Source: Balneolaceae bacterium (lineage in GTDB: Bacteria > Bacteroidota > Rhodothermia > Balneolales > Balneolaceae). Taken from it: 61,992 nt of DNA. Where the stretch lies: the NCBI GenBank assembly GCA_007694095.1, contig RECI01000226.1, positions 1 through 61,992 on the forward strand, read 5' to 3'. The position numbers were made by a program, and so were the translations under genes. A model generated the notes under the pieces. That model saw only the letters and a program-made list of their open reading frames with translations. It did no database searches and was not told where the DNA came from. Positions 1 through 61,992 of this stretch are shown here, one piece after another. Position 1 is the stretch's first letter; each line of letters opens with the position of its first letter.

Positions 1-776
1 TCGTATTCCGGATATTGGTGATAAGCATACATCGCGTCCAATATCCGGTTGGCAAATTCACGATTGCGAAGATCCGGATCACTGAGTGTGCGTTCCTCCA
101 TATCCGTATCAATGGGTTCATTCATCTGCCGTTCAAGCCAGTTTCTCACATTCAGGCTTTGAAGGGTTAGAATACCGCGCCTGGAACGGTCCGGCTCCCC
201 ATAACGAACGTAAATAAGGCCGCGGTCATCAGTGCCATAAGCTGTATTGTTGTTTTTTGTAAACTGGCGACGGGCTTCAGCAATGCGTTCCCAGTGTTCG
301 ATCAGCCGTTCATTGGAAGCCTTGGCCGGTGTCGGATCGAGTTGTATCCAATACCCACGCATATCGATGGCAAGGGCGCTGTTGCGCTGCTCCCACCAAT
401 CTATCCACTGCCGGTAAATTCCCTCACCAATAATCGGCCGCATGCGTTCGATTTCCTGACGGATGGCAGCCCGGCTTTCTGGTCCTGCACCATCAATCAG
501 CGCGCGCTTGTACATATTTGTTGCAGCTTCAAAGTACGATCGCCTCCTCCCTTCCGTAACCACTCTGATAAAATCAAACCCAATTCGGCTGTCAATACTA
601 CCGGGCTGAGTGTATGCAGAATACCAGATATCCAGGGCTTGTGTGATATTGCCGCTATAAATTTCTTCCAAACCTCTTTCATAAGCCCGCTGCGGTTGTG
701 CTAATAAACCGGTTGTATGGAGTAACAGGGCTAAAAGAGTGCCTGTGTATGTTATATTTTTTAAAGTTAAAATCAT
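1..776 (-). CDS. GWxTD domain protein, 3' end outside window
   Basis: Reading leftward from an ATG at 776 gives 258 open residues running off the window edge, so the C-terminus is missing. The first ~27 residues form a signal peptide (hydrophobic LLALLL core, ending LLAQ). Residues ~28-130 look helical and TPR-like. The GWxTD-type domain follows: WIQLDPTP (143-150), AYGTDDRG (179-186) and RYGEPDR (191-197), which are the conserved blocks of this family. Family members are exported proteins of Bacteroidota and Acidobacteriota with no established biochemical role. The gene is divergent from dnaX, with about 170 bases between the two starts. Identification rests on the motif series; function is unknown. 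Confidence 0.82.
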   Translation of the reverse strand, partial: MILTLKNITYTGTLLALLLHTTGLLAQPQRAYERGLEEIYSGNITQALDIWYSAYTQPGSIDSRIGFDFIRVVTEGRRRSYFEAATNMYKRALIDGAGPESRAAIRQEIERMRPIIGEGIYRQWIDWWEQRNSALAIDMRGYWIQLDPTPAKASNERLIEHWERIAEARRQFTKNNNTAYGTDDRGLIYVRYGEPDRSRRGILTLQSLNVRNWLERQMNEPIDTDMEERTLSDPDLRNREFANRILDAMYAYHQYPEY

Positions 777-948
777 CAGAACTTTAAAATTAACGGATTC
801 TGCTGAAAATACAACGTGATAATTTATGTATTAAGTACCTTAGAGTTTATAGCAAAAAAAGCGAGAAAGGTTCAAAAAGGAATCTCATTTTTTGTACCTT
901 TATCAACGGGTTCAGAACACTGAAAACTGCACAACCGAAATATATCTG

Positions 949-2712
949 ATGTCAAATCATTACCGGGCATTAACCCGAACATACCGGCCACAAACATTTG
1001 ATGATGTTGTATCCCAAGAGCATGTTAGCAGCACGCTTAAAAATGCCATCAATCAAAACCGCCTCTCCCACGCCTATATGTTTTGCGGCCCGCGGGGTGT
1101 GGGAAAAACCACTATGGCCCGTGTGCTGGCCCGTGCTATCAACCAGATTGATGAGGCTGTTGACGGCGAAGCCCTAAGCCAAACCCTGAACGTTGTAGAA
1201 ATTGATGCCGCATCGAATAATAAGGTAGAAGATGTACATCACCTAAGGGAAATTGTGAGGGTTCCTCCGCAAAGCGGAAAGTACAAGATTTTTATCATTG
1301 ATGAGGTACACATGCTCAGCAAGCAGGCTTTTAACGCCCTGCTGAAAACACTTGAAGAACCTCCTGCTCATGCTATTTTCATTTTTGCCACTACTGAACC
1401 GCATAAGGTGCTGCCCACTATTCTATCGCGTGTACAGAGGTTTGATTTCAAGCGGATAAGTATTGATGAAATCATGAACCGCCTGCGGGTTATTTGTGAA
1501 AAGGAGGGTATCAAGATTGACGAAGAATCACTACATACCATTGCGCGAAAAGCTGATGGTGCCTTGAGGGATGCGCTCGGACTTATGGACCAGGCCGTGG
1601 CATTTTGCGGGATGGATATCAAATATGAACAACTAATCTCGGCTCTGAATGTAGTTGGTAATGATGATTTATTTGAGGTTACAAAAGCTGTAATTGAACG
1701 CAATCCAAAAAATGGCCTTTTGTTGATAGACCGTTTAATGAAAGATGGTACTGACATTCAGGAATTCCTGGTTTCAATGACAACACACCTGCGTAATTTG
1801 TACGTTGCAAAGCAGGAAACCGGCCAGCACCTGATAGAGGCAACTGAAGACACGCGACAGCGATATTTCGAAACAGCGGCCGCATTTTCTGAAGAAGACC
1901 TTATGAGAATGCTTCATCTTGTAAGTGAAGCCCAGATAAAAATAAAGGAGGTACAACAACCACGGGTACATTTCGAAATTCTTATCCTCAAACTGATTCA
2001 CCTGAGCCGGATTAAAGAGCTATCCGAACTGGTTGAGGGGCTAAACCATTTAAAAAAAAACTCCAATATCCGGCAAACTGAAAATTTAGGGGATAATTCA
2101 GGGCCTGTTACCTTTACTCCCCCAATAACAGAACTCAGAAGTAATGTGGAAAAGGAACAGGAAATCCAGGCAAAAGCCCCTGAAAGTTCTGAACCTGCCC
2201 AAAGTGACTCCGATAACGACGATGATTTTGATGAACTTTTAACCGGTAAACCAAGCCTCGGGTTTGCTAAAGGAATCAGTTCTAAAAATGGCAATCATGA
2301 TTCCGGTGAAAATAATAACTTGGTGGTTTTCCGGGAGATGAAAACTGCTAAAGGGCTTGACGAAATTGAAGACGGTTGGCCGGAATTTTTAGAGCTGATA
2401 AAAGAGAATGGCTCTAAAACGCTATTCCATCAACTCGAAAATGTAAAACTGAAAAAACTGAAGGGGAGTGAATTAACGATATCCGTGAACAATATGTTTG
2501 CGTCAAATCTTGTTGAAGAGAATAAAATCCTGCTCTCTTCACTACTCAAAGAAGCAGTCGGGATTCATATTCGCCTGAATTGTGTTGTTGAAAGGCAGAA
2601 TTCAGTATCAGCAGACTCTTTGAGCCCGTATGAGCAGTTCAGGGAATTGCAAAAAAAAGATCCCCACCTTAAAACCATAGTGGAACTTTTTGGCGCTGAA
2701 CTGGAATATTAA
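949..2712 (+). CDS. dnaX: DNA polymerase III subunit tau/gamma
   Basis: Clamp-loader ATPase of DNA polymerase III, 587 residues from the ATG at 949. A longer open frame starts at 892, but homology begins at MSNHYRALTRTYRPQTFDDV. Walker A is GPRGVGKTT, Walker B is IDEVHM, and the sensor-1 region is FATTEPHK. The SRC motif reads SRVQRF, with Cys replaced by Val. The zinc module that normally follows Walker A is shortened and has no cysteines between VLARAINQ and EIDAASNN. The C-terminal half (from ~370) is low-complexity acidic followed by a tau-like domain. An A9 run at 2052-2060 lies at the domain III/IV boundary and may give a gamma product. It leads the conserved dnaX-ybaB-recR cluster. Confidence 0.95.
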   Translation: MSNHYRALTRTYRPQTFDDVVSQEHVSSTLKNAINQNRLSHAYMFCGPRGVGKTTMARVLARAINQIDEAVDGEALSQTLNVVEIDAASNNKVEDVHHLREIVRVPPQSGKYKIFIIDEVHMLSKQAFNALLKTLEEPPAHAIFIFATTEPHKVLPTILSRVQRFDFKRISIDEIMNRLRVICEKEGIKIDEESLHTIARKADGALRDALGLMDQAVAFCGMDIKYEQLISALNVVGNDDLFEVTKAVIERNPKNGLLLIDRLMKDGTDIQEFLVSMTTHLRNLYVAKQETGQHLIEATEDTRQRYFETAAAFSEEDLMRMLHLVSEAQIKIKEVQQPRVHFEILILKLIHLSRIKELSELVEGLNHLKKNSNIRQTENLGDNSGPVTFTPPITELRSNVEKEQEIQAKAPESSEPAQSDSDNDDDFDELLTGKPSLGFAKGISSKNGNHDSGENNNLVVFREMKTAKGLDEIEDGWPEFLELIKENGSKTLFHQLENVKLKKLKGSELTISVNNMFASNLVEENKILLSSLLKEAVGIHIRLNCVVERQNSVSADSLSPYEQFRELQKKDPHLKTIVELFGAELEY

Positions 2713-2764
2713 TTTATTCCTGCGATAAAATTTTTAATAATAAAAACCAAAGAATACAAGAACA

Positions 2765-3112
2765 ATGAATCAATTTAATATGGCCGATATGTTCGGTAAG
2801 ATTTCCGATATGCAGGCAAAGATGAAACAAGCGCAGGACCAGCTGTCTGAGGTAACTGTGGAAGCAGAGGCCGGTGGCGGAATGGTAAAGGTAAAGGCGA
2901 ATGGTAAAAGAGAGATCATTAGTATTGAACTCGACAAGGATGTAATTGACCCTGATGATAAAGAGATGATTGAAGACCTGGTTGTGGCCGGCGTTAATAA
3001 GGCACTCGCGAAAGCGGAGGATGCTGCAAAAGAAAAAATGCAGGACGTTTACAAAGACTTATTGCCTGGCGGAGGGATGCCCGGAATGGATTTGAGTAAA
3101 TTCGGTCTATAA
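2765..3112 (+). CDS. ybaB: YbaB/EbfC nucleoid-associated protein
   Basis: A 115-residue YbaB/EbfC family protein, a small dimeric DNA-binding protein of the nucleoid. The family pattern is clear: an N-terminal helix rich in Met, Lys and Gln (GKISDMQAKMKQAQDQL), then the strands VEAEAGGGMVKVKANGKREI, then the acidic DDKEMIEDLVVAGVNKAL helix. The Gly/Met-rich tail GGGMPGMDLSKFGL is also typical. It lies 52 bases after dnaX and 94 bases before recR, the usual order in many bacteria, which suggests co-transcription and a link to replication or repair. Length is normal for the family. Confidence 0.95.
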   Translation: MNQFNMADMFGKISDMQAKMKQAQDQLSEVTVEAEAGGGMVKVKANGKREIISIELDKDVIDPDDKEMIEDLVVAGVNKALAKAEDAAKEKMQDVYKDLLPGGGMPGMDLSKFGL

Positions 3113-3206
3113 CAGGAATATTAATTTTTGAGTGTGAATTCTGAATCAATGAATAAAGAAATGTATTCCATTCAGATTTTTTTTTACTCACCATTCATTT
3201 TTTTTG

Positions 3207-3812
3207 ATGCAAATTACCTCCGAAGCCCTTGAACGGGTAATTGAAGAATTGGCTAAGCTGCCCGGAACAGGACGTAAATCCGCACGCAGAATTGCAATCT
3301 ATCTTCTTAAGCAAACTGACGAACGGGTAGCAGCACTTACCGATTCTCTAATACAACTCAAAAAATCCGTTTCAAGATGTTCCGTATGCGGAACCATTGC
3401 AGATATGGATCCATGTTCAATTTGCACAAATTTCAAACGGAATAATGGAATTATCTGTGTGGTTGAAGAGTTTCAGGATGTCTATATCATCGAAAAAACA
3501 AATGAATTCAGCGGACGCTACCATGTTCTTGGCGGAACCATTTCACCTCTTGATAACATCGGGCCGGATAATCTCAGGATACGGGAATTGCTGCACCGTA
3601 TTGCAAATAAAGAAGAGGAAATTACTGAAGTGATTCTTGCACTCAATCCCGATGCCGAAGGAGAAGCGACAGCTTACTATATTAACAAATTGCTTCAAAA
3701 TTATGATGTAAAAGTGACCCGGATCGCCTATGGTATACCCTTGGGTACCGAACTTGAATTTATTGATGAGGCAACACTCAGCCGCGCATTTGCAAGCAGA
3801 ACAGCCTTTTAA
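3207..3812 (+). CDS. recR: recombination mediator RecR
   Basis: Recombination protein of the RecFOR pathway, which helps load RecA at gaps. It has 201 residues from the ATG at 3207; a TTG one codon upstream is also open. An N-terminal helix-hairpin-helix (LAKLPGTGRKSARRIA) is followed by a four-cysteine zinc finger, CSVC-x8-CSIC (~57-72), then a Toprim domain with VVEE, and ALNPDAEGEAT near the C-terminus followed by TRIAYGIPLGTELEFID. All family landmarks are present. There is no obvious Shine-Dalgarno before the start; the upstream bases are a T-rich run. It is the third gene of the dnaX-ybaB-recR cluster. Confidence 0.96.
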   Translation: MQITSEALERVIEELAKLPGTGRKSARRIAIYLLKQTDERVAALTDSLIQLKKSVSRCSVCGTIADMDPCSICTNFKRNNGIICVVEEFQDVYIIEKTNEFSGRYHVLGGTISPLDNIGPDNLRIRELLHRIANKEEEITEVILALNPDAEGEATAYYINKLLQNYDVKVTRIAYGIPLGTELEFIDEATLSRAFASRTAF

Positions 3813-3814
3813 AA

Positions 3815-5965
3815 TTGCAAAAATGTTACCAGATGTACCTTTTTAAAGAATTTTATAAATCATTATGGCCAATATTCCGACAGCACAAGCTTAACGATCG
3901 ATGGCACATTAACGATCGATGGCGCAAGCGTCCCGCTTGTGACCGACCCGCTGCCCAATTGTACAAGCATCGGAACGATTTCAGGGGAGAGGGACACCTG
4001 CATCAAATCTTGCCGGTTTGTCTGTACCAAACCCGGCCTTTTACCCTGGTAATAGTTGCGATTCTCATCCTGCTTATTCAATCAATTCCGGATCTGTCAG
4101 AAGCCCAGCGGGCAGGTTACTGGCAACAGGCTGTTGAATACGAAATGGAAATAGATATGCATGTAGAATCAAACCGGTTCGATGGCTATCAAAAATTGGT
4201 TTATCACAATAACTCTCCTGATGAACTGACACGGGTTTTTTACCATCTATTCTTTAACGCTTTTCAGCCAAACAGTATGATGGATAAACGATCGCGAACC
4301 ATACCCGATCCCGACCGGCGCGTTGGTGACCGGATCTATCATTTCGATGAAACTGAAATAGGGTATCAGAAAATTGAATGGATGAAACAAAATGGCGAAC
4401 CGGTTCACTTTACTGTGAATGGCACCATAATGGAGGTGCATCTCAATGAACCGGTGATGCCTGGTGAATTGGTTGTATTTGAAATGGTATTTGAGGCGCA
4501 AGTGCCGTTGCAAACCCGCCGTTCCGGCAGGGATAATGCTGAGGGAATAAGGTTTTCCATGGCCCAATGGTACCCGAAAATTGCTGCTTATGATGAATGG
4601 GGCTGGCATGCCAATCCATATATAGCAAGAGAATTTTATGCGCCTTTTGGCACCTTTGATATCACTATTCACATTGACCGTAATTACGTCGTGGCGGCAG
4701 GTGCAATTTTACAAAACCCTGAAGAAGTTGGGTTTGGATACGAAAGGCCCGGTTTGCAGCTAAACATACCGGATGGTGAAAAACTTGCCTGGAATTTCCG
4801 GGCCGAAAATGTACACGATGTGGTGTGGGCAGCCGATCCTGATTACACACATGTTGTTGCACAAGTACCGGATGGCCCTTTACTGCGGTTTTTTTATCAG
4901 ACCGATCCCGTAGCAAAAAACGCATCTGAAGAACGCCAGGCCGAATTACTTGAAAACTGGGAAGCACTACCGGAATTTACAATCCGGGCTTTTCAATACA
5001 TGAATGAGCGTTATGGTAGTTACCCATACGAGGAATACATGGTGATACAAGGCGGTGACGGAGGTATGGAATACACAATGGGAACCCTCATCACCGGCAA
5101 CCGTTCGCTGAGAAGCCTGGTAGGTGTTACTGTTCATGAACTGGTGCATGCATGGTACGAAGGTGTTCTCGCAAACAATGAAGTGTATGATCAATGGATT
5201 GATGAAGGATTTACAACCTATGTATCAGCATTTATCATGAATGAGCTTTTCAATGATAAAATTGATGACCCGATGTTATCGAGGTATAACAGTTATTATA
5301 GTATTGCCGGAACCGGCCTCGAAGAGCCCATGCATAAACATTCCGACCACTATGTTACAAACACTGCTTACGGAGTGGCATCGTATACAAAGGGTGCAAT
5401 TTTTTTACATCAGCTTGGCTACATCATTGGTGAAGAAGTGCTGCAGCGTACCCTGAAAAGGTTTTTTGATGAGTGGAAATTCAAACACCCGAACGGGATG
5501 GATTTCATTCGCATTGCCGAGAAAGAGAGTGGCATAGAACTGAAATGGTACTACGAATATTGGATTACGACAACAAAAACCATTGATTACAGTATTGAAT
5601 CGGTGAATACCGCTGATGATTCTGAATCCACAATCGTTACTCTGAGGAAAAACGGATTAATGCCAATGCCACTGGATGTAGAGATTGAATTTATTGACGG
5701 AAAAATTGTTCACCACTACATTCCAATGAAAATAATGTGGGGGCAAAAAGAAAATGAATTTCCGTTTATCGAAAGAGTTGTTGAAAAAGAATGGCCATGG
5801 GTGTTTCCTGAGTACCGGTTTTCTATAAATCGGCCTGAGGATGAAATCTCAAGGATCGAGATTGATCCATCCGGACGAATGGCAAATCTTAATCAATCAG
5901 GTAAGATCTGGAAACCACTTGCGGAAGAACCTGAAGAAACAGAGAAGGAATCAGAAACAAAATGA
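3815..5965 (+). CDS. M1 family metallopeptidase
   Basis: Exported zinc aminopeptidase-like protein. In the 716-codon frame the HELVH motif is at H441-H445 and the third ligand is E464 in WIDEGFTTY, exactly the HExxH-x18-E spacing of M1 (gluzincin) peptidases. The substrate motif GGDGGMEYTMG replaces the usual GxMEN. The protein proper begins at about residue 70, where a hydrophobic stretch (VIVAILILLI) acts as signal peptide or anchor. The first ~65 codons are unlikely to be original: they overlap a tandem 18-bp repeat and a palindrome that recurs at 22417. A TTG at 4010 is one candidate start. The gene begins two bases after the recR stop. The C-terminus is charged (EEPEETEKES). Confidence 0.85.
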   Translation: MQKCYQMYLFKEFYKSLWPIFRQHKLNDRWHINDRWRKRPACDRPAAQLYKHRNDFRGEGHLHQILPVCLYQTRPFTLVIVAILILLIQSIPDLSEAQRAGYWQQAVEYEMEIDMHVESNRFDGYQKLVYHNNSPDELTRVFYHLFFNAFQPNSMMDKRSRTIPDPDRRVGDRIYHFDETEIGYQKIEWMKQNGEPVHFTVNGTIMEVHLNEPVMPGELVVFEMVFEAQVPLQTRRSGRDNAEGIRFSMAQWYPKIAAYDEWGWHANPYIAREFYAPFGTFDITIHIDRNYVVAAGAILQNPEEVGFGYERPGLQLNIPDGEKLAWNFRAENVHDVVWAADPDYTHVVAQVPDGPLLRFFYQTDPVAKNASEERQAELLENWEALPEFTIRAFQYMNERYGSYPYEEYMVIQGGDGGMEYTMGTLITGNRSLRSLVGVTVHELVHAWYEGVLANNEVYDQWIDEGFTTYVSAFIMNELFNDKIDDPMLSRYNSYYSIAGTGLEEPMHKHSDHYVTNTAYGVASYTKGAIFLHQLGYIIGEEVLQRTLKRFFDEWKFKHPNGMDFIRIAEKESGIELKWYYEYWITTTKTIDYSIESVNTADDSESTIVTLRKNGLMPMPLDVEIEFIDGKIVHHYIPMKIMWGQKENEFPFIERVVEKEWPWVFPEYRFSINRPEDEISRIEIDPSGRMANLNQSGKIWKPLAEEPEETEKESETK
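3891..3941. repeat. tandem 18-bp repeat plus palindromic repeat copy
   Basis: TTAACGATCGATGGCACA at 3891-3908 is followed directly by TTAACGATCGATGGCGCA at 3909-3926, then AGCGTCCCGCTTGTG at 3927-3941, the inverse of the copy at 22417. The array lies in the dubious N-terminal extension of the M1 peptidase frame. Confidence 0.75.
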
Positions 5966-5988
5966 TTGCCTCACACGGATAAAACGGT

Positions 5989-7110
5989 TTATAATGATGA
6001 CAGGAATTGTTCCGCGAATGCAGGTGCTAATGTCATGCCCCCACCACCGAATCCTGTAATCAGAAAAGTGGAGGGATCGGCCCGGTAAACGAATTCTGTA
6101 TGCCCGGGATTTTTCAGGTAAATTCCATGCCATGATTTGGTTAAAGCCAGCTTTTTAATCGGGAAGTACTTTTCAAGGTATGTTAAAATCAGATTGTTAA
6201 TGTCTGCATTGTTGAACGGGTCAATCGCTTCTCCATATTCGTGAGAATCTCCTATAATGAATTCACTGTGGTTGTTTTGTGCAACAAGTACATGCACCCC
6301 ATACCTTACATATTCCGGCAAATCTTTGAGTATCCTTTTTCTCAATTGATCAATGGAAGGGCAGCCTTTGAAGGATTCGTAATGCTGAAGTGTTAATCCT
6401 CCGCAAATTGTCGGGCCTATCGTAAAAGTGTTTTCCAAAGATTTAAACTTCATCATCTGCAATTTGCATACTGTCATAGCGCTCTGTTTTAACACATCAC
6501 TGTAAAGAGCATGGGTCACCGATCCTGAACAGATGATAATTCTGTCAGCCTTCCATGAACCGGACGAGGTTCGAATCATTCCATTACCGGCTTCCAGAAC
6601 CATTTCACCGGTTTTTATGGCCACATTTTTTAAGTTCTTTAAATAATTGGTTATGGCAAGGATAGCTTCAGGCGGGTTTACGGTCATTTCAACAGAGCTG
6701 AACAGTGCCCCTCTGATCTTTTCCGTATGAACCTGACCGGAAATATCAGAAACCTGAGAAGGTGAAAGAATTTTGGTATTAAATCCAAATTGACCGTGAT
6801 ATTCTTTCAGTACCTGCATTTCATCTTCAGCGGATGCTACAAAAAGGGAACCATTTTGACTGATCCAAAAGCCGGCTTTCCTGGAAAGCTGAGTCCATAT
6901 CTCCCGGCTTTTCATAGCCAATTCGAACCGGGGGCCTGCAGGCTGGCCTATTGGCCAAATGAGCCCAAAATTTCTTATCGAGGCACCGCTCGCCTGCGAG
7001 TCTTTTTCAAAAATTATGACGCGATGTCCGTTTTCTGCAGCAGTGTAAGCGAAAGATAAACCTGCTATGCCTCCACCAACAATTGCAACATCAAATGTCT
7101 GTTTTTTCAC
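5989..7110 (-). CDS. FAD-dependent oxidoreductase, TIGR03364-like
   Basis: A 373-residue flavoprotein of the DAO (D-amino acid oxidase) superfamily. The dinucleotide-binding motif VGGGIAGLS is at residues ~11-19, with an acidic E at the end of beta-2 (IIFEKD) and a C-terminal FITGFGGGGMTLAP that closes the FAD site. The overall pattern (SGASIRNFGLIWPIGQ) resembles the TIGR03364 subfamily, some members of which sit near phosphonate catabolism genes; no such genes are seen here. It lies nine bases after the proline dehydrogenase gene on the same strand and is surely co-transcribed, so oxidation of an amino-acid-like substrate is a reasonable inference. It converges with the M1 peptidase gene. 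Confidence 0.8.
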   Translation of the reverse strand: MKKQTFDVAIVGGGIAGLSFAYTAAENGHRVIIFEKDSQASGASIRNFGLIWPIGQPAGPRFELAMKSREIWTQLSRKAGFWISQNGSLFVASAEDEMQVLKEYHGQFGFNTKILSPSQVSDISGQVHTEKIRGALFSSVEMTVNPPEAILAITNYLKNLKNVAIKTGEMVLEAGNGMIRTSSGSWKADRIIICSGSVTHALYSDVLKQSAMTVCKLQMMKFKSLENTFTIGPTICGGLTLQHYESFKGCPSIDQLRKRILKDLPEYVRYGVHVLVAQNNHSEFIIGDSHEYGEAIDPFNNADINNLILTYLEKYFPIKKLALTKSWHGIYLKNPGHTEFVYRADPSTFLITGFGGGGMTLAPAFAEQFLSSL

Positions 7111-7119
7111 ACTGGAGGA

Positions 7120-7971
7120 TTATTTTTTAAACATTGTGTTTAAAACAAACCAAATATTTTCTTTTCTCTCCATCAGCCTGCGTTTAAAGTAAGGGAACCA
7201 CATCGTGCCATAGGGAACATAAACGCGCGCATGGTAACCATCTTTGGCAAACTGTTCCATCGTTTCCTCACGCAGCCCGTAAAGCATTTGGAACTCAAAC
7301 CGGTCTTTTGAAATGTTATTCTCTGCGGTATAATTGAGTACCCAGTTAATTAATTCATCATCATGAGTGGCAATACGGGGGAAAGGCGTTTTTTCGAGCA
7401 GTATTTTTGTGTATTCCTTGAATACTTCCCTGATTTCCGGCATTTTCTGAATAGCGATGAGATCGGGCTCTTTATAGGCACCTTTACATAAACGTATATC
7501 AGCACCTACATCAGCCAGTTCAGATATGTCATCCCCGGAACGGTGCAGGTAAGCCTGGATTACAATGCCAACATGGTTGCCGTAAATAGTAAACGCCTCT
7601 TTGAATATTTCGATCGTTTGCTGGGTATAAGCGGAGCCTTCCATGTCGATCCGCACAAAAGATCCAAGCTCTTTTGCCTTGTCAAGAAGCCTGAACAGGT
7701 TTTGTTTGCAGTAATTTTCATCAATATCAAGCCCTATCATAGTTAATTTTATAGAGATACTGCTTGTAAGACCGGCATTTTGAATGTCGTCCAGCAATTG
7801 CATGTAAGTATCCACGGTTTCATCAGCCATTGATTTGTCTTGTACATTCTCACCCAATAAGTCGAGTGTTATTTTAATATTTTTCTTATTGAATGCAATA
7901 ATTTTCGGTATAGTCTCATTGAATGTTTCAGCTGCAACAAAACGCTGTGCCAATGTAAAAGGTAATTTCAT
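7120..7971 (-). CDS. proline dehydrogenase
   Basis: Monofunctional FAD proline dehydrogenase (283 residues), which oxidises proline to pyrroline-5-carboxylate and passes electrons to the quinone pool. Landmarks run in order: DLLGENV, SIKLTMIGLDID, RIDMEGSAYT, IQAYLHRS, RLCKGAYKEP, IATHD, FEFQMLYGLREE and YVPYGTMWFPYFKRRLMER, the last containing the two conserved arginines for substrate carboxylate binding. Length fits the bacterial single-domain form, without the P5C dehydrogenase half of PutA. No P5C dehydrogenase is in the window. It is the first gene of a two-gene operon with the FAD oxidoreductase downstream. Confidence 0.95.
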   Translation of the reverse strand: MKLPFTLAQRFVAAETFNETIPKIIAFNKKNIKITLDLLGENVQDKSMADETVDTYMQLLDDIQNAGLTSSISIKLTMIGLDIDENYCKQNLFRLLDKAKELGSFVRIDMEGSAYTQQTIEIFKEAFTIYGNHVGIVIQAYLHRSGDDISELADVGADIRLCKGAYKEPDLIAIQKMPEIREVFKEYTKILLEKTPFPRIATHDDELINWVLNYTAENNISKDRFEFQMLYGLREETMEQFAKDGYHARVYVPYGTMWFPYFKRRLMERKENIWFVLNTMFKK

Positions 7972-8167
7972 AATGATGATTTTAACTGATATATGCGATC
8001 AAGTATACTGAACTCCTAAGAGTTTAACATATCAGAAACATCGTTTTTGATAATTTTCATTCAATACTGAAACCAATAGCCGGTTTGTGACGTAAGTGAT
8101 GATTGAATGAGGTAAATAACCGTTATTTCCCCAAATCAGGTATGAATCAATATTTTGAGGTTTCACA

Positions 8168-9091
8168 ATGATTTCCAAGCTAATTCAAAAAATATCGGCG
8201 CTAATCTTTTTTCTGCTTGCGCTGTCCGGACTGGTGCTGGCACAATCGTCAGACCGTGCGTATCGTGTGGATACATTTTCAACCTCCGGTTCCCCACACG
8301 TAAATATCAGCACATCTGGAGGATCTGTTAATGTTATAGGACATACAGAAAATGAAGTCATCGTCGAAATGTTTGTAAGACGTGGCAGCAGGTACTTGTC
8401 ACCGGCAGATACAGACCTTTCTGATTTTGATATTATAATTCGAAAAGACGGAGATACTGTAATCGCTGAGGCAGTAAGAAAAAGATCCGGAATTTTCAGT
8501 GGCCCAAGAAACATCTCTATCAGTTTCAGGGTGCATGCTCCGCAATTTTCTTTGGTAGACGGAAGAACCAGTGGAGGAAGCGTTTCGGGTGAAAATTTAT
8601 TCAACAAGGTAAAACTTACTACAAGCGGCGGCAGTGTTCGTGTCAAAGAAGTTGAGGGTGATATTAACCTTTCTACATCGGGCGGCAGTATTACGGTTGA
8701 CAGGGCATCCGGAAATATTTCGGCGAGAACAAGCGGTGGGTCTATTTCGGCAAATGATATATATGGTGATGCCGAGTTCAGAACATCCGGAGGCAGTATC
8801 CGGCTCGAAAATATATCTGCAAAGGTTTCTGCCAGAACCAGCGGCGGCGGTATACGCGGCTCATTTACAACCTTTATGGATGATATCGAACTTCAAACAA
8901 GTGGTGGCAGTATCCGGATAAACCTACCAAAAAGCGACCATTATGATCTTCAGTTGAGAGGCAGCAGGGTAGATATTGAATTGAGAAATTTTTCCGGAGA
9001 AGTTGAAAGAAATTACATAAGGGGTAAAGTAGGTGAGGGAGGTCCGCTTCTCGCAGCAAGAACCTCAGGTGGCACGGTAACCGTACGGTAG
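8168..9091 (+). CDS. DUF4097-type beta-repeat exported protein
   Basis: A 307-residue exported protein with a signal peptide (residues 1-25, ending VLAQ). Nine copies of a TSGG[SGT] turn occur, six of them at an ~17-23 residue spacing in the central part, for example STSGGSITV, RTSGGSISA and RTSGGSIRL. This is the DUF4097 / head-GIN style of repeated beta-strands, expected to fold as a right-handed beta-helix or roll. No catalytic residues are visible. The function of the family is unsettled; a cell-surface or periplasmic role is inferred from the signal peptide only. It stands alone, followed by a terminator-like hairpin, and faces the same way as the oxidase operon. Confidence 0.8.
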   Translation: MISKLIQKISALIFFLLALSGLVLAQSSDRAYRVDTFSTSGSPHVNISTSGGSVNVIGHTENEVIVEMFVRRGSRYLSPADTDLSDFDIIIRKDGDTVIAEAVRKRSGIFSGPRNISISFRVHAPQFSLVDGRTSGGSVSGENLFNKVKLTTSGGSVRVKEVEGDINLSTSGGSITVDRASGNISARTSGGSISANDIYGDAEFRTSGGSIRLENISAKVSARTSGGGIRGSFTTFMDDIELQTSGGSIRINLPKSDHYDLQLRGSRVDIELRNFSGEVERNYIRGKVGEGGPLLAARTSGGTVTVR

Positions 9092-9120
9092 AATTAAGCC
9101 CTTTTCAAACCATTTTGAAG

Positions 9121-9150
9121 CGCACACTGTAGAAGTGATGCGTTTTTTTT
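9121..9150 (+). terminator. rho-independent terminator
   Basis: The inverted repeat CGCACACT / AGTGATGCG (one bulged A, five-base loop) is followed by eight T residues at 9143-9150. It lies 30 bases after the DUF4097 stop and before the oxidase operon. Confidence 0.75.
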
Positions 9151-9239
9151 ATATTAGGATGAGCTTGTCTTTTTACTTTTATATGAATTACGCATTATTT
9201 TCTCCGCGTTAACAAAAAATCTAAAATGGAGGTGTATTT

Positions 9240-9374
9240 ATGGGGAATCAGGAAGAAAATCATGAAATGGAAGGGTTCCAGCCAAAAGGGGCTGTTGCTT
9301 TTTTTATAGTAATGATTGTTTTTTTTACAATCATTTGGTTTTTAATGTACTTCGAACTATTAAGCAGAGGATGA
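9240..9374 (+). CDS. cytochrome c oxidase subunit IIa (ba3 type)
   Basis: A 44-residue single-span membrane protein: MGNQEENHEMEGFQPKGAV start, a hydrophobic helix rich in F, V and I, and the end FELLSRG. The PKGAxAxxxV entry to the helix and the RG C-terminus match the CoxIIa family, the small subunit that occupies the position of the first subunit II helix in ba3 oxidases. A strong ribosome site GGAGGTG is found ~6 bases before the ATG at 9240. The stop at 9372 is three bases before the subunit II start, so the three oxidase genes are tightly coupled. It is too short to be found by length-based gene calling. Confidence 0.88.
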   Translation: MGNQEENHEMEGFQPKGAVAFFIVMIVFFTIIWFLMYFELLSRG

Positions 9375-9377
9375 GCC

Positions 9378-9827
9378 ATGGATAAATCAGAAAAATTAGC
9401 CCTAACTCTCAGCGGTGCTCTACTTGTAGTTTTCTTTGGTGCAATTATGTACGCAGCAATGGCAAAAAACATTGATGTGCCAACCTGTATCACGGATATG
9501 GATCCTTTCACAACAGATACACTCTTCCAGACGGGGCCTGATTCATATGAACTACAAATGGTAGCACGTATGTGGGCGTTTCAGCCATCTACAGTGCGCC
9601 TACCGGTCGGTTCGACGGTTGACCTCTATGTTACCTCTCAGGATATCATACACGGATTTAAAATCGAACAGCATAATGTAAACCTGATGGCTATACCGGG
9701 CGCGATAAATTATATGCGGGTTACATTCAATAAACCGGGCGAATTTTTATTTGCATGCCATGAGTTTTGCGGGGCTGCTCACCATACGATGGCTGGCAGG
9801 TTTATAATCGAAGAAGGAGGTTCGTAA
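9378..9827 (+). CDS. coxB: ba3-type cytochrome c oxidase subunit II
   Basis: A 149-residue subunit carrying the CuA electron-entry site. It has one N-terminal membrane helix (residues ~8-28) and a cupredoxin domain. The CuA ligands are visible as C127, C131, H135 and M138 in ACHEFCGAAHHTM, with the fourth ligand His in DIIHGFKIE. The short length and single helix are those of ba3 (B-type) oxidases rather than the two-helix A-type subunit II. Expected to accept electrons from a cytochrome c or from the cupredoxin encoded at 12235. The start is preceded by AGAGGA at a good distance. Confidence 0.94.
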   Translation: MDKSEKLALTLSGALLVVFFGAIMYAAMAKNIDVPTCITDMDPFTTDTLFQTGPDSYELQMVARMWAFQPSTVRLPVGSTVDLYVTSQDIIHGFKIEQHNVNLMAIPGAINYMRVTFNKPGEFLFACHEFCGAAHHTMAGRFIIEEGGS

Positions 9828-9828
9828 C

Positions 9829-11514
9829 ATGAACGAAGAGACATTTCGATTTTCCAAATCCAACAGAACGCTGATAGCCGTTCTGATTATCATCCCTATG
9901 GTACTGTTATTTATAGGGGTATATGGCGGATTGATGCAAACGTTGTTCAGGGCCGGAATTATTCAGAGCGACCCGTTTGTTGGAGGTGATTATTACAAAG
10001 GATTAACTTTCCACGGGGTTTTGAATGCTATTGTGTTTACCACTTTTTTTGCGGTTGCATTTGCTAATGCACTGATTCCATACTCCCTGAAAAAGGCACT
10101 GAACAGCAAAGTAGCCTGGACAGCCGGCATACTTATGTTGGTTGGTTCGGTAATGGCAGCCATAATGACCTTAATTGGCGAAGCAACGGTACTCTATACA
10201 TTTTATCCGCCTCTTAAAGCTCATCCGTTATTTTATATTGGCTTAACGCTTCTTGTAGTCGGTTCATGGGTAGCTTCAGCAAACTGGGTGCCCATGTATT
10301 TAGCGTGGAGAAAAGAAAATCCCGGAAAGAAAACCCCTATGGCTGTTGTCGGTTTGTTTACAACGTTTATCGTGTGGTTTATCGCAACACTCGCAGTTGC
10401 AGTCGAAATTTTATTCATGCTGCTGCCATGGTCACTGGGATTAATAGATGAAATAAACGTGATGCTTGCCAGAACTCTTTTCTGGTTCTTCGGCCATCCC
10501 CTTGTATATTTCTGGCTGCTGCCGGCTTACGTTATGTACTATGTGTTTTTGCCGAAAATTTCCGGCGGAAAACTCTACTCCGATATGGCCGGACGGCTTG
10601 TGTTTATGATGTTCATAGTTTTCTCTGTTCCGGTAGGAACCCACCACCAGTATATGGACCCTGCTATCAGTTCACAATGGAAGCTGCTGCATGGCATTTT
10701 TACATTTGCCGTTGCGCTGCCAAGCCTTATTACTGCTTTTACGCTTGCCGCTTCTCTCGAATATTCAGGTAAAAAAAATGGTGGAAAGGGACTCTTTGGC
10801 TGGATGTGGAAACTGCCTTATTTCGATAAAGAAAAATGGTTTTTTGCATACATGATAACCGGGCTTCTCATTTTTATTTTTGGCGGTATCGGTGGTATTA
10901 TTAACGCTTCGTATCAAATGAATACCATTGTTCACAATACAGCATGGGTGCCGGGTCACTTCCACCTTACTGTTGCCGGGCCTGTTATGCTGGCATTTCT
11001 CGGAGGCAGCTTATATCTCATAAGCCAATTCATGAACAAAGAAGTACGCCTTAAGGCCTGGGCATTGTTTTCACCATATGTTTATACCATTGGCCTTCTG
11101 ATAATGTCGTACGGACTGAAAATTGGTGGTCTGATGGGTATGCCAAGAAGAACCAATACCGGCGCTTCCTATGCGAATCCCGATAGCATTCTTTTCCAGG
11201 CAGACTGGATGATATATATCAACCTCACGGTTGTTGGCGGTGTTATCATGTTTGTCGGAATCGTGATGTACATCACATCATTCTTTACCACGGTATTTTC
11301 GAAAAGTAAAGAAGGGGAAGCTGAGATCACATTCCCAATTTCAGAGCCACTGCATGATGAACCGGCTACCTGGCTGCGAAACTTTAAACCGTATATTGTT
11401 ATTGCAATTATCTTAATCGTACTTTCATATACTCCTGTTATTTATGATGTATTGCAGGCTACTTACGGTGGTTCCCTGCCCTACTCTCCGGATAGTCCGG
11501 TGCCATTGAGGTAG
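9829..11514 (+). CDS. ba3-type cytochrome c oxidase subunit I
   Basis: Heme-copper oxidase catalytic subunit, 561 residues with about 13 membrane helices. Ligands: H62 (FHG, low-spin heme), H223 and Y227 (GHPLVY, CuB and the cross-linked tyrosine), H272/H273 (THHQY, CuB), and H377/H379 (PGHFHL, heme a3 and low-spin heme). Numbering lies within about ten residues of the Thermus ba3 enzyme. It reduces oxygen to water with proton pumping and typically has high oxygen affinity. It begins one base after the subunit II stop and is followed by the SCO assembly factor, completing a respiratory operon. Confidence 0.96.
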   Translation: MNEETFRFSKSNRTLIAVLIIIPMVLLFIGVYGGLMQTLFRAGIIQSDPFVGGDYYKGLTFHGVLNAIVFTTFFAVAFANALIPYSLKKALNSKVAWTAGILMLVGSVMAAIMTLIGEATVLYTFYPPLKAHPLFYIGLTLLVVGSWVASANWVPMYLAWRKENPGKKTPMAVVGLFTTFIVWFIATLAVAVEILFMLLPWSLGLIDEINVMLARTLFWFFGHPLVYFWLLPAYVMYYVFLPKISGGKLYSDMAGRLVFMMFIVFSVPVGTHHQYMDPAISSQWKLLHGIFTFAVALPSLITAFTLAASLEYSGKKNGGKGLFGWMWKLPYFDKEKWFFAYMITGLLIFIFGGIGGIINASYQMNTIVHNTAWVPGHFHLTVAGPVMLAFLGGSLYLISQFMNKEVRLKAWALFSPYVYTIGLLIMSYGLKIGGLMGMPRRTNTGASYANPDSILFQADWMIYINLTVVGGVIMFVGIVMYITSFFTTVFSKSKEGEAEITFPISEPLHDEPATWLRNFKPYIVIAIILIVLSYTPVIYDVLQATYGGSLPYSPDSPVPLR

Positions 11515-11540
11515 GATTAATCCCTGTAATAACAGGAACA

Positions 11541-12152
11541 ATGATTTATAGCAGTTTAAAAAATTCTACGTTTTACCCGATCGCAGTCATGTTGATGTTT
11601 ATTCTATCGGCAGGCTGCGATCGTCTTTCTGTAAAGGATACTCTCGAAGGATATAATTTCGCACTGGTAAACCAGTTTAATGAAACTGTACAATTCCCGG
11701 AAGCATATCACGGTAAAGTAATGCTGGTAGGTTATGTGTATACGCACTGTCCTGATATTTGCCCGATAATTACCTACAATATGAGGGATGTTCAACGGGC
11801 ATTTCCTGATAATGATAACCTTTTGTTAGTGAGTGTATCATTTGATCCGGACAGGGATACACCCGAAATACTTTATCAATATGCTGAGAATTATCGGTTA
11901 AACCAGGGAAACTGGCAGCTTTTAACTGGCGAAAGAAGAGAGGTTGAGGCTCTGCTTAAAAAACTTCAAATTTTTACGGTAAAAACCCCCACTCGCTTTG
12001 CAGATGATAATACACCGATTTATTTTATTGATCACACAGACAGGGTGACTCTGATTGACAGAAGAGGGCAGATCAGGAGAAACTATCCCGGTAGTGAATT
12101 AAGCTCTGGCGAAGTGATCGAAGATATAAGAACATTGCTAAATGAATCATAA
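11541..12152 (+). CDS. SCO1/SenC copper chaperone lipoprotein
   Basis: A 203-residue lipoprotein with thioredoxin fold that inserts copper into the CuA site of oxidase subunit II. A signal peptide ends with the lipobox LSAGC (C26). The copper ligands are C70 and C74 in THCPDICP and H165 in FIDHTDRV, the standard SCO trio. The SFDPDRDTPE block is also family-typical. It follows subunit I by 26 bases in the same operon, so its client is presumably the CuA centre encoded at 9378. Confidence 0.94.
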   Translation: MIYSSLKNSTFYPIAVMLMFILSAGCDRLSVKDTLEGYNFALVNQFNETVQFPEAYHGKVMLVGYVYTHCPDICPIITYNMRDVQRAFPDNDNLLLVSVSFDPDRDTPEILYQYAENYRLNQGNWQLLTGERREVEALLKKLQIFTVKTPTRFADDNTPIYFIDHTDRVTLIDRRGQIRRNYPGSELSSGEVIEDIRTLLNES

Positions 12153-12234
12153 AAAATAAACTCTATGAATGTTAACACATCTTTGTATGTTGATCTGTTA
12201 TAGGGTAATTAAACAATAAAACATAACGAATAAA

Positions 12235-12780
12235 ATGAAAAAACTACTTTTTACATCAATTCTTTTTGCACTCATCATGGCACTTGCCGCTTGCGGCGGT
12301 GAAGAGGCATCACAACCGGCCGAAGAAATTGTCGATGATGGTGTAAGAACCATTGAAATAATCGGAACCGACGACATGAAGTTTGTGGTTCGTGAAGCCG
12401 CAGAAGGCTTACGTACCGGCGGTCAGGCAGGTCAATACCTGCTTCTTGAAGCAATTTATGCTGAGCCGGGCGAAGAGCTTCGAATCCGGTTAACAACAAT
12501 TAGCAACCTGCCGCCTACTGCAATGTCCCATAATCTTGCCCTTGTTGACCTCGGTACCGATGTGGATGCATTTGCCAGGGCTTCCATTACAGCCAGGGAT
12601 AATGAGTACATTGCCCCCGATTTTGAAGACAGGGTTATTGTAACAACCAGGATGCTCGGTAACGGTGAAACCGATACAATCACATTTACTGTACCTGAAG
12701 AGACAGGTGAATACGATTATGTTTGTACATTCCCGGGCCACTTTGCCGGCGGAATGGTTGGTAAACTGATTGTTCAGTAA
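12235..12780 (+). CDS. azurin-like cupredoxin lipoprotein
   Basis: A 181-residue blue-copper protein. The signal peptide ends in the lipobox LAAC (C20), followed by an acidic linker. The type 1 copper ligands are evident: H99 (AMSHNLAL), C164, H169 and M174 in YVCTFPGHFAGGMVGKL, the azurin/plastocyanin C-terminal loop. It is anchored on the periplasmic side and expected to shuttle electrons, most simply to the CuA site of the adjacent ba3 oxidase. The gap to the SCO gene is 82 bases, so it may also have its own promoter. A terminator hairpin follows. Confidence 0.9.
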   Translation: MKKLLFTSILFALIMALAACGGEEASQPAEEIVDDGVRTIEIIGTDDMKFVVREAAEGLRTGGQAGQYLLLEAIYAEPGEELRIRLTTISNLPPTAMSHNLALVDLGTDVDAFARASITARDNEYIAPDFEDRVIVTTRMLGNGETDTITFTVPEETGEYDYVCTFPGHFAGGMVGKLIVQ

Positions 12781-12832
12781 TACACCCGGATCTTACTGGC
12801 ACAAAGCAACAATACCACATTATTCCAGGATA

Positions 12833-12871
12833 TAAAAAAGGCCGTGTATTAGATTATGCACGGCCTTTTAT
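12833..12871. terminator. bidirectional terminator
   Basis: AAAAAAGGCCGTG and CACGGCCTTTTA form a long stem around a loop of about ten bases, with A and T tracts on either side. It lies between convergent genes (the cupredoxin on + and the Bor lipoprotein on -) and can stop transcription both ways. Confidence 0.9.
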
Positions 12872-12888
12872 TTTATGAAAATAAAATA

Positions 12889-13329
12889 TTACTGAAAAGA
12901 AACATATACCGGCTGTTTTGATTCTGCAGAGAGTTTTACAGCGTCGTTAAATGCACCAAGTACAATCTCTGTTTCCGAATTTTTTGGCACCTCAAGTGTT
13001 TTTGAATCGGGGTGAAGGTCAGCTCTTGGACTTGCAGCACAGGTTACCGTAATTTCCATCGGAGAATAAAGGCTGAGTGTAACAAATTGCGCAAGCATGT
13101 TTAAAAAACTGAGTCGTGTTTCGACTCGTGCCACGCCATTCGTACAGTGTTGCTCGGCATTCACGATATTGGGTGGCACCAAACCACCAATAAATGAATG
13201 CGCCCAGGCCTGCTGGTAAACCTCATTTGATGACTGCAAACCTGTAGTAATCTGGGCGTGATAACACCCTGTAAAGAGAATAGGAAGGGCGAGAAGCAGA
13301 ACTAATTGTTTTTTCATAAATTTGATCAT
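12889..13329 (-). CDS. Bor family lipoprotein
   Basis: A 146-residue lipoprotein; a second Met (MKKQLVLL, start at 13317) is an equally good start. The lipobox is LFTGC. The pattern WAHSFIGGLVPPNIVNA, the two cysteines (QHC and VTC) and LAQFVTLSLYSPMEITVTC match the Bor domain, named from the lambda phage serum-resistance lipoprotein. A C-terminal extension of ~45 residues after the Bor core has no counterpart in the phage protein. Bor-like genes are widespread in Bacteroidota, so this is not evidence of a prophage. The function in this setting is unknown. Confidence 0.8.
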   Translation of the reverse strand: MIKFMKKQLVLLLALPILFTGCYHAQITTGLQSSNEVYQQAWAHSFIGGLVPPNIVNAEQHCTNGVARVETRLSFLNMLAQFVTLSLYSPMEITVTCAASPRADLHPDSKTLEVPKNSETEIVLGAFNDAVKLSAESKQPVYVSFQ

Positions 13330-13417
13330 TAATGAAGGTTATGATTGAAGTGATAATTGACAATTTTTTCTCATAAAAATCAATAGTAATTTCAGATATA
13401 ATTTTTAAAATAATGTC

Positions 13418-13888
13418 ATGAATATATTAGAAATATCGGAAGCTGATTTTTCAAGAGAAGAGCACAGAGAGGCAATAATAAAGATTACGGATGCATATGC
13501 ACATGATCCAATGGGGCTCGGTTTTCCATTGCCAAAATCTGCAAAAGAAAAACTGATCAGGGAACTGGAAAAATTTCCGCTCAGCCTCATCTTTATCGCA
13601 TTCTATAATGGCGAAGCAGCCGGCCTTGCAACATGTTTTTATGGTTTTTCTACATTTAGTGCTGCAAAAATAATCAATATACATGATCTTGCCGTACTGA
13701 ATGAATACCGTGGAAAAGGAATAGGATCTTCATTACTGGCTGCAGTCGAAAAAAAGGCAAAATATGAATTATGTTGTAAAATAACGCTTGAAGTCCGCGA
13801 GGATAATCGTGCCCGTAACCTTTATGAACACGTTGGATTTTCGTACGGAGAACCCAGGATGTATTTTATGAGTAAAATTATTCAGTAA
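13418..13888 (+). CDS. GNAT family N-acetyltransferase
   Basis: A 156-residue acetyltransferase of the GNAT fold. Motif A for acetyl-CoA binding is IHDLAVLNEYRGKGIGSSLL, with the R/Q-x-x-G-x-G/A pattern (YRGKGIG). Motif B is LEVREDNRARNLYEHVGF, also classic. The substrate cannot be told from sequence. The last seven bases overlap the end of the convergent cfa-like gene. No signal peptide is present, so it is cytoplasmic. Confidence 0.9.
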   Translation: MNILEISEADFSREEHREAIIKITDAYAHDPMGLGFPLPKSAKEKLIRELEKFPLSLIFIAFYNGEAAGLATCFYGFSTFSAAKIINIHDLAVLNEYRGKGIGSSLLAAVEKKAKYELCCKITLEVREDNRARNLYEHVGFSYGEPRMYFMSKIIQ

Positions 13889-15051
13889 CCTTTCACAGAA
13901 TGGAGCATCTCGTTCTGATGTAGAAAGTGCCTGTAAACTTTAGATGCACGGTAGCCTTCAGGCAATCCTTTTTTTGACAACACAATTTGCCACAACTGAT
14001 TTTTGCGTGCGCGGAAACTTCCGGCACTCATCAGCAGATAGTACGTCCACATTCTGTAAAACCTGTCTGAGTATCTATCTCTCAGTTTATGCCAATTCCG
14101 GTTAATATTTGAAACCCATGCCATGAGTGTTTTATCGTAATCAACCGACAAGTTCTGCCAGTCTTCCATAACCATTCTTCCTTCAAAAGCTGAACTTAAC
14201 TGGGATATTGACGGGATCATAGAATTAGGAAAAATGTATTTGTCTATCCAGGGGTCTGTGTACCGTACCGAATAAATATTTCCAATAGTTTGCAACAAAA
14301 AAACTCCATTATCTCTTAAACAATCTGATACTATCCTGAAATAATCCCCATAGTTTTTGTAGCCAACATGCTCTATCATCCCAAGAGATACTGCGTGATC
14401 GAATGTTTCATTGAGTTCACGATAATCCTGCAGGCGAATTTCAACCGGCAGGCCGATGCATAGTTTTCTGCCCAGTTCAGCCTGCTGCCCGGAAACAGTA
14501 ATACCGACTACCGACACTCCATATTTTTCGGCGGCATATTTAGCAAAGCTGCCCCATCCGCAGCCAATGTCGAGAATTTTTTGCCCGGGCTTTAAATCAA
14601 GTTTGCGGCAAACAAGCTCGAGTTTGGCTTCCTGAGCCTGATCCAGATTATTTGCCTGTTCCCAATATGCACAAGTGTAAACCATCCGGCGGTCGAGCAT
14701 GGCACGATAGAGATCGTTCCCGATGTCATAATGGCGATGCCCAATTTCAAAGGCTTTGTTTTTTCGCTGCTGGTTCGAAAAGAGAGATTTGAAATAAAGT
14801 AAAACACCTGCCGGGCTTCGTCCGGCTTTTGAATCAATTTCAGTGTACAGGAGTTTATAAAAAAACTGATCCGGCTTTTCTGAATCCCACCAACCATCCA
14901 TATAAGCTTCGCCCAATCCTAGTGACCCATACCGAATCACGCGATTGTAAAATCTGTCATCATGCACGCAGATATCCCAGGGCCGATCACCATTGATCTG
15001 GATATCAGCGGGTTTTAGCAGCTCTTTGATATAATCTGCATGTTTACCCAT
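13882..15051 (-). CDS. cfa: cyclopropane-fatty-acyl-phospholipid synthase
   Basis: A 389-residue SAM-dependent enzyme that adds a methylene bridge to unsaturated acyl chains of membrane lipids. The SAM-binding motif is LDIGCGWGSFAKYAAEKYG at ~175-193, followed by VVGITVSGQQ. The downstream catalytic-core blocks EHVGYKNY and FLLQTIGN fit, as does the N-terminal lipid-binding region (RVIRYGSLGLGEAYMDGWW). The length matches the E. coli enzyme. Such enzymes act on the inner membrane and often respond to stress or stationary phase; no regulatory site is evident here. Confidence 0.94.
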   Translation of the reverse strand: MGKHADYIKELLKPADIQINGDRPWDICVHDDRFYNRVIRYGSLGLGEAYMDGWWDSEKPDQFFYKLLYTEIDSKAGRSPAGVLLYFKSLFSNQQRKNKAFEIGHRHYDIGNDLYRAMLDRRMVYTCAYWEQANNLDQAQEAKLELVCRKLDLKPGQKILDIGCGWGSFAKYAAEKYGVSVVGITVSGQQAELGRKLCIGLPVEIRLQDYRELNETFDHAVSLGMIEHVGYKNYGDYFRIVSDCLRDNGVFLLQTIGNIYSVRYTDPWIDKYIFPNSMIPSISQLSSAFEGRMVMEDWQNLSVDYDKTLMAWVSNINRNWHKLRDRYSDRFYRMWTYYLLMSAGSFRARKNQLWQIVLSKKGLPEGYRASKVYRHFLHQNEMLHSVKGY

Positions 15052-15156
15052 TCGGATTACTTATTATTGGACAAATAACCTGCCGAAACTTCCTTGCGCA
15101 GTAAAGATTGCTATACAGCTATTTACTTTGAAAATTACAAACTGTCAAGCAATATT

Positions 15157-16116
15157 TTATCGGTCCGAAGACACTGCAATATCTTCAAGGTGCAGATCCA
15201 GATATTTCAGTATACCAATGATTGTTTCTACTGCATTTATATAGAATTCCGGATTAATGTTTTCAAAGGTATCTGTGGGCTGGTGATAGTGTTCGTGATC
15301 TTCTACACCGAAGTATATAAAGGGAACTCCTTTTTCATGAAAAGGGCCGTGATCAGAGGACATTGTCCAGTCCTGTGGCCAGTCTGCCGAATCGTACCCG
15401 AATAGTACATTGACCGGCGCACCTGTGGCAGCTGTTTCAATCAACGGCTTTAAAAATGGATAATGATATGTGCCAACAGCATATAACTCATTTTCAAAAT
15501 TTATGCTGATCATATCCATATTAACATTCAAAATAATTTGCTGTAACGATACAGGCGGGTTGTTTACAAATTCATAGGCACCAAGCAAACCCTGCTCTTC
15601 AGCATCAAGAGCAATGAATAACATCGAATTTTCCGGCTGATTTTCAGAAAAGTACCTTGCTGCTGCCAGGAGGGCGCCTGTACCTGATGCATTGTCATCC
15701 GCGCCATTATATATTTCTCCATCAACAACACCAAGGTGATCGTAGTGTGCAGTTATTGCGATAAAACGATCCGGGTTCGAACGTCCCAATGTATACCCGA
15801 TCAGGTTTAAGGCATTTTCAAATCTTTGACCGGTGCGAGAATTTACAGACTCGAATGGATGCCTGTACTCATCATGAAATGAAGAAAGATTGAGAGTCTG
15901 AAAACGTTCAATGATAAAATTCTGAGCCATCACATTTCCTTCTGATTCAGGGAATCGCCCCTGAAGTTCATCAGATGACAGAAATTCAATGTCTGCGAGA
16001 AGCTGCCCGGCATCTACATTGGCAACAGTTTGATTATTATGCTCAGGAACCTCATCACATGTGTAAATGAAAATAACCAGGAAAAATGACAGGAAATGAA
16101 TGATGCTTGATTTCAT
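15157..16116 (-). CDS. M28 family metallopeptidase lipoprotein
   Basis: Zinc peptidase of family M28, 319 residues from the ATG at 16116 (five more codons are open upstream). A signal peptide ends in a probable lipobox (FIYTC), placing it at the membrane. The two-zinc ligands follow the family order: HYDHLG (H), ADDNASG (bridging D), DAEEQGLLG (catalytic E and ligand E), MDMIS (D) and DHEHYHQPTDT (H). The DELQGRFPESEGN block near the N-terminus is also typical. Probably an exported aminopeptidase for scavenging peptides. It stands alone. Confidence 0.92.
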   Translation of the reverse strand: MKSSIIHFLSFFLVIFIYTCDEVPEHNNQTVANVDAGQLLADIEFLSSDELQGRFPESEGNVMAQNFIIERFQTLNLSSFHDEYRHPFESVNSRTGQRFENALNLIGYTLGRSNPDRFIAITAHYDHLGVVDGEIYNGADDNASGTGALLAAARYFSENQPENSMLFIALDAEEQGLLGAYEFVNNPPVSLQQIILNVNMDMISINFENELYAVGTYHYPFLKPLIETAATGAPVNVLFGYDSADWPQDWTMSSDHGPFHEKGVPFIYFGVEDHEHYHQPTDTFENINPEFYINAVETIIGILKYLDLHLEDIAVSSDR

Positions 16117-16263
16117 AGTAAATAAGGGCAATTAAAATGAATGTGCAACAGAATGTTACTTCTTTCGTAATGTGCGATAATTTAAATCGTACTTTTTTTT
16201 AAAAAATGTACGATTATCTAAATAAAATATTACTTTCTCTTATGATAAGGAAAGGTTTTGGAT

Positions 16264-16974
16264 ATGGGAATTAATGAGCAAAAATTCAGGAATCGCCTCC
16301 GGCCGGATTCTGGTGACAAGCTGGACGATTATTTATCAAAGTCACTAAATAAAAAAGTTGATCAGCGTTCCCCGCAAACTGAGAATGAAAGTAAAACGGG
16401 TCGTAAAATCATTCTTGTTGCTGCGATTGTTTTGGCGGTTTTTTTCCTGCAAAATGCCATCGGAAATTTTTCCTTAAATCCGCCACCTATTTCCACTGTT
16501 TTCAGTAACGTGATAACCCCCGGGCCAAGTGAAGACCTTCTGAATCGGATGAATGCAACAATGATAGAGATGGGATATACCGGACTTACTCATGATGATT
16601 TACGTGAACTGAGAAGTGAAGGGGTAACCGCTACGTATATTTCGAATATCCGTTCACTCGGTTTTACTGATCTTTCTCTTGATCAGGCTGTTAGGCTGGC
16701 AAATGCAAATGTGAGCTCGGCATTTGTAGCCATGATGATGGAATTGGGTTATGAACTTACGATTGATGAATACATCGAACTCAGGCGTGCAGGGATTACA
16801 GCACATTTCACAAGTAATGTCCACGATTTGGGTTACACGGATGTCACAATAGATCAACTCGTGAGAATGCGGAGAATAGGTGTTACACCGGCATTGATTG
16901 AACGGTTACAGGATGAGCGCGGTCCTGATGTTACCATGGAAGAAATCATCCGTTACAGGATCAGCAATCAATAA
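16264..16974 (+). CDS. membrane protein with four LGYT-type helical repeats
   Basis: A 236-residue protein from the ATG at 16264; a TTG two codons earlier is open. A charged N-terminal ~40 residues precede one membrane span (IILVAAIVLAVFFL). The outside part holds four ~27-residue repeats with the pattern [ML]G[YF]TxLTxDxxxxLRxxGVTxxYISNI. The same repeat occurs in the periplasmic portions of several anti-sigma and BlaR1-like proteins, so a sensing role is possible, but no sigma factor is adjacent. I do not recognise a specific function. A strong terminator follows. Confidence 0.7.
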   Translation: MGINEQKFRNRLRPDSGDKLDDYLSKSLNKKVDQRSPQTENESKTGRKIILVAAIVLAVFFLQNAIGNFSLNPPPISTVFSNVITPGPSEDLLNRMNATMIEMGYTGLTHDDLRELRSEGVTATYISNIRSLGFTDLSLDQAVRLANANVSSAFVAMMMELGYELTIDEYIELRRAGITAHFTSNVHDLGYTDVTIDQLVRMRRIGVTPALIERLQDERGPDVTMEEIIRYRISNQ

Positions 16975-17016
16975 AAAAGGCGGTTCCGCATCCGATACGG
17001 CTCCGCCTTTCTATTT
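16974..17016. terminator. bidirectional terminator
   Basis: AAAAAAGGCGG pairs with CCGCCTTT around a central region that can pair further (CCGCA/ACGG), followed by CTATTTT. It sits between two convergent genes, the repeat membrane protein and ppdK. Confidence 0.85.
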
Positions 17017-17039
17017 TCCAGTCTTAATGTTCCGGGTGT

Positions 17040-19673
17040 TTATGCGTTAAGTGCAGCCTGTGCAGCGGCAAGTCTTGCGACAGGTACCCTGAATGGTGAA
17101 CAGGATACATAATCGAGTCCCAGTTTGTAGCAGAATGTTACACTGCGGGGTTCACCGCCATGTTCACCACAGATGCCAACTTTAAGTGTGGGTTTTTCCA
17201 TGCGACCATTTTTGGCAGCCATTTCTACAAGTTGTCCAACTCCTTCGATATCCAGTACCTGGAAGGGATCTTCCTGCAGTATGCCCTCTTTAATGTATTC
17301 GCCGAGGAACTTACCGGCATCATCACGGCTGTAACCGAATGTCATTTGAGTGAGGTCGTTGGTTCCGAATGAGAAAAATTCTGCATCTTTGGCTATTTGG
17401 CTGGCCACAAGTGCAGCCCGTGGTATTTCAATCATAGTGCCGACCCGGTAGCGAACTTTCTTTCCGGTTTCTTCGAATACCACTTTCGCTGTATTGTCAA
17501 TTACCATTTTCTGAACACGGAATTCCTGGGGCGTTCCAACCAGCGGAATCATGATTTCAGGTTCCACATCCATCTTTTCTTTTTTAAGTTCGATGGCAGC
17601 TTCCAGGATTGCTCTTGTCTGCATTTCGGTAATTTCCGGGTAGGTAATACCGAGACGGCATCCGCGATGGCCAAGCATGGGGTTGAACTCTTTTAATGAC
17701 CTTACCTTGCGTGCAAAAATGTTTCGCCTGATTCCAAGGTCATCAGCCACTGCATTCATTTCATCTTTGTCTTCAGGCAAAAATTCATGAAGCGGGGGAT
17801 CGAGCAGCCGTATGGTTACAGGAAGTCCCTTCATTGCTTTAAAAATTTCAATGAAATCTTTCTTTTGATAGGGAAGCAATTGTTCAAGTGCCTCTTTCCT
17901 GGCTTCATAATGATCGGAAATTATCATGCGGCGAATAGCCTTGATCCTTTCTTCTCCAAAGAACATATGCTCGGTGCGACAAAGGCCAATTCCTTCCGCT
18001 CCAAATTCGCGTGCACGTTTTGCATCTTCAGGTGTATCGGCATTGGTGCGTACATTCATATCCCTGAATTCATCAACCCACTCCATGAAGAGTCTGTAGT
18101 CGTCTTTCAGTTTGGGTTTTATCACGTCTTTCTGGCCCAGAATCACAGTACCGCGGGCTCCATCAATCGATATCCAGTCGCCTTCGTTAACCGTAACCTT
18201 ACCATTGGTGAAGTTGGCATTTTCATAGTCGATGATGATATCATCACAACCGGCAACGCAAGGTTTGCCCCAGCCTCGTGCAACTACGGCAGCGTGGCTG
18301 GTCATACCGCCACGGGAGGTTAAAATACCCTGTGCTGCCGACATTCCGCCTACATCTTCCGGGCTTGTTTCAATACGTACTAGAATAACAGGTTCTCCGG
18401 CAAGGGCTGCTTCTTCAGCCTTTTCGGATTCAAATACAACTTTACCTACCGCCGCTCCGGGTGATGCCGGCAGGCCAATTCCAAGCACCGATTCCGGATC
18501 TACAGTACTTGCATCAATTTGTGGGTGAAGTAATTGATCAAGGTGGGCTGGCTCTACATGGGTTTTTACTGCTGTACGTTTTTCGATCAGGCCTTCTTTA
18601 ACCATTTCGGTGGCAATTTTAATTGCTGCATGGCCTGTTCTTTTTCCGCTTCTTGTCTGAAGAATATATAGAGTGCCTTTTTGAATGGTGAACTCGATAT
18701 CCTGCATGTTGCCATAATGTTTTTCAAGTTTGCGTCCCCATTCCTCAAGTTCCTCGTAATCTTTTGGCATAAGGGTTTTAAGCTCACTGATATCCTTGGG
18801 AGTACGGATACCTGCCACAACATCTTCACCCTGTGCGTTAATTAAAAACTCACCATATAGCTTGTTTTCACCTGTTGATGGATTTCGTGTAAAGTAGACG
18901 CCGGTTGCACAGTCATCTCCCATATTGCCATACACCATAGCCTGTACGTTTACAGCAGTTCCCAGCAGACCGGTAATATGGTTAATTCTGCGGTATTTAT
19001 TGGCACGGTCGCTATCCCATGATTCAAAAACAGAATTAATTGACCACTCAAGTTGTTCGTAAGGATCTCCGGGGAACATGTAACCGGTTGCTTTGCGATA
19101 AACAGCCTTATAACGGTTTACCAGTTCTTTCAAATCTTTCGTTGTGAGGTCCGTATCCTCAGTTACCCCTTTTGCATTTTTTAGTGAGTCAATTGCTTCC
19201 TCAAAGAGTTCATGGGGAATTCCCATAACTACGTTGCCGAACATATCGATGAACCTGCGGTAACTGTCATATGCAAAACGCTCGTTATTAGTATGCTCCG
19301 CAAGCGCTTCCACAGTGTTGTCATTTAAACCAAGGTTCAATACGGTATCCATCATCCCCGGCATGGATACAGCAGCACCAGAGCGCACTGACAACAGCAG
19401 CGGGTGTTTTGAATCTCCGAATTTGGTTCCCATTATGTCTTCAACAAATTTCAGGCCGTCTTTAACCTGCTGCTTAAGGCCGAGCGGCCAGTTGCGTTCG
19501 TGTGTTGAATAGTAATGACAGGCATTTGTTGAAATTGTAAATCCCGCCGGGACAGGCAGGCCGATTGTAGACATTTCAGCAAGATTTGCGCCTTTGCCTC
19601 CAAGCAGTTGCTTTAGTGAGCGATCACCTTCAGCTGTTCCGTTTCCAAAAGTATAAACATGTTTTCCCTTCAT
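17040..19673 (-). CDS. ppdK: pyruvate, phosphate dikinase
   Basis: An 877-residue enzyme interconverting pyruvate, ATP and phosphate with PEP, AMP and pyrophosphate. The N-terminal ATP-grasp domain has [11 protein letters not shown] and [12 protein letters not shown]. The swivelling domain carries the phospho-accepting H460 in [15 protein letters not shown], with T458 being the residue that regulatory PDRP kinases target in other organisms. The C-terminal PEP-binding barrel has [15 protein letters not shown] and [13 protein letters not shown]. Length is normal. GGAGG lies seven bases upstream of the ATG. A monocistronic unit used for gluconeogenesis or pyrophosphate-linked glycolysis. Confidence 0.97.
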
Positions 19674-20113
19674 TTTTTCCTCCGTTTAGGTAGTGAATTT
19701 AAATTCTTTTAAGATTTAAGACTCTCAGTTTGAAATGTAGCTTTCTATCATGATGTAAATGTGAAGCCCCCATGTGGTTCAGTCGGTTACCAAAAACTGA
19801 AATTACGTGAACTGTTTGGATACTGTACATGAATGATAGTTAGGTTAATTCAGGACACATTCCGCCATAACAGAAATCTGACGTTACCGGATATTGTTAT
19901 CTTATTTGTAAAAGTTTAATTATTAAACAAAATCAATATCAACGTTTTTTGCAATCGGGGTGATCCCCATAGCCATGTCGGGTTCTGCCCTAAAATCAGA
20001 GTTGCACCAAATTATTTGTAATAATAAAAGCAAATTCCCACTATAACCCGGTTTGAATCATAGAGCATACCTGCCTATTTTGCGGCTTAAAAAATCAGCC
20101 AAAGTATTGCCAT
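19674..20113. other. intergenic region between divergent ppdK and carrier genes
   Basis: This 440-base stretch separates the divergent starts of ppdK and the YfcC-type carrier, so it must hold both promoters. It is AT-rich in the middle (around 19905-19945). I see no RNA gene, strong hairpin or intact open frame in it, and no promoter could be placed with confidence. Confidence 0.5.
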
Positions 20114-21487
20114 ATGAAATTCCAGGTGCCCCATACCTTAACCCTTCTTTTCTTTTTGATGGCAACTGCTTTAGTTGCAACGTGGATAATTCCGCAGGGG
20201 CATTTTGATACCGAAATTGTAAATGGCAGATCAGTAGTGATTCCGGGAACATTTGAAGTTGCCGAAGAGCGCACATTCATGAATCCTTTGAACTTATTTA
20301 TTGCTGTTCCCAGGGCATTCGCAGATGCGCAGGCTATTATTTTTTTCCTGTTTATTATCGGCGGGGTTTTGGCGGTAATCAGGAAAACAGGTACAATTGA
20401 CGCGCTCCTAGGTCGCCTCCTTGAAAAGTTTGGCGATCGACCCGGAACTCTCATTTATTTAACCGTTTTTATTTTTGCACTGGCTTCAAGTGCAATGGGT
20501 GCCTCGGCAGAATACATTCCTTTTGTTTTAATTTTGGCGGCACTGTGCCGTACCATGAAAATGGATACGATGACTGCGGTTGGAATTATCGTTGTTGGGT
20601 ATGGCATCGGATACGGCGCTGCCTCATTTAACCAATACACGGTGGTTGTGGCACAGGGAGTGGCAGATCTGCCAACGTATTCCGGCTGGCAGGTGCGTAC
20701 AGCATTGCTGGTCCCTTTTGTGATGATCGGGGCTCACCATGTATGGAACTACGGACGTATGGTTCAACTTGACCCTTCTAAAAGCCTGATGGCTGATATT
20801 GAATCCCCATCAGCAACTCAAGCTGCCACTCATTATCCGCCATTGACGCTCTCTCACATTATCATCATAATTTCATTTATAACAGCTCTTGGAATCGCGG
20901 TTTGGGGTATAGCACAAAAAGGATGGTATCTTTATGAGCTCGGCGCCGCTTTTCTCATACTTGGTATTCTAACAGCAATGATCGGGAAAATTGGCCCGAG
21001 TATGATGGCATCAGAGTTTGTGAATGGAGCGAAAGATCTTACAGAAACGGCACTTCTTGTTGGTATCGCCAGGGGTATTGCACTCATCATGGAAGACGGG
21101 CAAATTCTTCACACGATTGTTCACGCCATGTCTGTTCCACTCTCCTATCTTGGGCCGGAACTTGCCTCCGTCGGGATGATGCTTCTTCAATCCGTAATGA
21201 ACTTCTTTGTAACATCAGGCAGCGGACAGGCTTTTCTGACCATGCCCCTTATGGCTCCTCTTGGAGATATTCTGGGTGTTACACGCCAGGTTGCTGTACA
21301 GGCATATTTGTATGGTGATGGTTTCTCAAATATGATTGTACCCACAAATCCGGTCCTTATGGGAATACTGGGTATGGCAAGTGTTCCGTTCGACAAGTGG
21401 TTCCGATTTTGCCTGCCGTTATTCCTGAAATTGATTGGTTTTGCCGCAATCTGTATGGTTGCCATGGTGATGTTTGGATATTCGTAG
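20114..21487 (+). CDS. YfcC/DcuC-type anion carrier
   Basis: A 457-residue inner-membrane transporter of the YfcC family (C4-dicarboxylate carrier superfamily). About eleven to twelve membrane spans are visible. The conserved glycine/serine re-entrant blocks are present: SSAMGASAEYIPFVLILAALC in the first half and VMNFFVTSGSGQAFLTMPLMAPLGDILG in the second, followed by DGFSNMIVPTNPVLMGILG. Members carry dicarboxylates, short-chain acids or basic amino acids; the substrate cannot be decided here. It stands alone after a long divergent region. Confidence 0.85.
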   Translation: MKFQVPHTLTLLFFLMATALVATWIIPQGHFDTEIVNGRSVVIPGTFEVAEERTFMNPLNLFIAVPRAFADAQAIIFFLFIIGGVLAVIRKTGTIDALLGRLLEKFGDRPGTLIYLTVFIFALASSAMGASAEYIPFVLILAALCRTMKMDTMTAVGIIVVGYGIGYGAASFNQYTVVVAQGVADLPTYSGWQVRTALLVPFVMIGAHHVWNYGRMVQLDPSKSLMADIESPSATQAATHYPPLTLSHIIIIISFITALGIAVWGIAQKGWYLYELGAAFLILGILTAMIGKIGPSMMASEFVNGAKDLTETALLVGIARGIALIMEDGQILHTIVHAMSVPLSYLGPELASVGMMLLQSVMNFFVTSGSGQAFLTMPLMAPLGDILGVTRQVAVQAYLYGDGFSNMIVPTNPVLMGILGMASVPFDKWFRFCLPLFLKLIGFAAICMVAMVMFGYS

Positions 21488-21500
21488 CAAAGTGCAGGGT

Positions 21501-22263
21501 TCAAGGTGCAGGGCTCAGGGTTCCGTTAGTCTGTAGCTGTCTCACCAATTCTACACGCCTGTTCAGTGCCCTCCCTTCCTCCGTTTCATTTGTACTGATT
21601 GGTGAAACCGGCCCGACTCCGGTAACATCTCGTAACTGCCCGTTTCAAATAGAATATCATACACCCGCGCACTGCCTGTTCTTTCAATTTCCTCATATAA
21701 AGAATTTGCAGTGACCATATCTATGTCCATTGGCACCGTTTCAATCACATCAAGTTGAATGGCCGGGGTATCTTTGTGGATGCTCTGAGACAAGAACAGA
21801 GCGACATAAACCCAAAATTTTCATTGACCAATGACAATTTTGCCCGAAGGGCAAAAAAGGCCTAACGGCTTTTTTGGGATAAACATCGCCATCGGGACGT
21901 TCAAGCTTTGCAGCAAGAAAGCGTTGATCTCTTTCGGTACTATGCAAATAAGCAAATGGGCTTGCATGGCGTGCTGTAATGCCGGCTGCAAAGTCCTCCT
22001 GCGGATAAGTAATCAATCAGAACCTTCAGTCTCCCAAATCGACCCCTGATGCAGCAAAGAGTGTTTCAAATCCTGCTCTTTGGAGCGCCAATTCATAATT
22101 TCTGAATATCTCCAAAGTTGACCGGTCTTCAGGCGCATCATATTGAATACGGGTCACTTTACCTTCCAGATGCTTCCCGTCATCATAGCTGAACTCGCGT
22201 GAATGGTAATTGACGACATTAATTTTGCCAAGGGGAAGGAAATACTCATCATATGATTGTTGA
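21501..22263 (-). pseudogene. DUF4892/OmpA family protein, degenerate
   Basis: Four fragments in order match one exported DUF4892 plus OmpA-like protein: SYDEYFLPLGKINVVNYHSR with YDAPEDRSTLEIFRNYELAL (22263-22040), FAYLHSTERDQRFLAAKLERP to DGDVY (to 21879), VALFLSQSIHKDTPAIQLDV with YDILFETGSYEML (21805-21615), and GPVSPISTNETEEGRALNRR (to 21501). Lesions: no start or signal peptide, two in-frame TGA codons around 22030-22040, a 68-bp insertion with target duplication at 21806-21883, and a deletion near 21611 removing the OmpA peptidoglycan-binding core. Clearly dead. Confidence 0.85.
21811..21878. mobile_element. 68-bp miniature element with inverted ends and target duplication
   Basis: The segment begins CCCAAAATTTT and ends CTTTTTTGGG, giving seven-base inverted termini (CCCAAAA). 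It is flanked on both sides by ATAAA (21806-21810 and 21879-21883). Removing the element plus one ATAAA restores an uninterrupted reading frame of the host pseudogene on the minus strand (DGDVY joined to VALFLSQ), which fixes the boundaries. Inside are three further hairpins: TCATTG/CAATGA, TTTTGCCC/GGGCAAAA, and AAAAAAG.GCC/GGC.TTTTTT. No coding capacity. No other complete copy was seen in the window. Confidence 0.8.
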
Positions 22264-22414
22264 TTACACTTTATATTATAAAAGCAAAAAATTCAAACTT
22301 CCTTACAAAATTAATTTGAATTCATGTCAACCTTATTCAGGCACCTGTTGATGTCTGAATAATGTTGATGGAACGGTAATAGGTGATATTATCAGGAGCC
22401 GTTCCCGATTACAG

Positions 22415-22454
22415 GGCACAAGCGGGACGCTCATATCTTGTAGACGCTTGTGCC
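22415..22454. repeat. palindromic intergenic repeat, GGCACAAGCG type
   Basis: GGCACAAGCG (22415-22424) and CGCTTGTGCC (22445-22454) are perfect 10-base inverted arms. The 15-mer CACAAGCGGGACGCT at 22417-22431 recurs, inverted, at 3927-3941 in the upstream part of the M1 peptidase frame. Confidence 0.75.
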
Positions 22455-22489
22455 AACCTGTATCTCATGAATCACGACTATTTGAACTT

Positions 22490-23269
22490 TTATTTCTTCT
22501 TCACTTCAGGCCTGAATGTTTCCAGGAACTCGATTGGGAATGGAATGTAGGTAAATGTTGCGTTTTCGCTGCTGATTTCTACCATGGTTTGCAGATATCG
22601 AAGCTGAAGGGCTGTTGGTGTTTTCTCGATCATGGCACCGGCCTGAACCAGTTTAGTAGCAGCCTCGAATTCTCCCTGTGCGTTAATAATCTTGGCTCTT
22701 CTGTCACGCTCACTTTCAGCCTGCCTTGCCATTGCCCGCTTCATGCTTTCCGGGAGTATAACGTCTTTCACTTCAACCGAAACCACCTTGATTCCCCAGG
22801 GATCGGTTTGCCGGTCGATGATATCCTGTATTTGCTTGTTGATTTTATCGCGATCGGTGAGTAGTTCATCCAGTTCAAACTGGCCGAGTACGCTTCTGAG
22901 GGTAGTCTGTGCCAGCATGGATGTTGCCGCGATGTACCGCTCAACCTGGATCACAGCCCGTTCGGCGTCAACAACGCGGAAAAAGGTGATGGCATCCACA
23001 TTAACGGTTACGTTGTCTTTGGTAATTACTTCCTGCCTTTCGACGTTGATGGTGAGTACGCGAAGGTCAACACGTTCAATTTTATCGATGAATGGAATAA
23101 GGACGATAAGGCCGGGGCCTTTGGTGGCCTGGAATTTACCGAGACGGAAAACTACTCCGCGTTCGTATTCCCTCATGATTTTAAACATCTGTGGCAGAAA
23201 TACCGACAGAAAAATGACAATGGTTACTATCCATACTAACATGTTGGTAATTGCACCGGGATCGTTCAT
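22490..23269 (-). CDS. slipin, SPFH/Band 7 membrane protein
   Basis: A 259-residue stomatin-like protein. One N-terminal membrane hairpin or span (MLVWIVTIVIFLSVFL) is followed by the SPFH domain: REYERGVVFRLGKF, GPGLIVLIPFIDKIERVDLR, QEVITKDNVTVNVDAITFFRV and LRSVLGQFELDELLTDRDKIN, then the coiled-coil AESERDRRAKIINAQGEFEAA. These proteins oligomerise in membrane microdomains and are the partner and substrate class of NfeD proteases. The NfeD gene lies immediately upstream on the same strand, 184 bases away, the standard pairing. The start has CGGAGC upstream. Confidence 0.95.
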   Translation of the reverse strand: MNDPGAITNMLVWIVTIVIFLSVFLPQMFKIMREYERGVVFRLGKFQATKGPGLIVLIPFIDKIERVDLRVLTINVERQEVITKDNVTVNVDAITFFRVVDAERAVIQVERYIAATSMLAQTTLRSVLGQFELDELLTDRDKINKQIQDIIDRQTDPWGIKVVSVEVKDVILPESMKRAMARQAESERDRRAKIINAQGEFEAATKLVQAGAMIEKTPTALQLRYLQTMVEISSENATFTYIPFPIEFLETFRPEVKKK

Positions 23270-23453
23270 AAATTTGCTCCGTTAGTTATTATTGATTTAT
23301 TTACTGTTAATAAAGACCTGTCAGCGTCCGCAGTTCCTGACAGCGTCAAATAGTTTGATCAATATATTTCTCAATATATAATAGTTTATAATTAAACTTT
23401 CTTTTTATGTGTATCCGTTTTTATAGTTGCCACAGAGAATTGCAGATTTGAAT

Positions 23454-24821
23454 TTACCTGTCCTCATGTATTTTTTTTGCGGCGGCTGAAGCCGGTAATA
23501 CAACAACTCTCAGCCCTTTAAACTGTAATATTTCAGCAATATCCCCTTCATTCAGTGGCTGGTCGCTTTCGGCAGTCCAGTATTCACCGTCAAAAAATAC
23601 ACGGCCTGATTGTCCCGGTAAAATGGGATCCGTTACTACTGCGGTTTTTCCAACGGTTGCCTCCAGGCCTGTGCGGGGTGGATTAAACAGCGATTTTATC
23701 CCATATGTAACGATCCATGCAAAAAATGCGGCTGTCAACAGTGTTGCAGGTATCAGCCAGTACATAGAGATTTCCATTCCCTCAGGCAGATCCTGGAATA
23801 ACATCAGGGCACCAAGGAAAAACGCCACTGCGCCACTTGTAATGAGCAGGCCAAATGCCGGGGTAAATGCCTCTGCCACAAAAAGGATGATGGCAAGACC
23901 AATCAGGAGGAAACCTGCAAGATTGATCGGCATTGCAGCTACACCATAGAGCAGTAATATCAAAGCGATAACACCGGAAACCCCCGGTATGATGCCGCCG
24001 GGGTTTGTCACCTCGCCAATAATGCCATAAATCGCTATCAGCGTAAGAATCAGCATCACTTCAGGCCTGATGAGAAAACCAAAGAAAATTTCGGCAAAGG
24101 TTTGCGGGATCCGGTCGGTATCGGCATCACGGGTATTGAGGATTTTGCCCTCTACTTCCATGCCGTGGATTTTTTCCAATAAATCCTGAATATCATCGGC
24201 AATGAGATCAATTACATTGATTTCAAGCGCTTCAGTTGCAGTAATAGACGCACCATCGGTAACGGCTGATTTTGCCCATTCCACATTTCGGCCTCTCTGT
24301 TCGGCTATGGATTCAATAAAGCTTTCGGAGAAATTGAAGATTTTTTTCTGAGCAACGGTATCCATCTCGCCTCCGCCCATTGTTACCGGTGATGCCGCAC
24401 CGATATTTGTAGCCGGCGCCATGGCAGCGATATGGGCTGCAAGTGTGATAAATGTACCGGCACTGCCGGCATTGGCTCCTCTCGGCGATACATAAACAAT
24501 GGTTGGATGTTCAGTTCCAAGCAATGTCTGCACAATATCCTGCGTTGAATCGAGCAGACCGCCAGGGGTATCGAGTTCTATAATGAATGCTTCATCTCCC
24601 CGTTCAATGGATTTACGCAGCCCGCGTTCGATATACTGGGAGCTGGTTGGGCCAATGATCCCTTCCACCCGTATGATACTAACTGTTGATGGTGTCCTTT
24701 CACGTTCAGAGACGGCGGTTGTATCACCACCGGGCAGACCGTTTCCTTCCTGTTCCTGTAATACAAGAACAGAACCGGTTAGAAGGAGGATAAGGGATAG
24801 TAAAAATGTTTTGTTCATCAT
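23454..24821 (-). CDS. NfeD family protein with ClpP-class serine protease domain
   Basis: Long-form NfeD, about 455 residues. Start at the MMNKTFLL pair; a Met five codons upstream is also open. Signal peptide, then a ClpP-fold protease (~50-240) with the oxyanion and serine region PRGANAGSAGTFITLAAH and a lysine in VAQKKIFN as the likely Ser-Lys dyad. Four to five membrane spans (~255-380) follow, and the chain ends in an NfeD OB-fold (VGKTAVVTDPILPGQSGRVFFDG). Such proteases cleave the C-terminus of partner slipins; the slipin gene follows on the same strand. Confidence 0.93.
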   Translation of the reverse strand: MMNKTFLLSLILLLTGSVLVLQEQEGNGLPGGDTTAVSERERTPSTVSIIRVEGIIGPTSSQYIERGLRKSIERGDEAFIIELDTPGGLLDSTQDIVQTLLGTEHPTIVYVSPRGANAGSAGTFITLAAHIAAMAPATNIGAASPVTMGGGEMDTVAQKKIFNFSESFIESIAEQRGRNVEWAKSAVTDGASITATEALEINVIDLIADDIQDLLEKIHGMEVEGKILNTRDADTDRIPQTFAEIFFGFLIRPEVMLILTLIAIYGIIGEVTNPGGIIPGVSGVIALILLLYGVAAMPINLAGFLLIGLAIILFVAEAFTPAFGLLITSGAVAFFLGALMLFQDLPEGMEISMYWLIPATLLTAAFFAWIVTYGIKSLFNPPRTGLEATVGKTAVVTDPILPGQSGRVFFDGEYWTAESDQPLNEGDIAEILQFKGLRVVVLPASAAAKKIHEDR

Positions 24822-24923
24822 ATAAATAGAATTCAATCAAAGCAAAAATGGTTCCTTTCTAACATAAAGAAACGTAATCTCTATACTTTAAATATACCAT
24901 CTTTTTTTTGACGATATGGAATT

Positions 24924-24980
24924 TCATAATTGCCACAGATGGCACAGATTTTCACAGAGGGTTTTCTGTGTTGATATGTG
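24924..24980. repeat. CACAGATGGCACAGAT intergenic repeat, copy 1
   Basis: TTGCCACAGATGGCACAGAT followed by TTTCACAGAGGG and GTTTTCTGTGTTGATATG. The first 20 bases recur exactly at 34022-34041. This is a widespread kind of extragenic repeat in Bacteroidota and Rhodothermota genomes. It lies upstream of the DUF1499 gene. Confidence 0.7.
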
Positions 24981-25090
24981 GCAAACAATAACTGTTGCCA
25001 GCCTGCCGATACCGCCGGTTGGTAATTTCAAACATCTTTCACCCATATTTAATACATTGAATAAGGACTATCATTTAATATCGGGTAATT

Positions 25091-25813
25091 ATGGTTTACG
25101 CAAGAATACTTCTCTACCTCTCATTGGCAGCATCATTTGTCTTTCTTATATCGGGATACGGTTATCAATGGAATTTATGGTCGCTCGGGTTGGGATTTAC
25201 TTTGTTAAGGTATGCTGCATATACTGCAATAGTGTTGGCAGTTATCAGCCTTATTTCGGTCTGGTTTTTAAGAAAATCCCGGACACGGGCTATCGTGTAT
25301 GCGATAATATCCCTGATTTTTACCGGAATTGTGAGTGGTACGGCACTTTACTGGCAGCAGCAAGCCGGATCGGTACCGCCTATTCATGATATTACGACGG
25401 ATATGGAGAATCCGCCTGAATTTTATGCAATGGTCAGGCTTCGGGCCAACGCTCCCAATCCGCCAGAATATGCAGGCTCTGAAACATCCCAGCTCCAGCG
25501 GGCTTATTACCCGAATATTCAGCCGCTTTATCTCGAAACAGATCTCCAGGAAGTGATGGATTTGGCTGTGATGCTTGTGGTTCGGCGTGGCTGGGAAATT
25601 GTATCCGTAAACCGGAAAGACGGACGGATAGAAGCAACTGAAAAACTTCCCTGGTTTGGCTTTAAAGATGATGTAGTTCTTCGGTTTACTGATATCGAAG
25701 ATGGCGGGACACGAGTGGATATGCGATCCAAATCCAGGGTGGGCCGTGGTGATGTAGGTGTAAACGCTAAACGGATAGATCGGTTTCTGCGCGATCTTGA
25801 ACACAGTCTGTAG
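25091..25813 (+). CDS. DUF1499 membrane protein
   Basis: A 240-residue protein with four N-terminal membrane spans (to ~115) and a C-terminal DUF1499 domain. Family blocks run in order: PPIHDITTDMENPPEF, QRAYYPNIQPL, GWEIVSVNRKDGRIEATEKLPWFGFKDDVVLR, and GTRVDMRSKSRVGRGDVGVNAKRI (broken here for length). DUF1499 is a conserved domain of unknown biochemistry. No operon partner is evident; a repeat-rich stretch follows. Confidence 0.85.
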   Translation: MVYARILLYLSLAASFVFLISGYGYQWNLWSLGLGFTLLRYAAYTAIVLAVISLISVWFLRKSRTRAIVYAIISLIFTGIVSGTALYWQQQAGSVPPIHDITTDMENPPEFYAMVRLRANAPNPPEYAGSETSQLQRAYYPNIQPLYLETDLQEVMDLAVMLVVRRGWEIVSVNRKDGRIEATEKLPWFGFKDDVVLRFTDIEDGGTRVDMRSKSRVGRGDVGVNAKRIDRFLRDLEHSL

Positions 25814-25834
25814 AGAAGGTTCAAGGTTGACCTT

Positions 25835-25865
25835 GCAGAGTGCGCCGCCTTTTGGCGCTCCTGCC
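25835..25865 (+). repeat. REP-like element, copy 1
   Basis: A 31-base unit (GCAGAGTGCG at its start, GCGCTCCTGCC at its end) containing the hairpin GCGCCGCCTTTTGGCGC. It is identical to the reverse complement of 26368-26398. Flanks (AAGGTTCAAGGTT before, AGAGTC after) are also shared with gaps. Confidence 0.85.
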
Positions 25866-26367
25866 AGAGTCAAGGGTTTGAGGTTTGAGGTTCACAAAAG
25901 ACCAGTCCGGGCCGGCTGCAAATAGCCAGCTATTGCTGTTGGCTTTAGCCCTGTGTCGCAGTTTTGAGATCACATTTATTGATTTCAATACTTAAACTTC
26001 AAAAAAATTTTAAACACTATTTTATTATATACTTATAAATTATATTTGGTTTTAAGGATTCAAAGATAAACCGGGTGTTGATTGATTAAGTACACCGTGG
26101 AATAAACGGAGCTTGAGGGCTAAAACCCATGAGTTTGTATCGCGCCTGATTCTGACAGCTAAAGCAGACGGTAAGTGGACAGGTTTGAAGAGAAAGGGCG
26201 GATCAGAATTAACAGAATGTTTGTGTGGGTAGTGTTAGCTGATAACTCGTGTCAGATATATCGCAAGGTAAATGAAGGGATGGGAAATTTTCAGGAGTTA
26301 AAAAAATATTGAACCTTGGACCTTGAACCTGAATCCCCCGACTCTGGCCCCGCAGGGATCCCGATGG

Positions 26368-26398
26368 GGCAGGAGCGCCAAAAGGCGGCGCACTCTGC
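26368..26398 (-). repeat. REP-like element, copy 2 (inverted)
   Basis: Exact inverse of the 31-base unit at 25835-25865, with a longer flank including GGGATCCCGATGGGG. The same GGGATCCC flavour appears near 41637 and 54306. It ends about 40 bases before the DUF72 stop. Confidence 0.85.
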
Positions 26399-26437
26399 CA
26401 GGTCAGCCTGAAACCTTGAACCTTGGCCCCTCTTTCT

Positions 26438-27304
26438 TCAGAACAATCCGAGCTGAGTGTCTTTACGGTCAACGGGCCATTCGGGCATGGGGCTCAGTTC
26501 TATTAGTTTCCTTAGCTCGTGATGGAAGTAACGTGCCAATTCAGGAGCGTGAAGTGTATCGGGGGAATGGATAAAAATGTATGGATGTTTTCCGTCTCGA
26601 ATCCAGTTTGCTGTAATGATAGCCCATTCTTTTAAATAAGCCTCATTATTCAAAACATCATTTGCGCCAACAAACCGTACAAACGGGTTTGACCCGGTTG
26701 AATCGAACCTGACAGGCATTTGAGGTTTACGCTCCTGCGCTTTTTTGATGGATGGCTCGCTGCTTTTTAAAGAGTGAAGGCGCCGGGTATCAAAAACAAC
26801 CCGATTGATGCCATAACTTCTCAAAAAATCATTTAGTTGGCGTTCCTGTTTGCCCTTGTCAAAAAAACCCGGATGACGAACTTCTACCGCAAAACTGTAG
26901 TGTGCCGGAAGTATTTCAATAAGGCTTTCAAGTTTTTCCATTTCACTGAATGAAAACTGGGAGCTTAACTGGATGTGAAAAGGGCCAAGTTTTGTTCGAA
27001 TCGGGTTAAAAAGGTCCAGAAATGAGAGGACTTCTTCTGTTACATTTTTCAGCCTTTTATAATGGGTGATACTTTTAGGGAATTTGAAACAGAATTTAAA
27101 ATCGGCGGGTACCATTTCACCCCACCGTTTAATGGTTTCGGCATCAGGCACCCTGTAAAAAGTAGTGTTTCCTTCTACAGAATTAAAAACCGAAGCATAC
27201 TGAGAGAGGAAAATTTCAGGTTTTGCATCGTTGCTGAATAATGTTCCAATCCATCCCTTATATCCCCATTGTGTAAGTCCGATATGGTATTTTTTAATGT
27301 ACAT
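26438..27304 (-). CDS. DUF72 (YecE-like) protein
   Basis: A 288-residue TIM-barrel-like DUF72 protein. Family signs: IGLTQWGYKGWIGTLF at the N-terminus, FNSVEGNTTFYRVPDAETIKRW, DFKFCFKFPKSITHYKRL, SFAVEVRHPGFF, INRVVFDTRRL and the late HSPDTLHAPELARYFHHEL. The biochemical activity of DUF72 is not established. No signal peptide is present, so it is cytoplasmic. It lies downstream of the symporter on the same strand, with a 57-base gap that holds the perfect 7-bp palindrome TGGTTCCGGGGAACCA. Confidence 0.9.
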   Translation of the reverse strand: MYIKKYHIGLTQWGYKGWIGTLFSNDAKPEIFLSQYASVFNSVEGNTTFYRVPDAETIKRWGEMVPADFKFCFKFPKSITHYKRLKNVTEEVLSFLDLFNPIRTKLGPFHIQLSSQFSFSEMEKLESLIEILPAHYSFAVEVRHPGFFDKGKQERQLNDFLRSYGINRVVFDTRRLHSLKSSEPSIKKAQERKPQMPVRFDSTGSNPFVRFVGANDVLNNEAYLKEWAIITANWIRDGKHPYIFIHSPDTLHAPELARYFHHELRKLIELSPMPEWPVDRKDTQLGLF

Positions 27305-27361
27305 TACAGCATCGTGGATATTGGTTCCGGGGAACCATTACAATATTGGTTTTGATTGATT

Positions 27362-29203
27362 TTAATCCATTCTGAGTTTGCCCCATGTTCGGTATAGCAG
27401 CAATGTACTCACAACTGCAAAAACAATGAAAATCGTTGTTTGAAGCATTTCACCATAGAGCAAATTACCGATTGCAAAGAGGGTGCTGTATACAGATACG
27501 GAACCCAGTATCATGCACAGAATGCCGGTAGGTACATCCCATTTCAGGTCTTCTTCTTTTTTGAGTATGATGCCTTCGGCATTTGCACGGTCAACGACCT
27601 TTTTCCAGCCTGGTCCTCCCGGTCTGATTTTGCGGTAAAATTCGCGAAGCGTCCCTTCGTCAATTGGCAGAGTCAGGAATGTTACGATGATCCAGGTACT
27701 GGAAGTCAATGCAACAACGCCAACAAATTTAATGATATTCCAGTAGGCGGTACTCGTGGTGAAACCGAAAACGGTAACCATCCCTTCAGCATCTACCGTT
27801 AAGGCGAAGTTCTCAATGATAATAAAAGTGAGTGAGAATACCCCTGCACCAATCATTGCAGCCATTTCAGAGTATGCGTTTATTCGCCACCAAAACCATC
27901 GCAGAATATAAATAAGACCTGTACCGGCACCAATCATTAACAGGTACTGGAATGCCTGGAGAGCATTTTGAAGTACAAGTGCGAGAAGTACAGAAACAAA
28001 CATCAGGCTTACGGTACTGATTCTGCCAAAACGCACTTTCTGTTTTTCAGTGGCATCGGGTTTCCAGAATCGCCCGTAGAAATCGTTAACCAGGTAAGAG
28101 GAACCCCAGTTTAACTGTGAGGCTGTGGTTGACATATACGCGGCAATGAGAGATGCAACAACAAGCCCGAGCAGTCCCGGTGGCAAAAACTCGCGAAGCA
28201 TCGCCGGATAGGCAAAGTCATTCTGAATGTATTGTCTCGAAACGTCCGGGAACCGGTCTACCATTGACTGTATGTCGGGGAAAATGATTAGCGAGGCGAG
28301 GCCTACAATAATCCATGGCCATGGCCGGAGTGCATAATGGAAAAAGTTGAAGAGGAGTGTTGCCCCAACGGCATCGGTTTCACTTTTGGCGGAAAGCATC
28401 CGTTGCGCCACATATCCGCCGCCACCGGGTTCCGCCCCCGGATACCATGCCGCCCACCATTGTACTGCCAGCGGGATCAGGAAAATGCTAAGGAAAAGCT
28501 CAGGTTGTGAAATACTTGGCACCAGGCTCAGTTTATCGGCAACATTAGGATGTGAGAACAGGTTGGAAAGGCCGTCAATTTCAGGTGAATTCACCACGTA
28601 CACGGCAGCTATAACAGCTCCGAACATGGCAAAACTGAATTGGAACAGGTCAGTCCAGAGAATGGATTTAAGCCCGCCAAGGCCGCTGTAGAAAACCACG
28701 ATTACCGCAGCAATCGAAAGTGCAACGGCGGGGGATAAACCCAGCATAACACCCGCAATTTTGATAAAAGCGAGCGATACACTTGCAATAACCATCACAT
28801 TAAAGAAAAAGCCGAGATAAATAGCCCTGAATCCCCGCAGAAAAGCTGCCATTTTTCCGCTGTACCTGATTTCATAAAACTCGAGATCGGTCATTACTTT
28901 AGACCGGTTCCAGAGCTTGGCATACACAAATACAGTAAGCATGCCGGTTAAAAGAAACGCCCACCAAAGCCAGTTGCTGGCAACCCCGCCGGTGCGTACC
29001 ATATCGGTTACAAGGTTGGGCGTATCTGCCGAAAAAGTGGTTGCCACCATTGATACCCCGAGAAGCCACCAGGGCATGTTGCGGCCAGATAGAAAAAAGT
29101 TGGCCGTATTATTACCGGCCTGTCGTGAAGCGACATAGCCTATAGATAACAGGATTATGAAGAATATTGCAACAATAAACCAATCAATAAATTGTAATAC
29201 CAT
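27362..29203 (-). CDS. sodium:solute symporter
   Basis: A 613-residue transporter of the SSS family with about 14-15 membrane spans. The characteristic sodium-site segments are present: MPWWLLGVSMVATTFSADTP early in the chain, and a long loop WWAAWYPGAEPGGGGYVAQRMLSAK. The mid-chain VASLIAAYMSTTASQLNWGSSYLVND is the second signature. It resembles sugar or organic-acid SSS members of Bacteroidota. Substrate unknown; no catabolic genes are alongside. The C-terminal cytoplasmic loop (YRKIRPGGPGWKKV) before the last spans is common in the galactose-type branch. Confidence 0.92.
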   Translation of the reverse strand: MVLQFIDWFIVAIFFIILLSIGYVASRQAGNNTANFFLSGRNMPWWLLGVSMVATTFSADTPNLVTDMVRTGGVASNWLWWAFLLTGMLTVFVYAKLWNRSKVMTDLEFYEIRYSGKMAAFLRGFRAIYLGFFFNVMVIASVSLAFIKIAGVMLGLSPAVALSIAAVIVVFYSGLGGLKSILWTDLFQFSFAMFGAVIAAVYVVNSPEIDGLSNLFSHPNVADKLSLVPSISQPELFLSIFLIPLAVQWWAAWYPGAEPGGGGYVAQRMLSAKSETDAVGATLLFNFFHYALRPWPWIIVGLASLIIFPDIQSMVDRFPDVSRQYIQNDFAYPAMLREFLPPGLLGLVVASLIAAYMSTTASQLNWGSSYLVNDFYGRFWKPDATEKQKVRFGRISTVSLMFVSVLLALVLQNALQAFQYLLMIGAGTGLIYILRWFWWRINAYSEMAAMIGAGVFSLTFIIIENFALTVDAEGMVTVFGFTTSTAYWNIIKFVGVVALTSSTWIIVTFLTLPIDEGTLREFYRKIRPGGPGWKKVVDRANAEGIILKKEEDLKWDVPTGILCMILGSVSVYSTLFAIGNLLYGEMLQTTIFIVFAVVSTLLLYRTWGKLRMD

Positions 29204-29981
29204 AATTGCAGCGTGTTAAGGGTGCATCACAATACCTGTGACGGGTTACTTATATTTCAAATACCGTGGCTGAAGCTCGGTATAGAGATAGAATTCAGGT
29301 TTTGAATGAAGTGGCAATATCCTGCTAACATTATTAAAAAACAATTCACGCCAGCCGATTTTAGAGGATATTATGAAGTGGCAGAATTGGCATCAAAATG
29401 GCGGTTGTACTGTGAGGTATCTATCGTGTAGACACATTTTTGAGGAGTTGCCATCCATCAACGCCGTGATCTTTATCGAGGGATTGATGGAAAGTTTGGT
29501 TGTGGTTCATGTGGGGCGTTGGCCATGATTTTCCCCTGCATCATCGGGATACCTTTCGTGTCCATTTCCAGCTCGCGGCCGATGATGGATTTGTGCTGTT
29601 CCTGCACTCCGGGCAATGTCGCAGCCATGCCTTACCTGCTGCCTGTCCCGAATTGAAATGTGCAGGAGATGAATTTTGACAACGTTAATTTGTTTATGCT
29701 CTACTGTGACGATGATGCAAATGGATTTCACTATTTCATTCAACAGATGAGCCATTATTTAATAATACTTGTGATCACTCTCCTGTCAGGCAATATGTTT
29801 TTCCATTTAATATAATCCAAAGCATCTTTGCAGTATCAGGCCAACTTGCTACCTCTGATATCACTTTGTATTAATCCCTTCACACCGAGCGCAAAAAAAC
29901 AGCCTGTTGTTTGGAAAATGACTAAACTGTGTTTAAAGCGGTCCCATCAGAAAGGTGAATCTTGAACGAAACTACAGCCGC
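29204..29981. other. gene-poor region, ~780 bases
   Basis: No convincing complete gene. The best candidate is a 51-codon minus-strand frame at 29473-29628 (starting MAATLPGVQEQHK, including GRELEMDTKGIPMMQG), protein-like in composition but not identified; it may be the tail of a decayed gene. Other frames here are not protein-like. No RNA gene, terminator or known repeat was recognised. Confidence 0.4.
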
Positions 29982-31337
29982 CTAATTAAACCTCAGGCGC
30001 TTACCGTTATTGTCCAGCTTCATAATGAAAATGTCCATACCAAAGCTGTTTTTAATACCGCTGAAATCGCCGTTTCCCGAACTGGTATTTCCGGCAAAGA
30101 TATAGCTGCCATCATCGGTTTTAATTATGGCCTGGCCGCTCTCGTTGCCTGTTCCGCCAAATGTTTTCAGCCAAACAGTGTTGCCGGCCGCATCCATTTT
30201 TTTCACAAAAATATCCTGCCCGCCCCTGTTCAATCCGTTAAAATAACCGTCAAGGGAACTGAATAATCCGGTTAGCACAATTTCACCGCTTTGTGTTTGG
30301 GTAAAAGCAAAACTCCTGTCCCAATTGCTGCCGCCAAAAGTCCGCAGCCAGTTTCTCTCCCCAAAGAAATCAACAGAAGAGATAAAAACATCCCGGCCCC
30401 CGTCCGTGGTTTCTGTCCAGCCGGTAAAGAGATATCCCTCGCCGTTTTCTGAAATCTGGGTGATATTGAAGTTTTCGGGTGTCAGGTCTTCATAAACCCG
30501 TGTCCATTCATACTCAAAATGGGTATTATATTTGGTTACAAACACACCATACTTGTTCATCTGTTCATTAACGGAATTAAATGATTGTGTTGAGCCAGTG
30601 AGTACATATCCCCGGCTCACTCTTGTAATGGCACTTCCTGTATCATAACCGCCTGTACCTCCGATTTTATGAATCCATTCTTTTTGACCTTTTTTGTCAA
30701 TTTTCAATAAAAATCCCACGGAGGACCCGGAGAAATCTTCAAAAATTCCATCAAAAGAAGTGGTACCGCCGGTTATCGCATAGCCACCATCATTGGTTTC
30801 GATAATGGAAGAGCTGTAATCGAGGGAATTGCCGTAGTATGCGTGTGCCCACTCCACAAAACCCGCTTCTGTCAATTTGATGACAAACACGTCGAGCTGA
30901 CCGCTTTTTTCACGAAAAAAATCACCGTCTGTTGAGTTGGTGTAACCAGTGATTACATAACCGCCTTCTTTGACCTCAATAACAGAAAGTGCGTATTCAT
31001 TACGTGACCCCCCGAAAGACCTGTTCCATTCCAATTGCCCTGTTGCATTGAATTTCATTACAAACACATCAAATCCTCCCTTGTTTGATCCCGCAAAATC
31101 ACCGTCATTTGATGAACTGTAACCGGTTACCAGGAAACCTCCGTTTTTTAAAGAGATCATGTCCGTAACACCGTCAACCTCACTGCCGCCAAATACCATC
31201 AGCGAAACCGGGTCAGGTGATTTTCCTGGTTGACCGGAATTTATATCACCCGACAACGTGGAATCATTGCAGGCTGTGATCCCGCATACAGACATGAATA
31301 CGAATCCGGTAATTATGGCTGAAGTTTTATTGATCAT
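29982..31337 (-). CDS. seven-repeat lipoprotein, probable beta-propeller
   Basis: A 451-residue lipoprotein (lipobox VCGITAC near residue 23). After a short linker it consists of seven repeats of ~50-58 residues with the pattern DGG[FY]xxTGxTxSxDGDF...G..D.F[VI].K.[DN]..G..EW...FGG. Repeats follow each other without gaps to the C-terminus. Seven units of four strands suggest a seven-bladed propeller; that is inference. The repeat matches those in the protein encoded at 39804-41579. Similar repeat families occur in surface proteins of Bacteroidota. No partner can be assigned. Confidence 0.75.
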   Translation of the reverse strand: MINKTSAIITGFVFMSVCGITACNDSTLSGDINSGQPGKSPDPVSLMVFGGSEVDGVTDMISLKNGGFLVTGYSSSNDGDFAGSNKGGFDVFVMKFNATGQLEWNRSFGGSRNEYALSVIEVKEGGYVITGYTNSTDGDFFREKSGQLDVFVIKLTEAGFVEWAHAYYGNSLDYSSSIIETNDGGYAITGGTTSFDGIFEDFSGSSVGFLLKIDKKGQKEWIHKIGGTGGYDTGSAITRVSRGYVLTGSTQSFNSVNEQMNKYGVFVTKYNTHFEYEWTRVYEDLTPENFNITQISENGEGYLFTGWTETTDGGRDVFISSVDFFGERNWLRTFGGSNWDRSFAFTQTQSGEIVLTGLFSSLDGYFNGLNRGGQDIFVKKMDAAGNTVWLKTFGGTGNESGQAIIKTDDGSYIFAGNTSSGNGDFSGIKNSFGMDIFIMKLDNNGKRLRFN

Positions 31338-31531
31338 ATTGGAAGCAGTGTACGCTCAGATATGTTGATTCAGCAACCCGGTGCATATTAACAATTTTCA
31401 ATTAATTTTAGGGGTATTCATTGCGTTAAATGTTACATATAATGTTGAGGTTCAGTTGATTCTGGATTTTTGAGTTTCCGGCTTCATGACTGATAATCGA
31501 TCCATACAAACTAAAAAGTCAAAAAAATCAA

Positions 31532-32182
31532 ATGAAATTAGCACAACATTGGCTTTTGATACTGCTCACTCCGGCGCTGCTTTTGGTTATGAACCTTTCG
31601 CAGGCAAACTTCATTCATTCAGCCGATCAGAGTGATGCCGATAATAAGCAAATATTAACTGTAGGGGATACCTATGGCGGTGGTATTGTGGCATATATTT
31701 TTCAGCCGGGCGATCCGGGTTATGTAGAGGGTGAAGTTCATGGGCTCATCGTTACCCCGGAAGACCAGGGCAGGGCCGAATGGGGCTGTCTGAAGTTCAA
31801 TCCGGTCAATAATACCTCAATGGAACTTGGAACAGGGATGGCCAACACTATTGCCATTGTGGAATTTCATGATACACATTTTGATGATTATTACGGCAGC
31901 AGGAAACAGTGCCGTTATAATAATGGAACCGTGGCTGCTAAAGTGGCCCGGGAGCTGGAACTGAACGGATACACCGACTGGTACCTTCCCAGTAAAGATG
32001 AACTGAATATACTTTTTTCCAACAGGGAATTGATTGGCGGCTTTTCTGAAGCTGATTACTGGAGCTCCAGTGAAGGGAGCGGGAGCTGGAGTGCATGGTT
32101 CAGGCGTTTTTATGGCACCGGCCACCAGGGTCATGGCCATAAAGACATGAACCACATGGTTCGTGCCATACGCACGTTTTAA
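31532..32182 (+). CDS. DUF1566 domain exported protein
   Basis: A 216-residue exported protein; the signal peptide spans ~1-30. The C-terminal ~150 residues form a DUF1566 domain: GDTYGGGIVAYIF, a long loop ending in GTGMANTIAIVE, GYTDWYLPSKDELNILFSNR, YWSSSEGSGSWSAWFRRF and the closing VRAIRTF. DUF1566 is a C-type-lectin-like domain found in many secreted bacterial proteins; its ligand is unknown. It precedes the PHP phosphodiesterase by 48 bases on the same strand. Confidence 0.85.
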   Translation: MKLAQHWLLILLTPALLLVMNLSQANFIHSADQSDADNKQILTVGDTYGGGIVAYIFQPGDPGYVEGEVHGLIVTPEDQGRAEWGCLKFNPVNNTSMELGTGMANTIAIVEFHDTHFDDYYGSRKQCRYNNGTVAAKVARELELNGYTDWYLPSKDELNILFSNRELIGGFSEADYWSSSEGSGSWSAWFRRFYGTGHQGHGHKDMNHMVRAIRTF

Positions 32183-32230
32183 CCAATCTTTTTTACAGTA
32201 TCCAATCCGAACCCTATCACTATAAGAATT

Positions 32231-33391
32231 ATGATGAAACGATTTGGCCTGATCTCTTTTACCTGTTTCCTTTTGGCTTGCAACCTGAGTTTTGCACAAG
32301 AACGCCCTGCCATTCATATCCCTGATGTTTTGGGATATAAAACGCTTACGGCAGACCTGCATACCCATACCGTATTTTCCGATGGTCATGTGTGGCCCCC
32401 CATACGAATCGAGGAGGCATATCGTGAGGGTATCGATATCATTGCGATTACAGACCATGTTGAGAGTACCAACCTATTTCGCCTTAAAAGTGTATTTGGC
32501 GACGATCTTGAAGTGGACAGAGAGGGTGGATTTTTTCCGGACAGAAACCGGCCATTTGAAATTGCAAACGAGGTTGCACTGCGCAGGGATGTGTTTGCCC
32601 TGAACGGTGTGGAAATCTCACGAACGATGCCGCCAGGCCATCATAATGCCATTTTCCTTACCGACGCGAATAAAGTAAATACTCCCCATCCACAATGGAA
32701 AGAGGCTTTCCAGGCTGCAAGGGAGCAGGGAGCATTCCTTTTTTGGAATCATCCCGCGAGCTATCACTATCCTGAAACAACCACGCTTTGGTGGGAAGAA
32801 CATGATTGGCTGTATGAGAATGATATGATGCATGGCATAGAAGTGGTAAACGGAAGAAATTACAATGCTGTAGCACATCAGTGGGCATTAGACAAAAACC
32901 TGGCAATTCTTGGCAATACTGATGTTCATGCACCTATAGGGATGACATTTGCCCTTCACGAAGGGGAAAAACGGACCATGACCCTGATTTTCGCAAAAGA
33001 GAGGAGCCTTGATGGAATCAGGGAAGCCCTGTTTGCCGGGCGTACAATGGCGTTTTACCAGGATAAACTTATCGGCCACAGGAATTTTCTTGATGCGATT
33101 TTTCATAATTCCATTATCGTGGAATCGGTAAAGAGAACAGAAAACGGTTTCCAGGTTATCATCAACAATCCCACTGATGTACCTTTTGAACTGTCGCGGG
33201 CTGATGGTAATAACCTATCACTGACTTTCTTCGACACAAAGCTTCTGCCGGCGGGCAAGCAGACAACCATCAGGATTTATACCGATAATCCTGCAACCTT
33301 CAACCAGGTAGATTTGAATGTGATTGTTGATAATCTCATTATGGCGCCCGGACTGGGGCTGCCGGTGACATTAAGTTTTATCCCGGAGTAA
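32231..33391 (+). CDS. exported PHP-domain phosphoesterase (Sb-PDE-like)
   Basis: A 386-residue exported metal-dependent hydrolase with signal peptide ending LSFAQ (~23). The PHP metal ligands follow the family order: H44 and H46 in DLHTHTVFSDG, D and H in AITDHVE, E in GVEISRT, H in FWNHPA and the DxH in NTDVHAP. The C-terminal ~100 residues form a beta domain. The layout matches the Sb-PDE family, whose characterised member degrades organophosphate di- and triesters; the substrate here is not known. MM at the start leaves 32231 or 32234 as alternatives. Confidence 0.85.
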   Translation: MMKRFGLISFTCFLLACNLSFAQERPAIHIPDVLGYKTLTADLHTHTVFSDGHVWPPIRIEEAYREGIDIIAITDHVESTNLFRLKSVFGDDLEVDREGGFFPDRNRPFEIANEVALRRDVFALNGVEISRTMPPGHHNAIFLTDANKVNTPHPQWKEAFQAAREQGAFLFWNHPASYHYPETTTLWWEEHDWLYENDMMHGIEVVNGRNYNAVAHQWALDKNLAILGNTDVHAPIGMTFALHEGEKRTMTLIFAKERSLDGIREALFAGRTMAFYQDKLIGHRNFLDAIFHNSIIVESVKRTENGFQVIINNPTDVPFELSRADGNNLSLTFFDTKLLPAGKQTTIRIYTDNPATFNQVDLNVIVDNLIMAPGLGLPVTLSFIPE

Positions 33392-33416
33392 TTAATCAGT
33401 AATCTGATCTGATTTG

Positions 33417-33836
33417 CTAAATTTCAGTACGGATTTCGATGGCACCGTTGCTTCCTTCATGGCCGTACAAAATCGTGGCGCGTGAAGATTGGATTACGCC
33501 GATCGAGTTTACCTTGTTCATGTCAACCGCGCGGTAAATCCTGGAGAAATCCCGGCCCATGTTTACGCCATCTACAATAAAAATAGGGCGCGGGTCAGAC
33601 ATAATTGTGGTTGATGATGCTCCGCGAACGATAACCGTGGCATTTTGCCCGGTGCCCTGCACACGAACGCCATTCAGCCGGTTTATATAAACATCAAGGC
33701 CAAGATTCGGATTGTCAACAATTACCTGTGAACTTGAGCGATTTGGCCTGTTTTCAGATGAAGTAGAACTGGTGGTTGCACAGCTCCAAAGTGCAAAAAC
33801 AGACGAAATCAGAAAAAGAGAGGTGAAAAATTTCAT
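33417..33836 (-). CDS. lipoprotein consisting of a TonB-receptor plug domain
   Basis: A 139-residue lipoprotein, starting at MKFFTSLFLISSVFALWSC; the upstream open frame to 33893 is not needed. After C19 comes a Ser/Asn-rich linker and then a plug-like domain: LDVYINRLNGVRVQGTG, TVIVRGASS, PIFIVDGVNMG, VNSIGVIQSSRATILYGHEG and NGAIEIRTEI. These are the plug motifs of SusC-like TonB-dependent receptors, but no beta-barrel follows. The gene at 34384-34785 encodes a close paralogue. Function unknown. Confidence 0.8.
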   Translation of the reverse strand: MKFFTSLFLISSVFALWSCATTSSTSSENRPNRSSSQVIVDNPNLGLDVYINRLNGVRVQGTGQNATVIVRGASSTTIMSDPRPIFIVDGVNMGRDFSRIYRAVDMNKVNSIGVIQSSRATILYGHEGSNGAIEIRTEI

Positions 33837-34021
33837 CAGGGTAGCTTTATTGTTTTCAGAAAATATTGATACCGGTGAAGCTGATGCCGGCAATTTTATT
33901 TAAACACCTTTTCGGATATAAAATTGTTTTGTTTCATTAAATAAAGAAAAAATTCAACAATATATTCCAGTTCTGTGATGAATTGGGTGGTTATGAGGCA
34001 AAAGTGCCTGAAACTGGATGT

Positions 34022-34085
34022 TTTGCCACAGATGGCACAGATGAACACAGAAAAATATCAGTGTAAATCAGTGTAGCAATATTAA
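34022..34085. repeat. CACAGATGGCACAGAT intergenic repeat, copy 2
   Basis: TTGCCACAGATGGCACAGAT followed by GAACACAGAAAAATATCAG and the internal direct repeat CAGTGTAAATCAGTGTA. The first 20 bases match the copy at 24924. Confidence 0.7.
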
Positions 34086-34123
34086 AATGTGATTTGGAAA
34101 ATATAATTCTGAGTTTAAACCGA

Positions 34124-34360
34124 TTACCAGGCGGTCACCTCACCATCAATTTCGATGGATGTAACATTTTCCATTTTATTCAGGGATGTAATTTCTGAAC
34201 CGGTTAATTCGGCAAATAGTATAGTACCCATATAGGTTTTAAAGTCCTTAATCGGCAGACTTTCCACACTATTTCCATCTTTCAGGACTATAAGAACGTT
34301 GAATGTTTTTTCCGGATTTCGGAGAGCCTCGTTACGAAGTTCTATTGAAATTTTTTCCAT
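34124..34360 (-). CDS. small conserved-looking protein, inhibitor I9-like
   Basis: A 78-residue protein without signal peptide. The layout (FNVLIVLKDG, then KDFKTYMGTILFAELTGSEI, SLNKMENVTSIEID) has the strand-helix-strand pattern of subtilisin propeptide (I9) or ferredoxin-like domains, where a short chain acts as a protease inhibitor or chaperone. It is 24 bases after the second plug lipoprotein gene on the same strand, so probably co-transcribed. The similarity is by eye only; other ferredoxin-like folds would fit. No protease gene is adjacent. Confidence 0.55.
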   Translation of the reverse strand: MEKISIELRNEALRNPEKTFNVLIVLKDGNSVESLPIKDFKTYMGTILFAELTGSEITSLNKMENVTSIEIDGEVTAW

Positions 34361-34383
34361 TCAGGATAAATATCTGCAGGTTG

Positions 34384-34785
34384 TTACTCTTCAGTAACTA
34401 TTTCTATGGCGCCGGCGTAACCGTCATGCCCGTATAAAAAAGTGGCGCGGGATGTATTGAGAACCCGCACGCTGTTCACTTTGTTCATATCTACCATCCG
34501 GTAAACGCTCGAAAAATCACGCCCGAGCCGGATGCCATCCAGGACAAACAGCGGGGTATGAGGCAGTTCAAAACTTGATCCTCCCCTGATTTGAATTCTT
34601 GCATATTGGCCTGTGCCGTAAACCCGGACGCCTGACAGCCTGTTCAGGTATTCATCAAGGCCAAGATTTGGATTGTGAATATTTACACTGGATCCCGGCC
34701 TTTCGTGAGTTACTGAACTGCTTGTAGCACATCCTGCATAAACAATGAGTGAAGCTATGAGTAATATTTGAGGGAAAAATTTCAT
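34384..34785 (-). CDS. lipoprotein consisting of a TonB-receptor plug domain
   Basis: A 133-residue lipoprotein (lipobox VYAGC, C19), clear paralogue of the 33417-33836 product. Shared blocks: NPNLGLDEYLNRLSGVRV, YGTGQYARIQIRGGSS, LFVLDGIRLGRDFSSVYR and VDMNKVNSVRV followed by SRATFLYGHDG. Again only the plug domain of a TonB-dependent receptor is present and the barrel is absent. The pair is separated by the small gene at 34124 and likely arose by duplication. Role unknown; possible decoy, partner or scaffold for receptors. Confidence 0.8.
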   Translation of the reverse strand: MKFFPQILLIASLIVYAGCATSSSVTHERPGSSVNIHNPNLGLDEYLNRLSGVRVYGTGQYARIQIRGGSSFELPHTPLFVLDGIRLGRDFSSVYRMVDMNKVNSVRVLNTSRATFLYGHDGYAGAIEIVTEE

Positions 34786-35043
34786 TAGACTTCAGTTTTT
34801 AAGTGAGATAAGTAACAGTAATTAAATTTCTCTTCAATAACAAGATTCCGGCAGTTGGCATAGAAAAAAGGCCTCTACTTCTTTAACCTTGCCGAAACTG
34901 TTTTATTTTATTTAAGTGAATCAATTTTAAATCATATTTACCGGATCCGGCAACATTTCATTGTTTTTTTTCGGTTGATTCCTTATCTCTCGGTAAGATC
35001 CATTCGTATCAATTCAATATTCAGTTCAATCAATTCCAAAATC

Positions 35044-35826
35044 ATGAAAATTACATTTTTTACTGCGGGCAGCCTTATATCTATACTATCTGCCGCTCTT
35101 CTTGCCGGTTTTTTTGTATTCCTCACCGGTTCATCAGACGAACCAATTATTGATACTCAATCCGGAGAATGGGTTTCCCTGTTCAACGGCCGGGATTTTG
35201 ACGGCTGGATCGTACCTGAAGGTGATGGCGGCCACTGGAAAATTCTGAACGGAGTGATAGACTATGATGCCATGAGCCAGGCAGAAGGCAGCAAAGATCT
35301 CTGGACAGAAAATGAGTACTCCGACTTTACACTAAAAATTGATTGGAGAATCAAAGAAACTCCGTTCATAAATCACAGGGTGCCGCTGATTTTACCTGAT
35401 GGTTCACATAAACTGGATGAGAACGGCAATGAAATCCGTATGTCGGTACCCGACTCCGATTCGGGTATCTACCTGAGAGGGCAACCAAAAGCACAGGTTA
35501 ATATCTGGACATGGCCCATTGGTTCCGGAGAAGTATACGGCTATCGAATGGATAGCAGTATGCCGGCGGAAGTGATTGCAGGTGTTACACCAAAATTTCA
35601 TGCTGATAACCATATTGGCGAATGGAATACGTTTGAGATTACCATGAAAGGTGACCGGCTTACAGTTGTACTGAACGGCCATGCCGTGATTAAAGATGCA
35701 AAGCTTCCCGGTGTTGCCGAAAGAGGGCCGATCGGGCTTCAGCATCACGGACACAAAGTGGACGGAGAATGGGCAAGTTCACCATCACTTGTTCAGTTCC
35801 GGAATATCTACATCAAAGAGCTGTAA
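35044..35826 (+). CDS. DUF1080 (3-keto-disaccharide hydrolase-like) protein
   Basis: A 260-residue exported protein; the start at MKITFF (35044) is preferred, since the longer frame from 34975 begins with a TTG and adds no signal. Signal anchor at ~5-27. The DUF1080 domain is a concanavalin-like beta sandwich: LFNGRDFDGW, GHWKILNGVIDYD, DLWTENEYSDFTLKIDWR, DSDSGIYLRGQ, ADNHIGEWNTFEITM and RGPIGLQHHGHKVDG. Some members cleave 3-keto-glucosides; others bind sugars. No glycoside oxidoreductase is next to it. It converges with the hypothetical gene at 35848. Confidence 0.88.
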   Translation: MKITFFTAGSLISILSAALLAGFFVFLTGSSDEPIIDTQSGEWVSLFNGRDFDGWIVPEGDGGHWKILNGVIDYDAMSQAEGSKDLWTENEYSDFTLKIDWRIKETPFINHRVPLILPDGSHKLDENGNEIRMSVPDSDSGIYLRGQPKAQVNIWTWPIGSGEVYGYRMDSSMPAEVIAGVTPKFHADNHIGEWNTFEITMKGDRLTVVLNGHAVIKDAKLPGVAERGPIGLQHHGHKVDGEWASSPSLVQFRNIYIKEL

Positions 35827-35847
35827 AACGTTATAGAGTGGGTTGAA

Positions 35848-36525
35848 TTATTGGACCGGCGAAATAGCCCACTCAATACGTTTAAAGTTGATGTTATTTC
35901 TGATGCCCTGTTCCACATTGCCATTGAGGAGGCATTGCCCAGTGAGTTCAGAATCGTACACAGAACCGGAAAGATTAAACCGTTCGGTTTTTTCACTGGT
36001 ATTCTCCCGGAAAAGGGTCCCATCCGGCATAAGGTACCTTTCCACAGAATGTGTTGTTGCATACACTGACAGGTCATGTACATTAAAACTGTATGTGTTA
36101 TCAGTGCGGTTGATGAAGAACCATACAAGAGCTTCAGAATAATCATAACCTTGCGTGATATGTTCCAGCTCAATTTTTACCCCCTGAGGATTTGTAATTG
36201 TGGTGAATGAGCTCCTGTCGATTTTTACAGGTACCCTGTAATTACCTTCCCACATTACATTGTCCGGATTCGGAGATTCAGCTAATACCGCGTGAATAGT
36301 TCCGGATGCATCTAACTGATGAGAAGTAATGGTGCGGTGCCCTTCAGGGCCGGTTTCCTGTTCATAGGTGTTTACTATGGTGAATGAAATCTGCCAGCTT
36401 GAGACTTGGGCCAGTTCGTCAGCCGTACATTCTTCACCACCGTAAACGTTGGTTATCCATATTCCTGGATCTATCGGCGGGTTCAAATATGTAAATAAAA
36501 GGAGTATGAATATTTGGGTTTTCAT
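35848..36525 (-). CDS. exported protein of unknown function
   Basis: A 225-residue protein with a short N-terminal hydrophobic stretch (IFILLLFTYL). The rest is beta-rich with two cysteines (GGEEC and LTGQC) and no motif I recognise. It lies 11 bases after a 39-residue lipoprotein gene on the same strand, so the two are probably co-transcribed. Codon use and composition resemble the neighbouring exported genes. No function can be given. Confidence 0.65.
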   Translation of the reverse strand: MKTQIFILLLFTYLNPPIDPGIWITNVYGGEECTADELAQVSSWQISFTIVNTYEQETGPEGHRTITSHQLDASGTIHAVLAESPNPDNVMWEGNYRVPVKIDRSSFTTITNPQGVKIELEHITQGYDYSEALVWFFINRTDNTYSFNVHDLSVYATTHSVERYLMPDGTLFRENTSEKTERFNLSGSVYDSELTGQCLLNGNVEQGIRNNINFKRIEWAISPVQ

Positions 36526-36536
36526 TTGATCCGTTC

Positions 36537-36656
36537 TTACGGCCTTACAGAAACAGCCTTAATTTCGATTAAACCTTTCGCATAGCCAGCACTGTCGGTA
36601 CATGACACAAGAATTACTGTGAAAAGCATGAATATTAAAAGATAAATACGCTTCAT
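36537..36656 (-). CDS. 39-residue lipoprotein
   Basis: Reading from the ATG at 36656 gives a 39-residue peptide: positively charged start MKR, hydrophobic core YLLIFMLFTVIL, lipobox LVSC at ~19, then only twenty residues ending VSVRP. The lipobox and charge distribution are those of a real lipoprotein signal. Too short for routine gene calling. It is 11 bases upstream of the exported hypothetical gene. A small lysis-type or membrane-anchored peptide is possible, but nothing indicates which. Confidence 0.6.
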   Translation of the reverse strand: MKRIYLLIFMLFTVILVSCTDSAGYAKGLIEIKAVSVRP

Positions 36657-37035
36657 AAGTTATTACCCACTTTCAAGTTCCAATACCTTTATATAACAAT
36701 TCGTATTTGAACTAAAAAAGAGTTCAAAAAAAATGAAGACTGTGGTTAGTTGAATTTGTTTTCCTTCAATTAAGACTTATTCATTAGAGATACCCAGTAT
36801 CTTGTCACCGGTTTACTTTCAGAGACAGATAAAAATTCTTTCGCAGTTATTGGCCATAAAATGGCCGAAATTTAGTTATGAGGAATTTTTTTGATAATAC
36901 ATCTTATAATTAAGTGTATGTATATACAAATCTTATAAAAAATGATTGATGTGTAGAAAACATATTAAGTTGAAAACATCAGAATGAAATGTTTAATTAA
37001 AATAAATTCAGTTCACACGATAATTTTTATTGGTA
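36657..37035. other. AT-rich divergent region upstream of the sigma factor gene
   Basis: About 380 bases between the divergent lipoprotein and ECF sigma genes. It is AT-rich, especially 36895-37030. It should hold the promoters of both units; I could not place a promoter with confidence. No open frame or hairpin of note. Confidence 0.5.
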
Positions 37036-37608
37036 ATGAGCCATCATCACGACATTACCGGATTGCTGCAGGAAATCAATCATGGCAGCCAGGAAGCGTA
37101 TAACAAACTTTTCCCGCTTGTTTATGAAGAACTGCGTAAACTGGCAGGTTCGCAAATCAGTTATAATCCGTACGCAGGTACGGGGCAAACGATGTCAAAA
37201 ACAGACCTCGTCCATGAAGCATATCTAAAATTAACGGCGAGTCCGCCTGACATTGAATGGAAAAACAGGGCTCATTTTTACAGAATTGCAGCACGGTGCA
37301 TACGATCAATTTTGATTGATTATGTACGAATGAAAACAGCAGAAAAGAGAGGTGGCAAGAGGCAGGCTATTACATATATAGACCAGTTTGTAACGGAAAG
37401 AGAGGAAGAGACACTTCTTGAAGTTGATCATGCACTCAAGAAACTTGATAAATTAAATGACCGATTTGTGAGGATAGTTGAATTACGGTATTTCCTTGGA
37501 TTGAATATAAATGAAACGGCGAGAATACTGGAAATTTCGGCAAGCACTGTAAAAAGGGATTGGGCCAAAGCCCGCGGGTGGCTTTATAAGGAATTGAAGA
37601 GTGCCTGA
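37036..37608 (+). CDS. ECF-type RNA polymerase sigma factor
   Basis: A 190-residue extracytoplasmic-function sigma factor, start ATG at 37036 (a TTG two codons earlier is open). Region 2 runs through YEELRKLAGSQISY, TDLVHEAYLKL and NRAHFYRIAARCIRSILIDY; region 4 has VELRYFLGLNINETARILEISASTVKRDWAKARGWL, a clear helix-turn-helix (quoted in part). The N-terminal pattern and VHEAYL resemble the TIGR02999 group, often paired with Ser/Thr kinases. The kinase gene follows 98 bases later on the same strand, supporting a phosphorylation-controlled regulon. Confidence 0.92.
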   Translation: MSHHHDITGLLQEINHGSQEAYNKLFPLVYEELRKLAGSQISYNPYAGTGQTMSKTDLVHEAYLKLTASPPDIEWKNRAHFYRIAARCIRSILIDYVRMKTAEKRGGKRQAITYIDQFVTEREEETLLEVDHALKKLDKLNDRFVRIVELRYFLGLNINETARILEISASTVKRDWAKARGWLYKELKSA

Positions 37609-37706
37609 TTCAGAATAGCGGTCCATTTTTGTTTGATTCACTCCGGATTTGAATATGATCAAACAAAATGGGCGGCATCAAAACATACAGATTGGAGATT
37701 GATCAT

Positions 37707-39695
37707 ATGAATAAATATCAATGGAATGTGGTCGAAAAAATTCTGGATGAAGCATTTGAATATCCTGAAGATCAAAGGAGTACGTTTGTAAAGCAAGCCT
37801 GCAATAAAAATCCTGAGTTGCTGCCGGAAATTGAGGCACTTATGGGGTGTATGGAAAAGGCAACAAAAGAAGGATTTCTTGAAGTTGAATCTATACCCCG
37901 GAATAATGTGATGCTAACCATGGCCGGTGACATTGCCAATATGAAAAGAGGGAGAATAGGTCATTATGAAATAACCGGTGTTACCGGCCGCGGAGGTATG
38001 GGAATTGTTTATAAAGCAAAACGGGCTGACGGTTTATTTGAACAGGATGTTGCGATAAAAGTCATCCGTCTGGGCCTGGAAACAGAACAAAATATCCGCC
38101 GCTTTGAAACAGAACGGGAAATTCTTTCGCAGTTAAATCATCAAAATATTGCACGCTTGCTGGATGGTGGCATCACGGAAGATGGCATTCCCTTTCTTGT
38201 GATGGAATGGATAGACGGCCAGCCGGTTGACGAATTCATTAAAGAGAAACAACTGGCTATTCCGGAGCGGTTAGATCTTTTCGAGCAGATTTGCAATGGT
38301 GTTCAATATGCCCATTCGAATCTTGTGGTTCACCGGGATATTAAACCAGCAAATGTACTTGTTACAAATGAGGGGACAGTTAAAATCCTGGACTTTGGCA
38401 TTGCCAAAATTCTGATAGATGATGTAGATGGGGCGATGCATACAAAAACCGGCCATTTTCCAATGACCCCTGAATATGCCGCACCCGAGCAAATCCATTC
38501 GAAACATGTAAGCACGGCTACTGATGTATATAACCTTGGGATTTTGCTTTATGAATTTCTCACAGGGAAGAAAATGCGTGACTTCTCAGGGAAAACAGTT
38601 GACGAGATCAACAGGATCATCTGCCACGGGGAAACCCCAAAACCGTCTTCGGCTCCTGAAAACGGCGTGACAATACCGGCAGACATGGAGCAAATTTGCC
38701 TGAAAGCGCTGAGGAAAGAGCCGGAAGAACGATACGGCACAGTTCAGGAGCTGCTGGAAGATATTCTCCGGTATAAGCTTGGCATGCCTGTTGCTGCACG
38801 GCCGGCATCTATTTCATACCGGATGAAAAAATTTGCAGGACGACATCGTGGTGGTGTTTTGGCTGGTGCATCCGGGATCATCATCACAATTTTATTTTTC
38901 CTGGCCCTGATTCATCAGCAGGCACTTACAGCCCAGGAACGAGATGCCGCCAGGTTTGAAGCCGAAAAGTCCGCGCAAATCAGCCAGTTTCTCATCGATC
39001 TTTTCCAGGTGGCAGATCCGGCGGTGTCTGGCGGAGAACAGCCAACAGCACTTGAGATGCTTGAGCACGGGATTGAACGCGCTCAGGAAGCTATCGAAAT
39101 CAATAAAAAAGCATTTGGACCTCACCATGTGAGTGTTGCATCCAATTTAAACAGCCTGGGAATCGTGTACTGGCTCAAAGGTGAATTCAATGCTTCAGCA
39201 GAAATTCATGAAGAAGCACTTCGAATCCGCAAACACCATCACGGGGACCGGCACAGTACCGTTGCAATGAGCCTTGACAATCTTGCATCTGCAATCCGGG
39301 ATGGAGGTGATCCCGGGCAAGCCTTGAGCAATTACAGACAGGCTTTATCAATCAGGGAAGAAATCTTTGGTAACAACCATCCATTGGTTGCGGCTACTCT
39401 GAAGAATATGTCGATCGCCTTGCAATTGATGAATGATCATGAAACTGCCGTAAAAAAACTGAGGATAAGTTATGAAATACGCCGGAATTCATTGCCTGAG
39501 GGCCATTGGCAAATAGCAGAAACAGAAAGCCTTTTAGGTTATTCACTTGCAGCACGCGGGGTATTTGACGAAGCCGAACCTTTGTTATACTACGGTTACC
39601 GGTTATTGTTGAAGCAACGCGGCCCGGACGACTGGTATACCAGGCAGGCAAAGCAACGCCTTCAAGAATTTGAACAGGTACTTGCTGAATTGTAA
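37707..39695 (+). CDS. receptor-like Ser/Thr protein kinase with TPR repeats
   Basis: A 662-residue kinase from ATG 37707 (13 more codons are open upstream). Domain order: N-terminal ~90 residues, a kinase domain (~85-345), one membrane span (~390-410, IIITILFFLALI), then about four TPR repeats. Kinase landmarks: GRGGMGIVYKAKR, VAIKVI, HRDIKPANVLV, DFGIA, and the APEQ block. It is therefore an active RD-type kinase with cytoplasmic catalysis and an external TPR sensor. It follows the ECF sigma gene, a frequent pairing in which the kinase modulates sigma activity. Confidence 0.93.
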   Translation: MNKYQWNVVEKILDEAFEYPEDQRSTFVKQACNKNPELLPEIEALMGCMEKATKEGFLEVESIPRNNVMLTMAGDIANMKRGRIGHYEITGVTGRGGMGIVYKAKRADGLFEQDVAIKVIRLGLETEQNIRRFETEREILSQLNHQNIARLLDGGITEDGIPFLVMEWIDGQPVDEFIKEKQLAIPERLDLFEQICNGVQYAHSNLVVHRDIKPANVLVTNEGTVKILDFGIAKILIDDVDGAMHTKTGHFPMTPEYAAPEQIHSKHVSTATDVYNLGILLYEFLTGKKMRDFSGKTVDEINRIICHGETPKPSSAPENGVTIPADMEQICLKALRKEPEERYGTVQELLEDILRYKLGMPVAARPASISYRMKKFAGRHRGGVLAGASGIIITILFFLALIHQQALTAQERDAARFEAEKSAQISQFLIDLFQVADPAVSGGEQPTALEMLEHGIERAQEAIEINKKAFGPHHVSVASNLNSLGIVYWLKGEFNASAEIHEEALRIRKHHHGDRHSTVAMSLDNLASAIRDGGDPGQALSNYRQALSIREEIFGNNHPLVAATLKNMSIALQLMNDHETAVKKLRISYEIRRNSLPEGHWQIAETESLLGYSLAARGVFDEAEPLLYYGYRLLLKQRGPDDWYTRQAKQRLQEFEQVLAEL

Positions 39696-39803
39696 AACCT
39701 GGTATGAAAACCGAGAGAATTTGGTTCAGGATTGACTCATTAATTAAATTAACGGTGACATGACGATAGAAAATTCACTGCAATTGAGTTATTCCCCTGC
39801 ATC

Positions 39804-41579
39804 ATGAAACTTATTTATCAAACGATTTTACTTATCCTATCACTTGGTTTATTATGGTCTTGTTCAACAGATTCTTCCTCGACTTACCGTTTAACGACAT
39901 CTGTAGTGCCGGCTGAAGCGGGATCGGTGACTCCAGAAACGGCACAGCTGAGCAGAGGGGATTCCCTCGAAATAACGGCTGTTCCGAATGAAGGGTGGAT
40001 GTTTGAGCGATGGGAGGGGGATTTTACCGGAGCGGAGAATCCGGCCAGACTTGTAGTAAATAATAACCTGGATATTACCGCAATGTTTACGGAGCGAACC
40101 TACCCGCTGCATATTGAAATTATTGGAGGGGGTTCGGTAACCGAGCAGATCATTCAACAAAAGGCATCTGAATTTCCCGGTGAAACGGTAGTGGAATTAA
40201 CCGCCAATGCATCAGATGGCTGGCACTTCCTGCGATGGGACGGGGATGCGGAAGGCACAGAACCCGTTATTCAAATCTCAATCACCGGCGAAACGAGTGT
40301 AATCGCAGTTTTCCGGTCGGATGTTGCCCGGATGTATGGCGGGAGCGGGCGTGATGAAGGCTTTGCCGTGACATTTGCGAACGATGGTGGTGTGGGTGTT
40401 GCGGGAAGGGCCAGTTCGGCTGATGGCGGTTTTGACGGGCTGAGTACAGGTGACAATTTTGTTTATGCAATGAAGGTGTTGCCATCAGGCGATATTGATT
40501 GGATCCGGACGTTCACCGGCAGCGACAGGCTGGAGGCTGCCACAGCCATAACACAAAGCATGGATGGAGGATTTATTGCAGCGGGATACACATATGCCAA
40601 TGCCGGCGATTTTGCAGCAGGCAGCCGGGACAGGGCCAATATTTTTGTTATGAAACTGAGCAGTACCGGGAACACTGAATGGATCAGGGTATTTGGCGGC
40701 ACCAATAACGATTTTGCAAGAGATGTTATTGAAACCAGTGACGGCAGCATTCTGGTGGCAGGGCAAGCTACCTCGAACTCCATCGATTTTGATGGAATGA
40801 ATCAAGGCCTTGTTGACGGTTTTGTAATCAAATTAACCGGCACCGGTGAAACCGAGTGGATCAGGACATATGGCGGGAGCGCGTCGGAATATATTAACTC
40901 CATTACGGAAACGGCTGATGGCGGATTTGCATTTACCGGTTTTACCGAATCGGAAGATGGCGACCTTCCCGGTACGATCAGCGGGATTGAAGACGCGTTT
41001 GTTATAAAAACTGATACTGATGGGGATATTGAATGGGCCAAAAAATTTGGCGGTACGAGTCAGGACAGAGGGGCATCCATCATGACTTCCTCTGACGGGG
41101 GCATCATCTTCACAGGTTCCACTTTTTCTGATAACGGAGATTTTCCGGGTCAGGCGAACGGTTTTGAAAAACCGTTTGTGGTGAAGCTGGATGAAAACGG
41201 TGAAACGGAATGGACAACCGTGTATGAAGGGGATACATCGATCATACGCGGCAACGGGGTTGTGGAAACTGGAAACGGTGGGATCATTGTATCGGCTTTT
41301 TCCAATTCCAATACTGAAATTTACCACCCGATGATCCAGATTGATACCAGGATCATGGTAATAAAATTGAATTCATCCGGGTCGGTTCAGTGGGAAAAAA
41401 TTATCAGCGGAAACGGGGATGACACGGCTTATTCAATCACCAAATCGTCTGCCGGACAACTATTCCTAACCGGAAGCTCCGATTCTGATGACGGCATCTT
41501 TAGCAGGCAGCATCCGGGAGGAAAGGATATTTTTCTTATCAAAATGGACACAGATGGTGAATTGATTCCGTTTGAATAA
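39804..41579 (+). CDS. repeat lipoprotein: two InlB-type repeats plus seven-repeat propeller
   Basis: A 591-residue lipoprotein (lipobox LLWSC at ~20). Residues ~28-170 hold two bacterial-repeat (Flg_new-like) domains recognised by VTPETAQLSRGDSLEITAVP, WMFERWEGDFTGAENP and the partner WHFLRWDGDAEGTEP. From ~172 to the end there are seven ~55-residue repeats with the same signature as the 29982-31337 product, including DGGFxxTGxTxSxDGD, FVxKL and EWxRxFGG. Seven units suggest a seven-bladed propeller. The signal peptide and position 108 bases after the kinase suggest a surface role and possibly the same regulon. Confidence 0.8.
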   Translation: MKLIYQTILLILSLGLLWSCSTDSSSTYRLTTSVVPAEAGSVTPETAQLSRGDSLEITAVPNEGWMFERWEGDFTGAENPARLVVNNNLDITAMFTERTYPLHIEIIGGGSVTEQIIQQKASEFPGETVVELTANASDGWHFLRWDGDAEGTEPVIQISITGETSVIAVFRSDVARMYGGSGRDEGFAVTFANDGGVGVAGRASSADGGFDGLSTGDNFVYAMKVLPSGDIDWIRTFTGSDRLEAATAITQSMDGGFIAAGYTYANAGDFAAGSRDRANIFVMKLSSTGNTEWIRVFGGTNNDFARDVIETSDGSILVAGQATSNSIDFDGMNQGLVDGFVIKLTGTGETEWIRTYGGSASEYINSITETADGGFAFTGFTESEDGDLPGTISGIEDAFVIKTDTDGDIEWAKKFGGTSQDRGASIMTSSDGGIIFTGSTFSDNGDFPGQANGFEKPFVVKLDENGETEWTTVYEGDTSIIRGNGVVETGNGGIIVSAFSNSNTEIYHPMIQIDTRIMVIKLNSSGSVQWEKIISGNGDDTAYSITKSSAGQLFLTGSSDSDDGIFSRQHPGGKDIFLIKMDTDGELIPFE

Positions 41580-41618
41580 TGTGACAGGATTCAAATTCGA
41601 AAAAATAATCTACTGGAT

Positions 41619-41690
41619 TTTTGCCACCCCCGAAGGGATCCCTATGGGAGAAGGCACCAAGACTCGAAGGTACACGAAGGTTTTGGTTAT
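41619..41690. repeat. CGAAGGTACACGAAGG-type intergenic repeat
   Basis: TTGCCACCCCCGAAGGGATC, then CACCAAGACTCGAAGGTACA and CACGAAGGTTTTGG. It resembles the CCACGAAGACACCAGGACAC copies at 54068 and 55373 and the TTTTGCCACTCCCGAAG that closes the window. Confidence 0.6.
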
Positions 41691-41722
41691 GTGAGCCGGT
41701 CAAATTTTGAACGGAAATTATT

Positions 41723-42463
41723 TCATTGAATTGTGACAATATTAAGATGTGACACCTCTTCAATATTAAATTCTACACTTTTTACGCTTCTCATGTCGAT
41801 TTGTACAGATTCATCCTCGTTCATTAAAATCCAGGTGCCTGATTCACGGGCAGTTTCAATTTCCCATGTCAGTTTTACACCTGGCCTGTTTCCGGGCCTG
41901 ATTACAAGGTTCCAATCAGGTTCAGGTGCAAACGGGTTTCTGTAATCATACAAAAGAGGCCGTTCAGAGCCTTCAAACCACGCAAACAGTACACCATCAG
42001 GAGGAGAAGGAGGGGCTTCAAGGTCGATAAATGTATCAAAACCATCGGTAGCGCCGGTTACCTGGCCAAACTCGAGATCAGATATAAATTGCCCGTCAGT
42101 AATCGATAGTAAAATCCGGTAATCATTACCCGAGAGAGAAAAATTGGCAAATACCTGTGTGTTCTGAGTAAGGGTGATCTGAAGCGGATTTGTCGTTGAT
42201 TCCACATCGCCCGACCAGTGTGAAAAAATCCAGTTCTCATTGGGAACTGCGAGAAGCTCGACATTGCCCGTTCCTGTGGTTACAATTGTACCTGCAGTTG
42301 AGGGTAATACTTGTGTGACAAGATTAAAAGTTCCCTCGCCTTCTTCAAAAATATTACAGCCGTAACCGGCGAACAGAAATAACGTCACAAATAAAATAAT
42401 CAAAAGGGGGGAAGTCAACCCTTTTATATGTTGAACCTTTTGGTAATGAAACGAGCAATTCAT
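41723..42463 (-). CDS. lipoprotein with an InlB-type repeat
   Basis: A 246-residue lipoprotein. A long N-terminal hydrophobic stretch ends in the probable lipobox FAGYGC (~36). One bacterial-repeat domain follows (VLPSTAGTIVTTGTGNVELL, PNENWIFSHWSGDVESTTNP), like those in the 39804-41579 product. The remaining ~130 residues are beta-rich with FDTFIDLEAPP and LTWEIETARESGTWIL and were not identified. It starts two bases after the stop of the giant gene, so the two form an operon; it may help anchor or present the giant protein. That last point is inference. Confidence 0.75.
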   Translation of the reverse strand: MNCSFHYQKVQHIKGLTSPLLIILFVTLFLFAGYGCNIFEEGEGTFNLVTQVLPSTAGTIVTTGTGNVELLAVPNENWIFSHWSGDVESTTNPLQITLTQNTQVFANFSLSGNDYRILLSITDGQFISDLEFGQVTGATDGFDTFIDLEAPPSPPDGVLFAWFEGSERPLLYDYRNPFAPEPDWNLVIRPGNRPGVKLTWEIETARESGTWILMNEDESVQIDMRSVKSVEFNIEEVSHLNIVTIQ

Positions 42464-42465
42464 GG

Positions 42466-45400
42466 TTATTTGATCAGAGTAATTTTTTGAATTTGTGATT
42501 CGCCCCCGGCCACAAAACGTACAATATACATACCGGTAGACAGGTGACCTGCATCAAAATTCACTTTGTAGGCACCCGATGTCTGAATTTCATTGGCCAA
42601 AACCTGAACCCGGCGGCCAATCGTATCAAATACTTCAATCCGTACGTGTGTTTGATCACGAAGCTGGTATTGAATCGTTGTGGTTGGATTAAAAGGGTTA
42701 GGGTAATTTGGCAATAGCCTGCTCACTGAAATAGCTTCATCCATACGGATTTTAATCATTTCAATTCTGTCGTAATCGCGCATCAATTGTATCGGTTTGC
42801 CGGGTAAGAGGTCGGTGGTGAGTTCATCGGCCCCATACGTCATTTTGAATCGCCATGTATGTTCGGAATGTTCATCAAGCCCATGAATTGAAACGGTGAC
42901 CGGGTAATCCGAAGCACGGATGTGAATCCTTTCGGAATGTGAATCGACCATGTTAACATTCGCAGCCGTTCGCACATCAAGAAGATCTCCGGGTGGCAGC
43001 GGTGGCAGTATATATTTCATCTCATCTTCACCTGATATAAGGGCATCCGATATCCATAGCCTGCGACTCTGATGAGAATCACTGAATTCAATCCAGGTTG
43101 ATGGTGTATCAAGGTTCATTACCTCTTTGGCAGCAAGCTGCTTGCCCTGCTCCGTTTGTTCGTCAATATGGAGGTTAATGGTACCTTCTCCATTAGCATA
43201 AATCCAATACCCGTTATTAGGTAACAGAGTCTGTACAGCTGCATATCCTGTAGGTGAAAATCCAAATACCGGGGCACTGGTCAGGATGCCGGATTCATCT
43301 GTGATACTACTCACCGCAACCGGTGCAGACAGGCTGCCAATCAGGTTCCAGCCCTGCCGGAGGTTAACAGCACCGGTAGTAAGGCCGGATCCTGTTAACG
43401 GCAGTACTTCCTGATCGAATGTCCTGGATTTTATCCAATAACCTTGTGTCGGTTCAAGGGTGCCTGATAGTTCATACTGCAAGCTGAAACCAAACAGGGT
43501 GATATTTTCCTGGTTAGCCACCGGTGTCTCGAGAGGTGAACTCACAAGCCTCCACTCATGATTATCTGCTACAATGGAGCTGTTAAAGAAGGTTACAACA
43601 TTTGATAGCCCGCCTTCAATACCATCAGTATTAACAGCAGAAATCCGGTAAAACAGAGTGGCACCAGCAGGGTTCGCGTCAAAGAATGATACAGCCGCAG
43701 AAGTTGCCTGCCCTATAGGCTCAAGATTGTCCTGCGATTCCCCGCGGTAGATGATGAAATTCTGAATATACTCAAGGTTCATAGACAGCCAGGTAATTTT
43801 TACTTCAGAAGCGTCGCCGGTCAAATCCGTGATTATCGGTGAATCGGGAATCGGAGCGGGTACCGGTTCAAATTCAATTTCAGGCTTATCATTTAATTCC
43901 ACATCAAAAATGATAACCGTGATCGAGACAAATCCTGCATGTTCACTTACAACATCAAATTGATAGACCCCGGATCCTGTTTCAACAGGGGAGGAAGCTG
44001 AAGCAATTCCGCTTACCTGGATGGAAAACTCGCTTGCATGAACACCGGAAATCAGTTCATTGTCTTCATCTCGGAGTATTAACGTTACGGTTGATGCATC
44101 TTCGCCATCTGCCAAGTGTGGTGTTGTAGCAGTTACTTCGGAATTGGTCGCATCCACAACAGGATCAGGCTCTGTAAATTCAATCACCGCTGTTTGGGCA
44201 AGCGGAAATCCGAGAACGATAAATTTCAAGTCGATGGTACCAGGCCGCATACTTATAACCGTGAGCTCATAGGTGCCCGGTGTATTGGTTTCACTGATTT
44301 TTGATGCGGTGATTCCATCCGGCAGATCAAAATCAAAGTCTTCTGGAAGTAAATTGGATATTGGGTCACCTTTATCGTCCAGTAACCTGATAGAGATGGT
44401 TGAAAAATCTTCACCATCCGCAAGGTGTGGTGATGTGGCAGATACAGAAGATCCGTTTACATCAACAACAATTTCCGGTTCTTCAAAGACAATAAACGCT
44501 CTCTTATTGATGGTTATTCCGCCTGCGATAACTGTAACCGATACGGTACCGGCAACCGTACTTGATAATCCAAATGTATAAGTACCGGGTTTATTCGTTT
44601 CCGTGACTGATGTTACCGTGGCGCTGCCCGAGAGATTTATAACGAAGTCATCTGGAACAAACCCAGTTATGATTTCATCCTTTTCGTCCCGGAGAAACAC
44701 ACTTACTTCAGATTCATCCGAGCCATTGGCGATATGTGGTGTTGTGGCAGAGATAAACGAACGTTGGGCGTCCACAACCTGAGGCAGACTTTCAAAATCA
44801 ATCTCAGGTTTATCAGAAAGCTCAACACCATCCGCAGTTACAATAACGGTGATGATTTCAGCTATTTCGCTGGTTACAGTGAATTGATAGGTGCCCTCGA
44901 TATCCGTTTCGGTTACTTCAGAAGCTACTGCACTGCCTGAAAGTGTGATATCAAAATCTGTATTCTTAAATCCGGTAATCGGTTCATCGTTCTGATCGCG
45001 GAGCAGGATGGTAACTACAGACAGATCTTCACCATCCGCCAAGTGTGGAGAGGTTGCCGATACGGATGAATTGTCTGCATCCACTATCTGTGGCGGAGCT
45101 TCAAATTCCACTTTGGGCTGATTATCCAACTCCACACCACCGGCTTTTACTGTAACCGTAACTGTTTCGGCGATGGTGTTCGTTACTGTGAACGTATATA
45201 CTCCCAAAGTGGCGGTTTCATTGACGGCCGATGCGACCGCACTGCCGGACAATTGTATATCGAAATCATCATTTACAAAACCGGTGATTGACTCACTATC
45301 TCCATCAACCAGCGAAATCAGAACTTCAGAAGTATCTTCTCCATCGGCAAGATGTGGTGATGTAGCGGTAATTTTGGCAAGACCGGCATCCGGCACTTGA

Positions 45401-48400
45401 GGTGGTGAGATAAAATCGATTTCGGGTTGATCATTCAGCTCAATACCGTCTGCCGTTACCGAAACGGTAATAATCTCTTCCTCTGTATTGGTTACGATAA
45501 ACCGGTAGGTCCCGGGTGTATCTGATTCACTGATGGATGTGATGACAGCGCTGCCGGTTACTTCTATGTCAAAATCGTCATTGGTACGGCCGGGTATAGG
45601 CTGATCGTTTTCATCCCGCAGCACAACGGTAACCGTGGATGTTTTTATGTTATCGATTATTTGTGGCGATGAGGCCGTTACGGATGAGTTCTCAGCATCG
45701 GGAATCTGGACAGGTTCTTCGAAGATGATTTCGGGCTGACCATCAAGTTCCACGCCAAGTACGGTAATGCTTACAGTAACCGTTTCGGCAACTGCATTGG
45801 TTACCGTAAATGAGTATACACCGCCTGACTCTGATTCAGTGACTTCCGTTGCCAAAGCACTACCGGTGAGTTCAATGAGGAAATCATCATTTTCGAGGCC
45901 ATCAAACAGTTCCCGGTCTTCGTTAGCAACTGTAACAGTTACGGTTGCAGCATCTTCGCCATCGGCAACATGTGGTGAGGTTGCTGATACAATTGATTCA
46001 CGCGGGTCAACCGGTTTAATAAATATCATGCCAACATCTGCGAGAGCCACACCACGAACGCCAATTTTTACAGAAGCCGAACCGGGAGTATCTGAGGTTA
46101 CGGCAAATTTGTAGGTTCCGGGAGCATCAGTCTCGCTGATTCCGGATAACAGACCGACACCGCTATGATTGAGTACAAATTCCTCCGGATCAATTCCACT
46201 AATCGGATCACCCTCTGTATCAATAACTACGATTGTTACAACGGATGCATCCACTCCATCAGAGAAGTGGGGAGATGTTGCTGAAGTTGATGAAGCTGCC
46301 GCATCCACGATCTGTTCAGCTCCTTCGAACTCGATTTGAGGCTGATCGTCCAGCTCAACACCTTGGACGGTTACTTTGAGTGAAATGGTTTCGATTTCGT
46401 TATTAGTGATCGTGAACGTGTACGTACCCGGTGTGCCGGTTTCTTCAATGCCTGATGCCATCGCACTTCCGGTTAGTTCAATCTCGAAATCATCGTTAAT
46501 CAAACCGGTGATTGGCTCATCGGACTCATCTCGCAAAACCACAGTCGCGACAGACGTATCTACGCCATCGGCGATGTGCGGGCTTGTGGCTGATACGGAA
46601 GAGTTGCCTGCATCTACAATTTGAACGGCCGCTTCAAATACAATTTCGGGTTGATCATCCAGCTCTACACCATCGGCTATAACCGTTAGCGTTACCGTTT
46701 CTATTTCTATATTGGTAATGGTGAAGGTGTAGGTTCCAGGTGTGCCGGTCTCTACAACTTCTGATGCCACTGCGCTGCCGGTCAACTCAATCATAAAATC
46801 ACCGTCCTCCAAGCCTGTGATAGGTAAATCGTCCTCATCTCGAAGAATCACAGTCGCAACAGATGTGTCAATACCATTGGCCAGGTGTGGGCTTGTTGCA
46901 GATACCGATGAATTTTCAGCATCCACAATTTGAACCGGCCCTGTACAATCCTCGGCCGGCTCATCTCCGGTAATAGTCCAGTTATATGTATCCGTCAAAA
47001 TATCTCTGGCATCAACGGCACAGTATGTTCTGCCGGCAGCTCCCAAAGCCACTTCTTCTTTAACGGTTTGCGCTGCCCATCCTTCAAGGGTAAGGTCATA
47101 GTTTTCGCGGGAGAGTCCACTGCTATTGAGCATGAGTGCCATATCTTCTGTATTGGTTACATCCCAGTTGGCCAGGCTCTGGTTAAAGTTCACTGCATCC
47201 CGAAACATCGATCTCATCGTAGCCACATTACTCGTCTGCCATCCGCTCAAATCCTGGTTGAATTTTGCCGCATCCTCAAACATGTGCGACATATCAGCAA
47301 CAGAGCTAACATCCCATTCTCCGATATCCTGATTGAAGGACTCTGCACCCTGAAACATGCTATCCATAATCTCAACGCTGCCCGTATTCCAATTGCCGAT
47401 ATTCTGGTCAAACAGCAAGGCAAACGCGAACATCAGCGTCATATCTTTAACATTGGAAACATCCCAGGCAACATACTCATCAGGTGTTCCTTCGCTCATG
47501 ATTTTTGTACGGATATCCCTGTTAAATTTTTCGGCATCAACAAACATCGAAAGCATATTTTCAACGTTTGATGTATTCCATGAACCGATTTCTCCGTCAA
47601 AAGCTCTCGTTCCTTCAAACATGCCTTCCATAGTGGTAGCACTCGATGTGTCCCAGTTATCAAGATCCTGGTCAAATTCCGATGTGTAAGCAAACATATA
47701 GGAAAAGTCTGTTACATTTTCAGTATTCCAGGAAATGAGCGGCTGATTAAAAGTGTCGGCATTGTAGAACATTTCGTTCATGGAAGTAACCTTTCCGGTC
47801 TGCCAGCTGCTAATGTCTCTGTTGAAAGAGATGGCGTTTGTAAACATACCGGCCATATTTTCAACATTTTGAGTGTTCCAGCCTGAGATATCACCATTAA
47901 AAGTGACAGACCCATAAAACATGTTCGACATATCCAATACATTGCCAGTATTCCATCCGGTGATATTACCCGTAACCTCCGACTGATAAAAAGTACCGCT
48001 CATATCCGTAATGCTACCCACATCCCAAAGATGCAGCGAGCCACCTATTTCTGCTTCGTTTACGAAGGCCATTCTGAACATATTTCTGAGTGAAGTTACA
48101 CCGGACAAATCCGGGGCATCATCAGCTTTATGAACCAGGTTAAATGCTCCGTTGAACGCGTTTTCCATCGAACTCCATGCAATATCTCCCCACTGTTCTA
48201 TCGTCAGGATTTTTAACCGGTCGCCCTCATTATTAAAATAAATTCGCGGAAAAGATCCTGTGATGGATACTGTGTACTCGCCCGCTTCAGTGTATGTATG
48301 CTGAATAAAATGTGTGGTCTCCTCACCGGGGTTTTCGCTGTAAGTTGAGACGTTTCCATCTCCCCAGTCCACTGTAAAGTTGTAGCCGTTGCCAATCAAA

Positions 48401-51400
48401 GGGATGCGAATTTGCTCATCACCGGAGGGGCCCGTATTGTCGGTTTTCCAGTTGGTAACAAATGGCTCAAAAGAAGCCGGGCAATCCTCGGCCAATTCAT
48501 CGCCAAGGATGTCCCAATTGTAGGTATTTATCAAGATACTCCTGGCAGCCTCAGCACAGTATGTTTGCCCAAAAGCACCCAATTCGACGTTATTCTGCAG
48601 ATCCTGGGCTGACCAGCCGATGAGCATCGCATCATAATTTTCTCTCAACATACCTGAAAAGTTCAGCAAATCGGCCATATCCGTAACATTACTAACATTC
48701 CAGCCGCCAATATTTTGGTTAAAACCAGATGCACTATAAAACATACCGCCCATGGTTATAAGGCTGGAGGTGTTCCATCCACTTATGTCGGCGTTAAAAG
48801 CAATAGCTCCAAAAAACATTCCGGACATGTTTGTCACACTGCTTACATCCCATCCGCCGATATTCTGATTGAAGTAGGTCGTTTTATCAAACATGCCTTC
48901 CATATTCTCCACACTGCTTACATCCCAGCCGGTTATATCGGCATTAAACACATTTCCTTCAGGTGAGCTGAACATGTAAGACATATCTTTCACGTTCGAT
49001 ACATCCCAGCCTTGTCCACTTTCAAGGTCATAGCCGATATCCATGTTGAAATTCACGGCTCCGTTAAACATCCTCGACATATCAGTTACATTGCTTACAT
49101 CCCAGTCGCTGATATCTCCGTTAAAAAAGATCAGGTATTCAAAAAGGTGGCTCATGTCGGTTACATTCGAAACATCCCAGTGGTTCAGATCGGTGTTAAA
49201 ATTGCCAGATTCACTGAACATCTCTTTCATTGAGGCCACGCTGCTCAAATCCGGCGCGTCTGTGGCATGGATAGTATTGAGATTCCAGGTACCGCTAAAC
49301 GCATTCTCCATAGATACCCACTCTATATCACCCCACTGGTCAATCGAAATGATTTTTGCATTATCCCCGCTTCGGTTGAAATAAATCCGGGGAAATTCAC
49401 CGGATATGGATACCGTATATTCTCCAGCAACAGCGTAGGTATGCTCAAGATAGTGTTCCTCACTTTCGCCGGGATTGATGTCGTATGATTCAGAATTACC
49501 ATCCCCCCAGTCAATGGTAAAATTGTACCCATTACCGATCATGGGAATGCGTATTTGATTGTTTGCGGATGCCCCTGAGTTATTGGTTTTCCAGGTGGTG
49601 ACAAATGGGACCGCTGATGAGGAACAATCAGCAGCCAATGCATCGCCTTGAATGTTCCAGTTAAAATCTGATACCAGGATATTTCTGGCATCTGTTGCAC
49701 AATAAGTTCTGCCACCGGCACCAAGAGTTACATCACTTTCAAGATCCTGTGCCGCCCAACCGATCAGTGTGGCGTCGTAATTTTCCCTGGACAAATTGCT
49801 GAAATTGAACAGGCTGCTCATATCCGGAACACCGCTCACATCCCAGCCCCCAAGGCTTTGATCGAAGGATTCGGCACCTTCAAACATGCTGAACATGGAA
49901 TTGAGGTTTGCCGTGTTCCATCCGCTGATGTCTGCATCAAAGGACCGGGCGCCAAAAAACATCACTTCCATGTTGGTTACACTGCTCACATCCCACCCAC
50001 CAATATCCTGGTTAAAACTGGTAGCATTACTGAACATCGCCGACATATCCTCAACACTGCTCACATCCCATTCGGAGATTTCGGAATTGAACGCGTTGCC
50101 TTCCTGTGAGCTGAACATGTTCGCCATAGTTACCACATTGCTCACATCCCATGCTATGTAATAATCCGGTTCATCAACATTTATCTCTTTTGTTTGAATG
50201 TCTCCGTTAAACTGCACCGCGTCCTGAAACATGTACGACATATCCGTTACATTGCTCACGTTCCAGTTACTGATGTCTCCGTTGAAGAAGGTCGCATCTT
50301 CAAACAGGCCACGCATGTTCGTTACATTGCTCACATCCCAGTGGGTGAGGTCGCTGTTGATGCGGGTACGCCGGAGCATTCTTTCCATCGATTCCACATT
50401 GCTCAAATCCGGGGCTTCTGTTTGCGGGAAGGATGCCAGATTGAATGCACCATCAAACGCGAATGCCATAGATGTCCACTGAATACTTCCCCACTGATCA
50501 ACAGATAAAATTTTTCCGCTGTCGCTGCTGCCGGAGAAATAAATTCTGGGGAAATCGCCGGTGATGGATACCTGATAAATCCCCGTCGAAGGATAGGTAT
50601 GTTCAAGATAATGAAACTCATCCTCGCCGGGATTGGCGGTATAGGTTTCGGAAGATCCGTCTCCCCAATGCACGGTAAAGTTGTACCCGTTACCAATCAT
50701 AGGGATACGAATCTGGTTATCTGCAGATGCTCCCGGAGGAGGGAATATGGTTGGGTTCGTTCTCCACGTTGTGATGAAAGCATCACCGGCAGTTGCCGCT
50801 TCTTCAAAAACAATTTCAGGAGTATCTGAAAGATCCACAAAATCTGCTCTTACATAAACGGTTACGATATCTTCTGTAACATTGGTTACCTGAAAACGAT
50901 ACGTTCCGGGTGTAGATGTTTCTGTAACATCCGTTGATTGGGCATTTGTGGCTTCACCAATGCCTTCCAGATCTATTAAGAAATCATCGTTTGTAAAGCC
51001 TGGAATGGGTTCATTTGACTCATCCCTCAAAATGATAGTCACGGTTGAAGCATCAGAACCATCCGCCAGGTGCGGACTCGTTGCTGTTACTGAGGAGTTG
51101 TCAGCACTTACAACAACTGGCGGCGGAGGTGGTGGCGATGCATCTTCTTCAAAAAGAATAATCGGCTGTTGCGTAAGTTCAACTCCACCTGCGGTGATGG
51201 TTACGGTTACGCTTTCCTCAACCGTGTTGGTTACTGAAAATGTGTAGGTTCCTGCAGTGGCTGATTCGGTAACGCTCGTTGATGAGGCACTCCCGGTAAG
51301 ATTTAGGTTGAAGCTGCTGTTCGTCAGGCCTGTAAATGGATTATTCGATTGATCCCGTAAGATGATTGTAACCGTTGATGCATCAATACCATCGGACAGA

Positions 51401-53916
51401 TGCGGGCTGGTAGCTGAAACGGTTGAATTCGACGCACTAACGGTTGGAGGTGGGGGGGGTGCCGGCTCATTCTCAAAAAGAATCACCGGTTTCTGTGTGA
51501 GCTCCGTGCCATCGGCGGTAATGGTTACGGTGACACTCTCTTCAACCGTGTTGGTTACCGTGAAGGAGTAGGTGCCGGGTGTAGCGGTTTCGGTTACATC
51601 GGTTGCAACGGCACTACCCGTTAACCCAATCACGAAATCGCTGTTTAATAGTCCACTGACTGGTTGATCTGCCTCATCAGCCAGTTTCACGGTAACCAAT
51701 GAAGCATCCACTCCATCGGCGATATGCGGGGATGTAGCTTCTGCATCGGAGTTGGAAGCATCAACGACTTGTGCAGGGGCATTGAATATGATTTGTGGTT
51801 GAACGGTTAATTGAATGCCATCTGCGGTGATGGTTACGGTGACACTCTCTTCAACCGTGTTGGTTACTGAAAATGTGTAAACCCCATCAAATTCGGTTTC
51901 GGTTACATCTGAGGTAACGGCGCTTCCTGTTAACCCAATCACGAAATCGCTGTTTAATAGTCCACTGACCGGTTGACCTGCCTCATCAACCAGTTTGACG
52001 GTCACCAATGAAGCATCCACTCCATCGGCGATATGCGGGGATGTTGCCTCTGCATCGGAGTTGTCCGCATCCACAAGTAGTGTACAATTTCCGAGAGAAT
52101 CACCATTAATTGTCCAACCCTTGCTTATAAGGAGATTCCGTGCATTTTCGGCGCAGTATGTAAGTCCGGTGGCAGAGAGGGTTACCCCACTGTTTACATT
52201 CTGCTGCGACCATCCGGTAAGAGTGGCATCGTAATTTTCTGTAGATAAGCCGGAGTTATTGAGCATTAGAAGCATTCCGGTCACCTTCTCTATATTCCAA
52301 TCCCCCAGGCTTTGATCAAAACTGTTCGCATTATTGAACATCGAATTCATATTCGTAACATTCGAAACAGTCCATCCGCTGATATCCTGGTTAAATACAG
52401 CCGCTCCGCTAAACATGCCTTGCATGTTGCTCACAGATTCAACATCCCAATTGCCGATGTCACTGTTAAAAGATGCAGCCCCGCTGAATGTTGAGAAAAA
52501 GCTCGTAACGTTGCCGGTGTTCCATTTACTGATATCTGCATTAAATGCCGTTGCACCGCCAAACATACTCTGCATATTCGTTACGCTTCCGGTATTCCAT
52601 CCGCTGATATCCCCGTTAAAAGCGGCCGCATTATTAAACATGAAACTCATATTGGTCACTTTGCTTACGTCCCAGCCTGTTCCTGTATCCGGATCGTATC
52701 CGATAATATCCTGATTGAAGCTGTCTGCATTTTGAAACATGGCATTCATAGCGGTAACGGACGAAACATCCCACATGGAAATATCCCGGTTGAATGAACG
52801 GGCTCCGCTGAACATGTTTCCCATCAACTGAACATTTTGTGTATCCCATCCGCTTAGATCCCCGTTGAATGATGTAGCTCCCATGAACATGGTACTCATA
52901 TTGGTAACATTACTTACGTCCCAATTTGTCAGATCCTGGTTGAAGTCTGATGCATTCCAAAACGCACCTTGCATGCCGCCTCCGCTTACATTCGAAACAT
53001 CCCATCCGCCAATATCGATATTGAATCTGGTTGCACCCCGAAACATGGATGAGATACTTGTGAGGCTGCTTGTTACCCAGCCGCTGATATCTCCGTTGAA
53101 GGATGTTGCACCATTGAACATGCCGTTCATAATTGTAACTTTTCTCACATCCCACCCTACCCCGGTTGCCTGATCATACCCGATATCCTGATTAAAGAGA
53201 GAAGCCCCCTGGAACATATTAGTCATAATTTCCACGTTCGAAACATCCCACATCGTAATATCCTGATTGAAAGAGCTCGCATTCTGAAACATGCTCCTCA
53301 TATTCGTTACACTGGATACATTCCACTCGCTGAGTTCTCCATTGAAATTGGTTGCATTATTAAATAAAAACTCCATGTCCGTGATGCCAGAAACATTCCA
53401 GTGATTGAGGTTACCCGCAAGACTGCTTGCACCTCTGAACATATTCTGAAGGGAAGAGACACTGCTTAGGTCTGGAGCATCAGAAGCATTCACCACGAGA
53501 TTCTGTGCACCGAAAAAAGCTCCAATCATTGAGTCCCACTTGATTTCCCCCCACTGCTCTACAGAGAGAATTTTTCGCCGGTCGCCCGAATTATTGAAAA
53601 ATATTCTCGGGAAACTACCCGCAATCTCAACCCGATATCTGCCTTCTTGCGGGAAGGTGATGGTTGTTGAGCCCTCTATACCGGTGATGGTGCCATTTTC
53701 AGCAGCATTATCCAGATTTTGCCAATAAATGTCATAATTGTAGCCTGTTCCGGTAGTGGGGATGATAATTTGATTTGAATCGGAAGTGCCCTGAAGATTC
53801 GTCTGCCAGGTTGTAATGAAATTACCGGGATCTCCGGGTGTAATCTGGGCATGTACGGTGTGAGTAATCGTAAACCCAAAAGCCAATACAAGCAGTAAAA
53901 TGCCGAATTTTTTCAT
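42466..53916 (-). CDS. giant BspA/Ig-repeat surface protein with sorting tail
   Basis: A 3816-residue secreted protein. The start is MKKFGILLLVLAF at 53916, where the signal peptide begins; a longer frame to 54090 is open. Four BspA/DUF285 blocks (~33-612, 1045-1432, 1438-1812, 1815-2328) are built on W[DN]VSxVTxMxxMFxxAxxFN; blocks 2-4 open with a PKD-like segment (GYNFTVDWGDG). Four Ig-like repeats (612-1045) follow block 1 and ten more (2328-3352) follow block 4, each with SATSPHLADGxDASTVT. A fibronectin-like domain and a GWNLIGSL domain precede the sorting tail NYPNPFNPTTTIQYQL at the C-terminus. Likely a type IX secretion cargo and adhesin. Confidence 0.9.
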   Translation of the reverse strand: MKKFGILLLVLAFGFTITHTVHAQITPGDPGNFITTWQTNLQGTSDSNQIIIPTTGTGYNYDIYWQNLDNAAENGTITGIEGSTTITFPQEGRYRVEIAGSFPRIFFNNSGDRRKILSVEQWGEIKWDSMIGAFFGAQNLVVNASDAPDLSSVSSLQNMFRGASSLAGNLNHWNVSGITDMEFLFNNATNFNGELSEWNVSSVTNMRSMFQNASSFNQDITMWDVSNVEIMTNMFQGASLFNQDIGYDQATGVGWDVRKVTIMNGMFNGATSFNGDISGWVTSSLTSISSMFRGATRFNIDIGGWDVSNVSGGGMQGAFWNASDFNQDLTNWDVSNVTNMSTMFMGATSFNGDLSGWDTQNVQLMGNMFSGARSFNRDISMWDVSSVTAMNAMFQNADSFNQDIIGYDPDTGTGWDVSKVTNMSFMFNNAAAFNGDISGWNTGSVTNMQSMFGGATAFNADISKWNTGNVTSFFSTFSGAASFNSDIGNWDVESVSNMQGMFSGAAVFNQDISGWTVSNVTNMNSMFNNANSFDQSLGDWNIEKVTGMLLMLNNSGLSTENYDATLTGWSQQNVNSGVTLSATGLTYCAENARNLLISKGWTINGDSLGNCTLLVDADNSDAEATSPHIADGVDASLVTVKLVDEAGQPVSGLLNSDFVIGLTGSAVTSDVTETEFDGVYTFSVTNTVEESVTVTITADGIQLTVQPQIIFNAPAQVVDASNSDAEATSPHIADGVDASLVTVKLADEADQPVSGLLNSDFVIGLTGSAVATDVTETATPGTYSFTVTNTVEESVTVTITADGTELTQKPVILFENEPAPPPPPTVSASNSTVSATSPHLSDGIDASTVTIILRDQSNNPFTGLTNSSFNLNLTGSASSTSVTESATAGTYTFSVTNTVEESVTVTITAGGVELTQQPIILFEEDASPPPPPPVVVSADNSSVTATSPHLADGSDASTVTIILRDESNEPIPGFTNDDFLIDLEGIGEATNAQSTDVTETSTPGTYRFQVTNVTEDIVTVYVRADFVDLSDTPEIVFEEAATAGDAFITTWRTNPTIFPPPGASADNQIRIPMIGNGYNFTVHWGDGSSETYTANPGEDEFHYLEHTYPSTGIYQVSITGDFPRIYFSGSSDSGKILSVDQWGSIQWTSMAFAFDGAFNLASFPQTEAPDLSNVESMERMLRRTRINSDLTHWDVSNVTNMRGLFEDATFFNGDISNWNVSNVTDMSYMFQDAVQFNGDIQTKEINVDEPDYYIAWDVSNVVTMANMFSSQEGNAFNSEISEWDVSSVEDMSAMFSNATSFNQDIGGWDVSSVTNMEVMFFGARSFDADISGWNTANLNSMFSMFEGAESFDQSLGGWDVSGVPDMSSLFNFSNLSRENYDATLIGWAAQDLESDVTLGAGGRTYCATDARNILVSDFNWNIQGDALAADCSSSAVPFVTTWKTNNSGASANNQIRIPMIGNGYNFTIDWGDGNSESYDINPGESEEHYLEHTYAVAGEYTVSISGEFPRIYFNRSGDNAKIISIDQWGDIEWVSMENAFSGTWNLNTIHATDAPDLSSVASMKEMFSESGNFNTDLNHWDVSNVTDMSHLFEYLIFFNGDISDWDVSNVTDMSRMFNGAVNFNMDIGYDLESGQGWDVSNVKDMSYMFSSPEGNVFNADITGWDVSSVENMEGMFDKTTYFNQNIGGWDVSSVTNMSGMFFGAIAFNADISGWNTSSLITMGGMFYSASGFNQNIGGWNVSNVTDMADLLNFSGMLRENYDAMLIGWSAQDLQNNVELGAFGQTYCAEAARSILINTYNWDILGDELAEDCPASFEPFVTNWKTDNTGPSGDEQIRIPLIGNGYNFTVDWGDGNVSTYSENPGEETTHFIQHTYTEAGEYTVSITGSFPRIYFNNEGDRLKILTIEQWGDIAWSSMENAFNGAFNLVHKADDAPDLSGVTSLRNMFRMAFVNEAEIGGSLHLWDVGSITDMSGTFYQSEVTGNITGWNTGNVLDMSNMFYGSVTFNGDISGWNTQNVENMAGMFTNAISFNRDISSWQTGKVTSMNEMFYNADTFNQPLISWNTENVTDFSYMFAYTSEFDQDLDNWDTSSATTMEGMFEGTRAFDGEIGSWNTSNVENMLSMFVDAEKFNRDIRTKIMSEGTPDEYVAWDVSNVKDMTLMFAFALLFDQNIGNWNTGSVEIMDSMFQGAESFNQDIGEWDVSSVADMSHMFEDAAKFNQDLSGWQTSNVATMRSMFRDAVNFNQSLANWDVTNTEDMALMLNSSGLSRENYDLTLEGWAAQTVKEEVALGAAGRTYCAVDARDILTDTYNWTITGDEPAEDCTGPVQIVDAENSSVSATSPHLANGIDTSVATVILRDEDDLPITGLEDGDFMIELTGSAVASEVVETGTPGTYTFTITNIEIETVTLTVIADGVELDDQPEIVFEAAVQIVDAGNSSVSATSPHIADGVDTSVATVVLRDESDEPITGLINDDFEIELTGSAMASGIEETGTPGTYTFTITNNEIETISLKVTVQGVELDDQPQIEFEGAEQIVDAAASSTSATSPHFSDGVDASVVTIVVIDTEGDPISGIDPEEFVLNHSGVGLLSGISETDAPGTYKFAVTSDTPGSASVKIGVRGVALADVGMIFIKPVDPRESIVSATSPHVADGEDAATVTVTVANEDRELFDGLENDDFLIELTGSALATEVTESESGGVYSFTVTNAVAETVTVSITVLGVELDGQPEIIFEEPVQIPDAENSSVTASSPQIIDNIKTSTVTVVLRDENDQPIPGRTNDDFDIEVTGSAVITSISESDTPGTYRFIVTNTEEEIITVSVTADGIELNDQPEIDFISPPQVPDAGLAKITATSPHLADGEDTSEVLISLVDGDSESITGFVNDDFDIQLSGSAVASAVNETATLGVYTFTVTNTIAETVTVTVKAGGVELDNQPKVEFEAPPQIVDADNSSVSATSPHLADGEDLSVVTILLRDQNDEPITGFKNTDFDITLSGSAVASEVTETDIEGTYQFTVTSEIAEIITVIVTADGVELSDKPEIDFESLPQVVDAQRSFISATTPHIANGSDESEVSVFLRDEKDEIITGFVPDDFVINLSGSATVTSVTETNKPGTYTFGLSSTVAGTVSVTVIAGGITINKRAFIVFEEPEIVVDVNGSSVSATSPHLADGEDFSTISIRLLDDKGDPISNLLPEDFDFDLPDGITASKISETNTPGTYELTVISMRPGTIDLKFIVLGFPLAQTAVIEFTEPDPVVDATNSEVTATTPHLADGEDASTVTLILRDEDNELISGVHASEFSIQVSGIASASSPVETGSGVYQFDVVSEHAGFVSITVIIFDVELNDKPEIEFEPVPAPIPDSPIITDLTGDASEVKITWLSMNLEYIQNFIIYRGESQDNLEPIGQATSAAVSFFDANPAGATLFYRISAVNTDGIEGGLSNVVTFFNSSIVADNHEWRLVSSPLETPVANQENITLFGFSLQYELSGTLEPTQGYWIKSRTFDQEVLPLTGSGLTTGAVNLRQGWNLIGSLSAPVAVSSITDESGILTSAPVFGFSPTGYAAVQTLLPNNGYWIYANGEGTINLHIDEQTEQGKQLAAKEVMNLDTPSTWIEFSDSHQSRRLWISDALISGEDEMKYILPPLPPGDLLDVRTAANVNMVDSHSERIHIRASDYPVTVSIHGLDEHSEHTWRFKMTYGADELTTDLLPGKPIQLMRDYDRIEMIKIRMDEAISVSRLLPNYPNPFNPTTTIQYQLRDQTHVRIEVFDTIGRRVQVLANEIQTSGAYKVNFDAGHLSTGMYIVRFVAGGESQIQKITLIK

Positions 53917-54033
53917 AGCCTCGATTAAAGCATAAATGTGATCTTCAGAGGGACTATTCCTGCGCAAAACATCCCTTGAGTAGAATTGCGTAAAGGAAAG
54001 ATGAATCACGACATGACAGTGAAGATTTTCAAA

Positions 54034-54110
54034 ACAACCTGACAGTCGAAGATGCCAGCCCTTAATTTTGCCACGAAGACACCAGGACACGAAGGTGCAC
54101 GAAGGTTTTT
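54034..54110. repeat. intergenic repeat unit A, copy 1
   Basis: CCAGCCCTTAATTTTGCCAC, then GAAGACACCAGGACACGAAG and GTGCACGAAGGTTTTTT. Nearly identical to 55356-55412 (one base differs within the GTGCACGAAGG part). It begins with the AACCTGACAGTCGAAGATGCC phrase also seen at 55242. Confidence 0.8.
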
Positions 54111-54179
54111 TGTTAACGGTCAGTGCGATCCGGGACTTTTCTTATTAGTGTTAAATCAAGTATTATGGGTAGGCTTAAA

Positions 54180-54235
54180 ACCTGACAATCGCAGATACCG
54201 ACCCTTCGGTACACCCACCGGATCTGTCAGGTATC
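54180..54235. repeat. intergenic repeat unit B, copy 1
   Basis: CCTGACAATCGCAGATACCG, then CGGTACACCCACCGGATCTG. The CGGTACACCCACCGGATCTG part recurs exactly at 55271-55290. Confidence 0.75.
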
Positions 54236-54440
54236 GTATGGGGATCGCGTATGGACGAGATACGTGATTCAGGATCAGTTGACTTTTCACCGATGCTGAT
54301 CCCTAAGGATCCCTTGCGGGGCAGAATCCCGGAAAAGTGCCGGGGAATGCTGTTAGGTCTCATTCGTCGCTTTAAGCTTGACATGATGCTAGGTGTAGCT
54401 GCAGAGAAGTGAGGATATGCAGAAAACTTTTTAAAAATAA

Positions 54441-54875
54441 TTACGGTTCAACCAGTTTAGAAGATGTAAGCTGCCAAACCCGCTGAAAATCTTCCAAATT
54501 GTAGGTAACTATAAAATCTGCATTAATTTTGGATGACGCTCTGGCAATTAGTCCATCGTAGATGATGGCTCCGTGAAGCGAAGCACTCTTCATCCGGTCA
54601 ACCACTGCATAATAATCTTTATGATCAAGCGATACTGGAGTAAAAAATTTCACAAGACTCTCTGTAATTAACCGATGGGCCATTGCAGGCGAATAGGTCA
54701 GGTATTTACGGCCACTGGTCAGGTTTCTGTAAAACTCAGCAATGGTATGGGTGCAGATATAAAAATTGGAATTTTTCTTTTTGGCGTCAAGAAAAAAGTC
54801 TATGGCAGCTTTATGATTGGGATGCTTTGAAACAAACAGAGCCATCAGGGCACTGGTATCATACAGAATGGTCAT
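54441..54875 (-). CDS. PIN-domain ribonuclease toxin, VapC-like
   Basis: A 144-residue PIN domain RNase. The acidic metal-site residues are visible: D6 (ILYDTSAL), E47 (TIAEFYR), D107 (AIIYDGLIA) and the pair around 120-129 (NADFIVTYNLEDF). That is the standard VapC layout, cleaving RNA with Mg2+. Its ATG overlaps the stop of the upstream 65-residue gene (ATGA), the usual toxin-antitoxin coupling. The pair lies between copies of intergenic repeats. The toxic activity is inferred from family membership. Confidence 0.87.
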   Translation of the reverse strand: MTILYDTSALMALFVSKHPNHKAAIDFFLDAKKKNSNFYICTHTIAEFYRNLTSGRKYLTYSPAMAHRLITESLVKFFTPVSLDHKDYYAVVDRMKSASLHGAIIYDGLIARASSKINADFIVTYNLEDFQRVWQLTSSKLVEP

Positions 54876-55069
54876 AATCCAACCGATCGCCTCATCGTTC
54901 TGGCAACTCTGTCTTCTGGGTTATCCGGGTAGGCTTTTGCAATGTCTTCTTTTGTAAATGCCGGGCCGCTGAGAAGCAACAAACCAGTCTTTGAATCTTT
55001 TTTTAAAGAGAAATCAGATTTTTTATATACCCGCGGTGTGGATGGTTTTTTATTTTGTAGTTTGCTCAT
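54872..55069 (-). CDS. putative antitoxin of the VapC-like toxin
   Basis: A 65-residue basic protein overlapping the toxin start by four bases. The first ~35 residues are Lys/Ser-rich (KKPSTPRVYKKSDFSLKKDS); the C-terminal part (TKEDIAKAYPDNPEDRVART, then MRRSVGL) looks helical and could bind the toxin. It has no obvious ribbon-helix-helix or AbrB motif, so it may be a distinct antitoxin type. Assignment rests on position, size and overlap. Confidence 0.65.
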   Translation of the reverse strand: MSKLQNKKPSTPRVYKKSDFSLKKDSKTGLLLLSGPAFTKEDIAKAYPDNPEDRVARTMRRSVGL

Positions 55070-55241
55070 TTTTCTGGAGAAATACTGGTTTCCATCGTTT
55101 ATTTTGCTACAATATATTTAAAACGGTGCGGGTGTAGAAATAATTCTTTCGGAATTTTTATGATAAAACTCAGAAAAAAGGCCAATGGATCGGGGCCAGA
55201 AAAACACTTGCACCGGCATGCTGACAGGTCTTGATTAACAA

Positions 55242-55300
55242 ACAACCTGACAGTCGAAGATGCCGGCCCCCCGGTACACCCACCGGATCTGTCACGTTGT
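55242..55300. repeat. intergenic repeat unit B, copy 2
   Basis: CAACCTGACAGTCGAAGATG, then CGGTACACCCACCGGATCTG and TCACGTTGTGATCGGG. Matches 54180-54235 with small differences. Confidence 0.75.
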
Positions 55301-55355
55301 GATCGGGTTGATGAAATTAAGAGTTATGGTGGCCTAAACCATGGAAAGATATTGG

Positions 55356-55412
55356 CAGCCCTTAATTTTGCCACGAAGACACCAGGACACGAAGGTGCAC
55401 AAAGGTTTTTTT
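55356..55412. repeat. intergenic repeat unit A, copy 2
   Basis: CAGCCCTTAATTTTGCCACG, then AAGACACCAGGACACGAAGG and TGCACAAAGGTTTTTTT. The same as 54054-54110 apart from one base and the T-run length. Confidence 0.8.
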
Positions 55413-55538
55413 GATGCCATAAGAATACGTGTTTGTACAAATATTTTATTTTAGATTTTTTTATCTAAAGTGATAAGCTTATATTTAACTATTATCTATG
55501 ATTAAGTTCGATTTTTAAAGTTAATTAATTTTAATAGG

Positions 55539-58528
55539 ATGAACGAGTCAGCTTTTGGCTTAAATCTAATAAGAGGGGATTATACTGGGTTTTTTACCAT
55601 TTCAGTGAAGGAAATTATATTACTCTCTTTATTTTTTTTCTTGTCAGCCCAACTTTCTGCACAAACCGCTACCGCACCGGGTAACGCAAGTGATCCTGAT
55701 GCTGGTACTGTAACCAATCCCTACCAAATTGCCAATTTGAATAATCTGTATTGGATTGCAGCAACAGATGCAGTAGTCTCCTCGCCCGACAGAGCTGCAA
55801 GATGGGCTGCCCACTATATTCAAACCGCTGATATTGATGCGTCTGCAACATCAGGATGGTTTAGTAATGAGGGATGGAGTCCGATAGGCAATAGTACATT
55901 AGCATTCACGGGTACTTATGACGGACAACATAACAGTATTTCGAATTTATTCATCAATCGTCCCTCGTCAAACGAAATCGGCCTTTTTGGCAAAATTGAC
56001 GGGCAATCTACGCAGAAAGTAGTGATACAAAACCTCTCTCTTGTAAATGTGAATATCACAGGAAACCGCGAGATCGGAGCACTGGTCGGACTGGCGGATC
56101 AATTCAATGATATCATTAATTGTCATGTCAGCGGTTCTGTTAAAGGGAACAATAACACAGGTGGCCTGGTTGGATGGGGTCGGCGGACGGACTTTCTGCG
56201 CTGCAGCTCTTCAGCAAATGTGGAGGTGAACACGACAGCGGTTTTATATCATGGTGGCCTCATCGGGCATATTAATACGACTTCAACGGTTAGGGAAAGC
56301 TTTGCTACAGGGAATGTATCAGGCCGTGGCCGGGTTGGCGGACTCATAGGAGCCATAGGCTGGAATTCACTGGTAGAAAACAGCTACGCAACAGGCAGCG
56401 TGAAGAGTAATGTTGCCAATCCAATGATCGGCGGCCTCATTGGTGAGGTATGGAATGCTCGTGTGAGAAAAAGCTACTCAACCGGAGAAATTATTATGAC
56501 CGGGATCACTTCAGATTACGGAGGCCTGGTCGGCAACAAAACTACAGATAACAACTTCGGTGATGAAGATAATTTTTGGGATACCCAAACAAGCGGTTTA
56601 TCAGTTTCCGAAATGGGTACCGGCAAGACCACGTCTGAGATGAAGAATGTGGCTACGTTTACGTCCACGGCTACAACGGGTTTGACTAATCCCTGGGATT
56701 TTGTGGGCAACCCTAATGATGATACCGGTAGTGATAATATTTGGAATATTGATCCGGCCGTGAATGACGGCTACCCGTTTTTAACCTGGCAAAGCTTTGA
56801 TACGCCGGTTGTTTATTACTCACGGCAGAACGGAAACTGGGATGTAGCTACTACTTGGTCAACGACTTCATGTGGCGGATCAGCGGCAACTAACTCACCT
56901 GGAAATGGTGACAATGTTATTCTTTGTGACGGGCATATTGTGAGTGTAACTACACAAATTACCAACGAAAGCTCAATAACCGTGCAAACAGGTGGCGAGT
57001 TGCATGTGAATTCAGTCGGTATTCTTACAACAGAAGGATCAATCAGTTCATCCGGAGAAATTCGTATTCGGTCAGGCGGCCTGTTCAACAATCAAACCGG
57101 AACACCGGTAGATATTATTGCTGAGCGGGATCTTGTGACTGCCGGCTGGTCATATCTCTCATCGCCTGTATCAGATGTGAACCTCGGAGATTTCCTGTCC
57201 CCTGTCTGGACGCAGGGTTTAACAGGTAATTCGGGAAGTGGAAACTCCGAATTTGGCGATCCCAATGTGTTCCGGTGGGACAACTCTTTTGATGAAAATG
57301 AACCCAGCGGCTGGGACGCTGTTCTTGATCTGAACTCTACAATGGAGCCAGCTGAAGGATTTCTGGTTGCCGTATTTGAAGCTTCCGAATTTGGTGGTAG
57401 CGCTGATCTGCCTCATGAACTTTCGGTTGCCGGAACAGAACATGCAGACGTATCCATCACTACCAATAATCAAGTTGGTGGCTGGACCTTCATTGGCAAC
57501 CCCTACGCGACAGCTATATCTTTTGACGAGCTTCGTGGTACAACTGGTATCACGGATGCCGTGTATGTATGGACACCGGGTGGCGGAGGTGATCAAGCCA
57601 CTGATGAGGAAAATTACGACGAGCCCTTCGAGGCCGGATCCTGGGCTACCTATACCGTTAGCAGCGGTGCAGGTAATTTGACGGGTGGGCTCATTGCCCC
57701 CTTCCAGGCCTTTTTTGTAGAAAATGAATCAGGCAGCAGTATCGGGTTAACCTTCAATAATGATGTAAAATCATCTGATACGCCTACAGATTGGTTTAAG
57801 CAAGCCCCGCGTGATGTGATCCGGCTGGAGCTGGCTGGGCAGGGGATGAGCAATTCGGCATGGCTCAGCTTTTCCCAGAGCGGAACCACCGATCAGAGAA
57901 TATCCGGTGATGCCTGGCAGCTTGAGCCCATGTCGTCTGATTATGCACTATTGGCCACTATCCGCTGGAAGGCGAGCTATCTATACCCCTGGTAACCCAG
58001 GCAACCCGTGCAGGAAGCTACAGGCTGAGGGTTACCGATATGGATCAGAGCGGGCTGGATCTCTACCTGAATGATCTCAAAAGGGGTGTAAGTATGCGCC
58101 TGTCAGAGGATGTGAGTTACCAGTTCACTATTGAGCAGGCAGCCAAATCCCCGGTTGATCCGTTTTCAATAATCTCAAACGGCCCGCAGAAGGCTGCCGC
58201 CATCAGCCCGTCCCGGTTTACGATCAGCACCATGCCAGCGGCAAGAGAAGGTTCAGAGCTCCCGGGTAGTATTGCCTTGTATCAAAACTACCCCAACCCG
58301 TTTAACCCCACCACACAGATACGCTACGAACTCCCGCAGCAGGAGACTATACGCTTAACGGTGTACGATATGGTGGGCAGGCAAGTAGCTGTGCTTGTCA
58401 ATGAAACCATGCAGGCCGGTGTGCATACGGTGACGTTTGATGCAGGCAACCTCTCCAGTGGTGTATATATTTACACATTGAAGGTTGGTGGTGATGTGCA
58501 TATGAGGAAATTTACATTACTGAAATAA
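55539..58528 (+). pseudogene. GLUG-repeat surface protein with sorting tail, frameshifted
   Basis: Two frames join into one protein of ~995 residues. Signal peptide to ~42 (FFFLSAQLSAQ), then GLUG-type repeats (GGLVGWGRR, GGLIGHINT, VGGLIGAIGW, IGGLIGEVW, YGGLVGNKT) to ~340, a beta region, two GWxxIGNPYATAIxFD-like segments and the sorting tail NYPNPFNPTTQIRYELPQ ending at 58528. At ~57963 one C is missing (ATCCGC where ATCCCGC restores the frame), ending the first frame at 57995. With the base restored the sequence continues as LEGELSIPLVTQATRAG. It may be a true mutation or a sequencing error; the tail is intact. Confidence 0.85.
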
Positions 58529-59017
58529 GTTTATGTGATTAACAACTATCAAAAACCATAAAGTGACGAACAGTTTTATATTAAATACAAATTCGATTAA
58601 TACAAGGGAAGACTGTTAACTCGGGTACACGATATTTATAATTGGTTCGCAAGAAAAATTCACATCTATCCAATGGTTTTTAGAGAGTAACCATAAGGCG
58701 AATGTTATTCATTAAATTATTTTAACTCTAAAATGAAAATAAAGTATCTGAAATATCATCAAGAGAATATTTAAAAGGAAAATATTAATAATTAAAGATA
58801 TGAAATTCCTAATAAATATTAAGAATAGCTAATCTTCTGGATTTAAAAATATTAAGTAAGTCTAACTAATTATTTAGTATTTAATTATTAATATAATATT
58901 GTTATAAAATAAATAAGGATTAAAGTGTCTGCTAACTTAATCCATTGTCACAAAATGTATGACTTGACAGTAAAGTAATCAGCGTTAAATCTTTATTGTA
59001 ATAAATTTACTTCATCT
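58529..59017. other. very AT-rich intergenic region, ~490 bases
   Basis: A region of about 490 bases, extremely AT-rich, notably 58725-58930 (many TTAATTATTAATATAATATT-like stretches). No gene, RNA or repeat was recognised; it should contain the promoter of the next surface-protein gene. Confidence 0.5.
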
Positions 59018-61646
59018 ATGAATGCTTTGGAAAAAAACCGGTTTCTCTTCCACACTTATTCCTTTATAATTTTTTTTGCGCTTCTTTGTGTTGCTGTGTT
59101 TTCAGTGGAGGATACATTTGCACAAGGTTATGATACCGGGGGTACACTGGACGATCCTGACCGAAGGGTTCTTTTGAATAATGCTTCCAATAGAACAACA
59201 ACCATCACACAGATCGTGTATGTTGTGGATGATGGTACTCCAAATGGTGTGCGATTTATTTATCAAGATGCTCCATCAGCACAGAATCCCGGTGGTGGCG
59301 GCCCTGCTACTTTATTTATGTCAGACAATAATATCGGTAACTCTGATCAAGTACGCATACACCGGATACGGGTGGATACTTCAACAACAGCTACTCCACA
59401 ATTAGCAGATATCTTTCCTGTTGATAAGATTCCAATTTCAGCAAGTAATTTTGCACCTAATCATTGTAAATGAGGTTACCCCCAGCCAAAATGGGACCAT
59501 CATTTTAACCGGTACTGCATTTCCTGTGGGCGCAAGCGCTGGTGGAGCTCAACAATATGATGCGGGTACCGGCGGTCCACCAACCAATGAATATATTGAT
59601 GAGTTAATAAATGTAGTGAGCATTACCGATATGCGCTCATACTGGGATCTGGCCGGTGGAGCTCTGGGCAGTGCAGGTGATGGATTTCCCAGTGCTGGAA
59701 CCCCACCACAACGATACGTGGATATTATGTATGACGATCTATTCTGTTGTTTTGATTTTATTGCCATATCAGAGAGATGGGGTAACACACCTATGGCAAT
59801 TTCTGCTTTGGATTCAGAGGGGAATATACTGAGAAGAAATAGTCCTGATATTAATAATCCGAACTATACACCATTGACCGGCAATGACAAGTCCTTCAGG
59901 GTGGATATTGCCGGTGCATCTCAAGGTGCTCTTTACCAATGGAATACGGGTATTCAAAATCAGTTTGGTGATGTAAATGGAGGACAACCGCAATGGATTT
60001 CCGTTTTCCAGGTCAGGTAGTTTTACGGTGGCGGGCTTGATGCTACTGAAGGAACTGCCGGGCAGTCGGGGCCGGGTGGAACCGGAAGCATTGTAAACCT
60101 GGCTACTGAACCGCCAATACCTGTTTACGGTTACCGTATTTACATGCTTACAGATGATGGCGGCGATGGCAAAATCCTTTCTTTTCAATCGCCGCGTATT
60201 ACATTTACCGATGATGAGTGTTGGAGAACCCTGTCATCTCCGTTTGAAGGCCTTACATACGCCACGGTATTAAATGATATCTGGACCCAGGGATCTCTTA
60301 ACTCAAATTATCCAGACGGAGATCCAAACGTCTATTTTTTTAATATCAATACCAATGATTATGAAGCCGTTGCAGACCTCAACACGGTTATTGCTCCGGG
60401 ACAAGGTTTCCTGGTATCGGTTTTTCAGGATGATGAATTTGGAGTACCTGGTTCTTTTGATAAAGCACTGGATAGAATCAGGGGCAAGGAACATGGGGAT
60501 GATGCGCCTGCAACAGTAACTCCTACTTTGAATACTAGCGCCAATGGCTGGACTTTGCTCGGCAATCCATACGCCACTCCTATTGATTTTGACTTAATAA
60601 CAAAAGCTAACCTTACGAATGTGGCGTATGTTTATGACAATGCCAATTCGAATTGGGTATCTTCCAGCCCGATTTCAGGCATAGGCGATTTTAACGGACG
60701 GATTTCACCCTTCCAGGGATTTTTTGTTCAAACCGCATCTTCCGGCACGCCGTCAGTCACATTCAATGACGATGCCAAAGTACCAAAACAATCCGCTACA
60801 TTCTTTGGGAAAGAAAATGCTTCTTCAGAAGTACACTACGTCCGATTACAGCTTGAAGGAGAAGAGTTGAAAACCAGCGCGTGGATCGTACTTGATGAAT
60901 TCGGTGATGATGAAAGATACGCCTATGGCGATGCATTACAGCTTAGGCCCTACGCTGATGATTTTGCTATTTTAGCTACCCGTAAACTGGATGATACCCT
61001 TATGGATATCGGAGTGTACCCGCAACCATCGCATGTTTCAGGTGATTTCGAAATTCCGGTGTACATCGAAACCACGAAACCCGGACGTTTCACCCTCACT
61101 GCTACAGATCTGAATCTTCCGTTTACGATGGACGGACTTGTACTCTACGATCGTGAAAGGGGTGTAGAAATACCAATCGGCGAAAACATGGAATATCAGT
61201 TTGAACTGATAGGGGCTCAGAAAGCAAATCTCATTGGAGTTAATAACACGCTGAGCTGCAATCTTGCAGGTATTGATTTGGCTATAGCAGGTTCACCAAA
61301 TAAAGCAAAAGTTACCGATTTTGGTACGACCAGATTTGTAATCAGGCTGGCTGATGCAAAAGGCACAAGCAACGAAATACCGGTTTATATTCGTTTAAAT
61401 CAAAACTATCCAAACCCGTTCAATCCGGGCACCCAAATTCAATTCGAACTGCCTCAACGTAGCGAGGTACGGCTTGAGGTGTACGATATGACAGGGCGAC
61501 AGATAGCATCCCTGGTAAATGAAACGGTACAGGCGGGTATTCACACAGTAAATTTTGACGCGTCCAACCTCTCCAGTGGTGTCTATATCTATCGCCTGCA
61601 GGCCGGAAGTGTGGTGCTCACACGGAAATTAACACTTATTAAATAA
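59018..61646 (+). pseudogene. surface protein with sorting tail, broken by frameshift and stop
   Basis: Three pieces form one protein of about 875 residues. Signal peptide at ~1-36. Lesion 1: an extra A at 59459-59460 shifts the frame; deleting it joins NFAP to IIVNEVTPSQNG. Lesion 2: an in-frame TAG at 60018-60020 (QVR-stop-FYGGGLDATEG); both sides are in the same frame. The part from 60021 has a GWTLLGNPYATPIDFD-type segment and ends in the sorting tail NYPNPFNPGTQIQFELPQRS. It is paralogous to the 55539-58528 gene in its C-terminal half. It may be dead or affected by sequencing errors. Confidence 0.82.
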
Positions 61647-61647
61647 G

Positions 61648-61875
61648 ATGAAAACCCCGTTTATCCTTAAAGTAATATTCATCATTTTGCTGATCGTTGC
61701 TGTTGCATTATTTATTCTTCCCGAGCTGGCCCTGTCCCAGGCACCGCCTCCGCCTCCGTCTAAGCCAGCCCAGGCTCCAATCGATGGAGGTTTGGGTATA
61801 CTTGCCGCCGCCGGAGGTGCCTATGCCATCAAGAAGCTCAGAGACCGGAAAACGGAGTGGCGAAATCCGGTTTGA
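61648..61875 (+). CDS. PID-CTERM sorting-domain protein
   Basis: A 75-residue protein: signal peptide or N-terminal helix (~8-30), a proline-rich stretch (APPPPPSKPAQA), then PIDGGLGILAAAGGAYAIKK and a basic tail (LRDRKTEWR). The PIDGG start, short hydrophobic span and basic end are the PID-CTERM layout, a sorting tail thought to be recognised by an exosortase-like or related enzyme. No exosortase gene is in the window. It begins one base after the stop of the broken surface-protein gene, suggesting co-transcription. Confidence 0.82.
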   Translation: MKTPFILKVIFIILLIVAVALFILPELALSQAPPPPPSKPAQAPIDGGLGILAAAGGAYAIKKLRDRKTEWRNPV

Positions 61876-61992
61876 GTATCGGGTGGTAAGCAGATACGTA
61901 GCAGGAAGATCACTCCGATGCGCTTCGCTTCGGTACCGGAGACAGATATGTAAATCGGATAAAATTCGGTTTGTTTTTTGCCACTCCCGAAG
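61876..61992. other. window end with the start of an intergenic repeat
   Basis: No gene. The last bases TTTTTTGCCACTCCCGAAG resemble the start of the repeat at 41619 (TTTTTGCCACCCCCGAAG), so another copy probably continues beyond the window. A short palindrome GCGCTTCGCTTCGG lies at ~61921-61934. Confidence 0.5.

Follow-up and report, generated by a model that had tools for sequence, protein, structure and literature searches.

Several routes to a short gamma form of DnaX beside tau have been described. The A9 run of the Thermus dnaX gene is the precedent for slippage (PMC1088944; PMC5009743), and for Thermus thermophilus slippage, RNA heterogeneity and a product ratio of approximately 1:1 have been measured. 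In Escherichia coli a -1 shift occurs at A AAA AAG, accompanied by a Shine-Dalgarno-like stimulator and a hairpin (PMC3711429). In Caulobacter no nucleotide signal is needed and gamma results from proteolysis of tau (PMC5009743). Two-ORF dnaX genes were first described by Antonov et al. in 2013, who proposed transcriptional realignment; their set comprises 17 genes in 12 genera, nine of them with A10, and the Chlorobi carry A7-A9 (PMC3711429). A literature search of partial coverage found no paper on Balneolaceae dnaX, and on Bacteroidetes dnaX frameshifting it found PMC3711429 alone to treat dnaX recoding. Judged from this partial literature, poly-A dnaX is a known kind of device whose breadth in Bacteroidota seems under-described.

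The dnaX gene examined here belongs to a Balneolaceae bacterium and resembles that of T. thermophilus: the A9 lies within a single long reading frame for tau, both alternative frames are closed early, and the predicted gamma would slightly exceed the clamp-loader core in length. Thermus belongs to another phylum and its slippage was measured, whereas for the present gene it is predicted from sequence; a further difference is that the run here stands at 63%. As in E. coli, the short gamma predicted here has the core only and arises at an A-rich site lying between the core and the tau domains, but the gene lacks a conserved stimulator or hairpin, its run is longer and its +1 frame is also closed. 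The end product predicted here, a short DnaX form, is also that of Caulobacter, from which this gene differs in having a selected nucleotide signal. The comparative analysis indicates that the A9 run is very probably a selected programmed slippage site, from which dnaX would give rise to two clamp-loader subunits, most likely through RNA polymerase.

The dnaX gene and its protein

The window, meaning the whole 61,992-nt stretch of DNA analysed, comes from a fragmented assembly (4.56 Mb in 324 contigs). Its features are listed in Table 1. The tau product, with a computed mass of 66.4 kDa, matches the TIGR02397 dnaX_nterm profile over residues 5-349 with 397 bits (cut-off 250), contains the Walker A motif GPRGVGKTT and is encoded in the gene order dnaX-ybaB-recR, with ybaB/ebfC and then recR downstream; profile, motif and neighbourhood together identify it as DnaX. 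The closest named loci are those of Rhodohalobacter sulfatireducens and other Balneolaceae.

Table 1. Features of the dnaX locus in the window (positions are those of the window)
Feature	Position	Strand	Basis or remark
dnaX CDS, tau form, 587 aa	949..2712	+	TIGR02397 dnaX_nterm profile match
Coding region for the body of the predicted gamma (AAA+ core with collar)	949..2061	+	AlphaFold
GAGGGG, Shine-Dalgarno-like, 11 bases before the run	2035..2040	+	present here, not conserved
A9 slippery run	2052..2060	+	in-frame heptamer A AAA AAA at 2052-2058
Disordered linker, residues 372-467	2062..2349	+	pLDDT < 50 throughout
TGA, nearest stop once one A is added or the frame shifts by -1 (predicted gamma of 377 aa)	2079..2081	+	
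TAG, nearest stop once one A is lost, two are added or the frame shifts by +1 (predicted gamma of 379 or 380 aa)	2087..2089	+	
Folded tau-specific C-terminal domain, residues 468-587, missing from predicted gamma	2350..2709	+	

An AlphaFold model built on relatives places the last core helix at residues 352-371, ending at the A9 run, in agreement with the original prediction that the run marks the end of the clamp-loader core. The tau C-terminal domain is modelled as helices and strands at residues 470-581, mostly with pLDDT of 70-86 and a dip at residues 550-557, and it finishes in the conserved DnaX tau end (...FRELQKKDPHLKTIVELFGAELEY). Since the run occupies codons 368-371, a frame change there spares the whole folded core and removes precisely the linker plus the tau domain.

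A four-cysteine zinc module in domain I is typical of DnaX, though not obligatory. Residues 53-90 of the window protein are without this module, and its cysteines number zero in 116/116 Balneolales DnaX proteins scored, four to five in other Rhodothermia and only one in 21 other Bacteroidota genes. This distribution suggests that the cysteines were lost separately in Balneolales and in other Bacteroidota. Because the TIGR02397 match and synteny hold, the missing module is read as a clade-specific loss and not as exclusion from DnaX.

The A9 run and the predicted short products

The run is read in the phase CAT TTA AAA AAA AAC, which places the heptamer A AAA AAA in frame over codons 368-370, numbered from the ATG at 949. 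The original prediction had located the run, this heptamer and both closing stops exactly to the base. The Thermus-type arrangement, in which one ORF carries at least nine A's where core meets tau and both non-zero frames have near stops, is thus present in the sequence. One extra A would yield a product of 377 aa and 43.0 kDa ending LKKKLQYPAN, one A fewer a product of 379 aa and 43.1 kDa, and two extra A's a product of 380 aa and 43.2 kDa; the latter two would both end in TPISGKLKI. The anticipated second product of approximately 377 residues therefore stands, together with those of 379 and 380, whereas its mass of approximately 41 kDa is revised to approximately 43 kDa.

Within the 62 kb window the A9 is the sole intragenic run of nine or more A's or T's. 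The only other such A/T run in the window is an intergenic T9 at 3177-3185 in the ybaB-recR gap. Raw A9 positions across the 4.56 Mb assembly number 95 and 102 on the two strands, with coding and non-coding sites pooled. Many bacterial genomes start to avoid such runs once they reach nine bases (PMC1088944). The A8 reported earlier at 2651-2658 is present as well; it encodes a conserved QKKD, occurs at the same place in few relatives only and was rejected as part of the signal.

Conservation in the genus and family

Of 28 genomes from the window's genus, one gave no match for dnaX or recR, the region being absent from its sequence; the others yielded 27 dnaX genes, every one of which keeps the run. 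Among distinct Balneolaceae dnaX genes, 82/87 contain at least nine A's within 60 codons after the core and 79/87 have A9 or A10 at the identical codon. The refuting observation named in advance, that close relatives would lack the run, is accordingly not borne out. The linker around the run can hardly be aligned among Balneolaceae, so a run fixed within it stands out.

Codon usage at the run is uniform. Where the run sits at codon 368, as it does in 79 genes of the family, its two lysines are encoded by AAA in 158/158 codons, compared with 40-83% for eight conserved core lysines. The preceding codon is TTA, GTA, CTA, ATA or GCA in 79/79, the residue varying among Leu, Val, Ile and Ala while the third base A is fixed, and the codon following the two lysines is AAC, AAG or AAA, again in 79/79. 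When the protein was held fixed and synonymous codons were redrawn, a mean of 16.6 Balneolaceae genes (maximum 25) had at least nine A's in the linker, against the 82 observed.

The run at codon 368 is lost in Balneolaceae genus g19. Four loci of genera g19 and g9 (L098, L099, L079 and L091) are without it and have A9 or A10 at codons 394, 394, 411 and 404, respectively, as if the site had moved down the linker.

Stops in both alternative frames

Among genes with the run and tau in frame, the two other frames both reach a stop inside 20 codons for 97.5% of the Balneolaceae (43% under a null of codon shuffling) and for 97% of other Bacteroidota (null 46%). To limit the effect of shared ancestry, 57 Balneolaceae representatives below 80% core DNA identity were chosen. 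A -1 stop falls within 10 codons in 56 of these 57 (null mean 39.8) and a +1 stop in 51 (null mean 16.4, maximum 30 in 400 shuffles), with offsets at many different positions. When one gene was taken per group, both stops lay within 20 codons in 89% of 27. The alignment of relatives' dnaX genes proposed earlier as a check thus finds the early stops conserved along with the position of the run.

Control genes with no run exhibit at most a small excess of double early stops, with 43% in other Bacteroidota (null 36%) and 6% in other Rhodothermia (null 11%). In the first of these run-less sets, the mixed Bacteroidota, the distance to the +1 stop taken alone is somewhat short (median 6.3 vs 17.3), and part of the early +1-stop signal may therefore have another cause.

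Distribution across Bacteroidota

For the phylum-wide comparison 360 distinct dnaX genes were collected. Runs of at least nine A's number 0 in the DnaX cores (382 kb) and 194 in the linkers (64 kb), and no T run of this length was found in any DnaX region scanned in this set. Core A-run lengths decay, with none past A8, while linker lengths fall to A8 and then form a second peak at 9-11, with none longer; runs of seven or eight are rare in linkers. In other Bacteroidota, outside Balneolaceae and Rhodothermia, 104/171 genes contain at least nine A's (null mean 36.0, maximum 49). The phase of the run is 0, 1 or 2 depending on the clade, and its distance from the core varies among these other Bacteroidota.

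The run was found in none of 70 genes from other Rhodothermia families, and together with the loss of the codon-368 run in g19 this indicates that gamma production by a poly-A run is not universal. Prevotella/Bacteroidaceae loci (e.g. L202, L217 and L176) also have no A run at the tau/gamma boundary. Gamma in these lineages and in the other Rhodothermia is either absent or made by another route.

Reversed layouts

In 34 genes with a run of A9-A11 the layout is reversed: frame 0 terminates a few codons past the run and tau goes on in another frame, which is the -1 frame in 33 and the +1 frame in one. Two of these, G089 and G090 (loci L096 and L093), belong to the window's own family and have an A10 run in the context GCA AAA AAA AAA GAT TAA; their -1 frame encodes the C-terminus of tau (...FEAFKEIQQ...AELVKRFGAELKQ). 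At least 11 switches between the two layouts, tau in frame and reversed, are required by a tree built from 359 cores. A reversed gene can give full tau only through a change of frame at the run, and this speaks most strongly for a functional run. Assembly error was considered as the source of these layouts and is unlikely, given that they occur in whole families and in single-contig genomes with stops right after the run.

These two genes and the 32 other reversed ones, with A9-A11 at the junction, share the layout of the two-ORF genes of Antonov et al., and the window gene differs from that set in having tau in one frame. The present comparison adds that the two layouts interconvert at least 11 times and that reversed members occur in the window's family. 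Breadth in Bacteroidota and repeated layout switching are what extends the finding beyond a single gene.

Two Crocinitomix MAG loci (L231 and L232) are also reversed, frame 0 ending 13 codons after the core anchor and tau being open in -1; their overlap contains no A run of eight or more and reads TTA AAA AGT AAA CAA GCA TCT TAA G.

Proposed mechanism and alternative explanations

RNA polymerase would slip on the A9 run and produce mRNAs of varying A number. Those with nine A's, or nine plus or minus a multiple of three, would be translated into the 587-aa tau, and those with other numbers would reach the TGA or the TAG within ten codons and give a gamma of 377-380 aa ending just past the last core helix. 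Transcriptional slippage is favoured by the early stops in both frames, the length of 9-11, the clade-variable phase and the lack of a conserved Shine-Dalgarno sequence or hairpin, and slippage that adds one or two A's accounts for both stops and the -1 bias together. The tau/gamma slippage layout of the original prediction, which had left Thermus-like and E. coli-like routes side by side, is supported by the conservation of run and stops, and the comparative data lean towards the transcriptional route. The presumed slippage in this organism, its transcriptional level, the tau:gamma ratio and any use made of gamma are matters that we infer from these comparisons.

The alternative that survives best is programmed -1 ribosomal frameshifting on A AAA AAA in the manner of E. 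coli, in which some ribosomes would stop at the TGA and release the 377-aa gamma. An in-frame A AAA AAR heptamer is indeed present in TTA AAA AAA AAC, and it counts against the preferred reading that any run of at least nine A's holds an in-frame A AAA AAA on which the ribosome could shift -1 too. The nearly invariable early -1 stop fits such a shift, as does the -1 frame of tau in 33 of the 34 reversed genes, although insertion of a single A gives the same frame and an identical 377-aa product. The heptamer needs only seven A's, however, yet 9-11 are kept and seven or eight are rare. Early +1 stops are selected too, and they point away from a pure -1 ribosomal shift because such a shift alone predicts none.

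The accessory signals of an E. coli-like cassette, Shine-Dalgarno sequence and hairpin, were tested against shuffles and are unsupported. No downstream stem-loop was detected in 60 nt windows (z = +0.08 for the window gene, mean z = -0.26 for the family, 6% of the family below z -2). Upstream Shine-Dalgarno-like 4-mers are modestly commoner than expected in Balneolaceae (35/82 vs 22.7), but those of five or more bases are not conserved (10/82 vs 8.1 expected). The GAGGGG upstream of the run, likened earlier to the E. coli signal, exists in the window gene and is missing in most members of the genus; by this comparison it is probably not a working stimulator. In E. coli itself, A AAA AAG is far more prone to shifting than either A AAA AAA or A AAA AAC (PMC5009743). 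Ribosomal frameshifting as the source of gamma is thus judged unlikely.

A second alternative is that the protein alone is constrained, the end of the collar helix preferring Leu-Lys-Lys-Asn/Lys and the run being a by-product of AT-leaning codons. LKK is conserved and two-thirds of the lysine codons of dnaX genes are AAA, but the run lysines are AAA without exception, the third base of the preceding codon stays A while its residue changes, and the run is far in excess of expectation with the protein fixed. Neither the early stops in both frames nor the reversed layouts, in which tau depends on a change of frame at the run, follow from the protein sequence. Synonymous resampling and the codon counts rule out a chance or protein-driven run, and this explanation is highly improbable. 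Barely credible is a contingency locus in which replication slippage would make the tract length differ between cells and switch tau on and off, since, although relatives can differ by one A and the layout has switched repeatedly, length is held at 9-11 and codon position is fixed family-wide, off-states would be costly because tau is normally needed, and layout switching is better read as tolerated while slippage still supplies both products.

Implications for the family and phylum

Slippage of RNA polymerase on A9-A11 is, with reasonable likelihood, the standard and repeatedly maintained source of gamma and tau across much of Bacteroidota. The layout would be nearly neutral, because slippage yields both products in either arrangement, and would have flipped at least 11 times; some lineages, among them the Prevotella/Bacteroidaceae loci and most Rhodothermia, would have lost the site and may now produce only tau or obtain gamma by other means. 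By this account, the annotated DnaX of many genomes looks truncated or split though the gene is intact. Relatives with tau in frame and with the reversed layout form clean natural pairs for measuring transcriptional slippage. The general bacterial need for a short gamma is disputed, mainly on the basis of E. coli, and a poly-A switch retained in many sampled families of a large phylum, with both frames closed and with reversed layouts unable to yield tau otherwise, argues on comparative grounds that selection favours the possession of both forms.
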